Shown: positions 1-49,902 of the stretch, in pieces | Position numbering within the stretch: position 1 is the stretch's first letter | Layout: each line of letters starts with the position of its first letter | NCBI GenBank assembly: GCA_029779995.1 | Contig: JAKOZM010000085.1 | Coordinates: 1-49,902 of the forward strand | Length of the DNA stretch: 49,902 nucleotides | DNA from: Actinomycetes bacterium | GTDB lineage: Bacteria > Actinomycetota > Actinomycetes > S36-B12 > UBA10799 | Direction: 5' to 3' | Program-made: the position numbers and the translations under genes | Notes under the pieces: generated by a model | Databases searched by the model: none | What the model saw: the letters and a program-made list of their open reading frames with translations, nothing else | What the model was told of the DNA's origin: nothing

Positions 1-212
1 CAGAGCATCGCGCAGGCGATCTCCGGCGGGCACGGGTCCACGACCACCCCGTCGGGGTCGGCACCAGCCTCACTCTCTTGGTACACCTGATGGAAGGCCA
101 CCAGTTGCCGGGCGTGGAAGAACCCGATCATCGCCTCCGCGGCTTTCGCGACCTCGAGCGGGTCACCGTCGGGCAGCATCGCCTCCCACGCCGCAACCAT
201 CGAACTATCCAT
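1..212 (-). CDS. DUF222 (13E12 family) protein, N-terminal part, cut by window edge
   Basis: Seventy codons read leftwards from an ATG at 212 (a second in-frame ATG is at 200) to the window edge. The translation starts MDSSMVAAWEAMLPDGD and continues with HARQLVAFHQVYQ, the helical pattern seen at the start of DUF222 domains of 13E12-type HNH endonuclease proteins. No HNH part is visible because the gene runs off the window. The start is preceded by GGTTGGGGT. It is probably a paralogue of the complete DUF222-HNH gene at 19838-21049, although the first residues differ. Recognition is by pattern only; the frame is open and free of stops. Confidence 0.6.
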   Translation of the reverse strand, partial: MDSSMVAAWEAMLPDGDPLEVAKAAEAMIGFFHARQLVAFHQVYQESEAGADPDGVVVDPCPPEIACAML

Positions 213-383
213 ACCCCAACCATAGAACAGAGGTACGACAAAACAAGCCGCCCAACAAGAACTGTGGACGGACGGATAACCCACACCCGGGCGATGAGCA
301 CCGCGCGGAGATCGACCAGCGGCGTCGCGAACGTCAAAGCCCACACTCACCGGCACGGGCGTAGCACGTCTGCCCGCTCGACC

Positions 384-1820
384 TCAGCGGTCGCTGGGCC
401 AGTCCTCCAACGTGTCGAGGTACATCTGGCGCACCTCGGTGATGCGCTCGTCGAGGTTCTCCTTGGTCCAGTCGTCGGTGGGCACGGGGGGGAGCACGGC
501 CACATCCACGGTGCCCGCGTGGATGACCATGGAATGCGCCGCCATGATCTCCCCGCAGTTGCGCATGACGATCGGCACGACCGGGACACCCGCCTGCATG
601 GCGATGTGGAACGGGCCCTTCTTGAAGGGCAGCAACCGCGGCGTCGGGGAACGGGTGCCCTCGGGCGCGATCGCGATCGACCGGCCGTTCTTCAGCGCCT
701 CCACCGCCGGTTCCAGACCCTTGCGGGCCGCCTCGGTGTTGGACCGGTCGATGTAGGCCACGTCGGCCAGGTACCCGATCGGGCCGAAGAAGGGGTCCTT
801 CTCCAGGGACTTCTTGGCGACTCCGGTGAAGTCCTTGCGCAGCAGCGCGGCGAGGACGAAGACGTCGAGCTGGCTCTGGTGGTTGAACAGGAAGACAGCT
901 GGGCGCGTCTCCCAGACGTTCTCCTCCCCCACGATGTTCAGGCTGACCCCCGCCGCGGCCAGCGCTAGCTCCGAACCTGCGCTCGCCGCCAGGTTGGCAC
1001 CCAGCGAACGGCTGCGGTTCAGGACGGCCAGCCCGGTGGCCGCGGCCACGGAACCGACAAACAGGCCCATGGCCGCGGCACTGCGACCGACGTCCAGCAG
1101 TGACGTGCTCGGGGGAGCCTTGAACCGCGACGCCGGCCAGCCGCGCTCTTTGGCGATGAAGCGCAACTCATCGTCGGGGTTGAGGGCGACGGGGTGGCCC
1201 ACCGATTCCAACAGCGGCAGGTCCTCGGGCCCGTTGGAATAGGCGAAGGACAGGTTCAGATCGATCTCATGCTCATCGGCGTACTCCACGACGCCGTCGG
1301 CCTTCGCCTGACCCCAGCGAATGGGTCCAGCCAGGCGGCCGGTGATACGGCCATCGTCCACCTCGATCTCGGTGCAGATGATGTCCTCCACGCCCAGGTC
1401 CTCGGCGGTCGCCTGCACCTGTGCGCGGGTGGCCGAGGATGCGATGGCGACGCTGTGCCCCTTGCGAAGGTGGGCCTCGATGAGCAGTCGGGAGTCCGGG
1501 TAGATCATGCCGGCGATCTTGCGCGCGAAGATGTTGCGGGCCCAGGAGTCCAGCTCGTCGGCCTCCTTGCCGGCCTGGGCCTGGACCCCGATCCGCATCA
1601 TCTCGGAGACGTCGTGGCCGCGCCGCTCGATGTTGACCGCCTCGCGGACGCTGGTGACGACCTCATTGACGCTGATGTCCCCGCGCCGCAGCCGGTACTT
1701 GAAGAAGGCGGCGGCCGAGTAACCGTCGATCAGGGTGCCGTCGAAGTCGAAGAAGGCCCCAATGTGCGGGCCCTCCTCCGAGCTGTCGACCTGCTCCAGC
1801 AACCACTCGATGTCAGCCAC
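384..1820 (-). CDS. plsC: HAD-IB phosphatase / 1-acylglycerol-3-phosphate acyltransferase fusion
   Basis: A 478-residue two-domain protein. Residues 21-230 form a HAD-IB (SerB-like) hydrolase with the nucleophile motif DFDGTL at 25-30 and the late motif SNGPEDLP near 195. A hydrophobic stretch at about 241-265 leads into a PlsC acyltransferase domain with NHQSQLD (H314 and D319 of the HX4D motif) and PEGTRS near 386. The acyltransferase half should convert lysophosphatidate to phosphatidate at the membrane; the phosphatase substrate is unknown. The same fusion next to plsB is known in mycobacteria (Rv2483c/Rv2482c). GTG at 1820 is chosen over an upstream start because GAGGAG lies just before it and the open frame above it overlaps plsB. 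It overlaps plsB by 8 bp, so the two are co-translated. Confidence 0.88.
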   Translation of the reverse strand: MADIEWLLEQVDSSEEGPHIGAFFDFDGTLIDGYSAAAFFKYRLRRGDISVNEVVTSVREAVNIERRGHDVSEMMRIGVQAQAGKEADELDSWARNIFARKIAGMIYPDSRLLIEAHLRKGHSVAIASSATRAQVQATAEDLGVEDIICTEIEVDDGRITGRLAGPIRWGQAKADGVVEYADEHEIDLNLSFAYSNGPEDLPLLESVGHPVALNPDDELRFIAKERGWPASRFKAPPSTSLLDVGRSAAAMGLFVGSVAAATGLAVLNRSRSLGANLAASAGSELALAAAGVSLNIVGEENVWETRPAVFLFNHQSQLDVFVLAALLRKDFTGVAKKSLEKDPFFGPIGYLADVAYIDRSNTEAARKGLEPAVEALKNGRSIAIAPEGTRSPTPRLLPFKKGPFHIAMQAGVPVVPIVMRNCGEIMAAHSMVIHAGTVDVAVLPPVPTDDWTKENLDERITEVRQMYLDTLEDWPSDR

Positions 1821-3618
1821 GGTTGTCTCCTCGCTGGGCGCGTTCGATGAGCACTGGCTGGCCCATGGCCCCGGCAATCACCCGCAGGTCATCCACTCTG
1901 CGCACCGCGGTGCGCAGCTCCTCCGCGAAGGTTCGGCGACGGGCGCTCAGATCCGGGCCGGCCTCGATGAGCTTCTGGTTCTTCGCGTACTGGAACACGT
2001 TGACGAAGTAGTCCTTGGAGATGGACTCCGGGGTGTGCAATGTCCGCTGCAGCCAGCGCTGCTTGGCCAGCGCCAAGGAGGTCGCGACGATCGTCTTCTG
2101 CTCCACGGGGGCGTCGCCAGCTTTGGCCAGCTCGTCGGCGAAGACGCTGTAGGCCTCCAGGAACGGGCCGATCACCCGATGGGCGAGGACCAGCTTGAGC
2201 TTGATCGCATCCTCCAGGACCTGCTTCGGGGTGAAGCTCTGTTGCTCCCAGCCGGGCCACATCAAGTTGTATTCGGCGGCCATCTGAGCACCGAATTCTT
2301 TGGTCGATGGGAAGAAGAAGTCGAACTTCAAGATGTCCTTGAGCCGCAGCGCGTACTCCCAGGCGGCCGTCTTCACATCGGGCGCGTTGTCCTCAGCCGC
2401 TTGCAGGATCGCCAGTTCAGCGATCGCCCGGTTGATGAAGAAGTGGATCACTGTGTTGCGGTAGAAGGCCGCCTCGTGCTGGTGATCCAGACTCACGTAG
2501 AAGACCCGCTCGGTCGGGCCGTCGAACTGTGTGACGACCCCCTCCTGCACCAGATTGCGCAGGGTGTCGCGCAGGGGTCCCTGGTCCTCGAGGTTCACGT
2601 TCTGGGTCATGGGCAGATTGCGCGCTCGGATGTAGTCCAGCAGCGGCGCCAGGATCGCCCTGCCCTCCTCAACCGTGATCGCACGGTCGCCGTTGTCCAG
2701 CACGGCGAAGGTGAGCATCGAACTCGGCGTGACCGGGGTGACGGCATTGATGCGGTTGGCTGTCTCGAAAGCGACCTTCGGGACGGCCAGCCGCGGTCGC
2801 AGATGGCCCTCGGCGTCCTCGGTCAGTTTCAGGGCATCCCCCAAGCTCAACGGCTCCCCGAACCGCAGGTATGCCTGCCCCAGGCGGCGGGACTGGGAGC
2901 GGGCGAAGTTGTACAGCCAGGACAGCGACTCGGCCTTCTTGGTGCCACCGGCCTCCTCGGCGCTGATCGCGCTGACCTCGTGCTGTTGGTCGTAGATCAC
3001 GGAGGTGGGGATGATGTGGACATCGTTCTCGGGGTGCTCGGCGAAGGCGTCGATGACGTAACTGAGGATCCCGTACCGCGGCGGGCGCAGTTTGCCGGTG
3101 CGGGTGCGGCCGCCCTCGATGTACCACTCGAGGTTGTGTTTCTTCTGCATCAGGTAGGACAGGTACGCCTTGAGGACGGCCCGGTACACGTGGTCTTCGC
3201 GGAATTCCCGGCGGATGAAGACGATGCCGTTGCGCCTGCCGATCTCCGACATCGGCCACAGCGCCAGGTTCGACCCGCCGAGGGTGTTGTTCGGTGGGAA
3301 CCCGTACTGGTCCAGCGCGTATCGCAGGACGAGCGGGTCGAGGTACGAACGGTGGTTGGGCAGGAAGATGAGGCCACTGGTCGTGTTGAGGTCGCGCAGC
3401 GCGGCGACCTCGCTGGGGATGTAATCGACCTTGTAGGCGCGGGCCATCCAGCGTGAGAACTTGTCCCAGGCGTCGACGGTCTTCCCGCCTGGGATGGCAG
3501 CCATCTCCTTGAGGCACCCGTATGCCTCCTCGCTGAGCTTCGAGACGGGGCGGCCGGTCTCTTCAGAGAGCCGTGCCAGGGTGCGGTGAAAGTCAGGGGT
3601 GTCGAGGATGCGTTCCAC
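1813..3618 (-). CDS. plsB: Glycerol-3-phosphate 1-O-acyltransferase
   Basis: A 601-residue PlsB/GPAT family protein, expected to acylate sn-glycerol 3-phosphate at position 1 as the first step of phospholipid synthesis. Acyltransferase motif I is NHRSYLD (residues 88-94, H89/D94), motif II includes GIVFIRR, and motif III is EGGRTRTG at 168-175. The length is shorter than the E. coli enzyme and closer to mycobacterial PlsB2. The GTG start at 3618 follows a TAACGT hexamer (3630-3625, minus strand) by 6 nt, which suggests a leaderless mRNA. It leads a two-gene operon with the plsC fusion, so both acylation steps are made together. Confidence 0.88.
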   Translation of the reverse strand: MERILDTPDFHRTLARLSEETGRPVSKLSEEAYGCLKEMAAIPGGKTVDAWDKFSRWMARAYKVDYIPSEVAALRDLNTTSGLIFLPNHRSYLDPLVLRYALDQYGFPPNNTLGGSNLALWPMSEIGRRNGIVFIRREFREDHVYRAVLKAYLSYLMQKKHNLEWYIEGGRTRTGKLRPPRYGILSYVIDAFAEHPENDVHIIPTSVIYDQQHEVSAISAEEAGGTKKAESLSWLYNFARSQSRRLGQAYLRFGEPLSLGDALKLTEDAEGHLRPRLAVPKVAFETANRINAVTPVTPSSMLTFAVLDNGDRAITVEEGRAILAPLLDYIRARNLPMTQNVNLEDQGPLRDTLRNLVQEGVVTQFDGPTERVFYVSLDHQHEAAFYRNTVIHFFINRAIAELAILQAAEDNAPDVKTAAWEYALRLKDILKFDFFFPSTKEFGAQMAAEYNLMWPGWEQQSFTPKQVLEDAIKLKLVLAHRVIGPFLEAYSVFADELAKAGDAPVEQKTIVATSLALAKQRWLQRTLHTPESISKDYFVNVFQYAKNQKLIEAGPDLSARRRTFAEELRTAVRRVDDLRVIAGAMGQPVLIERAQRGDNRG

Positions 3619-3677
3619 GTGGCGACGTTAGCCCTGTTTCCACATAGGTCGCTACCTCGCCCGCGAGATGTTGGCTG

Positions 3678-4316
3678 CTAGATGACGATGACGTAGATGG
3701 CCACCGCGTGGCACAGGGCCGCCACGATCGTCAAGGCGTGGAAGACCTCGTGGTAGCCAAAGGTGTTGGGATAGGGGTCAGGCGTACGCGTTGCGAACAC
3801 GATCGCACCCACCGTATAGAGCACCCCGCCGACGACGAGCAGGACATTGGCGTACATCGGCGCCGAGCTGGCGAGGTCCGGGAGAACGGTCAGGGCCACC
3901 CAGCCGAGGGTGATGTACAGCGGAACGAACAACCAGCGCGGGGCCGTATGCCAGGTGAGGCGGGTGACGACGCCGGCCAGTGCACCGCCCCAGACCGCGG
4001 CGAGCACGATCCAGGACTTCGACCCCTCCAGGACCAGTAGTGCGATCGGCGTGTAGCTACCGGCGATGAAGACGAAGATCATGGAGTGATCCACGCGTTG
4101 CCACCAGGCTTTGACCGCTGGACGCCACCTGCCCCGGTGATACGTGGCGCTGACGGCGAACAGCGCCGTGAGCGTAACGGCCCAGACCCCGCTTCCGACG
4201 CGGGCCCGCGCCTCGTTGGCCAGTACCAGTGCGACGACTCCGATGACGGCGGCGACCGGTGCGGCCCAGGTGTGCAGGACCCCGCGCATGCGGGGGACGG
4301 GGACAGCGGTGCTCAC
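3678..4316 (-). CDS. trhA: Hemolysin III (TrhA/YqfA, PAQR superfamily) membrane protein
   Basis: A 212-residue protein with about seven membrane segments. Family motifs seen are SATYHRG after helix 2, RVDHSMIFVFIAGSYTP in the middle, and GYHEVFHALTIVAALCHAVA near the C-terminus. The His and Asp residues are those that bind metal in the PAQR superfamily. Bacterial members are inner-membrane proteins linked to membrane fluidity or energetics; the hemolysin name is historical. The GTG start at 4316 has TACGGT 6 nt upstream on the minus strand (4328-4323), compatible with a leaderless transcript. It is separated from plsB by 59 bp and may follow the same lipid theme. Confidence 0.87.
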   Translation of the reverse strand: MSTAVPVPRMRGVLHTWAAPVAAVIGVVALVLANEARARVGSGVWAVTLTALFAVSATYHRGRWRPAVKAWWQRVDHSMIFVFIAGSYTPIALLVLEGSKSWIVLAAVWGGALAGVVTRLTWHTAPRWLFVPLYITLGWVALTVLPDLASSAPMYANVLLVVGGVLYTVGAIVFATRTPDPYPNTFGYHEVFHALTIVAALCHAVAIYVIVI

Positions 4317-4367
4317 TGGACCACCGTACGCAGTGGTGGCGGATTGCGGTAGGGCAGTTGAGAAGCA

Positions 4368-4925
4368 TCACATTGCGGCCTGCGCCGGTATGATCCCGAA
4401 TGCTCGTGCGGCCTGGTCCGCGGCTGCTGGCCCGGCGACGATCCGCACGAGGAGAAGCCCGTCCAATTGCGCCAAGAGTGCCATCGCCTGATCCCGGCGC
4501 TGGTCCGGATCCGCGACGTCAACGCGCGGCTCCAGCCACGTCAGCCATTGATCGAGTAGGACAGGGGCCAACTCATCGAAGGGCGACCGATGGACAGCGG
4601 CCTGACCGATGATCTCGAAGAAGATCGCGATCAATGGGTCTGCCTGAGGTTGAGCCAGCACTGGCCACGAACGCTGCAGGAGGTCGTGTGCGGGAAGCGG
4701 ACGGTCACCGAAAGCCGTTACCAGCAGGTCCTGCAACTCCCGCCCAAGATCGTCCAGAACCGCACCCATGAGGTCCGACTTGCTCGGGAAGTAGTACACG
4801 ACTGTGCGGTCGTTGGTTCCCACAATCCGCGCGACGCGCCCGAAACTCAGCGCACCGAGGCCCTCGGCGCGCGCCAGGGCGACCGCTGCCGCAAGCATGT
4901 CTTCGCGCTTGTGCAGGTATCCCAC
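4368..4925 (-). CDS. TetR family transcriptional regulator, divergent from small membrane protein
   Basis: A 185-residue regulator. The N-terminal 50 residues carry a TetR helix-turn-helix (LSFGRVARIVGTNDRTVVYYF), followed by an all-helical ligand/dimer domain. It is transcribed away from the membrane gene at 4994, and a perfect inverted repeat (TGTAGT-4-ACTACA, 4963-4978) lies between them, so it probably represses that gene and perhaps itself. The GTG start at 4925 is preceded at 7 nt by TACGCT (4938-4933, minus strand), again leaderless-like. The ligand cannot be told from sequence. Confidence 0.85.
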   Translation of the reverse strand: MGYLHKREDMLAAAVALARAEGLGALSFGRVARIVGTNDRTVVYYFPSKSDLMGAVLDDLGRELQDLLVTAFGDRPLPAHDLLQRSWPVLAQPQADPLIAIFFEIIGQAAVHRSPFDELAPVLLDQWLTWLEPRVDVADPDQRRDQAMALLAQLDGLLLVRIVAGPAAADQAARAFGIIPAQAAM

Positions 4926-4962
4926 GCGGCAAAGCGTAGCGACAACTTCAATTTGGCATTAA

Positions 4963-4978
4963 TGTAGTGGCAACTACA
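4963..4978. promoter_or_regulatory. Palindromic operator inside promoter of the small membrane protein gene
   Basis: TGTAGT-GGCA-ACTACA is a perfect 6-bp inverted repeat. On the + strand it overlaps a good promoter: TTGGCA at 4953-4958, a 16-nt spacer and TACAAT at 4975-4980. A repressor bound here would block the -10. The neighbouring TetR protein is the obvious candidate. Confidence 0.6.
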
Positions 4979-4993
4979 ATCTGGAGGTTGGTC

Positions 4994-5395
4994 ATGAAGT
5001 CGGGATTCGCTTGGGGTTATGGCGTCGGCGTGGTTGTCGCCGTTGTATTCGCAGTGATCATCAGCCTCATTCCTTCGGCGATGTTCACCGATCCGGCCGG
5101 CTACGCGGTCCTTCTTCTCATCGCGGTCGTCGCGGCCCCGCCGACGGTCTGGATGCTGCAGTGGGTCGCGCATGGCCGCGGCGTTGACCCGACGTCAACC
5201 GTGGTTGGCGGTATGACAGGCGCCTTGACCTTTGACGGCCTCGCTCTGTCGTACTGGCCGGGTCTGTACGGCCAGACCGGGGAGGCACTCACTGCCGTCG
5301 CGACCATGCTGTTGGTTGCCTTCGCCGGCATCGGCATTGCCGCGCACTTGATGCGGGCCTTGCAGCCTGCGCCACTTGACCCTTCACAAAGTTGA
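4994..5395 (+). CDS. Small integral membrane protein, putative TetR target
   Basis: A 133-residue protein with four predicted membrane helices (about residues 7-27, 37-57, 70-90 and 105-125) and almost no soluble part. ATG at 4994 is chosen because GGAGG (4982-4986) sits at the right distance; the frame extends further upstream only into the operator. It resembles small DUF5367-type membrane proteins, but I am not certain of the family. Its divergent arrangement with a TetR gene and the operator on its promoter suggest inducible expression, for example in response to a small molecule. Confidence 0.65.
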   Translation: MKSGFAWGYGVGVVVAVVFAVIISLIPSAMFTDPAGYAVLLLIAVVAAPPTVWMLQWVAHGRGVDPTSTVVGGMTGALTFDGLALSYWPGLYGQTGEALTAVATMLLVAFAGIGIAAHLMRALQPAPLDPSQS

Positions 5396-5414
5396 CACTA
5401 GCGTCAAGTTTGTG
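5376..5414 (+). promoter_or_regulatory. Leaderless promoter with 30-bp palindromic operator (copy 1)
   Basis: The -35 TTGACC (5376-5381), a 17-nt spacer and the -10 TAGCGT (5399-5404) end 7 nt before the GTG at 5412, so transcription should begin at or next to the start codon. A 30-bp inverted repeat (5385-5414, core TTGACACTAGCGTCAA, only two mismatched pairs) covers the spacer, -10 and start site. The arrangement is reproduced base for base at 9958-9996. Confidence 0.75.
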
Positions 5415-7274
5415 AAGATCCTCGTCGCCAATCGTGGAGAGATTGCCTGCCGGGTGTTCCGGACCGCACGCGCCCTCGGGCACACGTCCGCCGCCGTGTT
5501 CACTGCTGCCGACGCTGGCGCTCTGCATACGCGTAGCGCGGACGTCGCGGTCGCGATCGGCAGTTACCTCGACGGCCCGGAACTCATCGCCGCCGCACAC
5601 CGGGTGGGTGCGCACGCGATTCATCCCGGTTACGGCTTCCTCAGCGAGAACCCCGACTTCGCGTCGGCCGTCACCGATGCGGGCCTGCTGTGGATCGGTC
5701 CGACGCCGGCCAGCATCCGGGCGATGGCCCTGAAGGTGGAGGCGAAGACGCTGGCCGAAAAGGCCGGCGTACCGCTGCTCACATCGGGCACCGATCGCTT
5801 CCCTGTGCTGGTCAAGGCGTCCGCCGGAGGCGGCGGAAAGGGCATGCGGCGAGTCGATGACCCCGCCGACCTCGAGGAGGCCGTCGCCGCCGCGAAACGG
5901 GAGGCGGCCAGTGCTTTCGGCGACGACACGGTTTTCATCGAGCGGTATCTCGAGCATGCCCGGCACGTCGAGGTGCAGGTGTTCGGTGACACCCACGGCA
6001 ACGTTGTGCACTTGTTTGAGCGCGAGTGCAGCATTCAGCGCCGCCACCAGAAAGTCGTGGAGGAGAGCCCGAGTCCAGGCATCACGTCAGATCTGCGCGA
6101 CCAGATGACCTCTGCCGCCGTGAGCTTGGCCCGAGAGATCGGCTACGTGGGTGCCGGGACGGTGGAGTTCATGGTCGCCGGTGACGAGTTCTTCTTCTTG
6201 GAGATGAACACCCGGTTGCAGGTGGAACACCCGGTCACTGAGGCGATCACCGGCGTGGACCTCGTCGAGTGGCAGATCAGGGTTGCATTGGGTGAGATCC
6301 TGCCCGTCAGCCAGGACGAGATCGTGCGCAACGGTCACGCGATAGAGGTGCGGCTGTACGCCGAGGACCCCGCCAACGGGTACCTGCCCAACACCGGGAC
6401 GCTGCGGGAGTTCGACCTGCGCCCGGCCGCCGGTATCCGCGTGGACACCGGGTTTGTGGCCGGTGACACGGTGACCGCGAGCTACGACCCGATGCTGGCC
6501 AAAGTGATCGCGCACGGGCCCACGCGTGAGACGACGGCCCGCTGCTTGGCCGAATACTTGCGGGGCGCCGGGATCGAGGGCGTGATCACGAACAAGGAAA
6601 GTCTGGCCGCGGTACTCACCGAACCGGACTTCCTGCGCGGCTTGACCACCACCGACTACTTGGACACACACCCGCAGACACTGCAACCGCCATCCGACAC
6701 GACCCGGCACGCGCTGGCCGTGCTGCGCAGCCTTGACCATGACTCCCCCGTCGCCCCGGCGGGCTGGCGCAATGTCCCCGCGGTTCCTGAGTGGCGCAGC
6801 CTTCGGGTGGCGGGGCAGCCGATCACCCTGCGCTGGACCCGGTCTCGGGAAGGTCTGCATGTGCAGACGGTGACCGGAGACCCCCTGCTGGGCGAAGGCA
6901 CCGATATCGGGCTGGTCCGCCTGGACCATGGTGTGGAGATCGACGGCATCTTCACAGCGGTCGAGGTCGGATCGGGTACGGTGCGCGTCGGCGGGCGCAC
7001 GCTGTCCTATGAGCTGCTGCCGCGCTTCGACGAGAGTGCCCATCAGTCGGATGCGGGAGGTCCCACCACGCCGGTTCCGGGGACCGTCACCGATGTGCGG
7101 GTGGCCCCGGGAGACACTGTGACTGCCGGTCAGATCCTGGTCGTCCTGGAGGCGATGAAAATGGAGCACACGATCACTGCGGACACCGACGGTGTGGTCG
7201 CAGCGGTGCACGTGCGGGCCGGGCAAGCCGTCGACGCCCACCATGTGGTGGTCACCCTGGAGGAGTCCTCGTGA
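5412..7274 (+). CDS. Acyl-CoA carboxylase alpha subunit (biotin carboxylase + biotin carrier)
   Basis: A 620-residue fused subunit. The N-terminal 450 residues are a biotin carboxylase with KILVANRGEIACRV at the start, HPGYGFLSEN, the glycine-rich ATP loop KASAGGGGKGMR and FLEMNTRLQVEHPVTE. The C-terminal 75 residues are a biotinyl domain with EAMKMEH, whose Lys583 should carry biotin. The AtuA-like, dehydrogenase and hydratase neighbours suggest the methylcrotonyl/geranyl-CoA carboxylase branch rather than acetyl-CoA carboxylase. No carboxyltransferase (beta) subunit is encoded nearby, so the partner must lie elsewhere. GTG at 5412 is chosen because it matches the family N-terminus and the promoter ends 7 nt upstream. 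Confidence 0.87.
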   Translation: MKILVANRGEIACRVFRTARALGHTSAAVFTAADAGALHTRSADVAVAIGSYLDGPELIAAAHRVGAHAIHPGYGFLSENPDFASAVTDAGLLWIGPTPASIRAMALKVEAKTLAEKAGVPLLTSGTDRFPVLVKASAGGGGKGMRRVDDPADLEEAVAAAKREAASAFGDDTVFIERYLEHARHVEVQVFGDTHGNVVHLFERECSIQRRHQKVVEESPSPGITSDLRDQMTSAAVSLAREIGYVGAGTVEFMVAGDEFFFLEMNTRLQVEHPVTEAITGVDLVEWQIRVALGEILPVSQDEIVRNGHAIEVRLYAEDPANGYLPNTGTLREFDLRPAAGIRVDTGFVAGDTVTASYDPMLAKVIAHGPTRETTARCLAEYLRGAGIEGVITNKESLAAVLTEPDFLRGLTTTDYLDTHPQTLQPPSDTTRHALAVLRSLDHDSPVAPAGWRNVPAVPEWRSLRVAGQPITLRWTRSREGLHVQTVTGDPLLGEGTDIGLVRLDHGVEIDGIFTAVEVGSGTVRVGGRTLSYELLPRFDESAHQSDAGGPTTPVPGTVTDVRVAPGDTVTAGQILVVLEAMKMEHTITADTDGVVAAVHVRAGQAVDAHHVVVTLEESS

Positions 7275-9187
7275 AACGCCCAGTCCGTATCGCCAACTGC
7301 TCGGGGTTCTTCGGGGACCGGCTGGCCGCCGCCCAGGAGATGGTCGAGGGTGGCCCCATCGACGTGTTGACCGGAGACTGGCTGGCCGAGCTGACCATGC
7401 TGCTGCTGGCGCGGCAGAAGATGAAGCACGGCACCGGCTACGCGCGCACCTTCTTGCAGCAGATGGAGGTCGTGCTCCCCACATGTCTGGACCGCGGCAT
7501 CAAGGTCGTGTCGAACGCCGGCGGCCTGGACCCGCAGGCGCTCGCGCAGGCGATCCGGGACCTCGGGACGGGCGCGAAGGTGGCGACCGTTATCGGCGAC
7601 GATCTGCTGCCGCGCTTCGCTGAACTGGGCCCGTGGGACAACCTCGACACTGACGAGACCTTCCAGTCGCACCCGCTGAGCGCCAACGCCTACGTCGGCG
7701 CGCGCGGCATCGTCGCGGCGTTGAATGCTGGCGCGGACGTCGTGGTCACGGGCCGGGTAACCGACGCCGCGGTGGTCATCGGACCGGCGGCCTGGTGGCA
7801 TGGCTGGAACTTGGACTCCCCCGCCGATCTGGACGCCGCCGCCGGTGCGCTGGTTGCCGGGCATGTCATCGAATGCGGGGCCCAGGCCTGCGGTGGCAAC
7901 TATCCCTTCTTCCGGGAGGTTCCGGGTCTGGAGCACGTGGGCTTCCCGATCGCCGAGATCGCCGCTGACGGCACCTGTGTCATCACCAAACATCCCGGCA
8001 CCGGCGGCCTGGTCTCACCGGGCACCGTGACCGCGCAGTTGCTGTACGAAGTCGGCGATGAGCACTACCTGAACCCCGATGTGACGGCTCGGTTCGACAC
8101 CATCGATATCGACCAGGTGGGCAAGGACCGCGTGCGGCTGTCCAAGATCCGCGGCGAGAGCGCACCCGAGACACTCAAGGTGGGCATCAACTACCTCGGC
8201 GGCTTCCGCAATTCCATGACCTTGGTGCTCACCGGGGCAGAGACCGCAGAGAAGGCCGACATCGCGATCCGCACGATCTGCGGGGTGGGCCTGGCCGAGG
8301 CGAAGGTGCTCAGCCCCATGGAGTTGGGCCAGCGCAGTCGGCTCGGTGTGCGCGAGATGAGCGTGTCCTACATTCCACCGGCCAGCGACGATCCCCGCGA
8401 TGTCTCGGCCGCGCAGGGCCGGCTGACGATCACTGTGAAGGACGACGACCCGAAGAAGGTTGGCAAGGCGTTCACCCGGCCGGCCGTGGAGTCCGCGTTG
8501 GCGACGTATCCAGGGATGTTCCCGACAGCACCGCCGTCGGAGGGGGCACCCTACGGGGTGTACTGGCCGACGACCGTCCCGGCAAGGGAGGTGCCGCTCA
8601 CCGTGGCGGTTGACGGTGAAGAGGTCGCCGTCGTGGCGTCGGGGCTCGCGGTGCCGGCCGCCCCCATCGCTGGTGTGAAGGCCGTGCCGACCGATGTCAT
8701 CATCAACGGCCCGTTCCATCGCCGTCGGCTGGGGACGTTCGTGGGTGCGCGTTCGGGGGACAAGGGAGGCAATGCCAACGTGGGCTTCTGGGTTCGACAC
8801 CCGGCGGAGGACATGGCGGTCGCGCTGGCCTGGATGGAGGTCGACGCACTCAGCGCTCCAGAGGTGGACGCCGAGCACGACACCGAACAGGTGTGGACCC
8901 AGGATGTGGATCTGGATGTGGATACCGAGGCGCTGGACCTCGCCGATTCCCGCTACGCCTGGCTGTGCGAGTTCCTCACCCGTGAGCGGCTTGCCGAGAT
9001 GCTGCCGGAGGCGGCCACGCTGCCAGTCGAGGTGCACTACTTCCCTTCGCTGCGGGCCATCAACGTGGTGATCAAAGGCTTGCTCGGCCGGGGGGTGTCC
9101 GAGACGACCCGCAGCGACCCGCAGGCCAAGGGTCTGGCCGAGCAGTTGCGTGCTGTGTGGGTGGACGTTCCAGAGGATTTGTTGTGA
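7271..9187 (+). CDS. AtuA-like (DUF1446) protein of acyclic terpene/leucine-type catabolism
   Basis: A 638-residue protein. The first 450 residues match the DUF1446/AtuA pattern: RIANCSGFFGDRLAAA at the start, the early GDWLAELTM segment and VVVTGRVTDAAVVIGPA. The C-terminal part, with GARSGDKGGNANVGFWVRHP, is the AtuA-like ferredoxin-fold domain often fused or adjacent. The biochemical activity of AtuA is not established; its genes travel with geranyl-CoA-type carboxylases. GTG at 7271 overlaps the carboxylase stop (GTGA), so the two are translationally coupled, pointing to a shared pathway. Confidence 0.8.
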   Translation: MKRPVRIANCSGFFGDRLAAAQEMVEGGPIDVLTGDWLAELTMLLLARQKMKHGTGYARTFLQQMEVVLPTCLDRGIKVVSNAGGLDPQALAQAIRDLGTGAKVATVIGDDLLPRFAELGPWDNLDTDETFQSHPLSANAYVGARGIVAALNAGADVVVTGRVTDAAVVIGPAAWWHGWNLDSPADLDAAAGALVAGHVIECGAQACGGNYPFFREVPGLEHVGFPIAEIAADGTCVITKHPGTGGLVSPGTVTAQLLYEVGDEHYLNPDVTARFDTIDIDQVGKDRVRLSKIRGESAPETLKVGINYLGGFRNSMTLVLTGAETAEKADIAIRTICGVGLAEAKVLSPMELGQRSRLGVREMSVSYIPPASDDPRDVSAAQGRLTITVKDDDPKKVGKAFTRPAVESALATYPGMFPTAPPSEGAPYGVYWPTTVPAREVPLTVAVDGEEVAVVASGLAVPAAPIAGVKAVPTDVIINGPFHRRRLGTFVGARSGDKGGNANVGFWVRHPAEDMAVALAWMEVDALSAPEVDAEHDTEQVWTQDVDLDVDTEALDLADSRYAWLCEFLTRERLAEMLPEAATLPVEVHYFPSLRAINVVIKGLLGRGVSETTRSDPQAKGLAEQLRAVWVDVPEDLL

Positions 9188-9200
9188 AGCGATCGAGTCG

Positions 9201-9782
9201 GTGAACCCGCGCACCGAACGCGGCCGACGCACGCGCACGGCGTTGCTGAGCGCTGCTCGGGAGGCCTTCGAACAACGGGGTTTTGCGGAGTGCCGGATGA
9301 ACGACATCGCTGACGCTGCCGGCGTCAGTCATGGCACGGTCTACACCTACTTCGGCTCCAAGGAGGCGATCCTGGGTGGGGTCATCGACGAGTTGCTGGT
9401 GGAGTTGCAGGACGACCTGCGGACCAGCTCGAGGGATCCGATGGCGCGCATCGAGGAGGCCAACCGTCGCTATCTGAGTGCCTACCGCCAGAACGCCCGG
9501 TTGCTGCAGGTGGTGGAGCAGGCGGCGGTGACCGACCCGGATCTGGGGAAACGGCTCGACGAGTTCCGGCGCAGGTACCACCGGCGGGTGAGTGCCGCAC
9601 TGCGCCGGCTGCAGGACGACGGTCGCGTAGACCAGCAGTTACCTGCCGATGTCACCGCAACGGCGTTGTGCGCGATGGTTGAGGGGTTCTCGCGGTACTG
9701 GCACGAGCCGCTCAGCGATGACATCAACCGCACCCTGACTCGGCTCTGGCTCAATGCGCTGGGCCTGGCCGCCGCGGCCTGA
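9201..9782 (+). CDS. TetR family regulator, likely repressor of the carboxylase/dehydrogenase regulon
   Basis: A 193-residue TetR protein starting at GTG 9201 (VNPRTERGRRTRTALL), 13 nt after the AtuA-like gene. The HTH reads CRMNDIADAAGVSHGTVYTYF within the first 55 residues. It is the last gene of the first transcription unit and sits directly before the second unit. The two units start with almost the same 30-bp palindrome (5385-5414 and 9967-9996), so this protein is the best candidate to bind both and to autoregulate, with an acyl-CoA as the likely inducer. No canonical Shine-Dalgarno was seen; coupling to the upstream stop is likely. Confidence 0.85.
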   Translation: MNPRTERGRRTRTALLSAAREAFEQRGFAECRMNDIADAAGVSHGTVYTYFGSKEAILGGVIDELLVELQDDLRTSSRDPMARIEEANRRYLSAYRQNARLLQVVEQAAVTDPDLGKRLDEFRRRYHRRVSAALRRLQDDGRVDQQLPADVTATALCAMVEGFSRYWHEPLSDDINRTLTRLWLNALGLAAAA

Positions 9783-9796
9783 CCGCCTGCGGGTGT

Positions 9797-9935
9797 CCAC
9801 ATATCTGGTTGGCGCTCGACCATGATCAACCAATGTTGGATATGCCACGCGGTGCATAAAGGCCTTTTCGGACACGAAAGGGGCGTGTCGCTGGTTGAGA
9901 ACGACTGACTGAGCCGCTGCGTCAACCAGATGTGG
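9797..9935. repeat. Inverted-repeat-bounded 139-bp segment between the two operons
   Basis: CCACATATCTGGTTG at 9797-9811 and CAACCAGATGTGG at 9923-9935 are inverted copies of a 13-bp sequence, differing by an inserted AT. The interior holds a palindromic AAAGGCCTTT and no plausible gene. It could be a small non-autonomous element or the remains of one, or a regulatory structure. It ends just before the second promoter-operator. Confidence 0.35.
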
Positions 9936-9957
9936 AGGCCGACTGGCCAGGATCGGC

Positions 9958-9996
9958 TTGACCACCCACAAACTTGACACTAGCGTCAAGTTCATG
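9958..9996 (+). promoter_or_regulatory. Leaderless promoter with palindromic operator (copy 2)
   Basis: TTGACC (9958-9963), 17 nt, TAGCGT (9981-9986), 7 nt, then ATG at 9994. The core TTGACACTAGCGTCAA (9974-9989) is identical to copy 1 at 5392-5407, and the spacing to the start codon is identical. Flanks CACAAA and AAGTT are shared too. This makes a two-site regulon controlled by one palindrome-binding protein very likely. Confidence 0.75.
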
Positions 9997-11142
9997 AGGT
10001 TCACCGAAGAACACGAGCAGTTCCGCAAGGCCGTCCGGCAGGTGGTCGACAACGACATCAACCCGCACGTGGAGCAGTGGGAGGCGGCTGGGATCTTCCC
10101 CGCCCACCAGGTCTTCTCACAGTTCGCGGCCATCGGTGCTTTGGGTCTGGAGTACGACCCGCAGTACGGCGGCCAGGGCGCCGATCACTCCTACACGCTG
10201 GTCTTCGGCGAGGAACTCGGCCGGATCAACTGTGCCGGTGTCCCGTTGGGGATCGCGGTGCAGGTGGGGATGGCGACTCCGAGCCTGGCGAAGTTCGGCA
10301 CCCATGAGCAGAAGAAGCAGTTCCTGGAACCCGCGATGCGCGGCGAGATGGTGGCCAGCATCGCCGTGTCCGAACCCGATGCCGGGTCCGATGTCGCCGG
10401 CATCCGCACCAAGGCGGTGCGTGACGGCGACGACTGGGTCATCACGGGGCGCAAGATGTGGATCACCAACGGCACTCAGGCCGACTGGCTGTGCCTGCTC
10501 GCCCGCACCTCCGACGAGGGCGGCTACGGCGGGATGAGCCAGATCATCGTGCCCACGCAGGCCCCCGGATTCAGTGTCGGGCGCAAGATCGAGAAGATGG
10601 GCAACCGCAGCTCCGACACCGCCGAGCTCGTGCTTGATGCTGTGCGGGTACCGGTTTCCAACACCCTCGGTGAGGTGGGCCGCGGGTTCCAGCAGCAGAT
10701 GGCGCAGTTCCAGGACGAGCGCCTGATCGGCGCCTACATGGCTGTGGCGAGCATGCGCAAGGCGCTGGACAAGACCAAGGAGTACCTGCGGCAGCGCGAC
10801 GCCTTCGGCAAACCGCTGCTGGCCAACCAGTACCTGCAGTACAAGCTCGCCGAGTTGTACGCCGAGGTCGATCTGCTGCAGGCGTTCTGCCACTCCTGCG
10901 CGCAGACAGTGCTGGAGGGCGGGGACGTGATCCGGATGGCCACGGTGGCCAAACTCAAGGCGGGCCGGCTGCAGCGCGAGGTCGCCGACACCTGCGTGCA
11001 GTTCCATGGCGGCATGGGATACGCCGAAGAGATGTGGGTGGCCCGCTACTACCGGGACGCTCGCCTAACGTCCATCGGTGGCGGCGCCGATGAGGTCATG
11101 CTGCGGGTCATCGCGATGCTGGAAGGGATGGGTCGCAAATGA
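9994..11142 (+). CDS. Acyl-CoA dehydrogenase (Liu/Atu-type branched substrate likely)
   Basis: A 382-residue flavin acyl-CoA dehydrogenase of normal length. FAD/substrate motifs are [18 protein letters not shown] (about 122-139) and WITNGTQADW; the C-terminal helical domain holds FHGGMGYAEEMWVARYYRDAR. At the site of the usual C-terminal catalytic Glu the sequence reads SIGGGADEV, so the base is more likely E242 in FQDERL, as in long-chain and isovaleryl-CoA dehydrogenases. It should oxidise an acyl-CoA to the 2-enoyl-CoA upstream of the carboxylase step (AtuD- or LiuA-like). The ATG at 9994 is set by the leaderless promoter; the longer frame reads through the operator. The stop overlaps the hydratase start (ATGA). 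Confidence 0.87.
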   Translation: MRFTEEHEQFRKAVRQVVDNDINPHVEQWEAAGIFPAHQVFSQFAAIGALGLEYDPQYGGQGADHSYTLVFGEELGRINCAGVPLGIAVQVGMATPSLAKFGTHEQKKQFLEPAMRGEMVASIAVSEPDAGSDVAGIRTKAVRDGDDWVITGRKMWITNGTQADWLCLLARTSDEGGYGGMSQIIVPTQAPGFSVGRKIEKMGNRSSDTAELVLDAVRVPVSNTLGEVGRGFQQQMAQFQDERLIGAYMAVASMRKALDKTKEYLRQRDAFGKPLLANQYLQYKLAELYAEVDLLQAFCHSCAQTVLEGGDVIRMATVAKLKAGRLQREVADTCVQFHGGMGYAEEMWVARYYRDARLTSIGGGADEVMLRVIAMLEGMGRK

Positions 11143-11903
11143 GGTACGAGGTCACCGACGGTGTCGCGACGCTGACCCTTGACAACCCCGACGCCCGTAA
11201 CGTTCTGAACGCCGACACGATGGCGGCGTTGTCCGACGGCCTGCAGCAGGCAGCCGAGGACGCCGCGGTGCGGGTCGTGGTGCTGACCGCCGAAGGGCGC
11301 GCGTTCTGCGCGGGTGCCGACCTCAAAGGAGCCGCGGCCGCAGACTCAGGATCCTTCACAGCGGCGGGACCGCTGGCACTGGTGGCCGTTCTCGAGGAGA
11401 TCCTGGACCACCCGAAACCCACCATCGCGCGGGTGCAGGGCCACGTCGCCGGCGGGGGCAACGGCCTGGTGGCCGCTTGTGACCTCGCCGTGGCGGCAGA
11501 TGACGTGCACTTCGCCTTCTCCGAGGTGCGGGTGGGGGTGGCGCCGGCCGTCGTGAGCGTGGTGTGCCTGGACAAGATGCACCGCCGGGACGGCATCGAG
11601 TTGTTGCTGCTGGGTGAGCGGGTGTCCGCCGAACGTGCGGCCAGCGCCGGCCTGATCAACAAGGCGGTGCCCCGGGCCGAGCTCGACGGTGTTGTTGACG
11701 GGTATGTCGACGCCCTGCGCAAGGGGGGACCTCTGGCGTTGCGGGCGACGAAAGACCTCTTACGCAAGGTGCCCGGGATGGAGCGCACCCAGGCGTTCAG
11801 CTGGACTGCGGAGGCCAGCGCCCACTTGTTCAACAGCGAAGAGGCGAAGGCGGGGATGACGGCTTTTCTGACCCGGCAGCCCGCACCTTGGCTCACTGAG
11901 TAG
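11139..11903 (+). CDS. Enoyl-CoA hydratase family, LiuC/AtuE-like
   Basis: A 254-residue crotonase-fold protein. Oxyanion-hole motifs are AFCAGADLKG (56-64) and GHVAGGGNGL (101-110). The first catalytic Glu of classical hydratases is replaced (NGL in place of CEL), while the second, E129 in FSEVRVGVAPAVVS, is kept. This pattern is that of LiuC/AtuE methylglutaconyl- or isohexenylglutaconyl-CoA hydratases, which fits the carboxylase in the same regulon. It is coupled to the dehydrogenase by an ATGA overlap. Its last 16 codons are duplicated at 12467 on the other side of the repeat array, with six differences, all synonymous. Confidence 0.85.
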   Translation: MRYEVTDGVATLTLDNPDARNVLNADTMAALSDGLQQAAEDAAVRVVVLTAEGRAFCAGADLKGAAAADSGSFTAAGPLALVAVLEEILDHPKPTIARVQGHVAGGGNGLVAACDLAVAADDVHFAFSEVRVGVAPAVVSVVCLDKMHRRDGIELLLLGERVSAERAASAGLINKAVPRAELDGVVDGYVDALRKGGPLALRATKDLLRKVPGMERTQAFSWTAEASAHLFNSEEAKAGMTAFLTRQPAPWLTE

Positions 11904-11960
11904 TCAGCGGCCGCGCTGACTGTGCCCTTGACCCTTGCCGAGCGCATTGCCGCAGACATG
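11855..11960 (+). repeat. Left copy of duplicated hydratase-end/peptidase-start junction
   Basis: This 106-bp stretch holds the true end of the hydratase gene, its stop, and a decayed start of the M20 peptidase (TTG ACC CTT GCC GAG CGC...). It aligns with 12467-12578, where the peptidase start is real (ATG AAC CTC GCC GAG...). The 83-bp array begins immediately after it. The peptidase fragment here leads into the array and stops within about 50 codons. Confidence 0.8.
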
Positions 11961-12466
11961 GCCGGTGGGCACCTCGAGCGGCTGAACTTGTCAGTGGGGC
12001 GTAGGTAGGGTGCGTGGTACTGACAAAACCGCTTGTCCGGTGGCTGTCGGGGAGCCTTCAGCGGTCGAACTTGTCAGTGGGGCGTACGAAAGGTGCGTGG
12101 TACTGACAAAACCCCTCGTCCGGTGGCTGTCGGGGACCCTTCAGCGGTCGAGCTTGTCAGTGGGGCGTACGAAAGGTGCGTGGTACTGACAGAACCCCTT
12201 GTCCGGTGGTTGCAAGGGACCCTCCAGCGGCTGAACTTGTCAGTAGGGCGTACGAAAGGTGCGTGGTACTGACAACCTCTCGTCGGGGACCCTTCAGCGG
12301 TCGAGCTTGTCAGTGGGGCGTACGAAAGGTGCGTGGTACTGACAAAACCCCTTGTCCGGTGGTTGCCGGGGACCCTCCAGCGGTCGAGCTTGTCAGTGGG
12401 GCGTACGTAGCGTGCGTGTGACTGACAAACCTCTGGGCAGGTAGGCCTCCGGGCACCTCCAACCGC
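11961..12466. repeat. 83-bp tandem repeat array 1 (six modules)
   Basis: Six repeats each contain a 39-nt module that begins TTGTCAGT and ends ACTGACAA (one ACTGACAG), an 8-bp inverted repeat around a core such as GGGGCGTACGAAAGGTGCG. Modules lie at 11988, 12071, 12154, 12237, 12307 and 12390, spaced 83 bp except one 70-bp step caused by a shortened linker. Degenerate linker halves cap both ends. The period is not a multiple of three and the frames through it are not conserved, so it is not coding. The same family recurs at 26098-26645. It fills the whole gap between the hydratase and the peptidase. Confidence 0.9.
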
Positions 12467-12578
12467 GATGACAGCGTTCCTGACCCGGCAGCCCGCGCCC
12501 TGGCTCACCGAGTAGTCACTGGCCGCGCTGGGGGAGACTGGTCCCATGAACCTCGCCGAGCGCATTGCCGCAGACATG
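12467..12578 (+). pseudogene. Right copy of duplicated junction: detached 3' end of a hydratase gene
   Basis: From ATG at 12468 the frame reads MTAFLTRQPAPWLTE and stop, identical in protein to the last 15 residues of the hydratase at 11139-11903, with no gene body upstream. The six base differences from the left copy are all third-position synonymous. The stretch then runs into the intact start of the peptidase at 12546. See the left copy at 11855-11960. Confidence 0.75.
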
Positions 12579-13898
12579 CCCCGCATCCGCGCCGAGCTCG
12601 AAGAGTTGGTACGAATCCCGGGCTGCGCCTTCCCAGGCTTCCCCGAGGCGGAGATCGATCGGGCCTGTGCGGCGGTGGTCGGGCTTTTCGAGGCTGCCGG
12701 CTACGCGTCCGTGCGGCGCGTCGAGATCGACGGCGGGGCGCCGGCGGTCATAGCCGAGAGTCCCGGGCCGCCGGGCAGTCCCACCGTGCTGCTGTACGCC
12801 CATTACGACGTGCAACCCGGCGGTGACCCCGACCTTTGGCAATCCCCTGCTTTCGAACCGCAGGAACGGGGCGGACGGCTGTATGGCCGGGGCGCGGCGG
12901 ACGACAAGTCCGGGGTGGTGATCCACGCCGCGGTCATGCGCGCCTTCGACGGCCAACCCCCGTGCACCGTGCGGGTCGTCGTGGAGGGTGAGGAGGAGTG
13001 GGGCGGGCCTTTCGTGGACTATCCGCGCACTCATCCGGAGGTGTTCGCCGCCGACGCCATCGTCGTGGCCGACGTGGGCAACGCGCAGCTGGGCGAACCC
13101 ACGTTCACGACCGCCTTGCGAGGGATGGCTGCGGTGACTGTGGAGTGCCGCACGTTAGAAGGCTCTGTGCACTCCGGAATGTTCGGCGGCCCGGCCCCGG
13201 ATGCGCTGATGAGTCTCATCATGCTGCTCGCGACGCTGCGCGATCCGCGGACCGGCCAGACCACGATCGAGGGCATTGCGGGCTTCGAGTGGGACGGGGC
13301 GCAATACGACGAGCAGGTGTTCCGCGACCTCGCGGGGGTGTTGCCGGATCAGCCGCTGGTCGGTCAGGGCACCGTTGCCAGCCGCTTGTTCTCCGAGCCG
13401 GTGGTGAATGTCACGGGCCTGGATGCCCCGCAGGTCGACGGTGCGATCAACGCGGTGATCCCGCATGCCCGCGCGCGAGTGTCCCTGCGGGTGCCGCCGG
13501 GCCGGGATGCCGTGGCGGCCCGCGAGGCGCTGATGGACCACCTGCGCCGGCATGCGCCCTGGGGTGTACAGGTCAGCGTCACCGCCGAGGCAGTCGGGCA
13601 AGGGGTGCGAGTCGCTACCGATGGTCCGGCTTATGCGGCGGCTCGGGTGGCGATGGAGGAGGCGTACGGCAAACCACCGCAAGAGATCGGGGCGGGCGGA
13701 TCGATCCCCCTGATCGATGCGCTGCGGGAGGCGGTGCCGGATGCCGAGATCCTCTTGTTCGGTGCCCAGGATCCGTTGGCGCGCATCCACGCTCCCAACG
13801 AGAGCGTGGACCTGGCCGAACTGCAGCGGGCTGTGGTGGCTCAGGCCACCTTCATCGAGGAGTTCGCCCGGCACGGAGTCCGAAGGCCGGTCGTATAG
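12546..13898 (+). CDS. M20/M28 family zinc dipeptidase
   Basis: A 450-residue peptidase of the M20 family (CNDP/DapE/PepV-like). Metal and catalytic motifs are AHYDVQPGG (His and catalytic Asp), GRGAADDKSG, the catalytic and metal Glu in EGEEEWG, VVADVGN and a C-terminal HAPNESVDL. A dimerisation (lid) domain inserts at about residues 190-320. It is probably a cytoplasmic di/tripeptidase with unknown preference. ATG at 12546 lies in the right copy of the duplicated junction. It was presumably once the third gene of the dehydrogenase-hydratase unit; the 83-bp array now separates it. Confidence 0.85.
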   Translation: MNLAERIAADMPRIRAELEELVRIPGCAFPGFPEAEIDRACAAVVGLFEAAGYASVRRVEIDGGAPAVIAESPGPPGSPTVLLYAHYDVQPGGDPDLWQSPAFEPQERGGRLYGRGAADDKSGVVIHAAVMRAFDGQPPCTVRVVVEGEEEWGGPFVDYPRTHPEVFAADAIVVADVGNAQLGEPTFTTALRGMAAVTVECRTLEGSVHSGMFGGPAPDALMSLIMLLATLRDPRTGQTTIEGIAGFEWDGAQYDEQVFRDLAGVLPDQPLVGQGTVASRLFSEPVVNVTGLDAPQVDGAINAVIPHARARVSLRVPPGRDAVAAREALMDHLRRHAPWGVQVSVTAEAVGQGVRVATDGPAYAAARVAMEEAYGKPPQEIGAGGSIPLIDALREAVPDAEILLFGAQDPLARIHAPNESVDLAELQRAVVAQATFIEEFARHGVRRPVV

Positions 13899-13940
13899 GC
13901 AGCGACTCAGGAATTTCTGCGCACGTGCCGATAGATCGGT

Positions 13941-14531
13941 GTGACGCTACTCGACCGCTCTGTGACCGCTCAGGAAATGACGCCCACACGCCACTCATGG
14001 GGCTGGCTCGTCGCCGCGGCAAGCGGCATCGGCATCATCTCCGGTTCCATCACGATCGTGGACAAGATCGCCCTGCTGAAGGATCCTGCTGCCGGCTCCT
14101 TCTGTGACATCAGTTCCACGGTCGGTTGCACGCCCGTGCTGCTCGCTTCGCAGTCCAGCGTGCTCGGTCCACCGAACGCCCTGCTCGGGGTCATCATGTT
14201 TGCGATCCTGGCCACGGCGGGCCTGGTCGATGGCACCGGCGGGCGCCTCACACGCGGGATGACCACCGGTCTGCTCGGTCTCACAGTCTTCTTCGCGGCC
14301 TTCCTCACGTGGTACATGGTTCAGGTGGCCTTCGTGATCGGGTCACTGTGCCCCTTCTGCACCGTCTGTGCAGCCGGGTGCTTAGCGACGCTGGTCGGCG
14401 TGAACCGCATGGCCGCGGCAAACGGCCTCCCCGTGGCGCGAAGCCTGGTGCGCGGCAACCTCGACGTTCTCGTGGCCGTTGGCTGGGCGATCATCATCGC
14501 TGCAATTCTCTTCAGTGGTATCTGGTTGTAA
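13941..14531 (+). CDS. Vitamin K epoxide reductase (VKOR) family membrane protein
   Basis: A 196-residue protein with about five membrane helices. It has the paired loop cysteines C55 and C63 (CDISSTVGC) and the active-site CPFC (C137/C140) in the fourth helix region, followed by another Cys. Actinobacterial VKORs reoxidise DsbA-like proteins and pass electrons to menaquinone, supporting disulfide formation outside the membrane. GTG at 13941 is used; in-frame starts at 13962 and 13977 would shorten only the tail before helix 1. No DsbA gene is adjacent. Confidence 0.85.
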   Translation: MTLLDRSVTAQEMTPTRHSWGWLVAAASGIGIISGSITIVDKIALLKDPAAGSFCDISSTVGCTPVLLASQSSVLGPPNALLGVIMFAILATAGLVDGTGGRLTRGMTTGLLGLTVFFAAFLTWYMVQVAFVIGSLCPFCTVCAAGCLATLVGVNRMAAANGLPVARSLVRGNLDVLVAVGWAIIIAAILFSGIWL

Positions 14532-14540
14532 CCTGACGCA

Positions 14541-15002
14541 ATGAGCCGGCGGCTGATTGTGGTGCTGCTTTCGAGCGTGGCTGTGCTGGTGCTCGGAGGC
14601 TTTTTCGCATTCGGTTACGTCACTGCGTCGCCCGCGCAGAGTTACGCCACGTACGCCGCGCCGACGTTCGCCCCGGAGGTCACCGACGAGCAGCGCATCT
14701 GGGCGCTCCAGGACGACCTGGGCAACGCCGCCGCAGAGATGGCACAACTGCAGGAGATGGCGACAAGACTGCAGTTTGGCAAGATGAAGGCCATGGGCAA
14801 CCACCTGCAAGAGGTAGCCGACGACCTGGAACCTCGCCTGGCTGAGATCGAGAACGAGAAGGCGAAAGCGATACTGGCCAGCGGGATCAGCGGTTTGCGC
14901 ACGGTGGGTGAGGGCTCGGCGGAACTGGATCCGAACAAATCTCTGCAAGGGGTTGACCAAGTGCTGAAGTCCTTTGATGACCTGCGGGAGCTCAATCTCT
15001 GA
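14541..15002 (+). CDS. Hypothetical membrane-anchored or secreted helical protein
   Basis: A 153-residue protein of unrecognised family. Residues 4-26 form one hydrophobic signal/anchor helix (LIVVLLSSVAVLVLGGFFAF). The rest is charged and helical (for example QDDLGNAAAEMAQLQEM and EVADDLEPRLAEIENEKAK), with coiled-coil-like spacing, so it is likely extracytoplasmic. It follows the VKOR gene by 9 bp and overlaps the next start by one base (TGATG), so these three small genes form one operon. No catalytic motif is visible. Confidence 0.7.
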   Translation: MSRRLIVVLLSSVAVLVLGGFFAFGYVTASPAQSYATYAAPTFAPEVTDEQRIWALQDDLGNAAAEMAQLQEMATRLQFGKMKAMGNHLQEVADDLEPRLAEIENEKAKAILASGISGLRTVGEGSAELDPNKSLQGVDQVLKSFDDLRELNL

Positions 15003-15475
15003 TGACCAACCTCCTTGTCGGCCTCGCCATCCTGCTGGGGATCGCCGGCACCATCGTCCCGATCCTGCCCGGCGCCCTGCTCGTGGCGGGTGCTGTGCTG
15101 GTCTGGGCCTTCCTCACAGGTGGTACTACGGCCTGGCTTGTGGCGATAGCGGCGGTGGGCATCATCGCCCTGGGACAGTTGCTGAAGTACCTGATTCCCG
15201 GCAAACAGCTCAAGGCGACCGGTGTGCCGAACTGGGTACTGTTCGTCGGTGCCCTCGTGGGTATCGTCGGGTTCTTCGTCGTACCTGTGATCGGGCTGAT
15301 TCTCGGCTTCGTGTTGGGAGTGTTCCTGGCCGAGGCCGCCCGCCTTCGCACGTTCCAGGACGCTTGGCCGACGACGCTGCAGGCGATGAAGTCAGCTGGA
15401 TGGTCGGTCCTGATCGAGTTTGGCTCCGCTGTTCTCGCGGCCTCCGTGTGGGTCGGGGGCCTCGTCGCGGTCTGA
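15002..15475 (+). CDS. DUF456 family membrane protein
   Basis: A 157-residue protein with about five hydrophobic segments and the typical DUF456 opening GIAGTIVPILPGALLVAGAVLVW, then the glycine-rich FVVPVIGLILGFVLGVFLAE. The function of the family is unknown. Its start shares one base with the stop of the preceding gene. Downstream, after 30 bp, comes the iron-box promoter of the ferric transporter, so this gene ends the small operon. Confidence 0.8.
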   Translation: MTNLLVGLAILLGIAGTIVPILPGALLVAGAVLVWAFLTGGTTAWLVAIAAVGIIALGQLLKYLIPGKQLKATGVPNWVLFVGALVGIVGFFVVPVIGLILGFVLGVFLAEAARLRTFQDAWPTTLQAMKSAGWSVLIEFGSAVLAASVWVGGLVAV

Positions 15476-15505
15476 CCCCTCTCGGGTCAGCGCAGTGCCC
15501 TTAGG

Positions 15506-15524
15506 TAAAGTTAGGCTTGCCTAA
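15506..15524 (+). promoter_or_regulatory. DtxR/IdeR-type iron box
   Basis: TAAAGTTAGGCTTGCCTAA matches the consensus TTAGGTTAGGCTAACCTAA at 15 of 19 positions and lies 16 bp before the ATG of the iron-binding lipoprotein gene. A further TTAGG half-site is at 15501. Iron-loaded IdeR/DtxR bound here would repress the transporter when iron is plentiful. Confidence 0.8.
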
Positions 15525-15540
15525 TTCCGAGGGAGAACCG

Positions 15541-16554
15541 ATGCGCCTACGACCCATGCTGCTGGGCCTTGCCACCGTGACGCTGGCCTTATCCGCCTGC
15601 GCAGGTGCGAACACAGAGGACTTGAACAGCGAAGACGCACTCGTGGTCTACTCCGGGCGCTCTGAAGAGCTGGTCGGACCCCTGATCCAACAGTTCGAGG
15701 ACACCGCGGGGACCCCTGTGGAGGTTCGGTACGGCGACACCGCGGAACTCGCGGCTCAGTTACTGGAGGAGGGTGAGAACACCCCGGCAGACGTCTTCTT
15801 CTCCCAGGACGCGGGCGCACTGCAGGTGATGCAGGATGAGGGCCGCACGACACCCCTGCCGCAGGACGTGATCAAGGCTGTCCCTGCGAAGTTCCGCAGC
15901 GCGGACGGCCAGTGGGTGGGAACCAGTGGTCGCGCCCGGGTCATGGTGTACAACACCGATCAGGTCCAGCCTTCGGCCTTGCCGAGTAGCGTGCAGGCAC
16001 TGACGGACCCTGCCTGGCAGGGTGCTGTGGGCATCGCGCCCACCAACGCGTCCTTTCAGTCCTTCGTCACGGCGATGCGGATGACCCTTGGTGAGGAGCA
16101 GACGAAACAATGGCTGGAGGCCATGGTCGCCAACGATGTCCAGCGCTTTGAGAACAACACCGCGATCCTGGATGCAGTCAATGCGGGGCAGGTCGAAGTC
16201 GGTCTGGTGAACCACTACTACTGGTACGAGAAGGCCGCCGAACTCGGGGCAGAGAACATGGCCAGCGCCAACGCGGAGTTTGCGCCAGGCGACATCGGAA
16301 ACCTGGTCAACGTGGCCGGTCTCGCGGTACTACAGCCCAGCGACCCGGCCACCGCGTTCGTCACCTACATGCTCAGCGACCCCGCCCAGGAGTACTTCGC
16401 GCAGGAGGTCTCGGAGTACCCCCTCGTGAAGGGTGTGGCCGCCACCGAGGACCTGCCCCCGCTGTCAAAGGTCGAAGGTCCGGACATCGCCCTGGCGGAA
16501 CTGCGCGACCTCAACGGCACGCAGGAACTGCTCATGGATGTGGGACTGCTGTAG
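15541..16554 (+). CDS. Ferric iron ABC transporter, substrate-binding lipoprotein
   Basis: A 337-residue FutA/FbpA/SfuA-type binding protein. A lipoprotein signal ends in LSAC (Cys about residue 20). The mature protein opens with LVVYSGRSEELVGPLI and has DVFFSQDAGAL; the tyrosine pair in NHYYWYEKA is the usual Fe(III) ligand site. ATG at 15541 has AGGGAG at the right distance. It heads a three-gene transport operon (binding protein, permease, ATPase), with the iron box just upstream, so it is expected to be induced by iron shortage. Confidence 0.88.
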   Translation: MRLRPMLLGLATVTLALSACAGANTEDLNSEDALVVYSGRSEELVGPLIQQFEDTAGTPVEVRYGDTAELAAQLLEEGENTPADVFFSQDAGALQVMQDEGRTTPLPQDVIKAVPAKFRSADGQWVGTSGRARVMVYNTDQVQPSALPSSVQALTDPAWQGAVGIAPTNASFQSFVTAMRMTLGEEQTKQWLEAMVANDVQRFENNTAILDAVNAGQVEVGLVNHYYWYEKAAELGAENMASANAEFAPGDIGNLVNVAGLAVLQPSDPATAFVTYMLSDPAQEYFAQEVSEYPLVKGVAATEDLPPLSKVEGPDIALAELRDLNGTQELLMDVGLL

Positions 16555-18072
16555 GTGCGCCGTCTGTCGACCCTGCACCTGCTCGCCGGCGCAGCCGCGC
16601 TGATCGCCGTCAGCCCGCTGGTCTACCTGGCCGTGCGTACGGCCAGTGCCGGTGCCCAGGAGGTCTGGGACATCCTGTTCCGATCGCGCACGCTGGAGTT
16701 GTCGGTGGCCAGTCTCGGGTTGGCCGTAGCGGTGTCCGGGACCTGCATCCTGGTTGGGATTCCGCTGGCATGGCTGGCCACTCGGGCGGCCGTCCCGGGT
16801 GGTCGATCGTGGTTGGTCCTGTTGTCCCTGCCACTGGCCATCCCCTCGTTCGTCACGGCCTACACCTGGCTGGCTGCCTTTCCCGGACTGGCCGGATTCG
16901 CGGCCGCGTGGGCGGTGTTGACGCTGTCCTGCTTGCCGTATGTGATCCTGCCCGTGGCCGCGGTGCTGTCGGGCATCGATCCGGCCTATGACGATGTTGC
17001 TCGCACGCTGGGTCAGTCCCGGCTGCAGTCATTTCGGCGCACCACGGTGCCCCTGGTCCTGCCGGCCGCTGGGGCTGGTGGGTTGCTGGTCGCGCTGTAC
17101 ACCCTCAGCGACTTCGGAGCGGTGAGCCTGCTGCGGTTCGACACCTTCACCCGGGTCATCTACACCTCGTACCGGGCAGCCTTCGACCGGACGTCGGCTG
17201 CGGTGTTGTCGCTGGTGCTGGTCCTGCTTGCCTTGGTGTGTATCTGGGCGGAGCGGCGCATCCGCACCCGTCACCAGCAGTGGCGGGTCGGCACGGGGTC
17301 CGCCCGGGGCATCGGACGTGTCCAGCTGGGCGCAGCGAAGTGGCCCGCTGTGCTCGCTATGGCCGCGATCGTCGCCGTGTCGGTCGGATTCCCGGCCATC
17401 ATGCTCGGGCGGCTGCTCATCACGTCGGCCAACGATGGTTTCGCCCTTGGTCAATGGGTCTCAGCGGTGGGCAACACGGCTGTCGCGGCGGGGCTCGGCG
17501 CCCTGATCGCGATGGTCCTAGCCCTGCCCATCGCGGTGCTCGCCGCCCGCTACCGAGACCGCAGTAGTCGGATCATCGAATCGACGGCCTTCATCAGCCA
17601 CGCGCTGCCGGGGGTGGTCGTGGGCCTCTCGTTGGTGTTCATAGGGCTGACGCTGTTTCCTGGTCTGTACCAGACCCTGCTGATGCTGGGCTTCGCTTAT
17701 GCCGTGCTGTTCTTGTCGAACGCCATCGGGGCGGTGCGCACAGCGACCGAGCAGGTGTCGCCGCAGTTGGACGATGTGGCAAGGACTCTGGGCAAGCGCC
17801 CGTTGGCCGCCTGGTGGGCGGTCACGGCCCGGGTCTCCTTGCCGGGAATCCTAGCGGGAGCGCTTCTAGTGCTCCTGACAGCGATGAAGGAACTGCCTGC
17901 GACGTTGATGCTGCGGCCTACGGGCTTCGATACCCTGGCCACCGAGATGTGGCAGCAAACCTCGATAGCAGCCTTCGGGCAAGCGGCCCCGTACGCCCTC
18001 GGGCTTGTGATGCTGGCGGCCATCCCGGCGTTCCTGTTGGCCCGAATCACCACCGCGAGGGACACCGCATGA
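16555..18072 (+). CDS. Ferric iron ABC transporter, fused permease
   Basis: A 505-residue FbpB-type permease with about twelve membrane helices, formed by two related halves. Each half has an EAA-like ATPase contact loop: DDVARTLGQSRLQSFRRTTVPL near residue 145 and DDVARTLGKRPLAAWWAVTARV near 405. The GTG start follows the stop of the binding protein directly (TAGGTG), so expression is coupled. It forms the channel for iron passed on by the lipoprotein. Confidence 0.88.
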   Translation: MRRLSTLHLLAGAAALIAVSPLVYLAVRTASAGAQEVWDILFRSRTLELSVASLGLAVAVSGTCILVGIPLAWLATRAAVPGGRSWLVLLSLPLAIPSFVTAYTWLAAFPGLAGFAAAWAVLTLSCLPYVILPVAAVLSGIDPAYDDVARTLGQSRLQSFRRTTVPLVLPAAGAGGLLVALYTLSDFGAVSLLRFDTFTRVIYTSYRAAFDRTSAAVLSLVLVLLALVCIWAERRIRTRHQQWRVGTGSARGIGRVQLGAAKWPAVLAMAAIVAVSVGFPAIMLGRLLITSANDGFALGQWVSAVGNTAVAAGLGALIAMVLALPIAVLAARYRDRSSRIIESTAFISHALPGVVVGLSLVFIGLTLFPGLYQTLLMLGFAYAVLFLSNAIGAVRTATEQVSPQLDDVARTLGKRPLAAWWAVTARVSLPGILAGALLVLLTAMKELPATLMLRPTGFDTLATEMWQQTSIAAFGQAAPYALGLVMLAAIPAFLLARITTARDTA

Positions 18073-19028
18073 CCAGCATCACGATCACCGGACTGCAGAA
18101 GGCCTTCGACCGGCCGGTCCTCAACGATGTGAACCTCGCCGTGGACCCCGGCGAGATCACTGCCATCCTGGGCGCCAGTGGCACGGGTAAGAGCACCTTG
18201 TTGCGTTGCGTTGCGGGTCTGCTGGCTCCCGATGCCGGTGAGATCCGCCTGGGAAGTCTGCTCGTCGACGGCCCCGGCAGACATATTCCGGCGCAGCGTC
18301 GGATGGTGGGGCTGGTGCCGCAAGAGGGTGCCCTGTTCCCGCACCTGAGCGTGGCCGAGAATGTTGGGTTCGGTCTGCCTAAGCGGGGCCGGGAGGCCCG
18401 GATCACCGAATTGCTGCACCTGATCGGGCTGCCCGGCACCGAGAACCTGCGTCCCCACCAGTTGTCGGGAGGGATGCAGCAGCGGGTGGCCGTGGCTCGC
18501 GCGCTGGCGCCGCGGCCTGCCGTCATGGTGCTCGACGAACCCTTCTCGGCGCTGGATACGGGACTGCGTGAGGACGTCCGGCAGGATGTCCTCGCGGCGA
18601 TCCGGGCTGATGGCACCACGGCTCTGCTGGTCACTCATGACCAGGAGGAGGCCTTCTCCGTGGCCGATCGGGTGGCCGTGATGATGGCCGGCACGATCGT
18701 GCAGCATGCGACCCCTTCCCGGCTGTACGGTGAGCCCACCACGCTGGCCGTGGCCCAGTTCGTGGGCGACACGGTGGTTCTATCCCAAGACCAGGCTGAG
18801 GTAGTTGTGTACCGCCCGGAGCAGCTGACACTGGACGCTGGCGCCGCTCTGGGCGAGGGACTTGTGACGGGGATCCGTTTCCATGGCCACGACAGTCTGG
18901 TGGGGATCGAGGTGGGCGGCCAGCGAGTGCACATGCGCACGCTGGGGGCCCCCGAGGTGAAGGTGGGTGAGCAGGTGACCGTCTACGCCAAGTCGCCGGG
19001 CATGCGTTTTCTGGCTCTTCGCAGTTGA
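18069..19028 (+). CDS. Ferric iron ABC transporter, ATP-binding protein
   Basis: A 319-residue ATPase. Walker A is GASGTGKST (about 35-43), the signature is LSGGMQQRVAVARAL, Walker B is VMVLDEP, and the switch His is in LLVTHDQEEAFS. A C-terminal TOBE-like domain (about 240-319) is present. ATG overlaps the permease stop (ATGA). Together with the two upstream genes it makes a complete importer. Confidence 0.88.
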   Translation: MTSITITGLQKAFDRPVLNDVNLAVDPGEITAILGASGTGKSTLLRCVAGLLAPDAGEIRLGSLLVDGPGRHIPAQRRMVGLVPQEGALFPHLSVAENVGFGLPKRGREARITELLHLIGLPGTENLRPHQLSGGMQQRVAVARALAPRPAVMVLDEPFSALDTGLREDVRQDVLAAIRADGTTALLVTHDQEEAFSVADRVAVMMAGTIVQHATPSRLYGEPTTLAVAQFVGDTVVLSQDQAEVVVYRPEQLTLDAGAALGEGLVTGIRFHGHDSLVGIEVGGQRVHMRTLGAPEVKVGEQVTVYAKSPGMRFLALRS

Positions 19029-19100
19029 GGGTGTCGTGCCTGCCCCTTGCGCGGGGGACCGTGGTCTGACCGCGCCGCCCCGCGCGTCGTGGCCCATGGG

Positions 19101-19841
19101 CGGTTTCACGCTTGCGCCGATGTGGAAACCGAGCCGTTCGGGGTTGTCCCCAGGGCTGTGGAAACGGGGCCATGGAAATGTCACACCCTCCTCGTAGGTT
19201 TGGGGTGTCACCGAGGTTGGTGGCCGTCAGCTCGTGGAGCGCCGCCGCAGGGGAGCCTTCTTTTCTGGTTTCGGCATGGATCGTGTGGGTGGGGGTGTGA
19301 CTGATGGGGTTCTTTGATATTCCGGCCGGGGCGTTGCGCGCTGGCATTGCCGTGGTGGCCCCTGCACGGTTTCACGCTGCCGCCGATGTGGAAACCGACT
19401 CGTTCGGGGTTGTCCCCAGGGGTGTGGGTCCGGGCGCCCGGAAATGTCAGACCCTGCTCGTAGGTTTGGGGTGTCGCCGAGGTTGGTGGCCGTCAGCTCG
19501 TGGAGCGCCGCCGCAGGGGAGCCTTCTTTTCTGGTTTCGGCATGGATCGTGTGGGTGGGGGTGTGACTGATGGGGTTCTTTGATATTCCGGCCGGGGCGT
19601 TGCGCGCTGGCATCGCCGTGGTGGCCCCTGCACGGTTTCACGCTGCCGCCGATGTGGAAACCGACCCCGTTCGGGGTCGTCCCCATACCTGTGGAAACGG
19701 GGCCATGGAAATGTCACACCCTCCTCGTAGGTTTGGGGTGTCACTGAGGTTGGTGGCCATCAGCTCGTGGAGCGACGCCGCAGGGGAGCCTTGCCCCTGG
19801 TTTCGGCATCGACCGTCGTGGGTGGGGGTGTGTGCTGATGG
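19101..19841. repeat. Three direct repeats (266 bp) of a DUF222 gene leader and start
   Basis: Copies begin at 19101, 19367 and 19633 (CGGTTTCACG). Each runs through a conserved leader (GTGGAAACC, AAATGTCA.ACCCT, TCGTAGGTTTGGGGTGT) to ATGGGGTTCTTTGA at 19304, 19570 and 19838. The first two starts read MGFFDIPAGALR and then pass straight into the next leader, so they are truncated gene beginnings. Only the third continues into a full DUF222-HNH protein. The stretch 19029-19100 contains nothing I recognise. Confidence 0.85.
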
Positions 19842-21049
19842 GGTTCTTTGAGGTGCCGGCGCCGGCGTTGCGCCGCGCCCAGCTGGCTGATGAGTTGCCG
19901 GTGGAGATTCTGCCGGTGTTTGAGGAGTTGTCCGCGCTGGTGCTGGGTCTGCCGGACCCGGCCGAGCTGAGCGTGGAGCAGCGCCTCGGGACGGTGCAGG
20001 CTGCGGCCCGCCTGCAGACGATGCTGGAGGCCTACCAGACCCAGGTCGCCGGGGTGAGCGACGCGCAGCGGGATTCCCGGTTGTTCGCCGCCGGCACGAC
20101 CGGGTCGATGGTGGCCGCGTTGACCGGGAACAATCGGGCCGTCGGCTCAGCGATCGTGGGCCGGGCCCGGGACCTACGGTCCATGCCGCATGTGGCCGGT
20201 GCCTACCGGGCCGGGGAGATCACCGGCCGGCATGTGCACCTGTTGTGCCGCGCCGCCGGGCGCCTGCGGCACTTCCCGGTGTTGGAGCCGGATCTGGTCG
20301 CCGCCGCCGCCGTGATCGAACCGGTGGTGCTGGCCCAGGTGATCGACATACTCATCACCCAGGACCGCCGTGAGGCACCCGATGAGGACCTGCGGGGCGC
20401 CCGGGCCAAACGCGGCCTGCACCTGTCCGATCTGGGTAACGGGCTGTACCGGGTGGACGGGCACCTGGACCAGATCGCCGGGGCCCGGCTACGCGACGCG
20501 CTGGCCTCGTTCACCGACCCGCCCCGCCCTGGGGATGACCGCACCCCCAGCCAACGCCTGGCCGACGCCCTGGACGACCTGGTCAGTGCCGCGCAGGCCA
20601 ACACCCGACCGTTGGGCGTGTCAGGGGTCACGGTGCTGGTCGACGCCGACCAGCTGCCCGACGGGGCCGGTGCCCGCCTGGAGGACGGCACCCTGCTCGG
20701 CCCGGACACCTTCGCGCTGCTCACCTGCACCGCGGTGGTGTCCGTCATCCTCGGGAAACGCCGGGCCGGCAGCTTCATACCGTTGGCGTTGGGCCGCACC
20801 CAGCGCCGCGCCAGCCACGCCCAATGGGCGGCGTTGACGGCCCGGGATCGGGGGTGTGTGCGCTGCGGGCAGCCAGCACGGCGCTGCCACGCCCACCACA
20901 TCACCGGCTGGGCCGCCGGCGGCCAAACCGACGTCGATGCGATGTGTCTGCTGTGCCCACGCTGCCACCGCGACCTGCACAACGGGAGGTTCACCATCGA
21001 GATGGTCGACGGGATACCGCGCTGTGTGCCGGCACGGCGAAGAACCTGA
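19838..21049 (+). CDS. DUF222 / HNH endonuclease domain protein (13E12 repeat family)
   Basis: A 403-residue protein. Residues 1-270 are a helical DUF222 domain (AARLQTMLEAYQTQVAG, AGEITGRHVHLLCRAAG). The C-terminus holds an HNH nuclease motif: CVRCGQPARRCHAHHI, then CPRCHRDLHNG with two CxxC zinc pairs. Family members occur in many near-identical copies in actinobacterial genomes; their role is unclear, with mobility or nuclease activity suspected. ATG at 19838 matches the starts of the two truncated copies upstream; GTG at 19832 is possible. A terminator hairpin follows at once. Confidence 0.85.
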   Translation: MGFFEVPAPALRRAQLADELPVEILPVFEELSALVLGLPDPAELSVEQRLGTVQAAARLQTMLEAYQTQVAGVSDAQRDSRLFAAGTTGSMVAALTGNNRAVGSAIVGRARDLRSMPHVAGAYRAGEITGRHVHLLCRAAGRLRHFPVLEPDLVAAAAVIEPVVLAQVIDILITQDRREAPDEDLRGARAKRGLHLSDLGNGLYRVDGHLDQIAGARLRDALASFTDPPRPGDDRTPSQRLADALDDLVSAAQANTRPLGVSGVTVLVDADQLPDGAGARLEDGTLLGPDTFALLTCTAVVSVILGKRRAGSFIPLALGRTQRRASHAQWAALTARDRGCVRCGQPARRCHAHHITGWAAGGQTDVDAMCLLCPRCHRDLHNGRFTIEMVDGIPRCVPARRRT

Positions 21050-21070
21050 GCCGGCCCCAGGGGGGCCGGC
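21050..21070. terminator. Hairpin terminator after DUF222-HNH gene
   Basis: GCCGGCCCC-AGG-GGGGCCGGC is a perfect 9-bp G+C-rich stem with a 3-nt loop, starting at the base after the stop codon. No T-run follows, as is common in actinomycetes. It separates this gene from the convergent hydrolase gene. Confidence 0.6.
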
Positions 21071-21164
21071 CAGACGCCCAGCGTCAGCACAGCGGGAGCC
21101 GAACCTCAACCCGGTTTTGCGCAATGAGGGTGCAGAGGTCCCGACGCATCGGGGTTTCCGGTGT

Positions 21165-21923
21165 TCAGAGCCGGCGATCCCGCAGGACCGGGAACTGCGT
21201 GCGCACCCGCTCGGGCAGGCCAGCGTCGATGTCGACGCGCAGCACGCCCGGCTCGTTCAGTTCTGCGAGGACGTCGCCCCACGGGTCCACGATCACGGTT
21301 GCACCTCCCATCGGCATCGTGTTGCTGTCACCGGTCGAATTTGCCCCGATCAACCAGACCTGGTTCTCGGTGCTCCGGGCGCGCGTGAGCAGGCGCCACT
21401 TGTCGATCCGCGGTGCGGGCCACCCTGTCGGAATCAGCAACGCTGTGGCGCCGGCGTCCACGAGAGCCCGGAACTGCTCAGGGAACCGCAGGTCGTAACA
21501 GGTCGCCAGACCGGTAGTACCCAGCGGCGTTTCCACCGCCACGACGTCACTGCCGGCGCTGAGGGTGACCGCTTCGCCGGTGTCGAAGCCGAAAAGGTGG
21601 ATCTTCCGATACGTGGCCAGCACCTCGCCGGACGGGCCGAAGACCACGGAGGTGTTGTACAGATCCTCGCCGTCACGTTCGAGGAAGGACCCCGCGTGCA
21701 GCACACGGCCCGGAGCCAGGTCGGCCATGTGCGACACCCAGGTGTCCAGTGGAACCGCATGGTCGAGGTTCTCCGCGACGGCGAAGGGCCCGACCTCCCA
21801 CAGTTCGGGCAGTACGATCACCTCGGCGTCGATGTCGGCCACGAGCCGGCGCATCCGGTGGCGACGCTTGGCCGGGTCCTCGTCATCGCGCAGGTTCACC
21901 TGCACCGCCGCCACACTGGTCAT
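21165..21923 (-). CDS. Carbon-nitrogen (nitrilase superfamily) hydrolase
   Basis: A 252-residue nitrilase-fold amidohydrolase. The catalytic triad is visible: Glu in VLPELWEV (about 42), Lys in YRKIHLFG (about 108) and Cys in TCYDLRFPE (about 144). Length and motifs fit omega-amidase or amidase-repair branches more than true nitrilases, but the substrate cannot be assigned. ATG at 21923 begins MTSVAAVQVNLRDDED and has TAGCCT 7 nt upstream on the minus strand (21936-21931), so it is probably leaderless. It is divergent from the MDMPI gene at 22004. Confidence 0.85.
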   Translation of the reverse strand: MTSVAAVQVNLRDDEDPAKRRHRMRRLVADIDAEVIVLPELWEVGPFAVAENLDHAVPLDTWVSHMADLAPGRVLHAGSFLERDGEDLYNTSVVFGPSGEVLATYRKIHLFGFDTGEAVTLSAGSDVVAVETPLGTTGLATCYDLRFPEQFRALVDAGATALLIPTGWPAPRIDKWRLLTRARSTENQVWLIGANSTGDSNTMPMGGATVIVDPWGDVLAELNEPGVLRVDIDAGLPERVRTQFPVLRDRRL

Positions 21924-22003
21924 GCCGTCCAGGCTACCTGTCGGGGCAGATGCGGCCAGGGGAGCGCAAGGTCTCGATCGGTGACCGCGGGTAGGTTCAG
22001 AAC

Positions 22004-22786
22004 ATGGACGCACTGGTGGATGCCTGGCTCGATGCCATCACCTCCTTCGAAGAGACCGTCATGCAGATCTCTGACAGCGACTTCGCGGCGCCGTCGCTCT
22101 TACCGGGCTGGACGGTTGGCGATGTCGTTGCACATGTGACAGCGCTGGAGGCCGAACTTGCCGAACGCGAACTGCCCGATCATGAGCCGGACTGGGAGGG
22201 TCTGACGCACGCAGTTGACTCCTTTTCCCGCTACACCGAACGCGGGGTCGATGCCCGGCGCGCGTGGCCGCCGGCTCTGGTGCGTGCGGAGTTGCGCGAG
22301 GTGGTCGAGGAGCGCACCGAGCAGCTGCGCTCGGTGCGGCCAGGCGATGTCATCACGGGCATCCGGGGCAGGACGATGCCCGTCGAACAGGCATTGCGGA
22401 TGCGGTGCTTCGACATCGTGGTGCACGAAGTGGACGTGCGGGATGCGCTGGGGCTTCCGGGCCCGCACCTGGGCGCTGGGGCGCGGGTCTGTCTGGATCA
22501 GATGGCCAGTGGTATGGGGTATGTCTTCGCCAAACGAGCCGCCGCCCGTGCGGGGCAGGTGTTGCACTTGGTGGTGCCCGACTGGGTGGACGTGTGGATC
22601 ACCATGGGGGAGGACGGCCGTGCCCGGGTCAGCGATCCGGGCGAGGCGACGGTGACAGTCACGCTGCCTGTGGAGCAGTTCCTGGGGTTGGCTGCGGGCC
22701 GCCGCGGCGACACCGGGTCCGCCGAGGTCGCGGGAGACCCAGCACTTGGCAGGGAGGTCCTCGCAGGCCTCAACGTGGCGCCCTGA
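22004..22786 (+). CDS. Maleylpyruvate isomerase (MDMPI/DinB-like) family protein
   Basis: A 260-residue protein with an N-terminal four-helix MDMPI domain. LLPGWTVGDVVAHVTALEAEL contains the first metal-binding His, and DIVVHEVDVRDALG the later His and Asp. A C-terminal SCP2-like alpha/beta part follows (about 180-260). Family members are zinc, often mycothiol-dependent, thiol transferases of actinobacteria; the substrate is unknown. TAGGTT (21992-21997) lies 6 nt before ATG at 22004, suggesting a leaderless mRNA. It is convergent with the E2 gene, with only two bases between the stops. Confidence 0.82.
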   Translation: MDALVDAWLDAITSFEETVMQISDSDFAAPSLLPGWTVGDVVAHVTALEAELAERELPDHEPDWEGLTHAVDSFSRYTERGVDARRAWPPALVRAELREVVEERTEQLRSVRPGDVITGIRGRTMPVEQALRMRCFDIVVHEVDVRDALGLPGPHLGAGARVCLDQMASGMGYVFAKRAAARAGQVLHLVVPDWVDVWITMGEDGRARVSDPGEATVTVTLPVEQFLGLAAGRRGDTGSAEVAGDPALGREVLAGLNVAP

Positions 22787-22788
22787 CG

Positions 22789-23964
22789 TCAACCAGCCAG
22801 TCCGACGCCCGGGTCGGCCAAGAACGTCGCGATGCGGGTCAGCACCTGGGATCCGAGCGCCCCGTCGATGCAGCGGTGGTCGAAGGAGAGGGTCAGGGTC
22901 ACCACAGGCCGGGCAACGACCCCGCCGTCGACGACCCAGGGTCGCTGCACGATCCGGCCCAGGCACAGGATCGCCACATGGCCCGGCGGCAGGATGGGTG
23001 TGCCACCGTCGACACCGAACACCCCCACATTGGTTAGCGAGACGGTCGTCCCAGAGAAGTCCGACGGTGCCAGCGTCCCCGCCCGAGCCGAGTCTGTGGT
23101 GGCCGATATGGCGCGGGCGAGTTCGACCAACGAGGTGGCGTGTGGCACTCGGGGTACGAGCAGGCCGCGCTCGGTGGCGACCGCCAGGCCCAGCACCGCC
23201 TCCGGATGGGTGATGATCACCTCTGCCTGGGCATCAAATGTGGCATTGATGCGAGGGAACTCGCCCGCTGCCGCCAACAATGCCCACGCCGCCAGGACCG
23301 TCGGTGACCACCGCACGTCCGGGTACGTGGCGCGTAACCGCTGCAGCAGTCGCACCGACTCCCCGACCTCCACGTCGAGCCATTCGGTGACGTGCGGGGC
23401 CGTGAACGCGGACTCCACCATCGCCTGCGCCATCGAGCGCATGACCCCGCGCACCGGGATGACGTTGTCCTGCCGCTGTGCCGCCGCCCGTTCCACGTCA
23501 GAACGAGTGATGATGCCGCCGGGGCCAGTGGGGTCGACGGCCTCGAGGTCCACACCGAGGGTTTTGGCCAAGCGGCGCACAGGGGGTTTGGTCCGCGGCC
23601 GGGGGCGCTCGGCGGTCAGCCGTTCCTCCGCGGCCCGGGCCATTTCCAGGCCGCCGTGCCGCGTGGGTTTCGGCTCGCGCCGCCGCCGGCGGGGCGACTG
23701 CTCCTCCTGGGCGCCATACCCGACCAGCACCGAAGAATCCACACTCACGAGATCTGCCCCCACCGCCACGACCTCACCGGCCAGAGCATGCAGTGCGGTG
23801 ACGGTTCCCGTGAAGGGGCTCGGCAGTTCCACCAGCGCCTTGGCGGTCTCGATCTCGCACAACAGTTGGTTGACCTCGACCTGTTCGCCGGGTTCAACGA
23901 ACCAGCGGACCAGTTCGGCCTCCGTGAGGCCCTCCCCCACGTCGGGCAGTTTGAAAGTCGCCAT
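22789..23964 (-). CDS. bkdC: Dihydrolipoamide acyltransferase (E2), branched-chain 2-oxoacid dehydrogenase type
   Basis: A 391-residue E2 with a single lipoyl domain (residues 1-78, lipoyl-Lys K42 in EIETAKALV), an Arg/Pro-rich linker and a peripheral E3-binding domain (VRRLAKTLGVDLEAVDPTGP, about 132-155). The catalytic acyltransferase domain ends with DHRCIDGA (His about 363). It transfers the acyl group to CoA and forms the core of the complex. Start is ATG at 23964, sharing one base with the E1 beta stop; GTG at 23967 is also possible. No E3 (lipoamide dehydrogenase) gene is nearby. Confidence 0.87.
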   Translation of the reverse strand: MATFKLPDVGEGLTEAELVRWFVEPGEQVEVNQLLCEIETAKALVELPSPFTGTVTALHALAGEVVAVGADLVSVDSSVLVGYGAQEEQSPRRRRREPKPTRHGGLEMARAAEERLTAERPRPRTKPPVRRLAKTLGVDLEAVDPTGPGGIITRSDVERAAAQRQDNVIPVRGVMRSMAQAMVESAFTAPHVTEWLDVEVGESVRLLQRLRATYPDVRWSPTVLAAWALLAAAGEFPRINATFDAQAEVIITHPEAVLGLAVATERGLLVPRVPHATSLVELARAISATTDSARAGTLAPSDFSGTTVSLTNVGVFGVDGGTPILPPGHVAILCLGRIVQRPWVVDGGVVARPVVTLTLSFDHRCIDGALGSQVLTRIATFLADPGVGLAG

Positions 23965-24938
23965 CACATCCCCCGCACCGTGTCGACAGCATCCAGGATC
24001 CGGTTCACATCCGGCAGGTAGAACCGCTCCAGTTTGCTCGGGGGGTAGGGGGCGTGCGGTGCGCCCACGCGCAACACGGGTGCCTCAAGATCGAAGAAGC
24101 ACTCCTGCTGGACGCGGGCGGCCAGCTCCGCCCCGAGACCGCCGAACACGGGAGCTTCATGCACGACCACGCAGTGCCCCGTCCGGCGTACGGAGTCGAA
24201 GATCGTGTCCAGGTCCAGGGGAGAGAGGCTGCGCAGGTCGATGACTTCCAGGCTGACCTGATCCTCCTCGTCGGCCACCCCGGCCGCCTCCAGACACGTG
24301 CGGACCATCGGCCCGTAGCACAGCAGCGTCGCGTCGCTGCCGGCGCGCACGATCCGGGCCTGGAACAGCCCCTCAGAGACCGATCCCACCTCGGCCTTGT
24401 CCCAGTACCGCCGCTTGGGTTCCAGGAAGATCACCGGGTCGTCGCAGTCGATGGCCTGCCGCAGCATCTGGTAACCGTCCCGGGCGTGGCTGGGAGACAC
24501 GACCCGTAGCCCCGCCGTGTGGGTGAAGTACGCTTCGATACTTTCGCTGTGATGCTCCACGGCGCCGATGCCACCGCCGAACGGGATGCGGATCGTGATG
24601 GGCAGTCGGGTGCGACCGTCTGATCGGAAGTGGTGCTTGGCCAGTTGGGTGGTGATCTGGTCCACGGCCGGGAAGACGAATCCGTCGAACTGGATCTCAC
24701 AGACGGGCCGAAATCCGCGCATCGCCAGGCCGATGGCAGTGCCGATGATGCCGCTTTCGGACAGGGGCGTGTCGATGACACGTGCGTCGCCGAACGTCGC
24801 ATGCAGACCGTCGGTGACCCGGAACACCCCGCCGAGCCGACCGACGTCCTCGCCCATCATCAGGACGGTGCTGTCGGCCTGCATGGCGTCGGCCAGCGCG
24901 CGATTCAGCGCCCCGGCCAGGGTGAGTAACTCAGTCAT
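23964..24938 (-). CDS. bkdB: 2-oxoacid dehydrogenase E1 component, beta subunit
   Basis: A 324-residue E1 beta subunit with MGEDVGRLGGVFRVTDGL near the N-terminus, DTPLSESGIIGTAIGLAMRG, and HHSESIEAYFTHTAGLRVV, which contains the conserved His near the active site. It pairs with E1 alpha to form a heterotetramer that decarboxylates 2-oxoacids with thiamine diphosphate. It overlaps E1 alpha by 8 bp and E2 by one base, so the three are one operon. The separate alpha/beta arrangement and similarity of E1 alpha to mycobacterial BkdA favour branched-chain substrates over pyruvate. Confidence 0.88.
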   Translation of the reverse strand: MTELLTLAGALNRALADAMQADSTVLMMGEDVGRLGGVFRVTDGLHATFGDARVIDTPLSESGIIGTAIGLAMRGFRPVCEIQFDGFVFPAVDQITTQLAKHHFRSDGRTRLPITIRIPFGGGIGAVEHHSESIEAYFTHTAGLRVVSPSHARDGYQMLRQAIDCDDPVIFLEPKRRYWDKAEVGSVSEGLFQARIVRAGSDATLLCYGPMVRTCLEAAGVADEEDQVSLEVIDLRSLSPLDLDTIFDSVRRTGHCVVVHEAPVFGGLGAELAARVQQECFFDLEAPVLRVGAPHAPYPPSKLERFYLPDVNRILDAVDTVRGM

Positions 24939-25983
24939 CGCCGAGATACTCCTCCCACCAAGCCGACTCCGCGGTCACCAGGGCATGCGGCTCGGAATAG
25001 ACATGGGTGAACATCTCCTGAGCTGGGGGATCGGGCAGTGCTCGGCATTGCTCACGCAGGCGTTGTGCCAGAGCGTCGGCCTCCCGCTCCAACTCCGTGA
25101 CGAAGGCCGCATCGGCCGCCCCTGAGCGCAGCAGATAGGCGCGAACCCGCTCGATGGGATCCTTCAGGCGCCACTGCTCGAGTTCCTCCTCGACCCGGTA
25201 CCGGGTGGGATCGTCCGAGGTAGTGTGGGCACCCATCCGGTAGGTGAACGCCTCGATCAGACTCGGGCCTTGGCCGGCGCGTGCCCGGGCCAACGCCCAG
25301 CGGGTCACTGCGAGCACGGCCAGAACGTCGTTGCCATCGACGCGGATGCCTGGGAATCCGAAGCCTTCGGCGCGGCGGTACAGCGGGATGCGGGTCTGGC
25401 GGGACAGCGGCTGCGAGATCGCCCACTGATTGTTCTGGCAGAAGAACACGACGGGCGCGTCATGCACCGCCGCCCAGACGAACGCCTCGTTGACGTCGCC
25501 CTGGCTGGAAGCGCCGTCGCCGAAGAAGCTCATGACGGCAGCTGCGGCGCCGTCGCGTTGCATTCCCATCGCGTAACCCACGGCATGCAACGTCTGGTCC
25601 CCGATCACGATGGTGGGCAGCGCAAAGTTGTACTCGGCCGGGTCGTACCCGCCGTGCGTCACGCCGCGGAACAGCGCCAGTAGCCGTACCGGGTCCACGC
25701 CACGACACCAGGCCACCCCGTGCTCGCGGTACGTGGGGAACACGAAGTCGTCGGGGTGCAAAGCCCGACCTGCACCGACCTGTGCTGCCTCCTGCCCCAG
25801 CAGCGGCGGCCACAGCCCGAGCTCACCTTGCCGTTGCAGGGCATGCGCCTCGGTGTCGAGGCGCCGGACCAACACCATGTCGCGGAAGAGCCCGCGTAGT
25901 TCCTCCCCCGACACCTGCAGGTCAATCTCGTCGTTGTGCAGCCGTTCCCCCTCGGGCGTGAGCAACTGCAACAACTCGGCCAT
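24931..25983 (-). CDS. bkdA: 2-oxoacid dehydrogenase E1 component, alpha subunit
   Basis: A 350-residue E1 alpha. The thiamine-diphosphate motif is GDGASSQGDVNEAF through NNQWAIS (about 155-190). Other motifs are RQGELGLWPPLLGQEAAQVGA, FPTYREHGVAW and the phosphorylation-loop-like YRMGAHTTSDDPTRYR. ATG at 25983 (MAELLQLLTPEG) fits the family N-terminus; an upstream ATG at 26019 would add 12 residues. It leads the bkdABC operon, with a second 83-bp array about 45 bp upstream of the earliest possible start. It should feed branched-chain acyl-CoAs into the acyl-CoA pathways encoded elsewhere in the window. Confidence 0.88.
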   Translation of the reverse strand: MAELLQLLTPEGERLHNDEIDLQVSGEELRGLFRDMVLVRRLDTEAHALQRQGELGLWPPLLGQEAAQVGAGRALHPDDFVFPTYREHGVAWCRGVDPVRLLALFRGVTHGGYDPAEYNFALPTIVIGDQTLHAVGYAMGMQRDGAAAAVMSFFGDGASSQGDVNEAFVWAAVHDAPVVFFCQNNQWAISQPLSRQTRIPLYRRAEGFGFPGIRVDGNDVLAVLAVTRWALARARAGQGPSLIEAFTYRMGAHTTSDDPTRYRVEEELEQWRLKDPIERVRAYLLRSGAADAAFVTELEREADALAQRLREQCRALPDPPAQEMFTHVYSEPHALVTAESAWWEEYLGDD

Positions 25984-26097
25984 GTGATGAGAGTGCCCTG
26001 CTGATCCGTTCTGACACATCGGTCGGATGGTGGATGCGAGCGCTCCGGGCACGCTCGGATAGCTCGGGGTGTCTGTCGGGACGTCCAGCAGCCGAGC

Positions 26098-26645
26098 TTG
26101 TCACTGCGGCGTACATAGAGTGCGTGTCGCTGACAAAACCCCTCGTCGGGTGGCCGCCGAGCACCAGCAACGGCCGGAGGTTGTCAGTGTGGCGTACGAA
26201 GAGTGCGTGTCGCTGACAAAACCCCTCGTCGGGTGGCCGCCGGGCACCAGCGACGGCCGAGCTTGTCAGTACGGCGTACATGGAGTGCGTGTCATTGACA
26301 TAACCCCTCGTCGGGTGGCCGCCGGGCGCCTTCGACGGCCGGAGGTTGTCAGTGTGGCGTACATGGAGTGCGTGTCATTGACATAACCCCTCGTCGGGTG
26401 GCCGCCGAGCACCAGCAACGGCCGGAGGTTGTCAGTGTGGCGTACACGGAGTGCGTGTCACTGACATAACCCCTCGTCGGGTGGCCGCCGAGCACCAGCA
26501 ACGGCCGGAGGTTGTCAGTGTGGCGTACATAGAGTGCGTGTCACTGACATAACCCCTCGTCGGGTGGCTGCCGGGCACCAGCGACGGCCGGAGGTTGTCA
26601 GTGTGGCGCACATAATGCGCCTGTCACTGACAAAACCCTCAGGTG
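26098..26645. repeat. 83-bp tandem repeat array 2 (seven modules)
   Basis: Seven modules at 26098, 26181, 26263, 26346, 26429, 26512 and 26595 are spaced 83 bp (one step of 82). Each 39-nt module begins TTGTCAGT (first TTGTCACT) and ends ACTGACAA or a variant, as in array 1, with a core like GTGGCGTACATAGAGTGCG. The linker differs from array 1 (CCTCGTCGGGTGGCCGCCG) but has the same length. The array fills most of the gap between bkdA and the tetR gene. Frames through it are not conserved. Confidence 0.9.
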
Positions 26646-26676
26646 GTCGGGCATGGGCCAAGTCCCCCCCGCGGCG

Positions 26677-26725
26677 GGCGACTACTCAGCGAGCCAGGTG
26701 CGGGCTTGAGGTAAGAAGAGCCATG
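26677..26725 (-). pseudogene. Decayed 3' end of an enoyl-CoA hydratase gene beside array 2
   Basis: Read on the minus strand this stretch contains AGCCCGCACCTGGCTC and CTGAGTAGTC, matching the hydratase end at 11878-11905 with one missing base and one substitution; an ATGGCTCTTCTTACC further back aligns with ATGACGGCTTTTCTGACC with small gaps. No hydratase body is present. It is the third copy of this sequence in the window and, like the other two, abuts an 83-bp array. Confidence 0.55.
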
Positions 26726-26750
26726 GCGCGATGGCCAGGGCCAGCTTCAC

Positions 26751-27356
26751 TCAGGCGTCAGTGATGCGTCGGGGCTTGTGCTCCAGATGCGCGAAGCCGT
26801 TGTAGGTCAGATTGACCAGATGCGCCACGACCTCGTCCTTGCTGGGCTTGCGCACGTCCAGCCACCATTGACCTGTGACTGCGACCATCCCGACCAGCAT
26901 CTGGGCGTACATCGGGGCCAGGCGGGTGCTGTAGCCGCGGGCTTTGAACTGCTTGGCCAGCAGGTGCTCCACATGCCCGGCGATCTCCACGATCAAGCTG
27001 GCGTAACTGCCGGTGGGAACGGGCGAGTCGCGTACCAGCACCGCAAAACCGTCAGTCTCGTTCTCGATGTAGTCGAACAGCGCAGTGGCCGCCTGCTCGA
27101 GCAACAACCGGGGGTGCTCGCTGGTCAGGCTGTCGGTGATGCTCTTGAGCAACGACTGCATCTCACGGTCGACGATGACGGCGTACAGCCCTTCCTTGCC
27201 TCCGAAGTGTTCATAAACGACCGGTTTGCTGACCTCGGCGGCGGCGGCAATCTCTTCTACGGTGACGGCCTCGTAGCCGCGGTTGGCGAAGAGCTCCTTG
27301 CCAACGCTGAGCAATTGCTCGCGCCGCTGCTGGGCGGTCATCCGTACCCTGGTCAC
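26751..27356 (-). CDS. TetR family transcriptional regulator
   Basis: A 201-residue regulator with the HTH VTVEEIAAAAEVSKPVVYEHFGGKEGLY at about residues 32-60 and a long helical C-terminal domain with WWLDVRKPSKDEV. The start may be GTG at 27356 or ATG at 27341. GACAAT lies 6 nt before the GTG. It is read towards array 2 and the bkd operon. Control of bkd is possible but no shared operator was seen. The ligand is unknown. Confidence 0.83.
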   Translation of the reverse strand: MTRVRMTAQQRREQLLSVGKELFANRGYEAVTVEEIAAAAEVSKPVVYEHFGGKEGLYAVIVDREMQSLLKSITDSLTSEHPRLLLEQAATALFDYIENETDGFAVLVRDSPVPTGSYASLIVEIAGHVEHLLAKQFKARGYSTRLAPMYAQMLVGMVAVTGQWWLDVRKPSKDEVVAHLVNLTYNGFAHLEHKPRRITDA

Positions 27357-27388
27357 GTCCTCATTGTCCGCCGACCACGGATGGGGGA

Positions 27389-28060
27389 TCAGGCCAGGGT
27401 ACCGCGCAAAACCGTGAGCTTCGAATGAGAGGGGTCACCGTCGAGGGGCTCATCAGAGATGTCCACCGCGGTGAACACCTGCAGGTCTACGCCGTCAGGC
27501 ACCGGGAAGGTGGCCTCTTTCTCTCCGGGGGACAGAGTTCCCAGCGCGACCAGGCCCGCATTGACGGGATCCAGCAGCCATACTTCGTAGAAGCCGTCGG
27601 CGCCGGGCAGGTTCTGTGCGGTGACCGTGACGGTGTAGCCCTCGGGCGTCTCGTTCACGGTGGCCTCGGCCGTCGCGCCGCGGTCAGGGCCTTCGGGCAT
27701 AGGGGCCAGTGCAGCGCTCGCGACCAACCGCCCGGTGTCCTGACCGTCGACCATCGCTACTGTTCCCGCGCCGATCAGCACGCCGGCGACGGCTGCCGCA
27801 GCGACGCCAATCCAGCGGCGCCGGGGTCGCAGGGGCACGGGCTCGGAGCGCATTTGCTCATCAATGCGCTCCCACACCTCTGGAGGCGGTTCCACCAACG
27901 CGGCGGGTCCGCCGGAGGCGCGGCCGATGGTGACCACCTCGCGCAACTCCTCCAGCTGGGCAGCACAGATCGGACAGGTTTCGGCGTGTCCGCTCACCTG
28001 CGGGCCGACGGGTTCACCCAGGGCGAGCAGCGCCAGATCATCGAGGTCACAGTGCGGCAT
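27389..28060 (-). CDS. rskA: RskA-like anti-sigma factor
   Basis: A 223-residue membrane anti-sigma factor. The cytoplasmic N-terminal domain has the zinc anti-sigma pattern HxxxCxxC (HAETCPIC, H25/C29/C32). One membrane helix (about 83-100, WIGVAAAAVAGVLIGAGTVA) follows an Arg-rich stretch. The extracytoplasmic RskA domain (about 125-223) contains GADGFYEVWLLDP and VDLQVFTAVDIS. It should hold the adjacent sigma factor inactive until proteolysis releases it. It overlaps the sigma gene by 14 bp. The order matches sigK-rskA of mycobacteria. Confidence 0.85.
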   Translation of the reverse strand: MPHCDLDDLALLALGEPVGPQVSGHAETCPICAAQLEELREVVTIGRASGGPAALVEPPPEVWERIDEQMRSEPVPLRPRRRWIGVAAAAVAGVLIGAGTVAMVDGQDTGRLVASAALAPMPEGPDRGATAEATVNETPEGYTVTVTAQNLPGADGFYEVWLLDPVNAGLVALGTLSPGEKEATFPVPDGVDLQVFTAVDISDEPLDGDPSHSKLTVLRGTLA

Positions 28061-28622
28061 GAGTCACCTCCAATCGGGTGCGCATCTTGAGTAAGGAACG
28101 TCGGATGTGGCTCTTGACGGTTCCCAGGGGCATCGCCAGCCGATCGGCGATCTGCTGGTGGGTGAGGTCATCGAAGAAGGCCATTCGGATGATCTGTGAC
28201 GACGGTTCACCGAGTCCATCGATCTCGTCGGCGACGCTGATCTGCGCCGACAGATCGACGGGGTCCACCGACCGGTCGGGCAGGGCTTCCATGGGTATCT
28301 CGTCGCGCCGCTTGCGATGGTAGTCGGCGATCCGGCGCCGTGTGATCGCCAGCAACCACGCGGGAAGGTTGCCCTGCTCGGGGTCGAAGGTATGACGGGA
28401 TCGCCACGCGGAGATGTACACCGCCTGCGTCACGTCCTCGGCGTCTGCTTGTGTCGGCAGGGAACGCAGCGCGACGGTGAACACCAATCGCGACCACCTG
28501 CGGTAGGCCTCCGCCAGAGCAGACTCGTCACCTGCGGCCAGCAGACGTCCAACATCGGAAACGTCCAACTCGGTCACAGTACGAGTCTGACATCTGACGG
28601 AGACCTCGCCAACAGCGGACAT
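28047..28622 (-). CDS. sigK: ECF RNA polymerase sigma factor, SigK-like
   Basis: A 191-residue ECF sigma factor. Region 2 (about 25-95) has the core-binding DAEDVTQAVYISAWR and WLLAITRRRIADYHR. Region 4 (about 135-185) has LTHQQIADRLAMPLGTVKSHIRRSLLKMR, the HTH for the -35. ATG at 28622 shares one base with the fasciclin stop (TGATG); GTG starts at 28625 and further in are possible. The neighbours, a fasciclin protein and RskA, are those of the SigK system, where SigK drives MPT70/MPT83-type fasciclin proteins. Autoregulation from 29279-29256 is inferred. Confidence 0.82.
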   Translation of the reverse strand: MSAVGEVSVRCQTRTVTELDVSDVGRLLAAGDESALAEAYRRWSRLVFTVALRSLPTQADAEDVTQAVYISAWRSRHTFDPEQGNLPAWLLAITRRRIADYHRKRRDEIPMEALPDRSVDPVDLSAQISVADEIDGLGEPSSQIIRMAFFDDLTHQQIADRLAMPLGTVKSHIRRSLLKMRTRLEVTHAAL

Positions 28623-29221
28623 CACAAGTTGATCGGAAGCAGCACTCGATCGATGCCATGGGCGATCTGCTTGTTGCCCTTGTTGATGTTGGGCGCAACG
28701 ACGCGCGGGTCACGCAGATCGGGGTCGTTGTCCTTCAGGCGGATGGTGCCCTTCTTCACCTTCACGGTGATGGTGCCGCCCTGAGCGGTCTCGAGCATCG
28801 CGTTGTTGCTCTTCAGCGCCTTCTTGGCGCCGATGGTCGCGTTGGGAACCACGTGGTAGAGCAGCACGGTCTCGACTGTGTCGATACCGAGGCTGGCCAC
28901 CGCTTCGAAGGCAGCCTGCTCATTGGCCGGCTTGCTGCCCGTCAGGGTCTCGACCAACGGGAAGAACGCGCGGTCCTGGGGGACGAAGGCCGTTGCACGC
29001 ACCTTGCCGTCGGTGAGTACAGAGACGGCGCTGGTCGGCTTGGCCTTCAGCACAGCGAGAACCGCTTCGGTGACGATGTCGTAGTCGCGGCCGTTGCTGT
29101 CGAAGGTGTTGCTGTCCACCAGCACCTCGGACAGGGGCTTGTTGCCCTGCATGGCGAAGGCGGGGGCGGCCATGCCGACTCCGAGGGCGGCGATGGCGGC
29201 GGTAGCGATGACGCGTTTCAT
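28622..29221 (-). CDS. Secreted fasciclin domain protein
   Basis: A 199-residue protein with a Sec signal peptide (about 1-23, AAIAALGVGMAAPAFA) and a single fasciclin (FAS1) domain. Typical features are the VRATAFVPQDRAF strand, ETVLLYHVVPNATIG (the YHVV motif) and the closing NKQIAHGIDRVLLP. These domains mediate adhesion or ligand binding outside the cell. The start has AAAGGAG upstream. It is the first gene of the fasciclin-sigma-antisigma operon and the likely main output of the sigma factor. Confidence 0.87.
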   Translation of the reverse strand: MKRVIATAAIAALGVGMAAPAFAMQGNKPLSEVLVDSNTFDSNGRDYDIVTEAVLAVLKAKPTSAVSVLTDGKVRATAFVPQDRAFFPLVETLTGSKPANEQAAFEAVASLGIDTVETVLLYHVVPNATIGAKKALKSNNAMLETAQGGTITVKVKKGTIRLKDNDPDLRDPRVVAPNINKGNKQIAHGIDRVLLPINL

Positions 29222-29255
29222 GAAAGGCTCCTTTGTGGGTGGGCTTACACAAAAG

Positions 29256-29284
29256 AGTTCGCACCGTGGAGGGGTTTTGGATGC
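29256..29284 (-). promoter_or_regulatory. Candidate SigK-type promoter of the fasciclin operon
   Basis: On the minus strand GCATCC (29284-29279), a 17-nt spacer and CGAACT (29261-29256) resemble the CCATCC...CGAAT-type elements described for mycobacterial SigK. It lies about 35-60 bp before the fasciclin ATG, which has its own Shine-Dalgarno. The consensus is from memory; the match is partial. Confidence 0.5.
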
Positions 29285-29371
29285 AACCAGATTCAGGAGT
29301 TCTTAAGGTTCCGGGATTTCGAACCGGGGCCTGCCCTGCAGCGTGGCAGGACCACACGTGGCGCCCGCAGT

Positions 29372-29420
29372 TGGGCACTCGTTGCGATTGCACCTGGCGT
29401 GTCGTCGCACCTTCTGCCCA
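29372..29420. repeat. Degenerate copy of the TGGGCACTCGTTG palindromic repeat
   Basis: TGGGCACTCGTTGCGA at 29372 and TGCCCA at 29415-29420 form the arms of a weak hairpin, with internal TGCGA/TCGCA pairing. It is a diverged single unit of the family found at 36081-36340 and 49506-49706, in the gap between the fasciclin operon promoter and the sugar dehydrogenase gene end. Confidence 0.5.
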
Positions 29421-29445
29421 TTGGCTGCCCTGAGTCGCTCCGGGC

Positions 29446-30462
29446 TCAGCCAGGCGTCATGCGCAGCAGCCTGCCGTCGATGGTGGTGAGCAGCAGTTCG
29501 CCCGCAGCAGTGACCCCGAACGAGGTCAGCCCATCGGCCTGGCCAATGCGGCGGCGCTCCCCGTCCCTGTAGGCCCACACATGACCGCTGATGAAGTCAC
29601 CGAAGACGTACCAACCCTGCAGCGAGGGGATTCCGCTGCCTCGGTACACGTACCCTCCGGTGATGCTCTCCCCGTCTCCAGAGGCGTGGCCGTACTGCAG
29701 GACGGGCCGGGTGACGTTGCGGCCTTTGCAGTTGTCCGCGTTGTACTTCGTCGTGGCCTCCCAGCAGGACCAGCCGAAGTCGAACAGTCGGCTGGCAGCC
29801 ACAGGCATCCGGTCGACCTCCTCGAATCCGCTCTGCCCGACGTCACCGATCCAGATCCGCGACGTCGCGTCATCGATGCTGAACCGCCAGGGGTTGCGCA
29901 GACCGTAGGCGATGACCGGTGAGCGGCGCGGGTTGATGGACGGAACGCAGTACCGCTTCCCACACGTCGGATCGATACGCAGGATCTTGCCGCGCAGATC
30001 CTTGATCCGGCCAGCGGCCCGGAACGGATCACCGCCGCCCCCGCCGTCGCCGGTGGAGATGTAGAGCAGCCCGTTGTGCAGCTGCACCTGCCCGCCGTTG
30101 TGGTTGGAGTACTCGGGGTGTTTGATCCTGATGATGCGCCGTTCACCGCCACCCTTGATGAACCGGGAGACCTGCAGCGCCCCGGCTGAATCCGTGTACG
30201 CCGCGTAGAAGCGCAAGCTGTCGATGCGTGCCATGGACAGCAGACCCTGCTCGCCGTCAGTGGACACCGGGATCCGAAACCAGCGTTTGGTCGCGCCCTT
30301 GGGGCTGACCTTGACGATCTGGCCGCCTTTCTGGGTCACGAACATGGTGCCGTTGGGCGCCGAGACCACCCCAGTCGGCTGCGTCAGGTTGGAGGTGACG
30401 GGGGTGAGGTCGACGGGCCCGGGTGTGGCAGCGAGGGTCAGGGCAAGCAGTGGGGCGAACAT
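29446..30462 (-). CDS. Secreted glucose/sorbosone dehydrogenase-like beta-propeller (PQQ type)
   Basis: A 338-residue protein with a short signal peptide (MFAPLLALTLAATPG) and a six-bladed propeller of the soluble PQQ-dependent aldose dehydrogenase family. Motifs include GEQGLLSMA, NHNGGQVQLHNGLLYISTGDGG, YGLRNPWRFSIDD and the calcium/PQQ region FGDFISGHVWAY. Two Cys pairs support an extracellular location. Activity on sugars is inferred only; many relatives have no proven substrate. It is followed by nothing on the same strand until the fasciclin operon. Confidence 0.8.
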   Translation of the reverse strand: MFAPLLALTLAATPGPVDLTPVTSNLTQPTGVVSAPNGTMFVTQKGGQIVKVSPKGATKRWFRIPVSTDGEQGLLSMARIDSLRFYAAYTDSAGALQVSRFIKGGGERRIIRIKHPEYSNHNGGQVQLHNGLLYISTGDGGGGGDPFRAAGRIKDLRGKILRIDPTCGKRYCVPSINPRRSPVIAYGLRNPWRFSIDDATSRIWIGDVGQSGFEEVDRMPVAASRLFDFGWSCWEATTKYNADNCKGRNVTRPVLQYGHASGDGESITGGYVYRGSGIPSLQGWYVFGDFISGHVWAYRDGERRRIGQADGLTSFGVTAAGELLLTTIDGRLLRMTPG

Positions 30463-30507
30463 GTCTGCAGGGTAAGCACAGCCACCGCGGACGCGTCCAG
30501 CCCGCGA

Positions 30508-31578
30508 TCAGGCGGTGACGGGTTTCTTGTGGGCGTTGCGCCGCCACCACAGGAACGTGCCCACACCTAGGAAGATCTGCGGCACCCAGGAGCAGGCGCG
30601 CCAGACCAGCGTCGCTGCCAGGGCATCGTCCTGATTCATCCCGAAACTGACCAACAGTGCGGTGAGGGCCGCATCCACCGTGCCCAAGCCGCCGGGCGTC
30701 AGGGGGATCATGGTGCCCAGGCGGGAGATCGCGAAGGCGGCGAAGGCCTCCCCGGCGGACAGCGCGGTGTTGCGGCCGTCGGAGACGGCGCGGATGGCCA
30801 CGAACAGGATCAGGTACTGCCCGAAGATCATCCCCAGGTTGGAGGCGGTGATCGCGAACCAGTGCTTGGACACCACGCCCACGATCTGGGAGCGGAAGTC
30901 GACGACCTCCGTCACGATGTCCATGTCCTTGTGCAAGCGGTGCAGGATGGGGTTCGCCAACTTCTGCCCCCACCCACCGATCCGGCGGGCCAGGGCCTCG
31001 CTGCGCAGGATCAGCCCGAACACCAGCACGGCGCCGCCGATGGCCAGAACCCCGACGATGGCCGCGGTCAAGTACTGGGACGGATTGTCGCCCCCGATCA
31101 GGAGCGCCAGCACGCCCAGGACCGGCAGGCCCAGCGTCATGAACAGGCTCCAGACACTGGTGATACCGATGCCGGTGGTCGCCGCGGCCGAGGACACTTT
31201 GTAGCCGGCGAGCATGGCGTACTGCACGCCCAGGCCCACGGCTCCACCTGCGGGTACCGCGTTGGAGATCGTGAACGAGGTCTGCCGGACGACGAAGGAG
31301 GGCCGGTATTTGATCCCCGGGATGGCGGGCATCAGCGGGAAGACGTAGACCCACAGGTTCACCAGGATCGCCAGGACCAGGGCGAGTTTGTAGATGTTGG
31401 CCATTCCCTGCACGGCGTCCCAGGCCGAGGAGTAACTGCCCAGTTTCGGTAGGATCCCGGCGAAGACGATGATCAGCGTGACGATCGTTATGACACCGGC
31501 GATGATGCTCTTCTTCTTGTCGAGCTTCGGGATCTCTGCGGGGTCGGCGGGTGGCGGGGCCGTCGGGTCGGTACTCAC
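30508..31578 (-). CDS. Flippase-like (lysylphosphatidylglycerol synthase TM region, UPF0104) protein
   Basis: A 356-residue polytopic protein with about eight helices, an acidic/proline-rich cytosolic N-terminus, and the family pattern SAWDAVQGM, NAVPAGGAVGLGVQYAML and TPGGLGTVDAALTALLV. Relatives form the membrane half of MprF or act as lipid flippases; no synthase domain is present here, so transport of a lipid is more likely than aminoacylation. GTG at 31578 begins 4 bp after the stop of the glucokinase gene, so they are co-transcribed. Confidence 0.8.
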   Translation of the reverse strand: MSTDPTAPPPADPAEIPKLDKKKSIIAGVITIVTLIIVFAGILPKLGSYSSAWDAVQGMANIYKLALVLAILVNLWVYVFPLMPAIPGIKYRPSFVVRQTSFTISNAVPAGGAVGLGVQYAMLAGYKVSSAAATTGIGITSVWSLFMTLGLPVLGVLALLIGGDNPSQYLTAAIVGVLAIGGAVLVFGLILRSEALARRIGGWGQKLANPILHRLHKDMDIVTEVVDFRSQIVGVVSKHWFAITASNLGMIFGQYLILFVAIRAVSDGRNTALSAGEAFAAFAISRLGTMIPLTPGGLGTVDAALTALLVSFGMNQDDALAATLVWRACSWVPQIFLGVGTFLWWRRNAHKKPVTA

Positions 31579-31582
31579 CAGA

Positions 31583-32329
31583 TCACCGTGCCATATCCAG
31601 ATCCCACACGCGCACCCCCCCGAGGATCCCGGCGACGTTGGGCACGATCGTCACATCATCGCCCAGAGATTCCGTGAGTTTGGCCGCGTTGCCACCTCCG
31701 ACATAGAGACGGTCCCACTGGAAAACAGGGCGCAAGCCGTCGACCGTGGCCAGGATTCGGCGCGACCACTTCTGCGGGCCGAGCCTCTTCAACTGCCGCT
31801 TTCCCATCCAGGTGTCGTAGGTGTTGCCCTTACGCACGGGCGCGTGCGACATCTCCAAGTGCGGGGCGAGTCGGCCGTTGTCGTACACGGCGCAGCCCAG
31901 TCCGGTGCCCAGCGTGAACACCACTTCCAGGCCGTGCCGCTGGATCACCGCGGCGCCCTGCACCTCCGCGTCGTTGAGCACCCGCACCGGTTTGCCGAAG
32001 CAGTCCTGCAGCGCGGCCGTGGCGTCCCAATGCCGCCACGCTGCATCGAGGTCAGGGTCCTTCTGCGTGTAGGGGCCGTGCAGATTCGGGTAGTGCGGGG
32101 TCACGATCACGACCCCGCGGCGGATCATGCCGGGGATCCCGACAGTGACCCGGTCGAAGTCGGGCATCTGTGACGCGATCTCGAGCAGCACCTCGATGAA
32201 GCGCTCGGGCGGCAGCGGGTAGGGCGTCTTGATCCGCACCCGGTCGGCCAGCAGATCCCCCCGCTCGTCGACCACCGATCCTTTGATGCCCGACCCGCCA
32301 CAGTCGATGCCCAGAGTCCGCATGCTCAT
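31583..32329 (-). CDS. ppgK: Polyphosphate glucokinase (ROK family)
   Basis: A 248-residue ROK-type kinase. The phosphate-binding loop GIDCGGSGIKG is at 7-17, with VGIPGMI, LNDAEVQGAAV (catalytic Asp) and LGTGLGCAVYDNG. The basic stretch RKGNTYDTWMGKRQLKRLG sits where actinobacterial polyphosphate glucokinases bind polyphosphate, and the overall pattern (DRLYVGGGNA near the end) fits PpgK. It should phosphorylate glucose with polyphosphate and/or ATP. It lies in a run with a flippase-like protein, K+ channel and aquaporin. Confidence 0.82.
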   Translation of the reverse strand: MSMRTLGIDCGGSGIKGSVVDERGDLLADRVRIKTPYPLPPERFIEVLLEIASQMPDFDRVTVGIPGMIRRGVVIVTPHYPNLHGPYTQKDPDLDAAWRHWDATAALQDCFGKPVRVLNDAEVQGAAVIQRHGLEVVFTLGTGLGCAVYDNGRLAPHLEMSHAPVRKGNTYDTWMGKRQLKRLGPQKWSRRILATVDGLRPVFQWDRLYVGGGNAAKLTESLGDDVTIVPNVAGILGGVRVWDLDMAR

Positions 32330-32338
32330 CAGCCTGCC

Positions 32339-33028
32339 CTACTCGGACTTCGAATCGAACCCGGGCATGCGCCAGGCACTCACGATTTTGGCCAGCGCGG
32401 TGACCAGGAAGAGCTGGCCGATAATTGCCTCCAGAACAGCCAGTGACTGTCCAGGGTTGGCGGCGGGCACGAGATTGCCGTAACCGGTCGTGGTCAACGT
32501 GATGAAGCTGAAGAAGAGGAAGTCAGCGGTGGTGCCGGGACCGGCAGCGCCGAAGAAGGCCGGAGCGGTCTGGTACAGCGAGATGGCGCGGTAGGTGAAC
32601 GCGAACATCATCCCAAGCATGAGGTAGATAGAGATGGCTCCCAGGATCGTCCGGCCATCGACCACGGGTCGGCGGATCAGGTGACGCAGGATCACGTAGG
32701 GCGCGATGAGGTACAGCACCACGCTGACCAGCGCGACGACCCGCAGGTTGGCGGCGTCGAAGTCGAAGGCCCTGCCGAAGGCGATGGCCAGGATGTCGAG
32801 GACGGCCACAATGATGCAGGCGATGCCGGCGATCCGGCGGGCGCCCGGTGACTCCGAGGCGGAGAACGTCAGCCATAACGTGGCCAATTGCAGCAGCATC
32901 ACCAGGGACACGGCCGTCGTGCCCTCGACGGTGACGCTCAGGATGTACCCCAGGCAGAGCAGGGCCACCACCGCGCCGTACTTGTTGGCAGCGTCGCGGT
33001 CGGCGAACGCCATCGCCTTGCCGATCAT
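32339..33028 (-). CDS. Two-pore-domain-like ion channel (K+ channel family)
   Basis: A 229-residue membrane protein. The C-terminal part has a pore loop and selectivity filter TLTTTGYGNLVP between two helices (ion channel 2 pattern), preceded by about four more hydrophobic segments. The filter TTGYGN deviates slightly from TVGYGD, so K+ selectivity is likely but not certain. No RCK/TrkA domain is present. Its ATG directly follows the TAG of the aquaporin gene, so the two are translated together. Confidence 0.82.
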   Translation of the reverse strand: MIGKAMAFADRDAANKYGAVVALLCLGYILSVTVEGTTAVSLVMLLQLATLWLTFSASESPGARRIAGIACIIVAVLDILAIAFGRAFDFDAANLRVVALVSVVLYLIAPYVILRHLIRRPVVDGRTILGAISIYLMLGMMFAFTYRAISLYQTAPAFFGAAGPGTTADFLFFSFITLTTTGYGNLVPAANPGQSLAVLEAIIGQLFLVTALAKIVSAWRMPGFDSKSE

Positions 33029-33862
33029 CTACAGCGCCGCAGGGTCACCGGGCGCCAGGATGCCCTGGGCGGCCTCCGCGCCCGCCTTCGTCGGTGCACC
33101 GCGCAGGATGAACTCAAAGATCACCGCGATCAGGGCGCCGAGGAGCGGACCCACCACGTATACCCAGTAATGGCTGAAGTCCCAGCCGACAAGAGCTGGG
33201 GCGAACGAGCGCATGGGGTTCATCGAGGCGCCGCTGACCGGCGCCCCCCACACGGACACCAGGCCGATGTACGCGCCCACCGCGATGCCACCCGCGATGC
33301 CGACGTTGCGCGCGCCACTGGCTGTGCCCAGGATCACGCTGACCAGGCCGGCGGTCAGCAGCATCTCCATGAGCATGGCTGTGAGATCGCTGACTCCCTG
33401 GCCGGGCAGCGTGGCACCGGCCATGATGTCGCCGAACATCCACTGCAGGACGAATGCAGCGAGGACGGCGCCGATTGCCTGGGCCAGGATGTAGCCCGGA
33501 ACGCGCCACCAGGGGAAGTTGCCGCGCGCCGCGAACGCCAGCGTGACGGCGGGATTGAGATGGGCGCCACTGACGGTTCCCATGAAGAAGATGATCCCCA
33601 GCACCATCATGCCTGGGGCCAGAGCTTTCATCGCCAGCGTGAGATCCGCGCCGAAGGCCTGCGCCCCGACGACCCCGCCGCCGACTGCGACGAGGACCAG
33701 CAAGAAGGTGCCCCACGCCTCGCTGAAAGCCCGCCGGTACTCCAGCCGCGGATTCTCGAAGTCCCGTTGGCTCTGCACCACCGCGTCATTCCGGGCGGTG
33801 AACCACTCGAGCCCGGGAATTGCCCTATTGAGCAAGGAACGGTCGGGATTCTGCGCACTCAT
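33029..33862 (-). CDS. Aquaporin (MIP family)
   Basis: A 277-residue major intrinsic protein with six helices. The first pore motif is SGAHLNPAVTLAFAARG; the second is SGASMNPMRSFAPALVG, with NPM replacing NPA. Gly and Arg residues around the pore resemble AqpZ-type water channels more than glycerol facilitators. ATG at 33862 (MSAQNPDRSLL) is chosen; upstream sequence does not look like protein. The next gene, a K+ channel, starts at the base after its stop, suggesting a joint role in osmotic balance. Confidence 0.85.
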   Translation of the reverse strand: MSAQNPDRSLLNRAIPGLEWFTARNDAVVQSQRDFENPRLEYRRAFSEAWGTFLLVLVAVGGGVVGAQAFGADLTLAMKALAPGMMVLGIIFFMGTVSGAHLNPAVTLAFAARGNFPWWRVPGYILAQAIGAVLAAFVLQWMFGDIMAGATLPGQGVSDLTAMLMEMLLTAGLVSVILGTASGARNVGIAGGIAVGAYIGLVSVWGAPVSGASMNPMRSFAPALVGWDFSHYWVYVVGPLLGALIAVIFEFILRGAPTKAGAEAAQGILAPGDPAAL

Positions 33863-33952
33863 AAGGCCAACCGTGGCCTGATCGGCGGCGCGGATCAACT
33901 CGGGGCGGCACGCGTCTGGCGTCAATCGGCACTGTCGTCCGCCAAGACAGCA

Positions 33953-33988
33953 CAACGCCCCGGGCCGCTGCTGCGGACCGGGGCGTTG
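33953..33988 (-). terminator. Hairpin terminator downstream of fadE5
   Basis: CAACGCCCCGG and CCGGGGCGTTG form a perfect 11-bp stem with a 14-nt loop. It lies 14 bp after the fadE5 stop on the minus strand and before the aquaporin gene. A moderately T-rich stretch follows on the minus strand. Confidence 0.65.
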
Positions 33989-34001
33989 AAGGTGTTTCTG
34001 A

Positions 34002-35861
34002 TCAGAATGCAGCCTCAGGCAGTTCCATCACGTCGAGGTTGCTGAGCTCGGCCGCTGCCCGCTCGCCGGCAAGCAGGGGCAGCCGGTTCTGCGCGAACCA
34101 CTTGGCCGCAGCCACCTTGCCGGTGTAGAACTCGACGTCCTTCGCGGACGGACCTGCCGCCAGCGCGGCCGTGGCCACCTCAGCCTGCCGCAGGAGCAGC
34201 CAGCCGATGATCAGGTCGCCGACCGCCATGAGCAGCCGGGTGGTGTTCAGCCCGACCTTGTAGAGCTCCTGCAGGTCGCCCTGCTGGGACTGCATCGCCC
34301 AGGTGCCCAGGGAACCGATGATGCCCTGCACATCCTCGAGCGCCTTGCCCAGCAGTTCGCGTTCGGCGGCGAGCTGGTCGCCGTCGCTGGTGTTCTTCAC
34401 GGTTTCGGTGATCTCCGCGGCCACCTTGGTGATCGCCTGGAACTGATCGCGGACCATCTTGCGGAAGAAGAAGTCCAGACCCTGGATCGCCGTGGTTCCC
34501 TCGTAGAGGGTGTCGATCTTGGCGTCGCGGATGTACTGCTCGATCGGGTAGTCCTGCAGGTACCCGGACCCGCCCAGCGTCTGCAGGGACTGCGCGAGCA
34601 TCTCGTAGGAACGCTCCGAGCCGACGCCCTTGACGATGGGCAGCAGCAGGTCGTTGATCCGCTCGGCCATGTCGTCCTCGCCGCCGGTCAGGTTGGCCAG
34701 TGCGACCTTGTCCTGCCACATGGCGGTGTAGAGCACCAGAGCGCGCATGCCCTCGGCGTACGACTTCTGCAGCATCAGCGACCGGCGCACGTCGGGATGG
34801 TGGATGACCGTCACGCGCGGGGCGGCCTTGTCCATCATCTGCGTGAGATCGGCACCTTGGACGCGGTTCTTGGCGTAGTCCAGCGCGTTCAGGTAGCCGG
34901 TGCTCAGCGTGGCGATGGCCTTGGTGCCAACCATCATGCGTGCGTACTCGATGACCTTGAACATCTGCGCGATGCCCTCGTGAACGTCACCGACGAGGTA
35001 GCCGATGGCCGGTTCCTTCTCGCCGAAGGTGACCTCACACGTGGTGGAGACCTTCAGACCCATCTTCTTCTCGACGTTGGTCACGTAGGCGCCGTTGCGC
35101 TGACCGAGCTCGCCGGTCTCGATGTCGAACATGAACTTCGGCACCACGAACAGGCTCAGACCCTTCGTTCCGGGTCCACCGACGCCTTCGATGCCCTCGG
35201 GACGGGCCAGGACCAGGTGCACGATGTTGCCGCTCATGTCGTGCTCTGCGGACGTGATGAAGCGCTTGACACCCTCGATGCGCCAGGTGCCGTCACCGTT
35301 GTCGAACGCCTTCGCGCGGCCGGCGCCAACGTCAGATCCGGCGTCGGGCTCGGTGAGGACCATGGTGGCGCCCCACTGGTTCTCCACCATGCGCTCGGCC
35401 ATCTTCTTCTGATCCTCGTTGCCGAGGTTGTACAGGATGCCCGCGAAACCGGGGCCGGCCATGTACATGAAGGCGGCTGGGTTGGCGCCGAGGACGAGTT
35501 CAGCCACGGCCCAACGCAGGCTCGGCGGGCAGTTGATGCCGCCGAGGCCCTCGGGGATCTCCAGGCGCCAGCCCTCGGAGTCCATCAGGGCCTGGTAGGC
35601 CTTCGTGAAGTCCTCAGGCATGGTCACGCTGTAGGTCTTCGGGTCATATACGGGAGGGTTGCGGTCGGCCGAGGCAAACGTGTCGGACAGGATGCCCGTC
35701 GCGAGCTTCTCGGTGTTCTTCAGAAAGTCCTTGGCGGTTTCGACGTCGATGTCCTCGAACGGGGCATGCCCGAAGCGGTCCGTGCCGCCGAAGACCTCGA
35801 ACAGGTTGAACTCGATGTCGCGCAGGTTGCTTTTGTAGTGGCTCACCGGCTTATCTCCCAT
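34002..35861 (-). CDS. fadE5: Acyl-CoA dehydrogenase, FadE5 type
   Basis: A 619-residue acyl-CoA dehydrogenase of the long form with an extra C-terminal domain. The opening [19 protein letters not shown] is characteristic of mycobacterial FadE5. Substrate/FAD motifs are [19 protein letters not shown] and [21 protein letters not shown]. The catalytic Glu region is [18 protein letters not shown] (about 475), then a helical tail to residue 619. It should carry out the first oxidation of fatty acyl-CoAs in beta-oxidation with broad chain length. Its promoter carries two similar palindromes, suggesting TetR-type control. Confidence 0.88.
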
Positions 35862-35883
35862 GTTCAGCGGTTCGTGGGTAAGA

Positions 35884-35931
35884 GTTACCCGTCAGTAACT
35901 AACTATGCTACTCGCCAGTAACATCTGGCAA
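35884..35931 (-). promoter_or_regulatory. fadE5 promoter with two palindromic operators
   Basis: On the minus strand TTGCCA (35931-35926), an 18-nt spacer and CATAGT (35907-35902) form a promoter. Two 16-bp palindromes overlap it: GCTACTCGCCAGTAAC (35907-35922) in the spacer and GTTACCCGTCAGTAAC (35884-35899) at the expected start of transcription. Both share the pattern TAC..G.CAGTAAC and are 23 bp apart, as expected for a dimeric repressor bound on one or two turns of DNA. Confidence 0.6.
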
Positions 35932-36080
35932 CCAGCGGGGGTGGCGGGGTCACACGGGCTCCCGCCTGATTCGTTGCCCACCGGATCCTGCGGGTAGTTT
36001 GCGCAATGTTGGGGTTGGCTGCGCAGGGCGCCCCCGCCCGGGTACTCACCAGGCCCCGGGACCGCGGGTTCACACGCGGC

Positions 36081-36340
36081 GAATGGGCACTTGTTGTTGC
36101 GGTCAGGTGCCGACTCCGAGTGATTGGGCACTCGTTGTCACGACACGCCGGGACGGATCGCAACGACTGCCCAACGGCGCGCGGATGCGGCGAATCACCT
36201 GCGGTCAGGTGCCCACCCCGAGTGAATGGGCAGTTGTTGTTGCGGTCAGGCCCCACCCCCATTGAATGGGCACTCGTTGTCACGACACGCCGGGACGGAT
36301 CGCGACGACTGCCCAACGGCGCGCGAATACGACCAACCAC
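36081..36340. repeat. Two tandem copies of a 143-bp unit with the TGGGCACTCGTTG hairpin
   Basis: Units start at 36081 and 36224 (GAATGGGCA). Each includes TTGTTGTTGCGGTCAGG and the hairpin arms TTGGGCACTCGTTG / CAACGACTGCCCAA (36124-36137 and 36161-36174 in unit 1; 36266-36315 in unit 2), with one mismatch in 14, followed by CGGCGCGCG. The same family occurs at 29372 and 49506-49706. The gap 35932-36080 holds no recognisable feature. Confidence 0.85.
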
Positions 36341-36353
36341 CGGGTGGCGGCCT

Positions 36354-37052
36354 CTATTGAACGCTGACCTCGCCGACCTTGGTGGCTGTCATGGTGGCGC
36401 CGACGACGCGCCCTTCACCTGTGAGCGAGGGGAACGCGATGTCATCGCTGGGGAAACACACCAGAATGAGCTTGCCCTCAGCGGTGTGGGTGTAGGTCCC
36501 TGTGACCGCGATGGGATACAGGGTTCCGTTCGGTAGGTTGGCATTGGAGTCGAGTGCCACTTGGTTCGACTTCACGACCGAGCCGGTAGGGCCCTCGACC
36601 CTGCACTTGAGTGACTTCGTTGACCCGTTGGTCGGGCCGACCGAGCCGGTTGCCGTGAAACTGTAGTCTCCCGCCGGCAAGGTCAGCTCGATGACGTTGT
36701 TGCCACCGATCACAACGAACTCGCCGATGTCTTTGTCGGTGTCCCGGGCCTTCACAGTGGTCTTGGATGGACCTGCGGGTCCGGCGGGTCCGGCTGGCCC
36801 CGGTGCTCCCGGCACCCCTGCGGGCCCTTGGTTGTTGAAGGTGACTTTCTTCTCCTTGGACGTGCACGTCTTACCCGCCTGCGCGTTGATGAACCGCACG
36901 GCACCGGTCTTCTTGACCATGCACGCGGTGATGACGCCCGTACTGCTGTCGGGAATCTTTGTCGGGGCGGATGTGGCTTGCGCGATGCCCACCGCGGCCA
37001 GAGAGCCGGCGGCGAAGGCTGCGGTGGCGGCGGCCCACGGCTGAACCTTCAT
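36354..37052 (-). CDS. Secreted protein with short collagen-like segment
   Basis: A 232-residue protein with a signal peptide (about 1-30, AAATAAFAAGSLAAVGIAQA). A Cys-containing domain (CMVKKTGAVRFI ... GKTCTSKEKKVTFN) is followed by seven Gly-X-Y triplets (GPAGVPGAPGPAGPAGPAGP, about 77-96), then a beta-rich domain of about 130 residues with two Cys. The pattern is common in actinobacterial surface or exported proteins of unknown role. ATG at 37052 has GAGGAGG upstream. No partner gene is evident. Confidence 0.75.
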   Translation of the reverse strand: MKVQPWAAATAAFAAGSLAAVGIAQATSAPTKIPDSSTGVITACMVKKTGAVRFINAQAGKTCTSKEKKVTFNNQGPAGVPGAPGPAGPAGPAGPSKTTVKARDTDKDIGEFVVIGGNNVIELTLPAGDYSFTATGSVGPTNGSTKSLKCRVEGPTGSVVKSNQVALDSNANLPNGTLYPIAVTGTYTHTAEGKLILVCFPSDDIAFPSLTGEGRVVGATMTATKVGEVSVQ

Positions 37053-37188
37053 GATGTACCTCCTCAAGGTGGCACCGAGACTACGCCGACTGACTACTCA
37101 ATGTGATGTCTGATGATCGGATCGTCACGAACTTGTGCTGCATGCTCCACCTTTGCTTCGTGGGTGGGATTGGGACAGACTGCAGCAC

Positions 37189-38004
37189 ATGTGTCGGCTC
37201 TTCGGGATGAACGCGGGCGACCACGAGGCCCATGTCAGCTACTGGCTGCTGGATGCCAGCGACAGCATCCTGGCCGAGAGTCACCGCAACCCTGACGGCA
37301 CCGGAATCGGCTGGTTCGGTCCCGATGGTCTGCCGCACATCCAGAAGCAGCCGAAGTCAGCATTCGATGATCCGCAGTTCCGCCATCAGGCCACTTCCGT
37401 CAGAGCAAACACACTCGTCACGCACGTCCGCGCTGCCACCGCCGGGCATGACACTCTGGTCAACACCCATCCGTTTCTGATCGACGGCTTGATCGTGGCG
37501 CACAACGGGGGATTCGGAGACCTGTCAGTCGTCGACCGTGAGCTCGGGCCCTATCGCAAGCACGTGCAGGGCGACACCGACTCGGAGCGGTACGCAGCGT
37601 TGATCGCCAAATTCGCCGACGACCACGGTGATGTGGGCCAGGGGATGGTCGCCGCGGCGAACTGGTTGGCCGACACCGTCCCCATGTACTCGTTGAACTG
37701 TGTGGTGGCAACGGCCGGGAATCTGTGGGCCTTGCGCTACCCCGATCAGCGCGCCCTGCACATCACCCGGCGCTCGGCGGACTTCTCCGGGGACTCTGGG
37801 GTCACCCATCATGAGGTCCGCGGACCGGAGGTGGTGCTCGTCGCAAGTGAGCGCCTCGACGGCGCCGCCGACTGGCGCATGCTGGACCCGGGCGAACTCG
37901 TCCACATAGGCCCGGACCTGCAGGTGACTTCACGGGTGGCCGTGGACCATCCGCCGGCCCATTTGCACCTCCTCGACGAACCCGATCCGAATATCGATGT
38001 GTAA
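37189..38004 (+). CDS. Class II glutamine amidotransferase domain protein
   Basis: A 271-residue Ntn-type amidotransferase. MCRLFG at the start gives the catalytic N-terminal Cys2; NPDGTGIGWFG, THVRAAT, THPF and VAHNGGFGDL are family motifs that hold glutamine. It is of the stand-alone YafJ/GATase type 4 kind, with no synthase domain, so its ammonia acceptor is unknown. ATG at 37189 is required to place Cys at position 2. The nuclease-like gene follows 18 bp later and may be co-transcribed. Confidence 0.85.
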   Translation: MCRLFGMNAGDHEAHVSYWLLDASDSILAESHRNPDGTGIGWFGPDGLPHIQKQPKSAFDDPQFRHQATSVRANTLVTHVRAATAGHDTLVNTHPFLIDGLIVAHNGGFGDLSVVDRELGPYRKHVQGDTDSERYAALIAKFADDHGDVGQGMVAAANWLADTVPMYSLNCVVATAGNLWALRYPDQRALHITRRSADFSGDSGVTHHEVRGPEVVLVASERLDGAADWRMLDPGELVHIGPDLQVTSRVAVDHPPAHLHLLDEPDPNIDV

Positions 38005-38022
38005 GGCACAAAGGAGCACCTA

Positions 38023-39156
38023 ATGGCAGGCAAGAGAACTCTCGCAATCGCGGCAGGGTTGGCGGCGTTCGTCGTCGCCCCGGTCCCCGCGCAGGCAGCC
38101 GATGGGCCCCCGGCGCAGGCGGCCAAGGGCGGCAACCTGACGGTCATGAGCCAGAACCTGTACCTGGGTGCTGACCTGTTCCCGGCCGTGGATGCTGCAT
38201 CGCAGGGCACAACGGCGTTCCTGCTCGCGGCGGCCAAGGTGTACCAGCAGGCGATGGCTTCGGACTTCGAGACCCGCGCCGATGCGTTCGCCAAGACCGT
38301 CAAAGCCAGCAAGCCCGACATCATCGGGCTGCAGGAGGTGACCAACTGGATCGCGGCGCGTAAGGACCCGGCCAGTGGTCCTGCTCTGCAGAATCAGGAC
38401 TTCCTGGCCATCGTCAAGAGGGCCTTCGCCGCGCAGGGTTTGACCTACAAGGTGGTCGGGATCTCAGACAACGCCGCCATCGGGCCGTTCCCGTACGTCG
38501 ACCCAGCCACCAACTGTGGGGCTCCGACCAGCGTGCTGCCCACGGAGTGGCCGTGCCGGATTCAGATGAAGGATCGGGACGTCCTCTTGGTGAACACCCA
38601 GACCAAGGCGCTCAAGGTCACCAAGAAGTCGGTCAAGACCGGCCTGTTCACCAAGCAGCAGACCTTCGCAGTCGCGGGGCAGACGATCTCGTTCTCCCGT
38701 GGCTATGTCTACGCCGACATGACGTACAAGGGCGCGCCCTTCCGCATGGCCAACACCCATCTCGAGGTCGGCGGGGCCTCGGAGGCGATTCAGAATGCGC
38801 AGGCCGCCCAGTTCGTGAAGATCGTGCGAAAGGGAGCGAAGTCTGTCATCGCGACCGGTGACTTCAATACCGATGCCTACGGCACGTACTCGCCGTCGTC
38901 CTACACGACGTTGACCAAGTACTTCACCGATGCGTGGAACGTCAACCGTGATGGGCAGGGGTTGAGCTGCTGCCAGAACGCTGAACTGTCCAACCCCGTC
39001 AGTGAGAACACGACACGCATCGACCTGGTCCTGCTGCGTGGCAAGGTCACGTCGAAGAAGAGCCGTAACACCAACATCACGCCGTTCCGCAGTGTCCCGG
39101 TGCCGTTGTGGGAGTCCGACCACGCTGGCCTGGTGAGCAAGGTGCGGGTGAAGTAG
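38023..39156 (+). CDS. Secreted endonuclease/exonuclease/phosphatase family protein
   Basis: A 377-residue protein with a signal peptide (about 1-27, ending PAQAA). The EEP fold is shown by MSQNLYLGADLF, the metal-binding Glu in DIIGLQEVTNW, NTHLEVGG, the Asp/Asn pair in ATGDFNTDAYG, RIDLVLLRG and the final catalytic His in ESDHAGLVSK. It could be an extracellular DNase, sphingomyelinase-like or phosphodiesterase enzyme. ATG at 38023 has AAGGAG. A long hairpin follows at 39191. Confidence 0.83.
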   Translation: MAGKRTLAIAAGLAAFVVAPVPAQAADGPPAQAAKGGNLTVMSQNLYLGADLFPAVDAASQGTTAFLLAAAKVYQQAMASDFETRADAFAKTVKASKPDIIGLQEVTNWIAARKDPASGPALQNQDFLAIVKRAFAAQGLTYKVVGISDNAAIGPFPYVDPATNCGAPTSVLPTEWPCRIQMKDRDVLLVNTQTKALKVTKKSVKTGLFTKQQTFAVAGQTISFSRGYVYADMTYKGAPFRMANTHLEVGGASEAIQNAQAAQFVKIVRKGAKSVIATGDFNTDAYGTYSPSSYTTLTKYFTDAWNVNRDGQGLSCCQNAELSNPVSENTTRIDLVLLRGKVTSKKSRNTNITPFRSVPVPLWESDHAGLVSKVRVK

Positions 39157-39190
39157 GCGCGCGGTTGGGCGACTCGGCAGGTTCGCCCCT

Positions 39191-39233
39191 TTCGTTCAGG
39201 ATCGCCGGTTCGGGAGGGGCGATCCTGAACGAA
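39191..39233. terminator. Long perfect hairpin, probable terminator
   Basis: TTCGTTCAGGATCGCC and GGCGATCCTGAACGAA form a perfect 16-bp stem with an 11-nt loop (39207-39217), 34 bp after the nuclease-like gene. There is no T-run. The rest of the gap to 39397 contains nothing I recognise except the pfp promoter. Confidence 0.6.
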
Positions 39234-39397
39234 CGCGGCGAAGGTGGTTTGCGCGCGGCCCCAGTGCTCCGGTCTGTGGTCGTCCAGCGCAATAGGCGCT
39301 TCGGCATGCGTGGACGGCGCTGGCGGCAACATGTGCTGGCCGGCCGGCAACGATCGAGCGTTGGCACGCGGCAGCACGGTGCGACTAGCCTTGTCCC

Positions 39398-40618
39398 ATG
39401 CCCGTACGCAAAGTTGCTCTGCTCACCGCTGGGGGTCTCGCCCCGTGCCTGTCCACGGCCGTTGGTGGCCTCATCCAGAAGTACACCGAGGTCGATCCGT
39501 CGATTGAGATCATCGGCTATTTGAACGGGTACCACGGCCTGCTTCTGGGCAACTCGGTGCCGGTCACCCAGGAGGTCCGCGACCACGCCTCCGTGCTGCA
39601 CAAGTTCGGTGGCAGCCCGATCGGCAACAGCCGAGTGAAGCTGACCAACATCGCCGACTGCGTCAAGCGTGGTCTGGTGCAGGAGGGGCAGGATCCGTTG
39701 GCGGTGGCGGCCGCGCAGCTCACCAAGGACGGCGTCGACGTCCTGCACACGATCGGTGGTGACGACACGAACACCACCGCCGCTGACTTGGCCGCCTATC
39801 TGCACGAGAACGGCTACGAACTGACCGTCGTCGGTCTGCCCAAGACCATCGACAACGACGTCATTCCCATCAAGCAGTCGCTCGGGGCGTGGACCGCAGC
39901 CGAGCAGGGCTCCATCTTCGCGCAGAACATCATTGCCGAGCACTCCTCCAACCCGCGGATGCTGATCATCCATGAGGTGATGGGTCGGGCCTGTGGCTGG
40001 CTGACCGCCGAGACCGCTGTCCGCTACCGCAAGTGGCTCGACGAGCAGCAGTGGAACCCCGGCATCGGCCTCGATCGCAGGCAGTGGGACATCCACGCGG
40101 TCTTCGTGCCCGAGATGACTTTCGACATCGCCGCTGAGGCCGAGCGACTGCACAAGGTGATGGACGAGGTCGGCTGCGTGAACATCTTCCTGTCCGAGGG
40201 GGCAGGTGTCACCGAGATCGTCGCCGAACTCGAAGCCCGCGGCGAGGAGGTCGGTCGCGATGCGTTCGGGCACGTGAAACTCGACACGATCAACCCCGGC
40301 CAGTGGTTCGGCAAACAGTTCGCGGCCATGCTCGACTCCGAGAAGACCATGGTCTGGAAGAGCGGCTACTTCGCCCGCTCCGCGGCCTCGAATGCGCAGG
40401 ATCTGGCGCTCATCCAACAGTGCACCGACCTCGCGGTGGACGCCGCGTTGCGCGGTGAATCTGGCGTGACTGGACAGGACGAGGAACGCGGCGACGAGCT
40501 GCGCGTCATCGAGTTCCCCCGGATCAAGGGTCACAAGGCGTTCGACATCGATCAGCCCTGGTTCGACGCCCTGCTGGCGGGTATCGGGCAGGCCAAAGGG
40601 GAGAAGGCCCACGGCTGA
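39398..40618 (+). CDS. pfp: 6-phosphofructokinase, pyrophosphate-dependent type
   Basis: A 406-residue phosphofructokinase. GGDDTNTT (120-127) has the second Asp, and PKTIDND (148-154) has Lys149, in place of the Gly residues of ATP enzymes; both mark PPi-dependent PFKs. MGRACGWLTAETA and the late PGQWFGKQF are sugar-phosphate-binding parts. It should interconvert fructose 6-phosphate and fructose 1,6-bisphosphate with PPi/Pi, reversibly. TAGCCT (39386-39391) lies 6 nt before the ATG, so the mRNA may be leaderless. PpgK and PPK2 genes lie nearby in the window. Confidence 0.87.
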   Translation: MPVRKVALLTAGGLAPCLSTAVGGLIQKYTEVDPSIEIIGYLNGYHGLLLGNSVPVTQEVRDHASVLHKFGGSPIGNSRVKLTNIADCVKRGLVQEGQDPLAVAAAQLTKDGVDVLHTIGGDDTNTTAADLAAYLHENGYELTVVGLPKTIDNDVIPIKQSLGAWTAAEQGSIFAQNIIAEHSSNPRMLIIHEVMGRACGWLTAETAVRYRKWLDEQQWNPGIGLDRRQWDIHAVFVPEMTFDIAAEAERLHKVMDEVGCVNIFLSEGAGVTEIVAELEARGEEVGRDAFGHVKLDTINPGQWFGKQFAAMLDSEKTMVWKSGYFARSAASNAQDLALIQQCTDLAVDAALRGESGVTGQDEERGDELRVIEFPRIKGHKAFDIDQPWFDALLAGIGQAKGEKAHG

Positions 40619-40694
40619 CACGCAGGAGGTTCGGCACAACCGCGCTCTGTGGACGCTGGTCAACCACCGCTACACCGCCACCGCAGCACCGGGT

Positions 40695-41351
40695 ATGTGG
40701 GCGCGCGACGGGATCCGGTGGGGGCTGTTCGGCCTCCCCGACTTCGTGCTGCCGCCCTTGGCGGGCAAAGTCGTGGTCGAACTCGGAGCCGGGACGGCAT
40801 TCTTCTCCGCTGCGCTGGCCCGCGCCGGGGCGACGCCCATCGCGGTCGACCTCAATGAGGATCAGCTGGCGACCGCAGCGCAGTGTCAGAACAGCTTCGA
40901 TCTCGCGTTCCCGCTGGTGCAGGCGGACGCTGTCAGGCTGCCACTGCGCGACGACTGCGCCGACCTGGTCGTCAGCGAGCACGGCGCCAGTGTGTGGTGT
41001 GATCCAGCCGAATGGGTTCGGGAGGCCGCCCGGGTGCTGCGCTGCGGGGGCATCCTCGCCTTCCTCGTGAACTCCGCGCTGTCGACCCTGTGTGTGCCCG
41101 ACGTGGGGCCGGCGACGACGCAGTTGCAACGGCCTCACAGGTCCCTTGGACGGATGGTCTTCGACGGGGTGGAGTACCACCCGAGCCACGGGGACTGGAT
41201 CGCCGTTCTGCGTGCCAACGGCTTCGTGGTCGAATCCCTGCATGAGCTCATCGCGGACGCGGCCAACCAGCAGGACTTCTACGAGATCGCTGACGACGAA
41301 TGGGCGCGGCACTGGCCAGCCGAGGATCTGTGGGTCGCCCGGCTGACTTAG
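40695..41351 (+). CDS. SAM-dependent methyltransferase (class I)
   Basis: A 218-residue class I methyltransferase. Motif I is VVVELGAGTAFFSAALA (about 25-41), the acidic end of strand 2 is PIAVDLNEDQL, and motif IV is CADLVVSEHGAS. The substrate is unknown. ATG at 40695 is the first canonical start in frame, but the frame is open back to the pfp stop and reads ALWTLVNHRYTATAAPG just before it, with AGGAGG at 40624-40629. The real N-terminus may therefore lie near 40635-40650 with a non-standard start, or a base may be wrong. It overlaps the pfp region closely, suggesting one transcript. Confidence 0.78.
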   Translation: MWARDGIRWGLFGLPDFVLPPLAGKVVVELGAGTAFFSAALARAGATPIAVDLNEDQLATAAQCQNSFDLAFPLVQADAVRLPLRDDCADLVVSEHGASVWCDPAEWVREAARVLRCGGILAFLVNSALSTLCVPDVGPATTQLQRPHRSLGRMVFDGVEYHPSHGDWIAVLRANGFVVESLHELIADAANQQDFYEIADDEWARHWPAEDLWVARLT

Positions 41352-41361
41352 GCTCGTGGTC

Positions 41362-41934
41362 GTGACCGACATGCGTGCCTCTGATGCCGACCGGGACCGG
41401 TACGCCGGGATCTTGCAGGAGGCATACGCCCAGGGGCGCCTGACACGCGACGAGTACGAAGAGCGCATCGACGCATGTATGAAGGCGAAGACCTACGCCG
41501 AGTTGGAGCCGCTCGTGCTGGACCTGCCCCGGGCCAACCTGCCCATGGTCCGCCCGGCCGCCGACATCGTCCCCGTCAGCAGCAGTAACCCGCCGATGGT
41601 GGCGATCTTCAGCGCCGTGGAGCGCAAGGGCGCTTGGGCCCTCGCGGAGGACAGCGTGGCCGTGGCCGTGTTCGGCCAGGTGAGCCTGGATCTGCGGCAA
41701 GTGACCTTTGAGGCGGCCAACAGCGAGATCAAGGCGTTCGCGATCTTCGGTGGGGTGGACATTCTGGTGGAGCCCGGGACGGTGGTCGAGTGCACCGGCG
41801 TGGGGGTCTTCGGGGAGTTCAACCGGTCCGGCAAGATCGCGGAACCACGACCTGGGTCCCCGGTGATCCGGGTTACCGGACTGGCACTGTTCGGTGCGGT
41901 CACGATCAGGGAGAAGGCGCGCAAAGTCAGCTGA
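41362..41934 (+). CDS. DUF1707 / LiaF-like C-terminal domain protein
   Basis: A 190-residue protein. The N-terminal 60 residues match the DUF1707 (SHOCT-like) domain: RASDADRDRYAGILQEAYAQGRLTRDEYEERI. After a linker the C-terminal 110 residues form a beta-rich DUF2154-like domain (IKAFAIFGGVDILVEPGT). Such proteins are associated with envelope stress or cell-wall antibiotic response; no membrane helix is seen. TAGGCT (41349-41354) ends 7 nt before GTG 41362, so this start is chosen over GTG 41356; ATG 41371 is also possible. Confidence 0.8.
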   Translation: MTDMRASDADRDRYAGILQEAYAQGRLTRDEYEERIDACMKAKTYAELEPLVLDLPRANLPMVRPAADIVPVSSSNPPMVAIFSAVERKGAWALAEDSVAVAVFGQVSLDLRQVTFEAANSEIKAFAIFGGVDILVEPGTVVECTGVGVFGEFNRSGKIAEPRPGSPVIRVTGLALFGAVTIREKARKVS

Positions 41935-41981
41935 GGTTCGCGCGTAGCCGCTGCCGAGCGCCTTTTCGCTATGGTTCACCG

Positions 41982-43265
41982 GTGGAGAACTCGAATGGTG
42001 CCGTTGCCAAGCTCCTGGGCATCGCCGCGGTGGTTGGCCTGCTGGCAGGCGGTGGCGCAGTGGCCTTCCTGGCAGCCGAGCACCAACTGCAGAAGACAGT
42101 GTGGAGTGACATCCCGCAATCCCTCGGTGGCACCCCCGGGTGGTACATCTTCGTGGTTCTCATCGCCGGCGCCGCCGGTGTCTTCCTCGCCACGAAACTG
42201 CCTGGTCACGGTGGACACCGCCCGCTCGATGGCCTCGGTTTCAACATCGGTCCGAAGGAGATCACGTCGGTGGTCGTGGCCGCTTTGGTGTCCCTGACGG
42301 TCGGTGCTGTGGTCGGGCCGGAGGCGCCGTTGATGGCTGTCGGATCGGCGCTGGGCGGATTCATCGCCATGCGAGCCCCCGAGCCAGCGCGGAAGGTTCT
42401 CATGGTCGCGGGTTCCGCGGCCGCCATCACCATGATCCTCGGCAATCCCATGATCTCGGCCGTGCTGGTGCTGGAGGGGGCAGTACTCAAAGGCAGCCCA
42501 GGCGGCAAGAAGGTGATGCTGGCGGCGCTGCCGGTGCTCATCGCGATGGGTTTCGGATACCTCGTGCAGGTGGGAGTGGGCGACTGGAGCGGCGTGGGGC
42601 AGTCCCAGCTGGCCGTGCCTGGCCTGCCGGTCTACGAGACGGTGCAGGTGGCCGACCTCGGCTGGGCCTTGGTGGTGGCGCTGGCCGTCGCGATCCTGGC
42701 AGTACTCGCCGTCGAAGCCGGCACTGCATTCCAGGACCGCATCTCCAGCACACTGGTGAAACTGCTCATCGGTGGCACGATCGTGGCGGCCGCCGCCGTC
42801 ATCACGCGGGCCATCACCGGTGAGGGTGTCGACACCATCCTGTTCTCCGGTCAGGAGGCCATGACAACGGTGCTCGGGTTGACCTCAGTGTCGGTGTTGA
42901 TAGTCATCGGGATCGCAAAGACGATCGCCTACTCCGTGTCCCTGGGGGCGGGGTTCCGCGGTGGCATGGTCTTCCCATCGGTGTACCTCGGAGTAGTGAT
43001 CGCCACCGCGGCCGACCTCATGCTGGACGGCGTCAATCTGTCGGCGATGGTGGCCACGGGCATCGCCGCCGCGGTGGCCGGCGTGATGCGACTGCCGTTC
43101 ACCGCCGTGCTGCTCGCGCTGTTGCTGTGCTCCGGTGCCGGCTTGGCGGTCACCACGCCTGCCATCATCGGCGCCGTGGTCGGCGTGCTGGTCAGGGCAG
43201 CCGCCGATGCCCGCTTGGCCAAGGACGAGGCGCAACCGGCCGGTGAACCACTGACGGCAGGGTAG
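41982..43265 (+). CDS. ClC-type chloride channel/transporter
   Basis: A 427-residue protein with about ten to twelve helices of the ClC fold. The gating-Glu motif reads VVGPEAPLMAVGSALGG (a variant of GREGP), and the later ion-binding motif is GAGFRGGMVFPSVYLG. The usual first GSGIP motif is not clear (DGLGFNIGP), so it is a divergent member; whether channel or H+/Cl- exchanger is open. No CBS domains follow. GTG at 41982 is chosen because TATGGT (41970-41975) lies 6 nt upstream; a longer frame reads through the previous gene. Confidence 0.83.
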   Translation: MENSNGAVAKLLGIAAVVGLLAGGGAVAFLAAEHQLQKTVWSDIPQSLGGTPGWYIFVVLIAGAAGVFLATKLPGHGGHRPLDGLGFNIGPKEITSVVVAALVSLTVGAVVGPEAPLMAVGSALGGFIAMRAPEPARKVLMVAGSAAAITMILGNPMISAVLVLEGAVLKGSPGGKKVMLAALPVLIAMGFGYLVQVGVGDWSGVGQSQLAVPGLPVYETVQVADLGWALVVALAVAILAVLAVEAGTAFQDRISSTLVKLLIGGTIVAAAAVITRAITGEGVDTILFSGQEAMTTVLGLTSVSVLIVIGIAKTIAYSVSLGAGFRGGMVFPSVYLGVVIATAADLMLDGVNLSAMVATGIAAAVAGVMRLPFTAVLLALLLCSGAGLAVTTPAIIGAVVGVLVRAAADARLAKDEAQPAGEPLTAG

Positions 43266-43270
43266 TCAGC

Positions 43271-43304
43271 GGGCATGGCCCTCGTGCGCACTCTGGCCGT
43301 GCCC
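43271..43304. terminator. Hairpin terminator between convergent genes
   Basis: GGGCATGGCC and GGCCGTGCCC pair over 10 bp with one G-T wobble and a 14-nt loop, followed by GTCTTGGTGT. It lies 5 bp after the ClC gene and before the convergent DUF6069 gene. Confidence 0.55.
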
Positions 43305-43345
43305 GTCTTGGTGTGATCCCGCACCACCGCCAGGGGCTGCAGAAG

Positions 43346-43774
43346 TCAGCGTAGGTGGGTGCCGCCCCGCACCGCCCGGGTGAGAAAGCCCACGACCCAG
43401 GCGGCGGCCACCGTGTGCAGGGCGATGACGGCCGGCGGTACGCCCTGGATGGAGGCCAGCCACAAGCCGAGGCCGAACAGCAGGACCCAGATCTGCGGGC
43501 GTTTCGTGACCCGGGCCGCGACGTAGGACGCCAGCGCCGCCAGGACGGCGACCCCGACGCAGACGAGGACCACGGCCAGCGGGCGGATGGACTGCCCGTC
43601 GACCGAGGTGTCCCAGCCAGCGGCCCGGGCCACAAGCAGCAGGACCACGTCGGTGAGAGCGGCCGCCACACCGGCGGCCGCACCCACCCGCAGCAAGAAG
43701 GATGCCTTGACCGGGCTGGTCGCCCGCCGGCGTGGTCCGGACAGCCGTCGCAGGGCAGCCGGGTCGAAACTCAC
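43346..43774 (-). CDS. DUF6069-like small membrane protein
   Basis: A 142-residue protein with four membrane helices (about 25-48, 58-80, 88-104 and 112-134) after a basic N-terminus (LRRLSGPRRRATSP). Pattern and size fit the actinobacterial DUF6069 family, whose role is unknown. GTG at 43774 overlaps the PPK2 stop (GTGA), so it is coupled to PPK2; the longer frame upstream is antisense-like noise within PPK2. Confidence 0.7.
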   Translation of the reverse strand: MSFDPAALRRLSGPRRRATSPVKASFLLRVGAAAGVAAALTDVVLLLVARAAGWDTSVDGQSIRPLAVVLVCVGVAVLAALASYVAARVTKRPQIWVLLFGLGLWLASIQGVPPAVIALHTVAAAWVVGFLTRAVRGGTHLR

Positions 43775-44754
43775 AACGCAGGGAACACCCGGCCGGTGTT
43801 CTCCTCGAACTCGTAGATGTCGGCAGGCGGACCCACGATGGATGGGTCCGGGATGCCGACGACCTCCTGGTTCTTCTCCGGGTAGTTCACCCGGCTGAGC
43901 ACCCAGCGCATGGCGGCCAACCGTCCCCGCTTCTTGTCGTTGCTGCGGACCACCGTCCACGGCGCCCATTCCGTGTCGGTGTACCAGAACATCGCCTCCT
44001 TGGCGGCCGTGTAGTCGTGCCATCGGTCCAGGCTCGCGAGGTCCATGGGGCTCAGTTTCCACTGCCGGACCGGGTCGATCCGACGGATCGTGAACCGGGT
44101 GATCTGCTCCTTGCGCGACACCGAGAACCAGAACTTGATCAGGATGATGCCGTCACGCACCAGCATCCGCTCGAACTCGGGAGCCTGCCGCATGAACTCG
44201 TTGTACTGGTCGTCGCTGGCGAAGCCCATCACCCGTTCGACGCCCGCGCGGTTGTACCAAGAGCGGTCGAACATGACGATCTCGCCCTTGGTCGGCAGGT
44301 GGCGGATGTACCGCTGGAAATACCACTGGCCAGCTTCGCGCTCGGACGGCTTCTCCAGCGCGATGACCCGGGCACCGCGGGGGTTCATGTGCTCCATGAA
44401 CCGCTTGATGGTGCCACCCTTACCTGCGGCGTCGCGGCCCTCAAAGACCATGACGATCCGCTGCCCGGTCTCCTTGACCCACCCCTGCATCTTGAGCAGT
44501 TCGATCTGCAGCAGGCGCTTCTGCAGTTCGTACTCGCGCCGGCTCAGCCGGGTGGTGTACGGGTACCCCTCGCGGAAGGTGTCGATCGGGGTGCCTTCGG
44601 GGCCGATGAGGACGGGATCGTCCACCTCGTCCCAGGTGCCGGTGGCGGTGAGGCCGCGGCGTTCGATGGCGTCATCATCGAGATCCTGCAGACTGCTGAT
44701 GATCTCCTGCAGATCCATCACGGCTTCGATGTCGAGGTAGTGATCGTCGTTCAC
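43771..44754 (-). CDS. ppk2: Polyphosphate kinase 2 (PPK2 family)
   Basis: A 327-residue PPK2 enzyme. Walker A is EGRDAAGKGG (105-114), Walker B DRSWYNRAGVERVMGF, and the lid holds KFWFSVSRKEQITRF. One PPK2 domain is present, so it is a class I, II or III enzyme; class cannot be decided by eye. It should transfer phosphate between polyphosphate and nucleoside di- or monophosphates, making ATP or GTP from stored polyphosphate. GTG at 44754 has CAGAAT 6 nt upstream on the minus strand. It is coupled to the small DUF6069 gene. Confidence 0.88.
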   Translation of the reverse strand: MNDDHYLDIEAVMDLQEIISSLQDLDDDAIERRGLTATGTWDEVDDPVLIGPEGTPIDTFREGYPYTTRLSRREYELQKRLLQIELLKMQGWVKETGQRIVMVFEGRDAAGKGGTIKRFMEHMNPRGARVIALEKPSEREAGQWYFQRYIRHLPTKGEIVMFDRSWYNRAGVERVMGFASDDQYNEFMRQAPEFERMLVRDGIILIKFWFSVSRKEQITRFTIRRIDPVRQWKLSPMDLASLDRWHDYTAAKEAMFWYTDTEWAPWTVVRSNDKKRGRLAAMRWVLSRVNYPEKNQEVVGIPDPSIVGPPADIYEFEENTGRVFPAL

Positions 44755-44814
44755 AGGTTCATTCTGTCCCCTCTGCGCCCGCCGGTCAGCGCGACGGCAG
44801 CGAAAAGCGCGCCG

Positions 44815-45300
44815 TCAGGACTCGCGGTTGGCGACCCGGGCCTGCACGGACAGGATCCAGCCGACCAGATCCTTGTTGATGCTCGACTCGATCTTGCCGT
44901 TGATGGGCCACGGCACGCCGTGGGTCTTCGTCTCGGTGACCACGAGGTAGGCGACGTGGTCCCCGTCCTGGGTCAGCGTCGCCCGACCCGTGCAGGTCGC
45001 GGCTGGCGTGCCGTTCAGCTCAACAGTGATCTGACCGGTCGCATCGTCCTGCCACTGCTGCTGCCAGACGAGATGGACCTCTTTCGGCAGGAACTTCTGC
45101 GCAAGGCTCGGGATGCCGGCCTTGTCGGTGCGGAAGGCCCACGGCATGGTCGTGGTGACCACGTCGGCTTGTTCCTCGACTTCGATCGGGCCGGGGGTGA
45201 CGCCGACCTCCTGGGCGAAGGCTTCAAGGAATGCATGCTCGTTGAGCAACTGCTGAACCTTCTCGACAGTGGTGGACTCGATCACGGCGCGGTGTTCCAT
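44815..45300 (-). CDS. DUF2505 family protein (START/polyketide cyclase-like fold)
   Basis: A 161-residue protein matching the actinobacterial DUF2505 pattern: an N-terminal helix with AFLEAFAQEVG, mixed strands (EVEEQADVVTTTMPW), and the C-terminal long helix region INGKIESSINKDLVGWIL. The fold is probably SRPBCC-like with a hydrophobic ligand pocket; function is unknown. ATG at 45300 has CAGAAT 6 nt upstream on the minus strand. It is divergent from the Tat lipoprotein gene at 45356. Confidence 0.75.
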   Translation of the reverse strand: MEHRAVIESTTVEKVQQLLNEHAFLEAFAQEVGVTPGPIEVEEQADVVTTTMPWAFRTDKAGIPSLAQKFLPKEVHLVWQQQWQDDATGQITVELNGTPAATCTGRATLTQDGDHVAYLVVTETKTHGVPWPINGKIESSINKDLVGWILSVQARVANRES

Positions 45301-45355
45301 GAGTTGATTCTGCCGGGTATCGGGGCCCGCGCGCGCCGGATGCGACCATGGTGGG

Positions 45356-46801
45356 GTGGATCTGAGCCGCCGTCACCTCCTGGCCGCAGGTGCCGGCCTG
45401 GCCACCGCCGCGTGCACCGAGGCGATTCCCCTCGAGACCGCCACCAGCAGCTCCCGGGCCACTGCCAGCAGGGCGGTCCCCCGGGCCACTCCCACGGACC
45501 GCTGGCGGGCTGGCAGCATCGCGCCGGCGGGGCTGCTGTCCGCCTACGCCAATGATTCGGTGCTGATCGGCCAGCCGCTGCAGCTGCACGTCTCGTCGGC
45601 CAAACCTTGGGTGGCCTCGGTCTACCGGATCGGCTACTACGAGGGCAAGGGCGGTACGAAGGTCGCCGAGGTCGCCGGGACCAAGAAGCAGTTCTCCAAC
45701 CGCGCGCCGAATCCGACGACCCGCGCGGTGGTCGCGGGTTGGCCGGTCGTGGCCGAGGTCGATACGACGGGGTGGACGTCCGGGCTGTACACGGTGGTTG
45801 TGCGCTCCGCGGACGGCGGGACGAACATCCCGCTGGTGGTGCGCCCCGCTGAAGCCCTCGACAAGGTGGCGATCCTGGCGTGCAGCATGACCTGGCAGGC
45901 GTACAACGTCTGGGGAGGGCGCAGCCTGTACCGGGACACCGGCGGATCATTCGGCGGCCGCTCTTATGCGGTCTCCTACGACCGGCCCTATGACCATGCG
46001 CTCTGGGGAGCCCCGATCGCGATGGGTTTCGACGTGCCGGTCGCGCGGTTCGCCGATGAGGTCGGCATCGACCACGTGTGGTTCAGCAATCTCGACATCG
46101 CCAAGGATCCCACGCTGCTCGCGGGCGCAAAGGCCGTGGTGAGCACCGGCCATGACGAGTACTGGTCGGCGCCTTACCGCCAGGCATTGATCGACGCCCG
46201 CGATGCCGGGTCCGATCTCGCCTTCCTGGGCGCCAATATCGGGTACTGGCGTGTGCAGGTCAAGGACGATCAGGTGTACTGCGCCAAGGATGCCGCAATC
46301 CAGCCCAAGAACATCCGGTGGCGCGATCTGGGTAAGCCGGAGTCCGCGGTGACCGGCAACCTGTACGACGCGTTCCCCGTGGCGGGGCCGCTGGTCGTGC
46401 GTGAGCCGGGCTTCGCCCTGTTCGAGGGCCTGCGGGTGCGCAAGGGGTCCAGCTATCCGGGGCTGATCGGGGTGGAGACCGACCGGTACTACCCGGGTCA
46501 TCAGACGCCGGAGCAGATCGAGGTGCCGACCTTGTCGCCGGTGCAGTGCCGGGGCATACAGACCTGGTCCACGATGACCTACTACTCGCAGGGGGATGCC
46601 AACGTCTGGGCCTGCGGAACCATGAACTGGACCCGCTCGTTGACGGGCCCAGCGGCCAAGAAGGGGATCACCGCGGCGTCCAGTGACTTCACCAGGGGCG
46701 TGACGGCCAACCTGCTCGAGGGGATGTCCGCCGGATCATTGCCGGCCGCGCAGCGCGATGTGCCCAAACTGCCCGACTACAACACGTCTGGCGCTGCCTG
46801 A
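45356..46801 (+). CDS. Tat-exported lipoprotein, N,N-dimethylformamidase large-subunit-like
   Basis: A 481-residue protein. The N-terminus SRRHLLAAGAGLATAAC combines a twin-arginine motif with a lipobox (Cys about 20), so it is folded before export and lipid-anchored. Residues 60-170 form a beta-sandwich (YRIGYYEGKGGTKVAEVAG). The rest resembles the N,N-dimethylformamidase beta-subunit C-terminal domain, with QAYNVWGGRSLYRD, STGHDEYWSAPYR and GANIGYWRVQ. Activity of such exported relatives is not established. GTG at 45356 has GACCAT 6 nt upstream. Confidence 0.8.
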   Translation: MDLSRRHLLAAGAGLATAACTEAIPLETATSSSRATASRAVPRATPTDRWRAGSIAPAGLLSAYANDSVLIGQPLQLHVSSAKPWVASVYRIGYYEGKGGTKVAEVAGTKKQFSNRAPNPTTRAVVAGWPVVAEVDTTGWTSGLYTVVVRSADGGTNIPLVVRPAEALDKVAILACSMTWQAYNVWGGRSLYRDTGGSFGGRSYAVSYDRPYDHALWGAPIAMGFDVPVARFADEVGIDHVWFSNLDIAKDPTLLAGAKAVVSTGHDEYWSAPYRQALIDARDAGSDLAFLGANIGYWRVQVKDDQVYCAKDAAIQPKNIRWRDLGKPESAVTGNLYDAFPVAGPLVVREPGFALFEGLRVRKGSSYPGLIGVETDRYYPGHQTPEQIEVPTLSPVQCRGIQTWSTMTYYSQGDANVWACGTMNWTRSLTGPAAKKGITAASSDFTRGVTANLLEGMSAGSLPAAQRDVPKLPDYNTSGAA

Positions 46802-46805
46802 GAGG

Positions 46806-47558
46806 TCACGCCAGGACCCGGCGGCCGGCCGCTCCGAAGAGGTTTCTGCCCAGGCTGAATAGGCCGTGTGCCGAGGACAGGTTCACCCGCGGCACCGACG
46901 AGGTCTCGACGATCACCCAGCCGCGCTCGGTGGCGATCTCGCGCAGCTCCGGTTCCGGGTTCACAGCCACCGGGTGCCCGACCGCCTCCAGCATCGGCAG
47001 ATCACTGGCCGAGTCGGTGTACGCGTAGCAGGCGGCGAGGTCGTAGCCCCGCTCGGCAGCCATCCGGGCCAAGATCTCGACCTTGCCCTGCTTGTAGCAG
47101 AACGGTCCGTCGAGCTCACCGGTGTAGACCCCCTGCGCGTCACGTGCGGCGGTCGTCCCGACACCATCCTCGAGGCCAGCGGCGAGGGCCAGGCGCGCGA
47201 CGATCTCAGTCGGCGAAGCGCTGATCACAATGCGGTCGTGGCGCATGTTCGCGTGCATGTCGAGGACGTCGCGCATCGCGGGTTTGATACTGCTCACCAG
47301 ACCGTCGATGAAGTGGTCACCGAGCGCCTCCACATCGGCGGCGGGATGGCCCGCCACTGCTCGCAGAATGCGATCACGGACTTGTTCGCTGCGCTCGTCA
47401 GTGGCGCCCTTGAGCAAGAAACTCAGTCCGTTGCGCAGGTCCTTGGCGAGATCGGTCTTGCTGACGAAGCCATCGCGGAAGGCGGCCTTCGCCAAGGGGA
47501 TGTTCGCGGAGCCGGGGATGAGAGTGCCATCGAGGTCAAAGAATGCTGCTGTCGTCAT
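46806..47558 (-). CDS. HAD-IB family hydrolase (SerB-like phosphatase)
   Basis: A 250-residue HAD phosphatase. The nucleophile motif is FFDLDGTLIPG (D8/D10), motif II is VISASP, and motif III/IV lies in YAYTDSASDLPMLEAVG. It is a stand-alone relative of the phosphatase half of the plsC fusion at 384-1820. The C-terminal tail after residue 225 is not part of the core. The substrate is unknown. ATG at 47558 (MTTAAFFDLDG) is the family start, with GACTAT 6 nt upstream. It is divergent from the PucR gene. Confidence 0.85.
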   Translation of the reverse strand: MTTAAFFDLDGTLIPGSANIPLAKAAFRDGFVSKTDLAKDLRNGLSFLLKGATDERSEQVRDRILRAVAGHPAADVEALGDHFIDGLVSSIKPAMRDVLDMHANMRHDRIVISASPTEIVARLALAAGLEDGVGTTAARDAQGVYTGELDGPFCYKQGKVEILARMAAERGYDLAACYAYTDSASDLPMLEAVGHPVAVNPEPELREIATERGWVIVETSSVPRVNLSSAHGLFSLGRNLFGAAGRRVLA

Positions 47559-47642
47559 AGTTCTATAGTCCCCATAACGAGCTGACGACATTAGTGGGCC
47601 GTTGACAGACTCCTGGGCCCTTCTTTGGCATACGGTGACAAA

Positions 47643-48785
47643 ATGCATCCTTGGGGACGGCTGCCCGCCGCGTTGGCGCACTCACTGCGCCCGGCAGTAC
47701 CCGCAGTCGTGGGAGCCACCGTAGCCGCGATCTCTCGGGAGGTGCCGGCCTACGGCCAGGTCTGGGACGACGAGATCCGGCCGGTGGTGGACCGAGGCAC
47801 CGAGCTCGCGCTGGGGCGATTGCTGGACCTGTTCGGCACCGACGCCGAGGCGCTTGACCAGCGGGCAGCACGCTTCTATCGACGTATCGGCTCCATCGAG
47901 AGCCAGCAGGGCCGCAGCCTCGATGCCTTGCTCTCGGCCTACCGGGTGGGTGCCCGGGTGGCGTGGGAACAGTTCTCCTCACAAGCGGTGGCGACCGAGG
48001 TGACGACGGCGGATCTGGTGACCCTGGCAGAGGCCATCTTCGTCTACATTGACGTCCTGTCCGCCGCCAGTGCCAGCGGCCATGCGAGTCAGGAGGGGAG
48101 GCGCGACGTACAGCGCTCACGATTGGTGCAGGCACTGCTCGACGGCCAGGGCCTGACCGACCCGGTGGCGATTCAGGATGCTGCCGATGCGGCAGGGTGG
48201 ACGATTCCGGAGCGCATGGCCGTAGCCGTCGTGCCGCTGCTGCCGGGCCGGGAACCGACACCACCGTCGGGTGTGATCGTGCTGATCGAGGGTGGGGAGG
48301 CGATTGCCATCCTGCCCGATCCCGCTGGACCGGGGCGGCGTCAGGCACTCGAGCGCGCCTGGGAAGGCAGCCAGGTCTTTGTCGGCACGGTGCGTCCGGC
48401 GACCGAGGCGGCGACGTCGTTGGCCCATGCCCGGCGGGTGCAGCGGTTGGTGCAGCAGGCCCGGGTCCCCGATACCCGGATCGTGGTGGCCACCGACCAT
48501 CTGGCCGAACTCGTCTTCGGAGCCGACTGGGAACTCCTGGTAGAACTCCGTGAGCGGGTGCTGCGCCCTTTGGACGGTCTTTCTGGGCCCAAACGGGCGG
48601 CGCTGGAGCAGACCCTCGCCGCCTGGTTGGGTTTCGCCGGTGACCGACATCGCGCGGCGCAGTCCTTGCACGTCCATCCGCAGACGGTCAGTTACCGATT
48701 GCAGCGGTTGCGCGAGCTGTTCGGGGACGCCCTCGACGACCCCGCTCAACGGTTGGCGCTGCAGCTCGTCCTAGGGCCCAGGTGA
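47643..48785 (+). CDS. PucR family transcriptional regulator
   Basis: A 380-residue regulator with an N-terminal helical domain (about 1-160), a GGDEF-like middle domain, and the PucR C-terminal HTH (about 325-380): FAGDRHRAAQSLHVHPQTVSYRLQRLRELFGDAL. Such proteins are activators or repressors in actinobacteria. TACGGT (47631-47636) lies 6 nt before ATG 47643. It is divergent from the HAD gene, so its target may be either side. Confidence 0.82.
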   Translation: MHPWGRLPAALAHSLRPAVPAVVGATVAAISREVPAYGQVWDDEIRPVVDRGTELALGRLLDLFGTDAEALDQRAARFYRRIGSIESQQGRSLDALLSAYRVGARVAWEQFSSQAVATEVTTADLVTLAEAIFVYIDVLSAASASGHASQEGRRDVQRSRLVQALLDGQGLTDPVAIQDAADAAGWTIPERMAVAVVPLLPGREPTPPSGVIVLIEGGEAIAILPDPAGPGRRQALERAWEGSQVFVGTVRPATEAATSLAHARRVQRLVQQARVPDTRIVVATDHLAELVFGADWELLVELRERVLRPLDGLSGPKRAALEQTLAAWLGFAGDRHRAAQSLHVHPQTVSYRLQRLRELFGDALDDPAQRLALQLVLGPR

Positions 48786-48794
48786 GATCCCGGT

Positions 48795-49367
48795 TCACTG
48801 CCACTCGGGCGGGGCGTCGAAGCCGAACGCGGCCATCGGGGTGAGCACCGCGAGTTCGGCTGCGGACACGAGATCGGTTGGCTGCAACCAGCAGTTGTCA
48901 TATGTGTGGTTCGGCGGGTTCCACCCCAGGTCCATCAGAACGTCGCGCAGTGCGGTAGGGGTTGGGTGTCTCGTGCCGTCGCCAGCCTCGATGTGCAGCA
49001 CCCCGTTGTGGACCCAGCGGATGAACCCGTCGCGGGGGAATTGCCACACGCCCAGGGCGCCCGTCGTGGTGGTGTGCGCCCAGCGCTCCAGCAGCCAGCG
49101 GCGAGCGGCGAACGCAGGGGCGGTCCGCAGGGTCTCGCGATCCTGCTCGTGCTGAATCTCACGCAGCAGGCCGATCAACTGCCCATCGTCGACTGGCCTG
49201 CGGATGCCGTCATAGGTCACCTGTTGACCGTCCACCGGCACCAGGGTCTCCCGGCCCGCGACCCACAGGCACAGCAGAGTGCTCGACTCGTGGGTGCCCC
49301 AGTGCACCACGTGCCAGCGCGGCAAGACGGCCAGTGCCTCCAGCACCGGCGTGTGCTCCCTATTCAT
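48795..49367 (-). CDS. Hypothetical protein, unrecognised family
   Basis: A 190-residue soluble protein without signal peptide or membrane helix. It contains PRWHVVHWGTHESSTLLCLWVAG, a basic Trp-rich middle (RRWLLERWAHTTTT) and a short acidic tail. The composition suggests a compact alpha/beta protein. ATG at 49367 is the likely start; the longer frame upstream is the repeat region. I do not recognise the family. It is convergent with the PucR gene and sits beside the palindromic repeat block. Confidence 0.65.
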   Translation of the reverse strand: MNREHTPVLEALAVLPRWHVVHWGTHESSTLLCLWVAGRETLVPVDGQQVTYDGIRRPVDDGQLIGLLREIQHEQDRETLRTAPAFAARRWLLERWAHTTTTGALGVWQFPRDGFIRWVHNGVLHIEAGDGTRHPTPTALRDVLMDLGWNPPNHTYDNCWLQPTDLVSAAELAVLTPMAAFGFDAPPEWQ

Positions 49368-49505
49368 CGCGGGCCCCCGTTGGCACTTTGTTAATACTCT
49401 TAACGAACTACATCCACTATAGCCCTGGGGGCCTGCTGGTGCCCGGGCGACCACAGCCGCTGCTGATGGCCCGCGCACATCATGACAGGTCGCCTTCGCG
49501 CGCTG

Positions 49506-49706
49506 TTGGGCGTTTGTTGCGATCCGGCGCGGCGTGTCGCAGCAACGAGTGCCCATTTGCTTCGGGTGCGCAGCAACGAGTGCCCAGTTGCATGGAGTGG
49601 GGGCCTGACCGCAGCAACGAGTGCCCATTTGCTCGGGGTGGGCGCCTGACCGCAGGTTTTGGTCGCCTTTCGCGCGCCGTTGGGCGTTTGTTGCGATCCG
49701 GCGCGG
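49506..49706. repeat. Palindromic repeat block (TGGGCACTCGTTG family), interrupted by an IS
   Basis: Several units of the family at 36081-36340 occur here in reverse orientation: GTTGGGCGTTTGTTGC, GGCGTGTCGCAGCAACGAGTG, two more AGCAACGAGTGCCCA, and a second GTTGGGCGTTTGTTGCGATCC. The last unit agrees with the first up to GATCCGGCGCGG (49706) and then continues as IS sequence. The stretch 49368-49505 has no recognisable feature. Confidence 0.8.
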
Positions 49707-49902
49707 GGCGGATTCATTCGGTGAGTGCAACAGTGTCTTCTTCGAGGACCTTGGTGAGGTACTCGATTGGTGTGAGCCAGTTTAGGGCTTTGCGGGGGCG
49801 GTTGTTCATGAGGTCTTCGATGTCGTCGAGGTCTGTGCGGGTGTATCGGGACAGGTTGGCGCCTTTGGGTAGGAACTCGCGCAGCAGCCCGTTGGTGTTC
49901 TC
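49707..49902. mobile_element. IS30-family insertion sequence, left end, cut by window edge
   Basis: Sequence diverges from the repeat copy at 49707 with GGCGGATTCATTCGGTGAG, which resembles IS30-type terminal inverted repeats. The transposase 3' end starts a few bases inside. The rest of the element lies beyond the window. Confidence 0.65.
49714..49902 (-). CDS. IS30-family transposase, C-terminal 62 residues
   Basis: The last 62 codons read ENTNGLLREFLPKGANLS, then DLDDIEDLMNNRPRKALNW and LTPIEYL before the stop at 49714-49716. ENTNGLLR...FPKG...LNNRPRK.L..TP is the diagnostic end of IS30 transposases, including the catalytic-domain Glu (E of ENTNG). It is truncated only by the window edge, so the element may be intact. 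Confidence 0.85.
   Translation of the reverse strand, partial: ENTNGLLREFLPKGANLSRYTRTDLDDIEDLMNNRPRKALNWLTPIEYLTKVLEEDTVALTE

Follow-up and report, generated by a model that had tools for sequence, protein, structure and literature searches.

The window, the whole stretch of 49,902 nucleotides that was analysed, is high-GC actinobacterial DNA, and the closest proteins carrying an organism name were mostly from Candidatus Nanopelagicales (e.g., P0022, 80%, and P0147, 77%), an order that, judged by these source names, is the probable origin of the DNA. In this window, an enoyl-CoA hydratase gene and an M20-family peptidase gene lie in the same orientation (+ strand) with a tandem array of short repeats, array 1, in between. 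The features of this locus and of a second array are as follows.

11139–11903, + strand: enoyl-CoA hydratase gene (ECH_1); its final 15 codons belong to the left junction copy.
11855–11963, + strand: left junction copy, with the hydratase tail, the stop codon, a spacer without GGGGGA, and the peptidase head with TTG for ATG.
11922–12008, + strand: leftover open frame of 28 codons with a GTG start, in which the left peptidase head (MPLTLAERIAADMA...) is read into the first array-1 unit.
11964–12466, + strand: array 1, about six units of ~83 bp with a TTGTCAGT...ACTGACA hairpin in each, one unit being shortened.
12467–12581, + strand: right junction copy, with a remnant of the hydratase tail, the stop codon, a spacer with GGGGGA, and the ATG and head of the peptidase gene.
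12546–13898, + strand: M20-family peptidase gene.
26075–26640, + strand: array 2, seven units with a hairpin family common to array 1.
26652–26706, − strand: third, decayed junction copy, with the hydratase tail, the stop codon, a G-rich spacer, and ATG; it adjoins array 2, and a weaker alignment extends to ~26724.

No gene was found in the interval 11904–12545, for which the ORF list gave only short or overlapping frames. An earlier note on this DNA had placed a duplicated hydratase–peptidase junction on both sides of array 1, and the two copies were recovered at these places (11855–11963 and 12467–12581). In a search within the window, the left and right copies showed 82.6% identity over 115 columns, of which 6 were gap columns (E 1.4e-29). 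The hydratase part of the duplication comprises 15 sense codons and the stop codon, rather than the 16 codons and stop given previously, and both tails encode MTAFLTRQPAPWLTE. The six third-position differences listed for this part were exact, with ACA, GCG, TTC, GCG, CCC, and ACC in the right copy, and all of them are synonymous; five of the six differing codons end in A or T in the left copy and in G or C in the right copy, whereas the sixth shows the opposite trend. The claim that the coding differences are all synonymous holds for the hydratase part but not for the peptidase part, in which the left copy has TTG at the ATG start and ACC instead of AAC at codon 2 (Thr for Asn). Codon 3 of the left head differs synonymously (CTT vs CTC), and the two heads are then identical over 24 bases; ahead of the peptidase start, GGGGGA is present in the right copy and missing from the left copy. 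A Thr at position 2 also occurs in the natural start of the peptidase P0124 (MTLAD..., 87% identical).

Array 1 has a period of 83 bp and 5.6 copies (~500 bp), and all units of arrays 1 and 2 are in one orientation. The predicted hairpin paired in 94.9% of 195 cells, compared with 17.9–56.9% in slid versions, and one array unit folded little better than its shuffles (z −1.37). Compensating change was rejected as evidence that the hairpin has been kept, the covariation being no higher than in shuffles. Short open frames pass from unit to unit through array 1 (12010–12421), such as the frame at 12259–12342, which overlaps that at 12333–12410. This frame is open in array 1 but is cut by TAA (GACATAA) in four of the seven units of array 2.

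Several identities of the array were considered and rejected. As a known RNA, it gave no Rfam match at the gathering score, and the window held no tRNA; as phage or plasmid sequence, it had no match in plasmids or phages and none in viral contigs (two patterns). As a widespread repeat of the order, it was found in 0 of 166 genomes (≤3 mismatches), in 0 of 7 by DNA search, and in 0 of 110 loci, these searches in relatives having been run without a positive-control genome. The palindrome pattern occurred in one of 394 class genomes, at a single site; the pattern ends in ACTGACAA and misses units that end in ACTGACAT.

A promoter-like motif was also observed in the array units. The mycobacterial PafBC/P1 DNA-damage promoter is given as tTGTCRgtg, 8 nt, and TannnT (PMC5656591). 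Array units carry TTGTCAGTG-N9-TANNNT at positions 11988, 12390, and 26512, one base off the spacing of this promoter. The window held no P1-like match besides these three, compared with 0.01 expected for a spacing of 8–9, and each lies in an array unit and has a 9-nt spacing instead of the 8 nt of P1; the promoter likeness is one of sequence alone.

The meaning of the synonymous pattern was assessed by calculating how often it would arise under random change. The synonymous share of random changes was 0.25–0.29, and the probability that six of six changes are synonymous was 0.00024–0.00064 (transition bias 1 to 8). In the left copy, which provides the hydratase gene with its functional 3′ end, synonymous-only change is expected, and the test is therefore informative for the right copy only. 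What is odd is that the right tail shows no amino-acid change although no gene terminates in it. If four to six of the six changes had occurred on a free right copy, the probability that all were synonymous would be 0.0063–0.0005 (equal rates). If three to six changes had occurred on the left copy, 13–25 changes would be expected on a free right copy vs the 3–0 observed (P ≤ 0.0013, equal rates). However the six changes are divided between the copies, one or both tests gave P ≤ 0.0063 at equal rates, these being rough figures from 48 bases and six differences with equal and independent mutation assumed. The previous argument, that a passive duplicate should show nonsynonymous changes too, is incomplete, since it applies to the right copy but not to the left one, which belongs to a functional gene. 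These results disfavor a clock-like local duplication and suggest that the right tail has been protected or renewed; a local duplication at the arrival of the array may be compatible with the pattern if one copy was later replaced or if the right copy was constrained.

As an outgroup for the direction of change, we used G485 (hydratase 81%), the nearest relative recovered. At three of three readable sites (three of the six in total), G485 had the right-copy states (GCG, TTC, and GCG), weakly suggesting that the left copy is the changed one at the three polarizable sites. High GC favors the right-copy codons anyway, so the ancestral look of the right copy carries little weight. That the polarizable changes fall on the left copy, where selection accounts for them, would also suit a simple local duplication of the junction that accompanied array insertion, followed by drift and with the synonymous pattern arising by luck, and another duplicated gene start does exist in the window (19085–19873). 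We consider this explanation rather improbable, as it leaves the right tail untouched against the rate tests above and, in addition, the third junction copy has acquired indels while the right tail has none.

This third copy, which the earlier note did not include, is partial and inverted and occupies 26706–26652 (− strand); it borders array 2 on its right side, downstream of a TetR gene. In the BLAST search, it scored 43.7 bits, whereas the best of 60 control sequences (the window shuffled 59 times and reversed once) reached 32.8. An alignment score used earlier was discarded as too permissive (90 for the left copy vs a background maximum of 82, and 98 vs 92 for the right copy). Among the sites that distinguish the left copy from the right, two are readable in the third copy inside the significant match and three in the weaker extension, and all of these have the left base; one further such site falls in a gap of the third copy. 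Like the right copy, it keeps the G-rich spacer and ATG. Judged by their bases, the left and third copies look like one lineage, which would once have had the complete junction. Because the third copy has decayed and the right tail is intact, the right tail has probably not been drifting beside array 1 for an equally long time. The third copy is opposite in orientation to the array-2 units and is present on one side only; the last array-2 hairpin fits the palindrome pattern on both strands, which, as a speculation, might have allowed a reversal.

Other junction matches (E 1e-3; 156 loci, 1.8 Mb) were found in hydratase or peptidase loci only, namely, L095 with the overlapping L130 and L131, L099, and L109. 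The match in L109 was closer to the right copy (94.6% over 37 positions) than to the left copy (85.7% over 42 positions). A TetR homologue was present in 147 of 166 genomes, and none of 20 TetR loci of relatives held a junction copy. The search for an empty site of array 2 was set aside: the E1 gene was beside the TetR homologue in 0 of these 20 loci (flanks ≤1.5 kb, some cut by contig ends), indicating that the neighborhood of array 2 is not conserved anyway.

On the suggestion of the earlier note, relatives with joined hydratase and peptidase genes were sought, and in four genomes the two genes were adjacent without an array. The distance from stop to start was 200 bases in G485, 11 bases in G484, and −4 bases (ATGA overlap) in G329 and G273. 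Among the 11 genomes for which matches to hydratase and peptidase were both listed, four had them side by side, G485 by virtue of a second peptidase cut by the contig end, and the other seven had them on different contigs. The peptidase search gave matches in 18 of 166 order genomes (E ≤ 1e-120), and the hydratase search gave matches in 21 of 166 order genomes (E ≤ 1e-90) and 21 of 394 class genomes (E ≤ 1e-70); the peptidase was present in two of the 26 hydratase loci searched. Side-by-side placement of the two genes is thus not a rule across the order. Three relatives have the two genes closely spaced, and in the fourth, G485, another small repeat has entered the slot; no duplicated junction was found in G485. 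This short repeat, dispersed and different from the array unit, is present twice in the slot (L095:505–657), has inverted ends by eye, and occurs at seven places on five contigs of the G485 genome.

An intact hydratase with the right-copy codons was also looked for in the DNA of relatives. No intact hydratase with either the right-copy or the left-copy codons was found in the DNA of the genomes and loci searched. The closest matches were compared as proteins: of the 37 homologues listed, P0003 (99%) and P0004 (94%) alone end in MTAFLTRQPAPWLTE.

One way in which the right tail could have been protected is by its own use. The 15 codons of the right copy open with an ATG that shares the reading frame of the stop, and they end 30 bases before the peptidase start, so that they might serve as a leader frame handing ribosomes on to the peptidase gene. 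The 4-base gene overlap in G329 and G273 indicates that coupling may be the old state, and the open frames of mycobacterial interspersed repetitive units (MIRUs), for which such a role has been proposed, offer a precedent (PMC12548453). Nevertheless, we regard this explanation as very unlikely, since a leader would not need identical amino acids, no ribosome-binding site was visible by eye ahead of the right-copy ATG, and the third copy has not been kept.

Our preferred explanation, which we hold tentatively and with somewhat less than even confidence, is that the junction was duplicated together with a MIRU/REP-like array and that homologous exchange with a sister strain later refreshed the right copy. 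From the anatomy of the locus, the relatives without the insert, and the grouping of the alleles by left-type bases, we infer an insertion, a copying event with its direction, and an exchange. A tandem hairpin-repeat array would have settled in a formerly tight hydratase–peptidase operon junction, its arrival leaving a ~110-bp junction copy on each side; the hydratase would so have kept its own end and stop codon, and the peptidase would have kept its ribosome-binding region and start. The left-type junction, together with hairpin repeats, would then have been copied next to array 2 and decayed there. The left copy beside array 1 would have evolved as a working gene end, with synonymous changes in the tail and decay of the useless peptidase head. 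Finally, a recent homologous exchange with a sister strain, in which an uninterrupted hydratase still protected the tail stretch, would have renewed the right side as far as the array boundary. Such a donor is a presumed one; diverged strains with the same C-terminus do exist at the protein level (P0003 and P0004).

In the earlier note, the two copies were taken for diverged alleles of a working junction, and this is the best fit to the data, whereas its further suggestion, that the array arrived carrying a foreign junction, is not needed because a local duplication and a later exchange suffice. Against the exchange, three of the five sites that tie the third copy to the left copy lie outside the significant match. 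If two junction alleles truly flank array 1, a recombination tract ends at the array, and strain-to-strain exchange in uncultured actinobacteria would be readable from single contigs.

The same arrangement would be produced if the array were a mobile cassette with a captured left-type junction that inserted into a right-type hydratase tail, replaced the gene end synonymously, and displaced the original tail to become the right copy. Some integrating phages replace the 3′ ends of genes. In the case of prophage e14 in icd, the 3′ end of the gene is replaced by an element-borne, mostly silent version, and the displaced end is found at the far side. The present locus would then be like e14 in its replaced gene end and its displaced end at the far side; unlike e14, it has no integrase or phage genes that we could find. 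A cassette would explain why a junction piece adjoins both arrays, why the left and third copies agree at the readable sites against the right copy, and why the TetR loci of 20 relatives are without a junction copy. It would also suit the left tail, which is richer in A/T-ending codons than the whole gene (GC3 of 0.67 in the last 15 codons vs 0.85), although another 15-codon stretch is even lower, down to 0.60. However, no integrase or transposase was detected by Pfam among 47 ORFs of the window (chosen by codon composition), although such an enzyme could act in trans, and the sole mobile-type nuclease is encoded by a DUF222-HNH gene 7 kb off. Moreover, the third copy is inverted relative to the array-2 units and one-sided, and the array family was not found elsewhere in the genomes, plasmids, phages, and viral contigs searched. 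We consider a cassette unlikely. A broader form of this idea, in which the hairpin arrays of this lineage move without a transposase and with a captured gene-junction module (tail, stop, ribosome-binding region, and start), so that the upstream gene receives a synonymous end and the downstream gene keeps its own start, seems to us quite improbable. If the junction piece did travel with the arrays, this would represent a novel means by which short repeats avoid causing harm.

The contig might also be a misassembly in which the repeat bridges two strains, one supplying the hydratase side and the other the peptidase side. Array 1 is a repeat, and the nearest proteins come from short contigs (the longest of 2862 and 2147 bases). 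Even so, some genome must still have the junction followed by the array and the array followed by the junction, and, to judge from the decay of the left peptidase head, at least the left side appears to be authentic and old. We regard an artifact as an improbable source of the pattern.

Array 1 is similar in kind to MIRU or REP/BIME elements, and the locus was compared with several known systems. MIRUs are units of tens to about 100 bp. They are described as apparently mobile elements that insert at a start codon, with an inner frame coupled at −4 nt to the gene that follows (PMC12548453). Array 1 resembles them in being composed of direct tandem short units between co-oriented genes of an actinobacterium, with open frames running through it, and the 4-base overlap in two relatives is the spacing named for MIRU insertion (PMC12548453). 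In contrast to a MIRU at a start codon, array 1 ends 80 bases before the ATG of the peptidase gene, with a junction copy between. It further differs in the ~110-bp junction duplication at its flanks and in the hairpin of its unit, and the frame is cut by TAA in four of seven array-2 units; the likeness noted here is one of architecture. As for MIRU-like elements, the locus raises the question of how a small array can enter a tight operon without harm to either gene.

REP/BIME sequences are intergenic hairpin-forming units that occur in clusters, with high abundance and alternating orientation. Both arrays are like REP, BIME, and REPIN sequences in their clustered intergenic units able to form hairpins, but their unit orientation is uniform, and no transposase was found in the 47 window ORFs scanned. 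YPAL/RU-2, one of the bacterial MITEs, is described as a small noncoding repeat with dyad symmetry and flank duplications of 3 to 26 bp (PMC2229807). The present locus likewise combines a small dyad repeat with duplicated flanks, which here are ~110 bp long and differ by 17% between copies. Homology-facilitated illegitimate recombination (HFIR) can put the DNA of a diverged strain beside a nonhomologous joint and is reported generally to delete DNA of similar size (PMC3240628), whereas the junction here is duplicated and not deleted.

Two further features of the window were observed. At 19085–19873, tandem units of 266 bp (3.0 copies) lie ahead of the DUF222-HNH gene (19832–21049, + strand). 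Two of these units hold an altered copy of the start of this gene (ATGGGGTTCTTTGA...), pointing to an array formed from a duplicated gene end. In addition, the starts of a biotin carboxylase gene and an acyl-CoA dehydrogenase gene have a common palindromic stretch (5375–5410 and 9957–9992; TTGACACTAGCGTCAA), which we take to be perhaps the operator of a leucine/terpene catabolism regulon.
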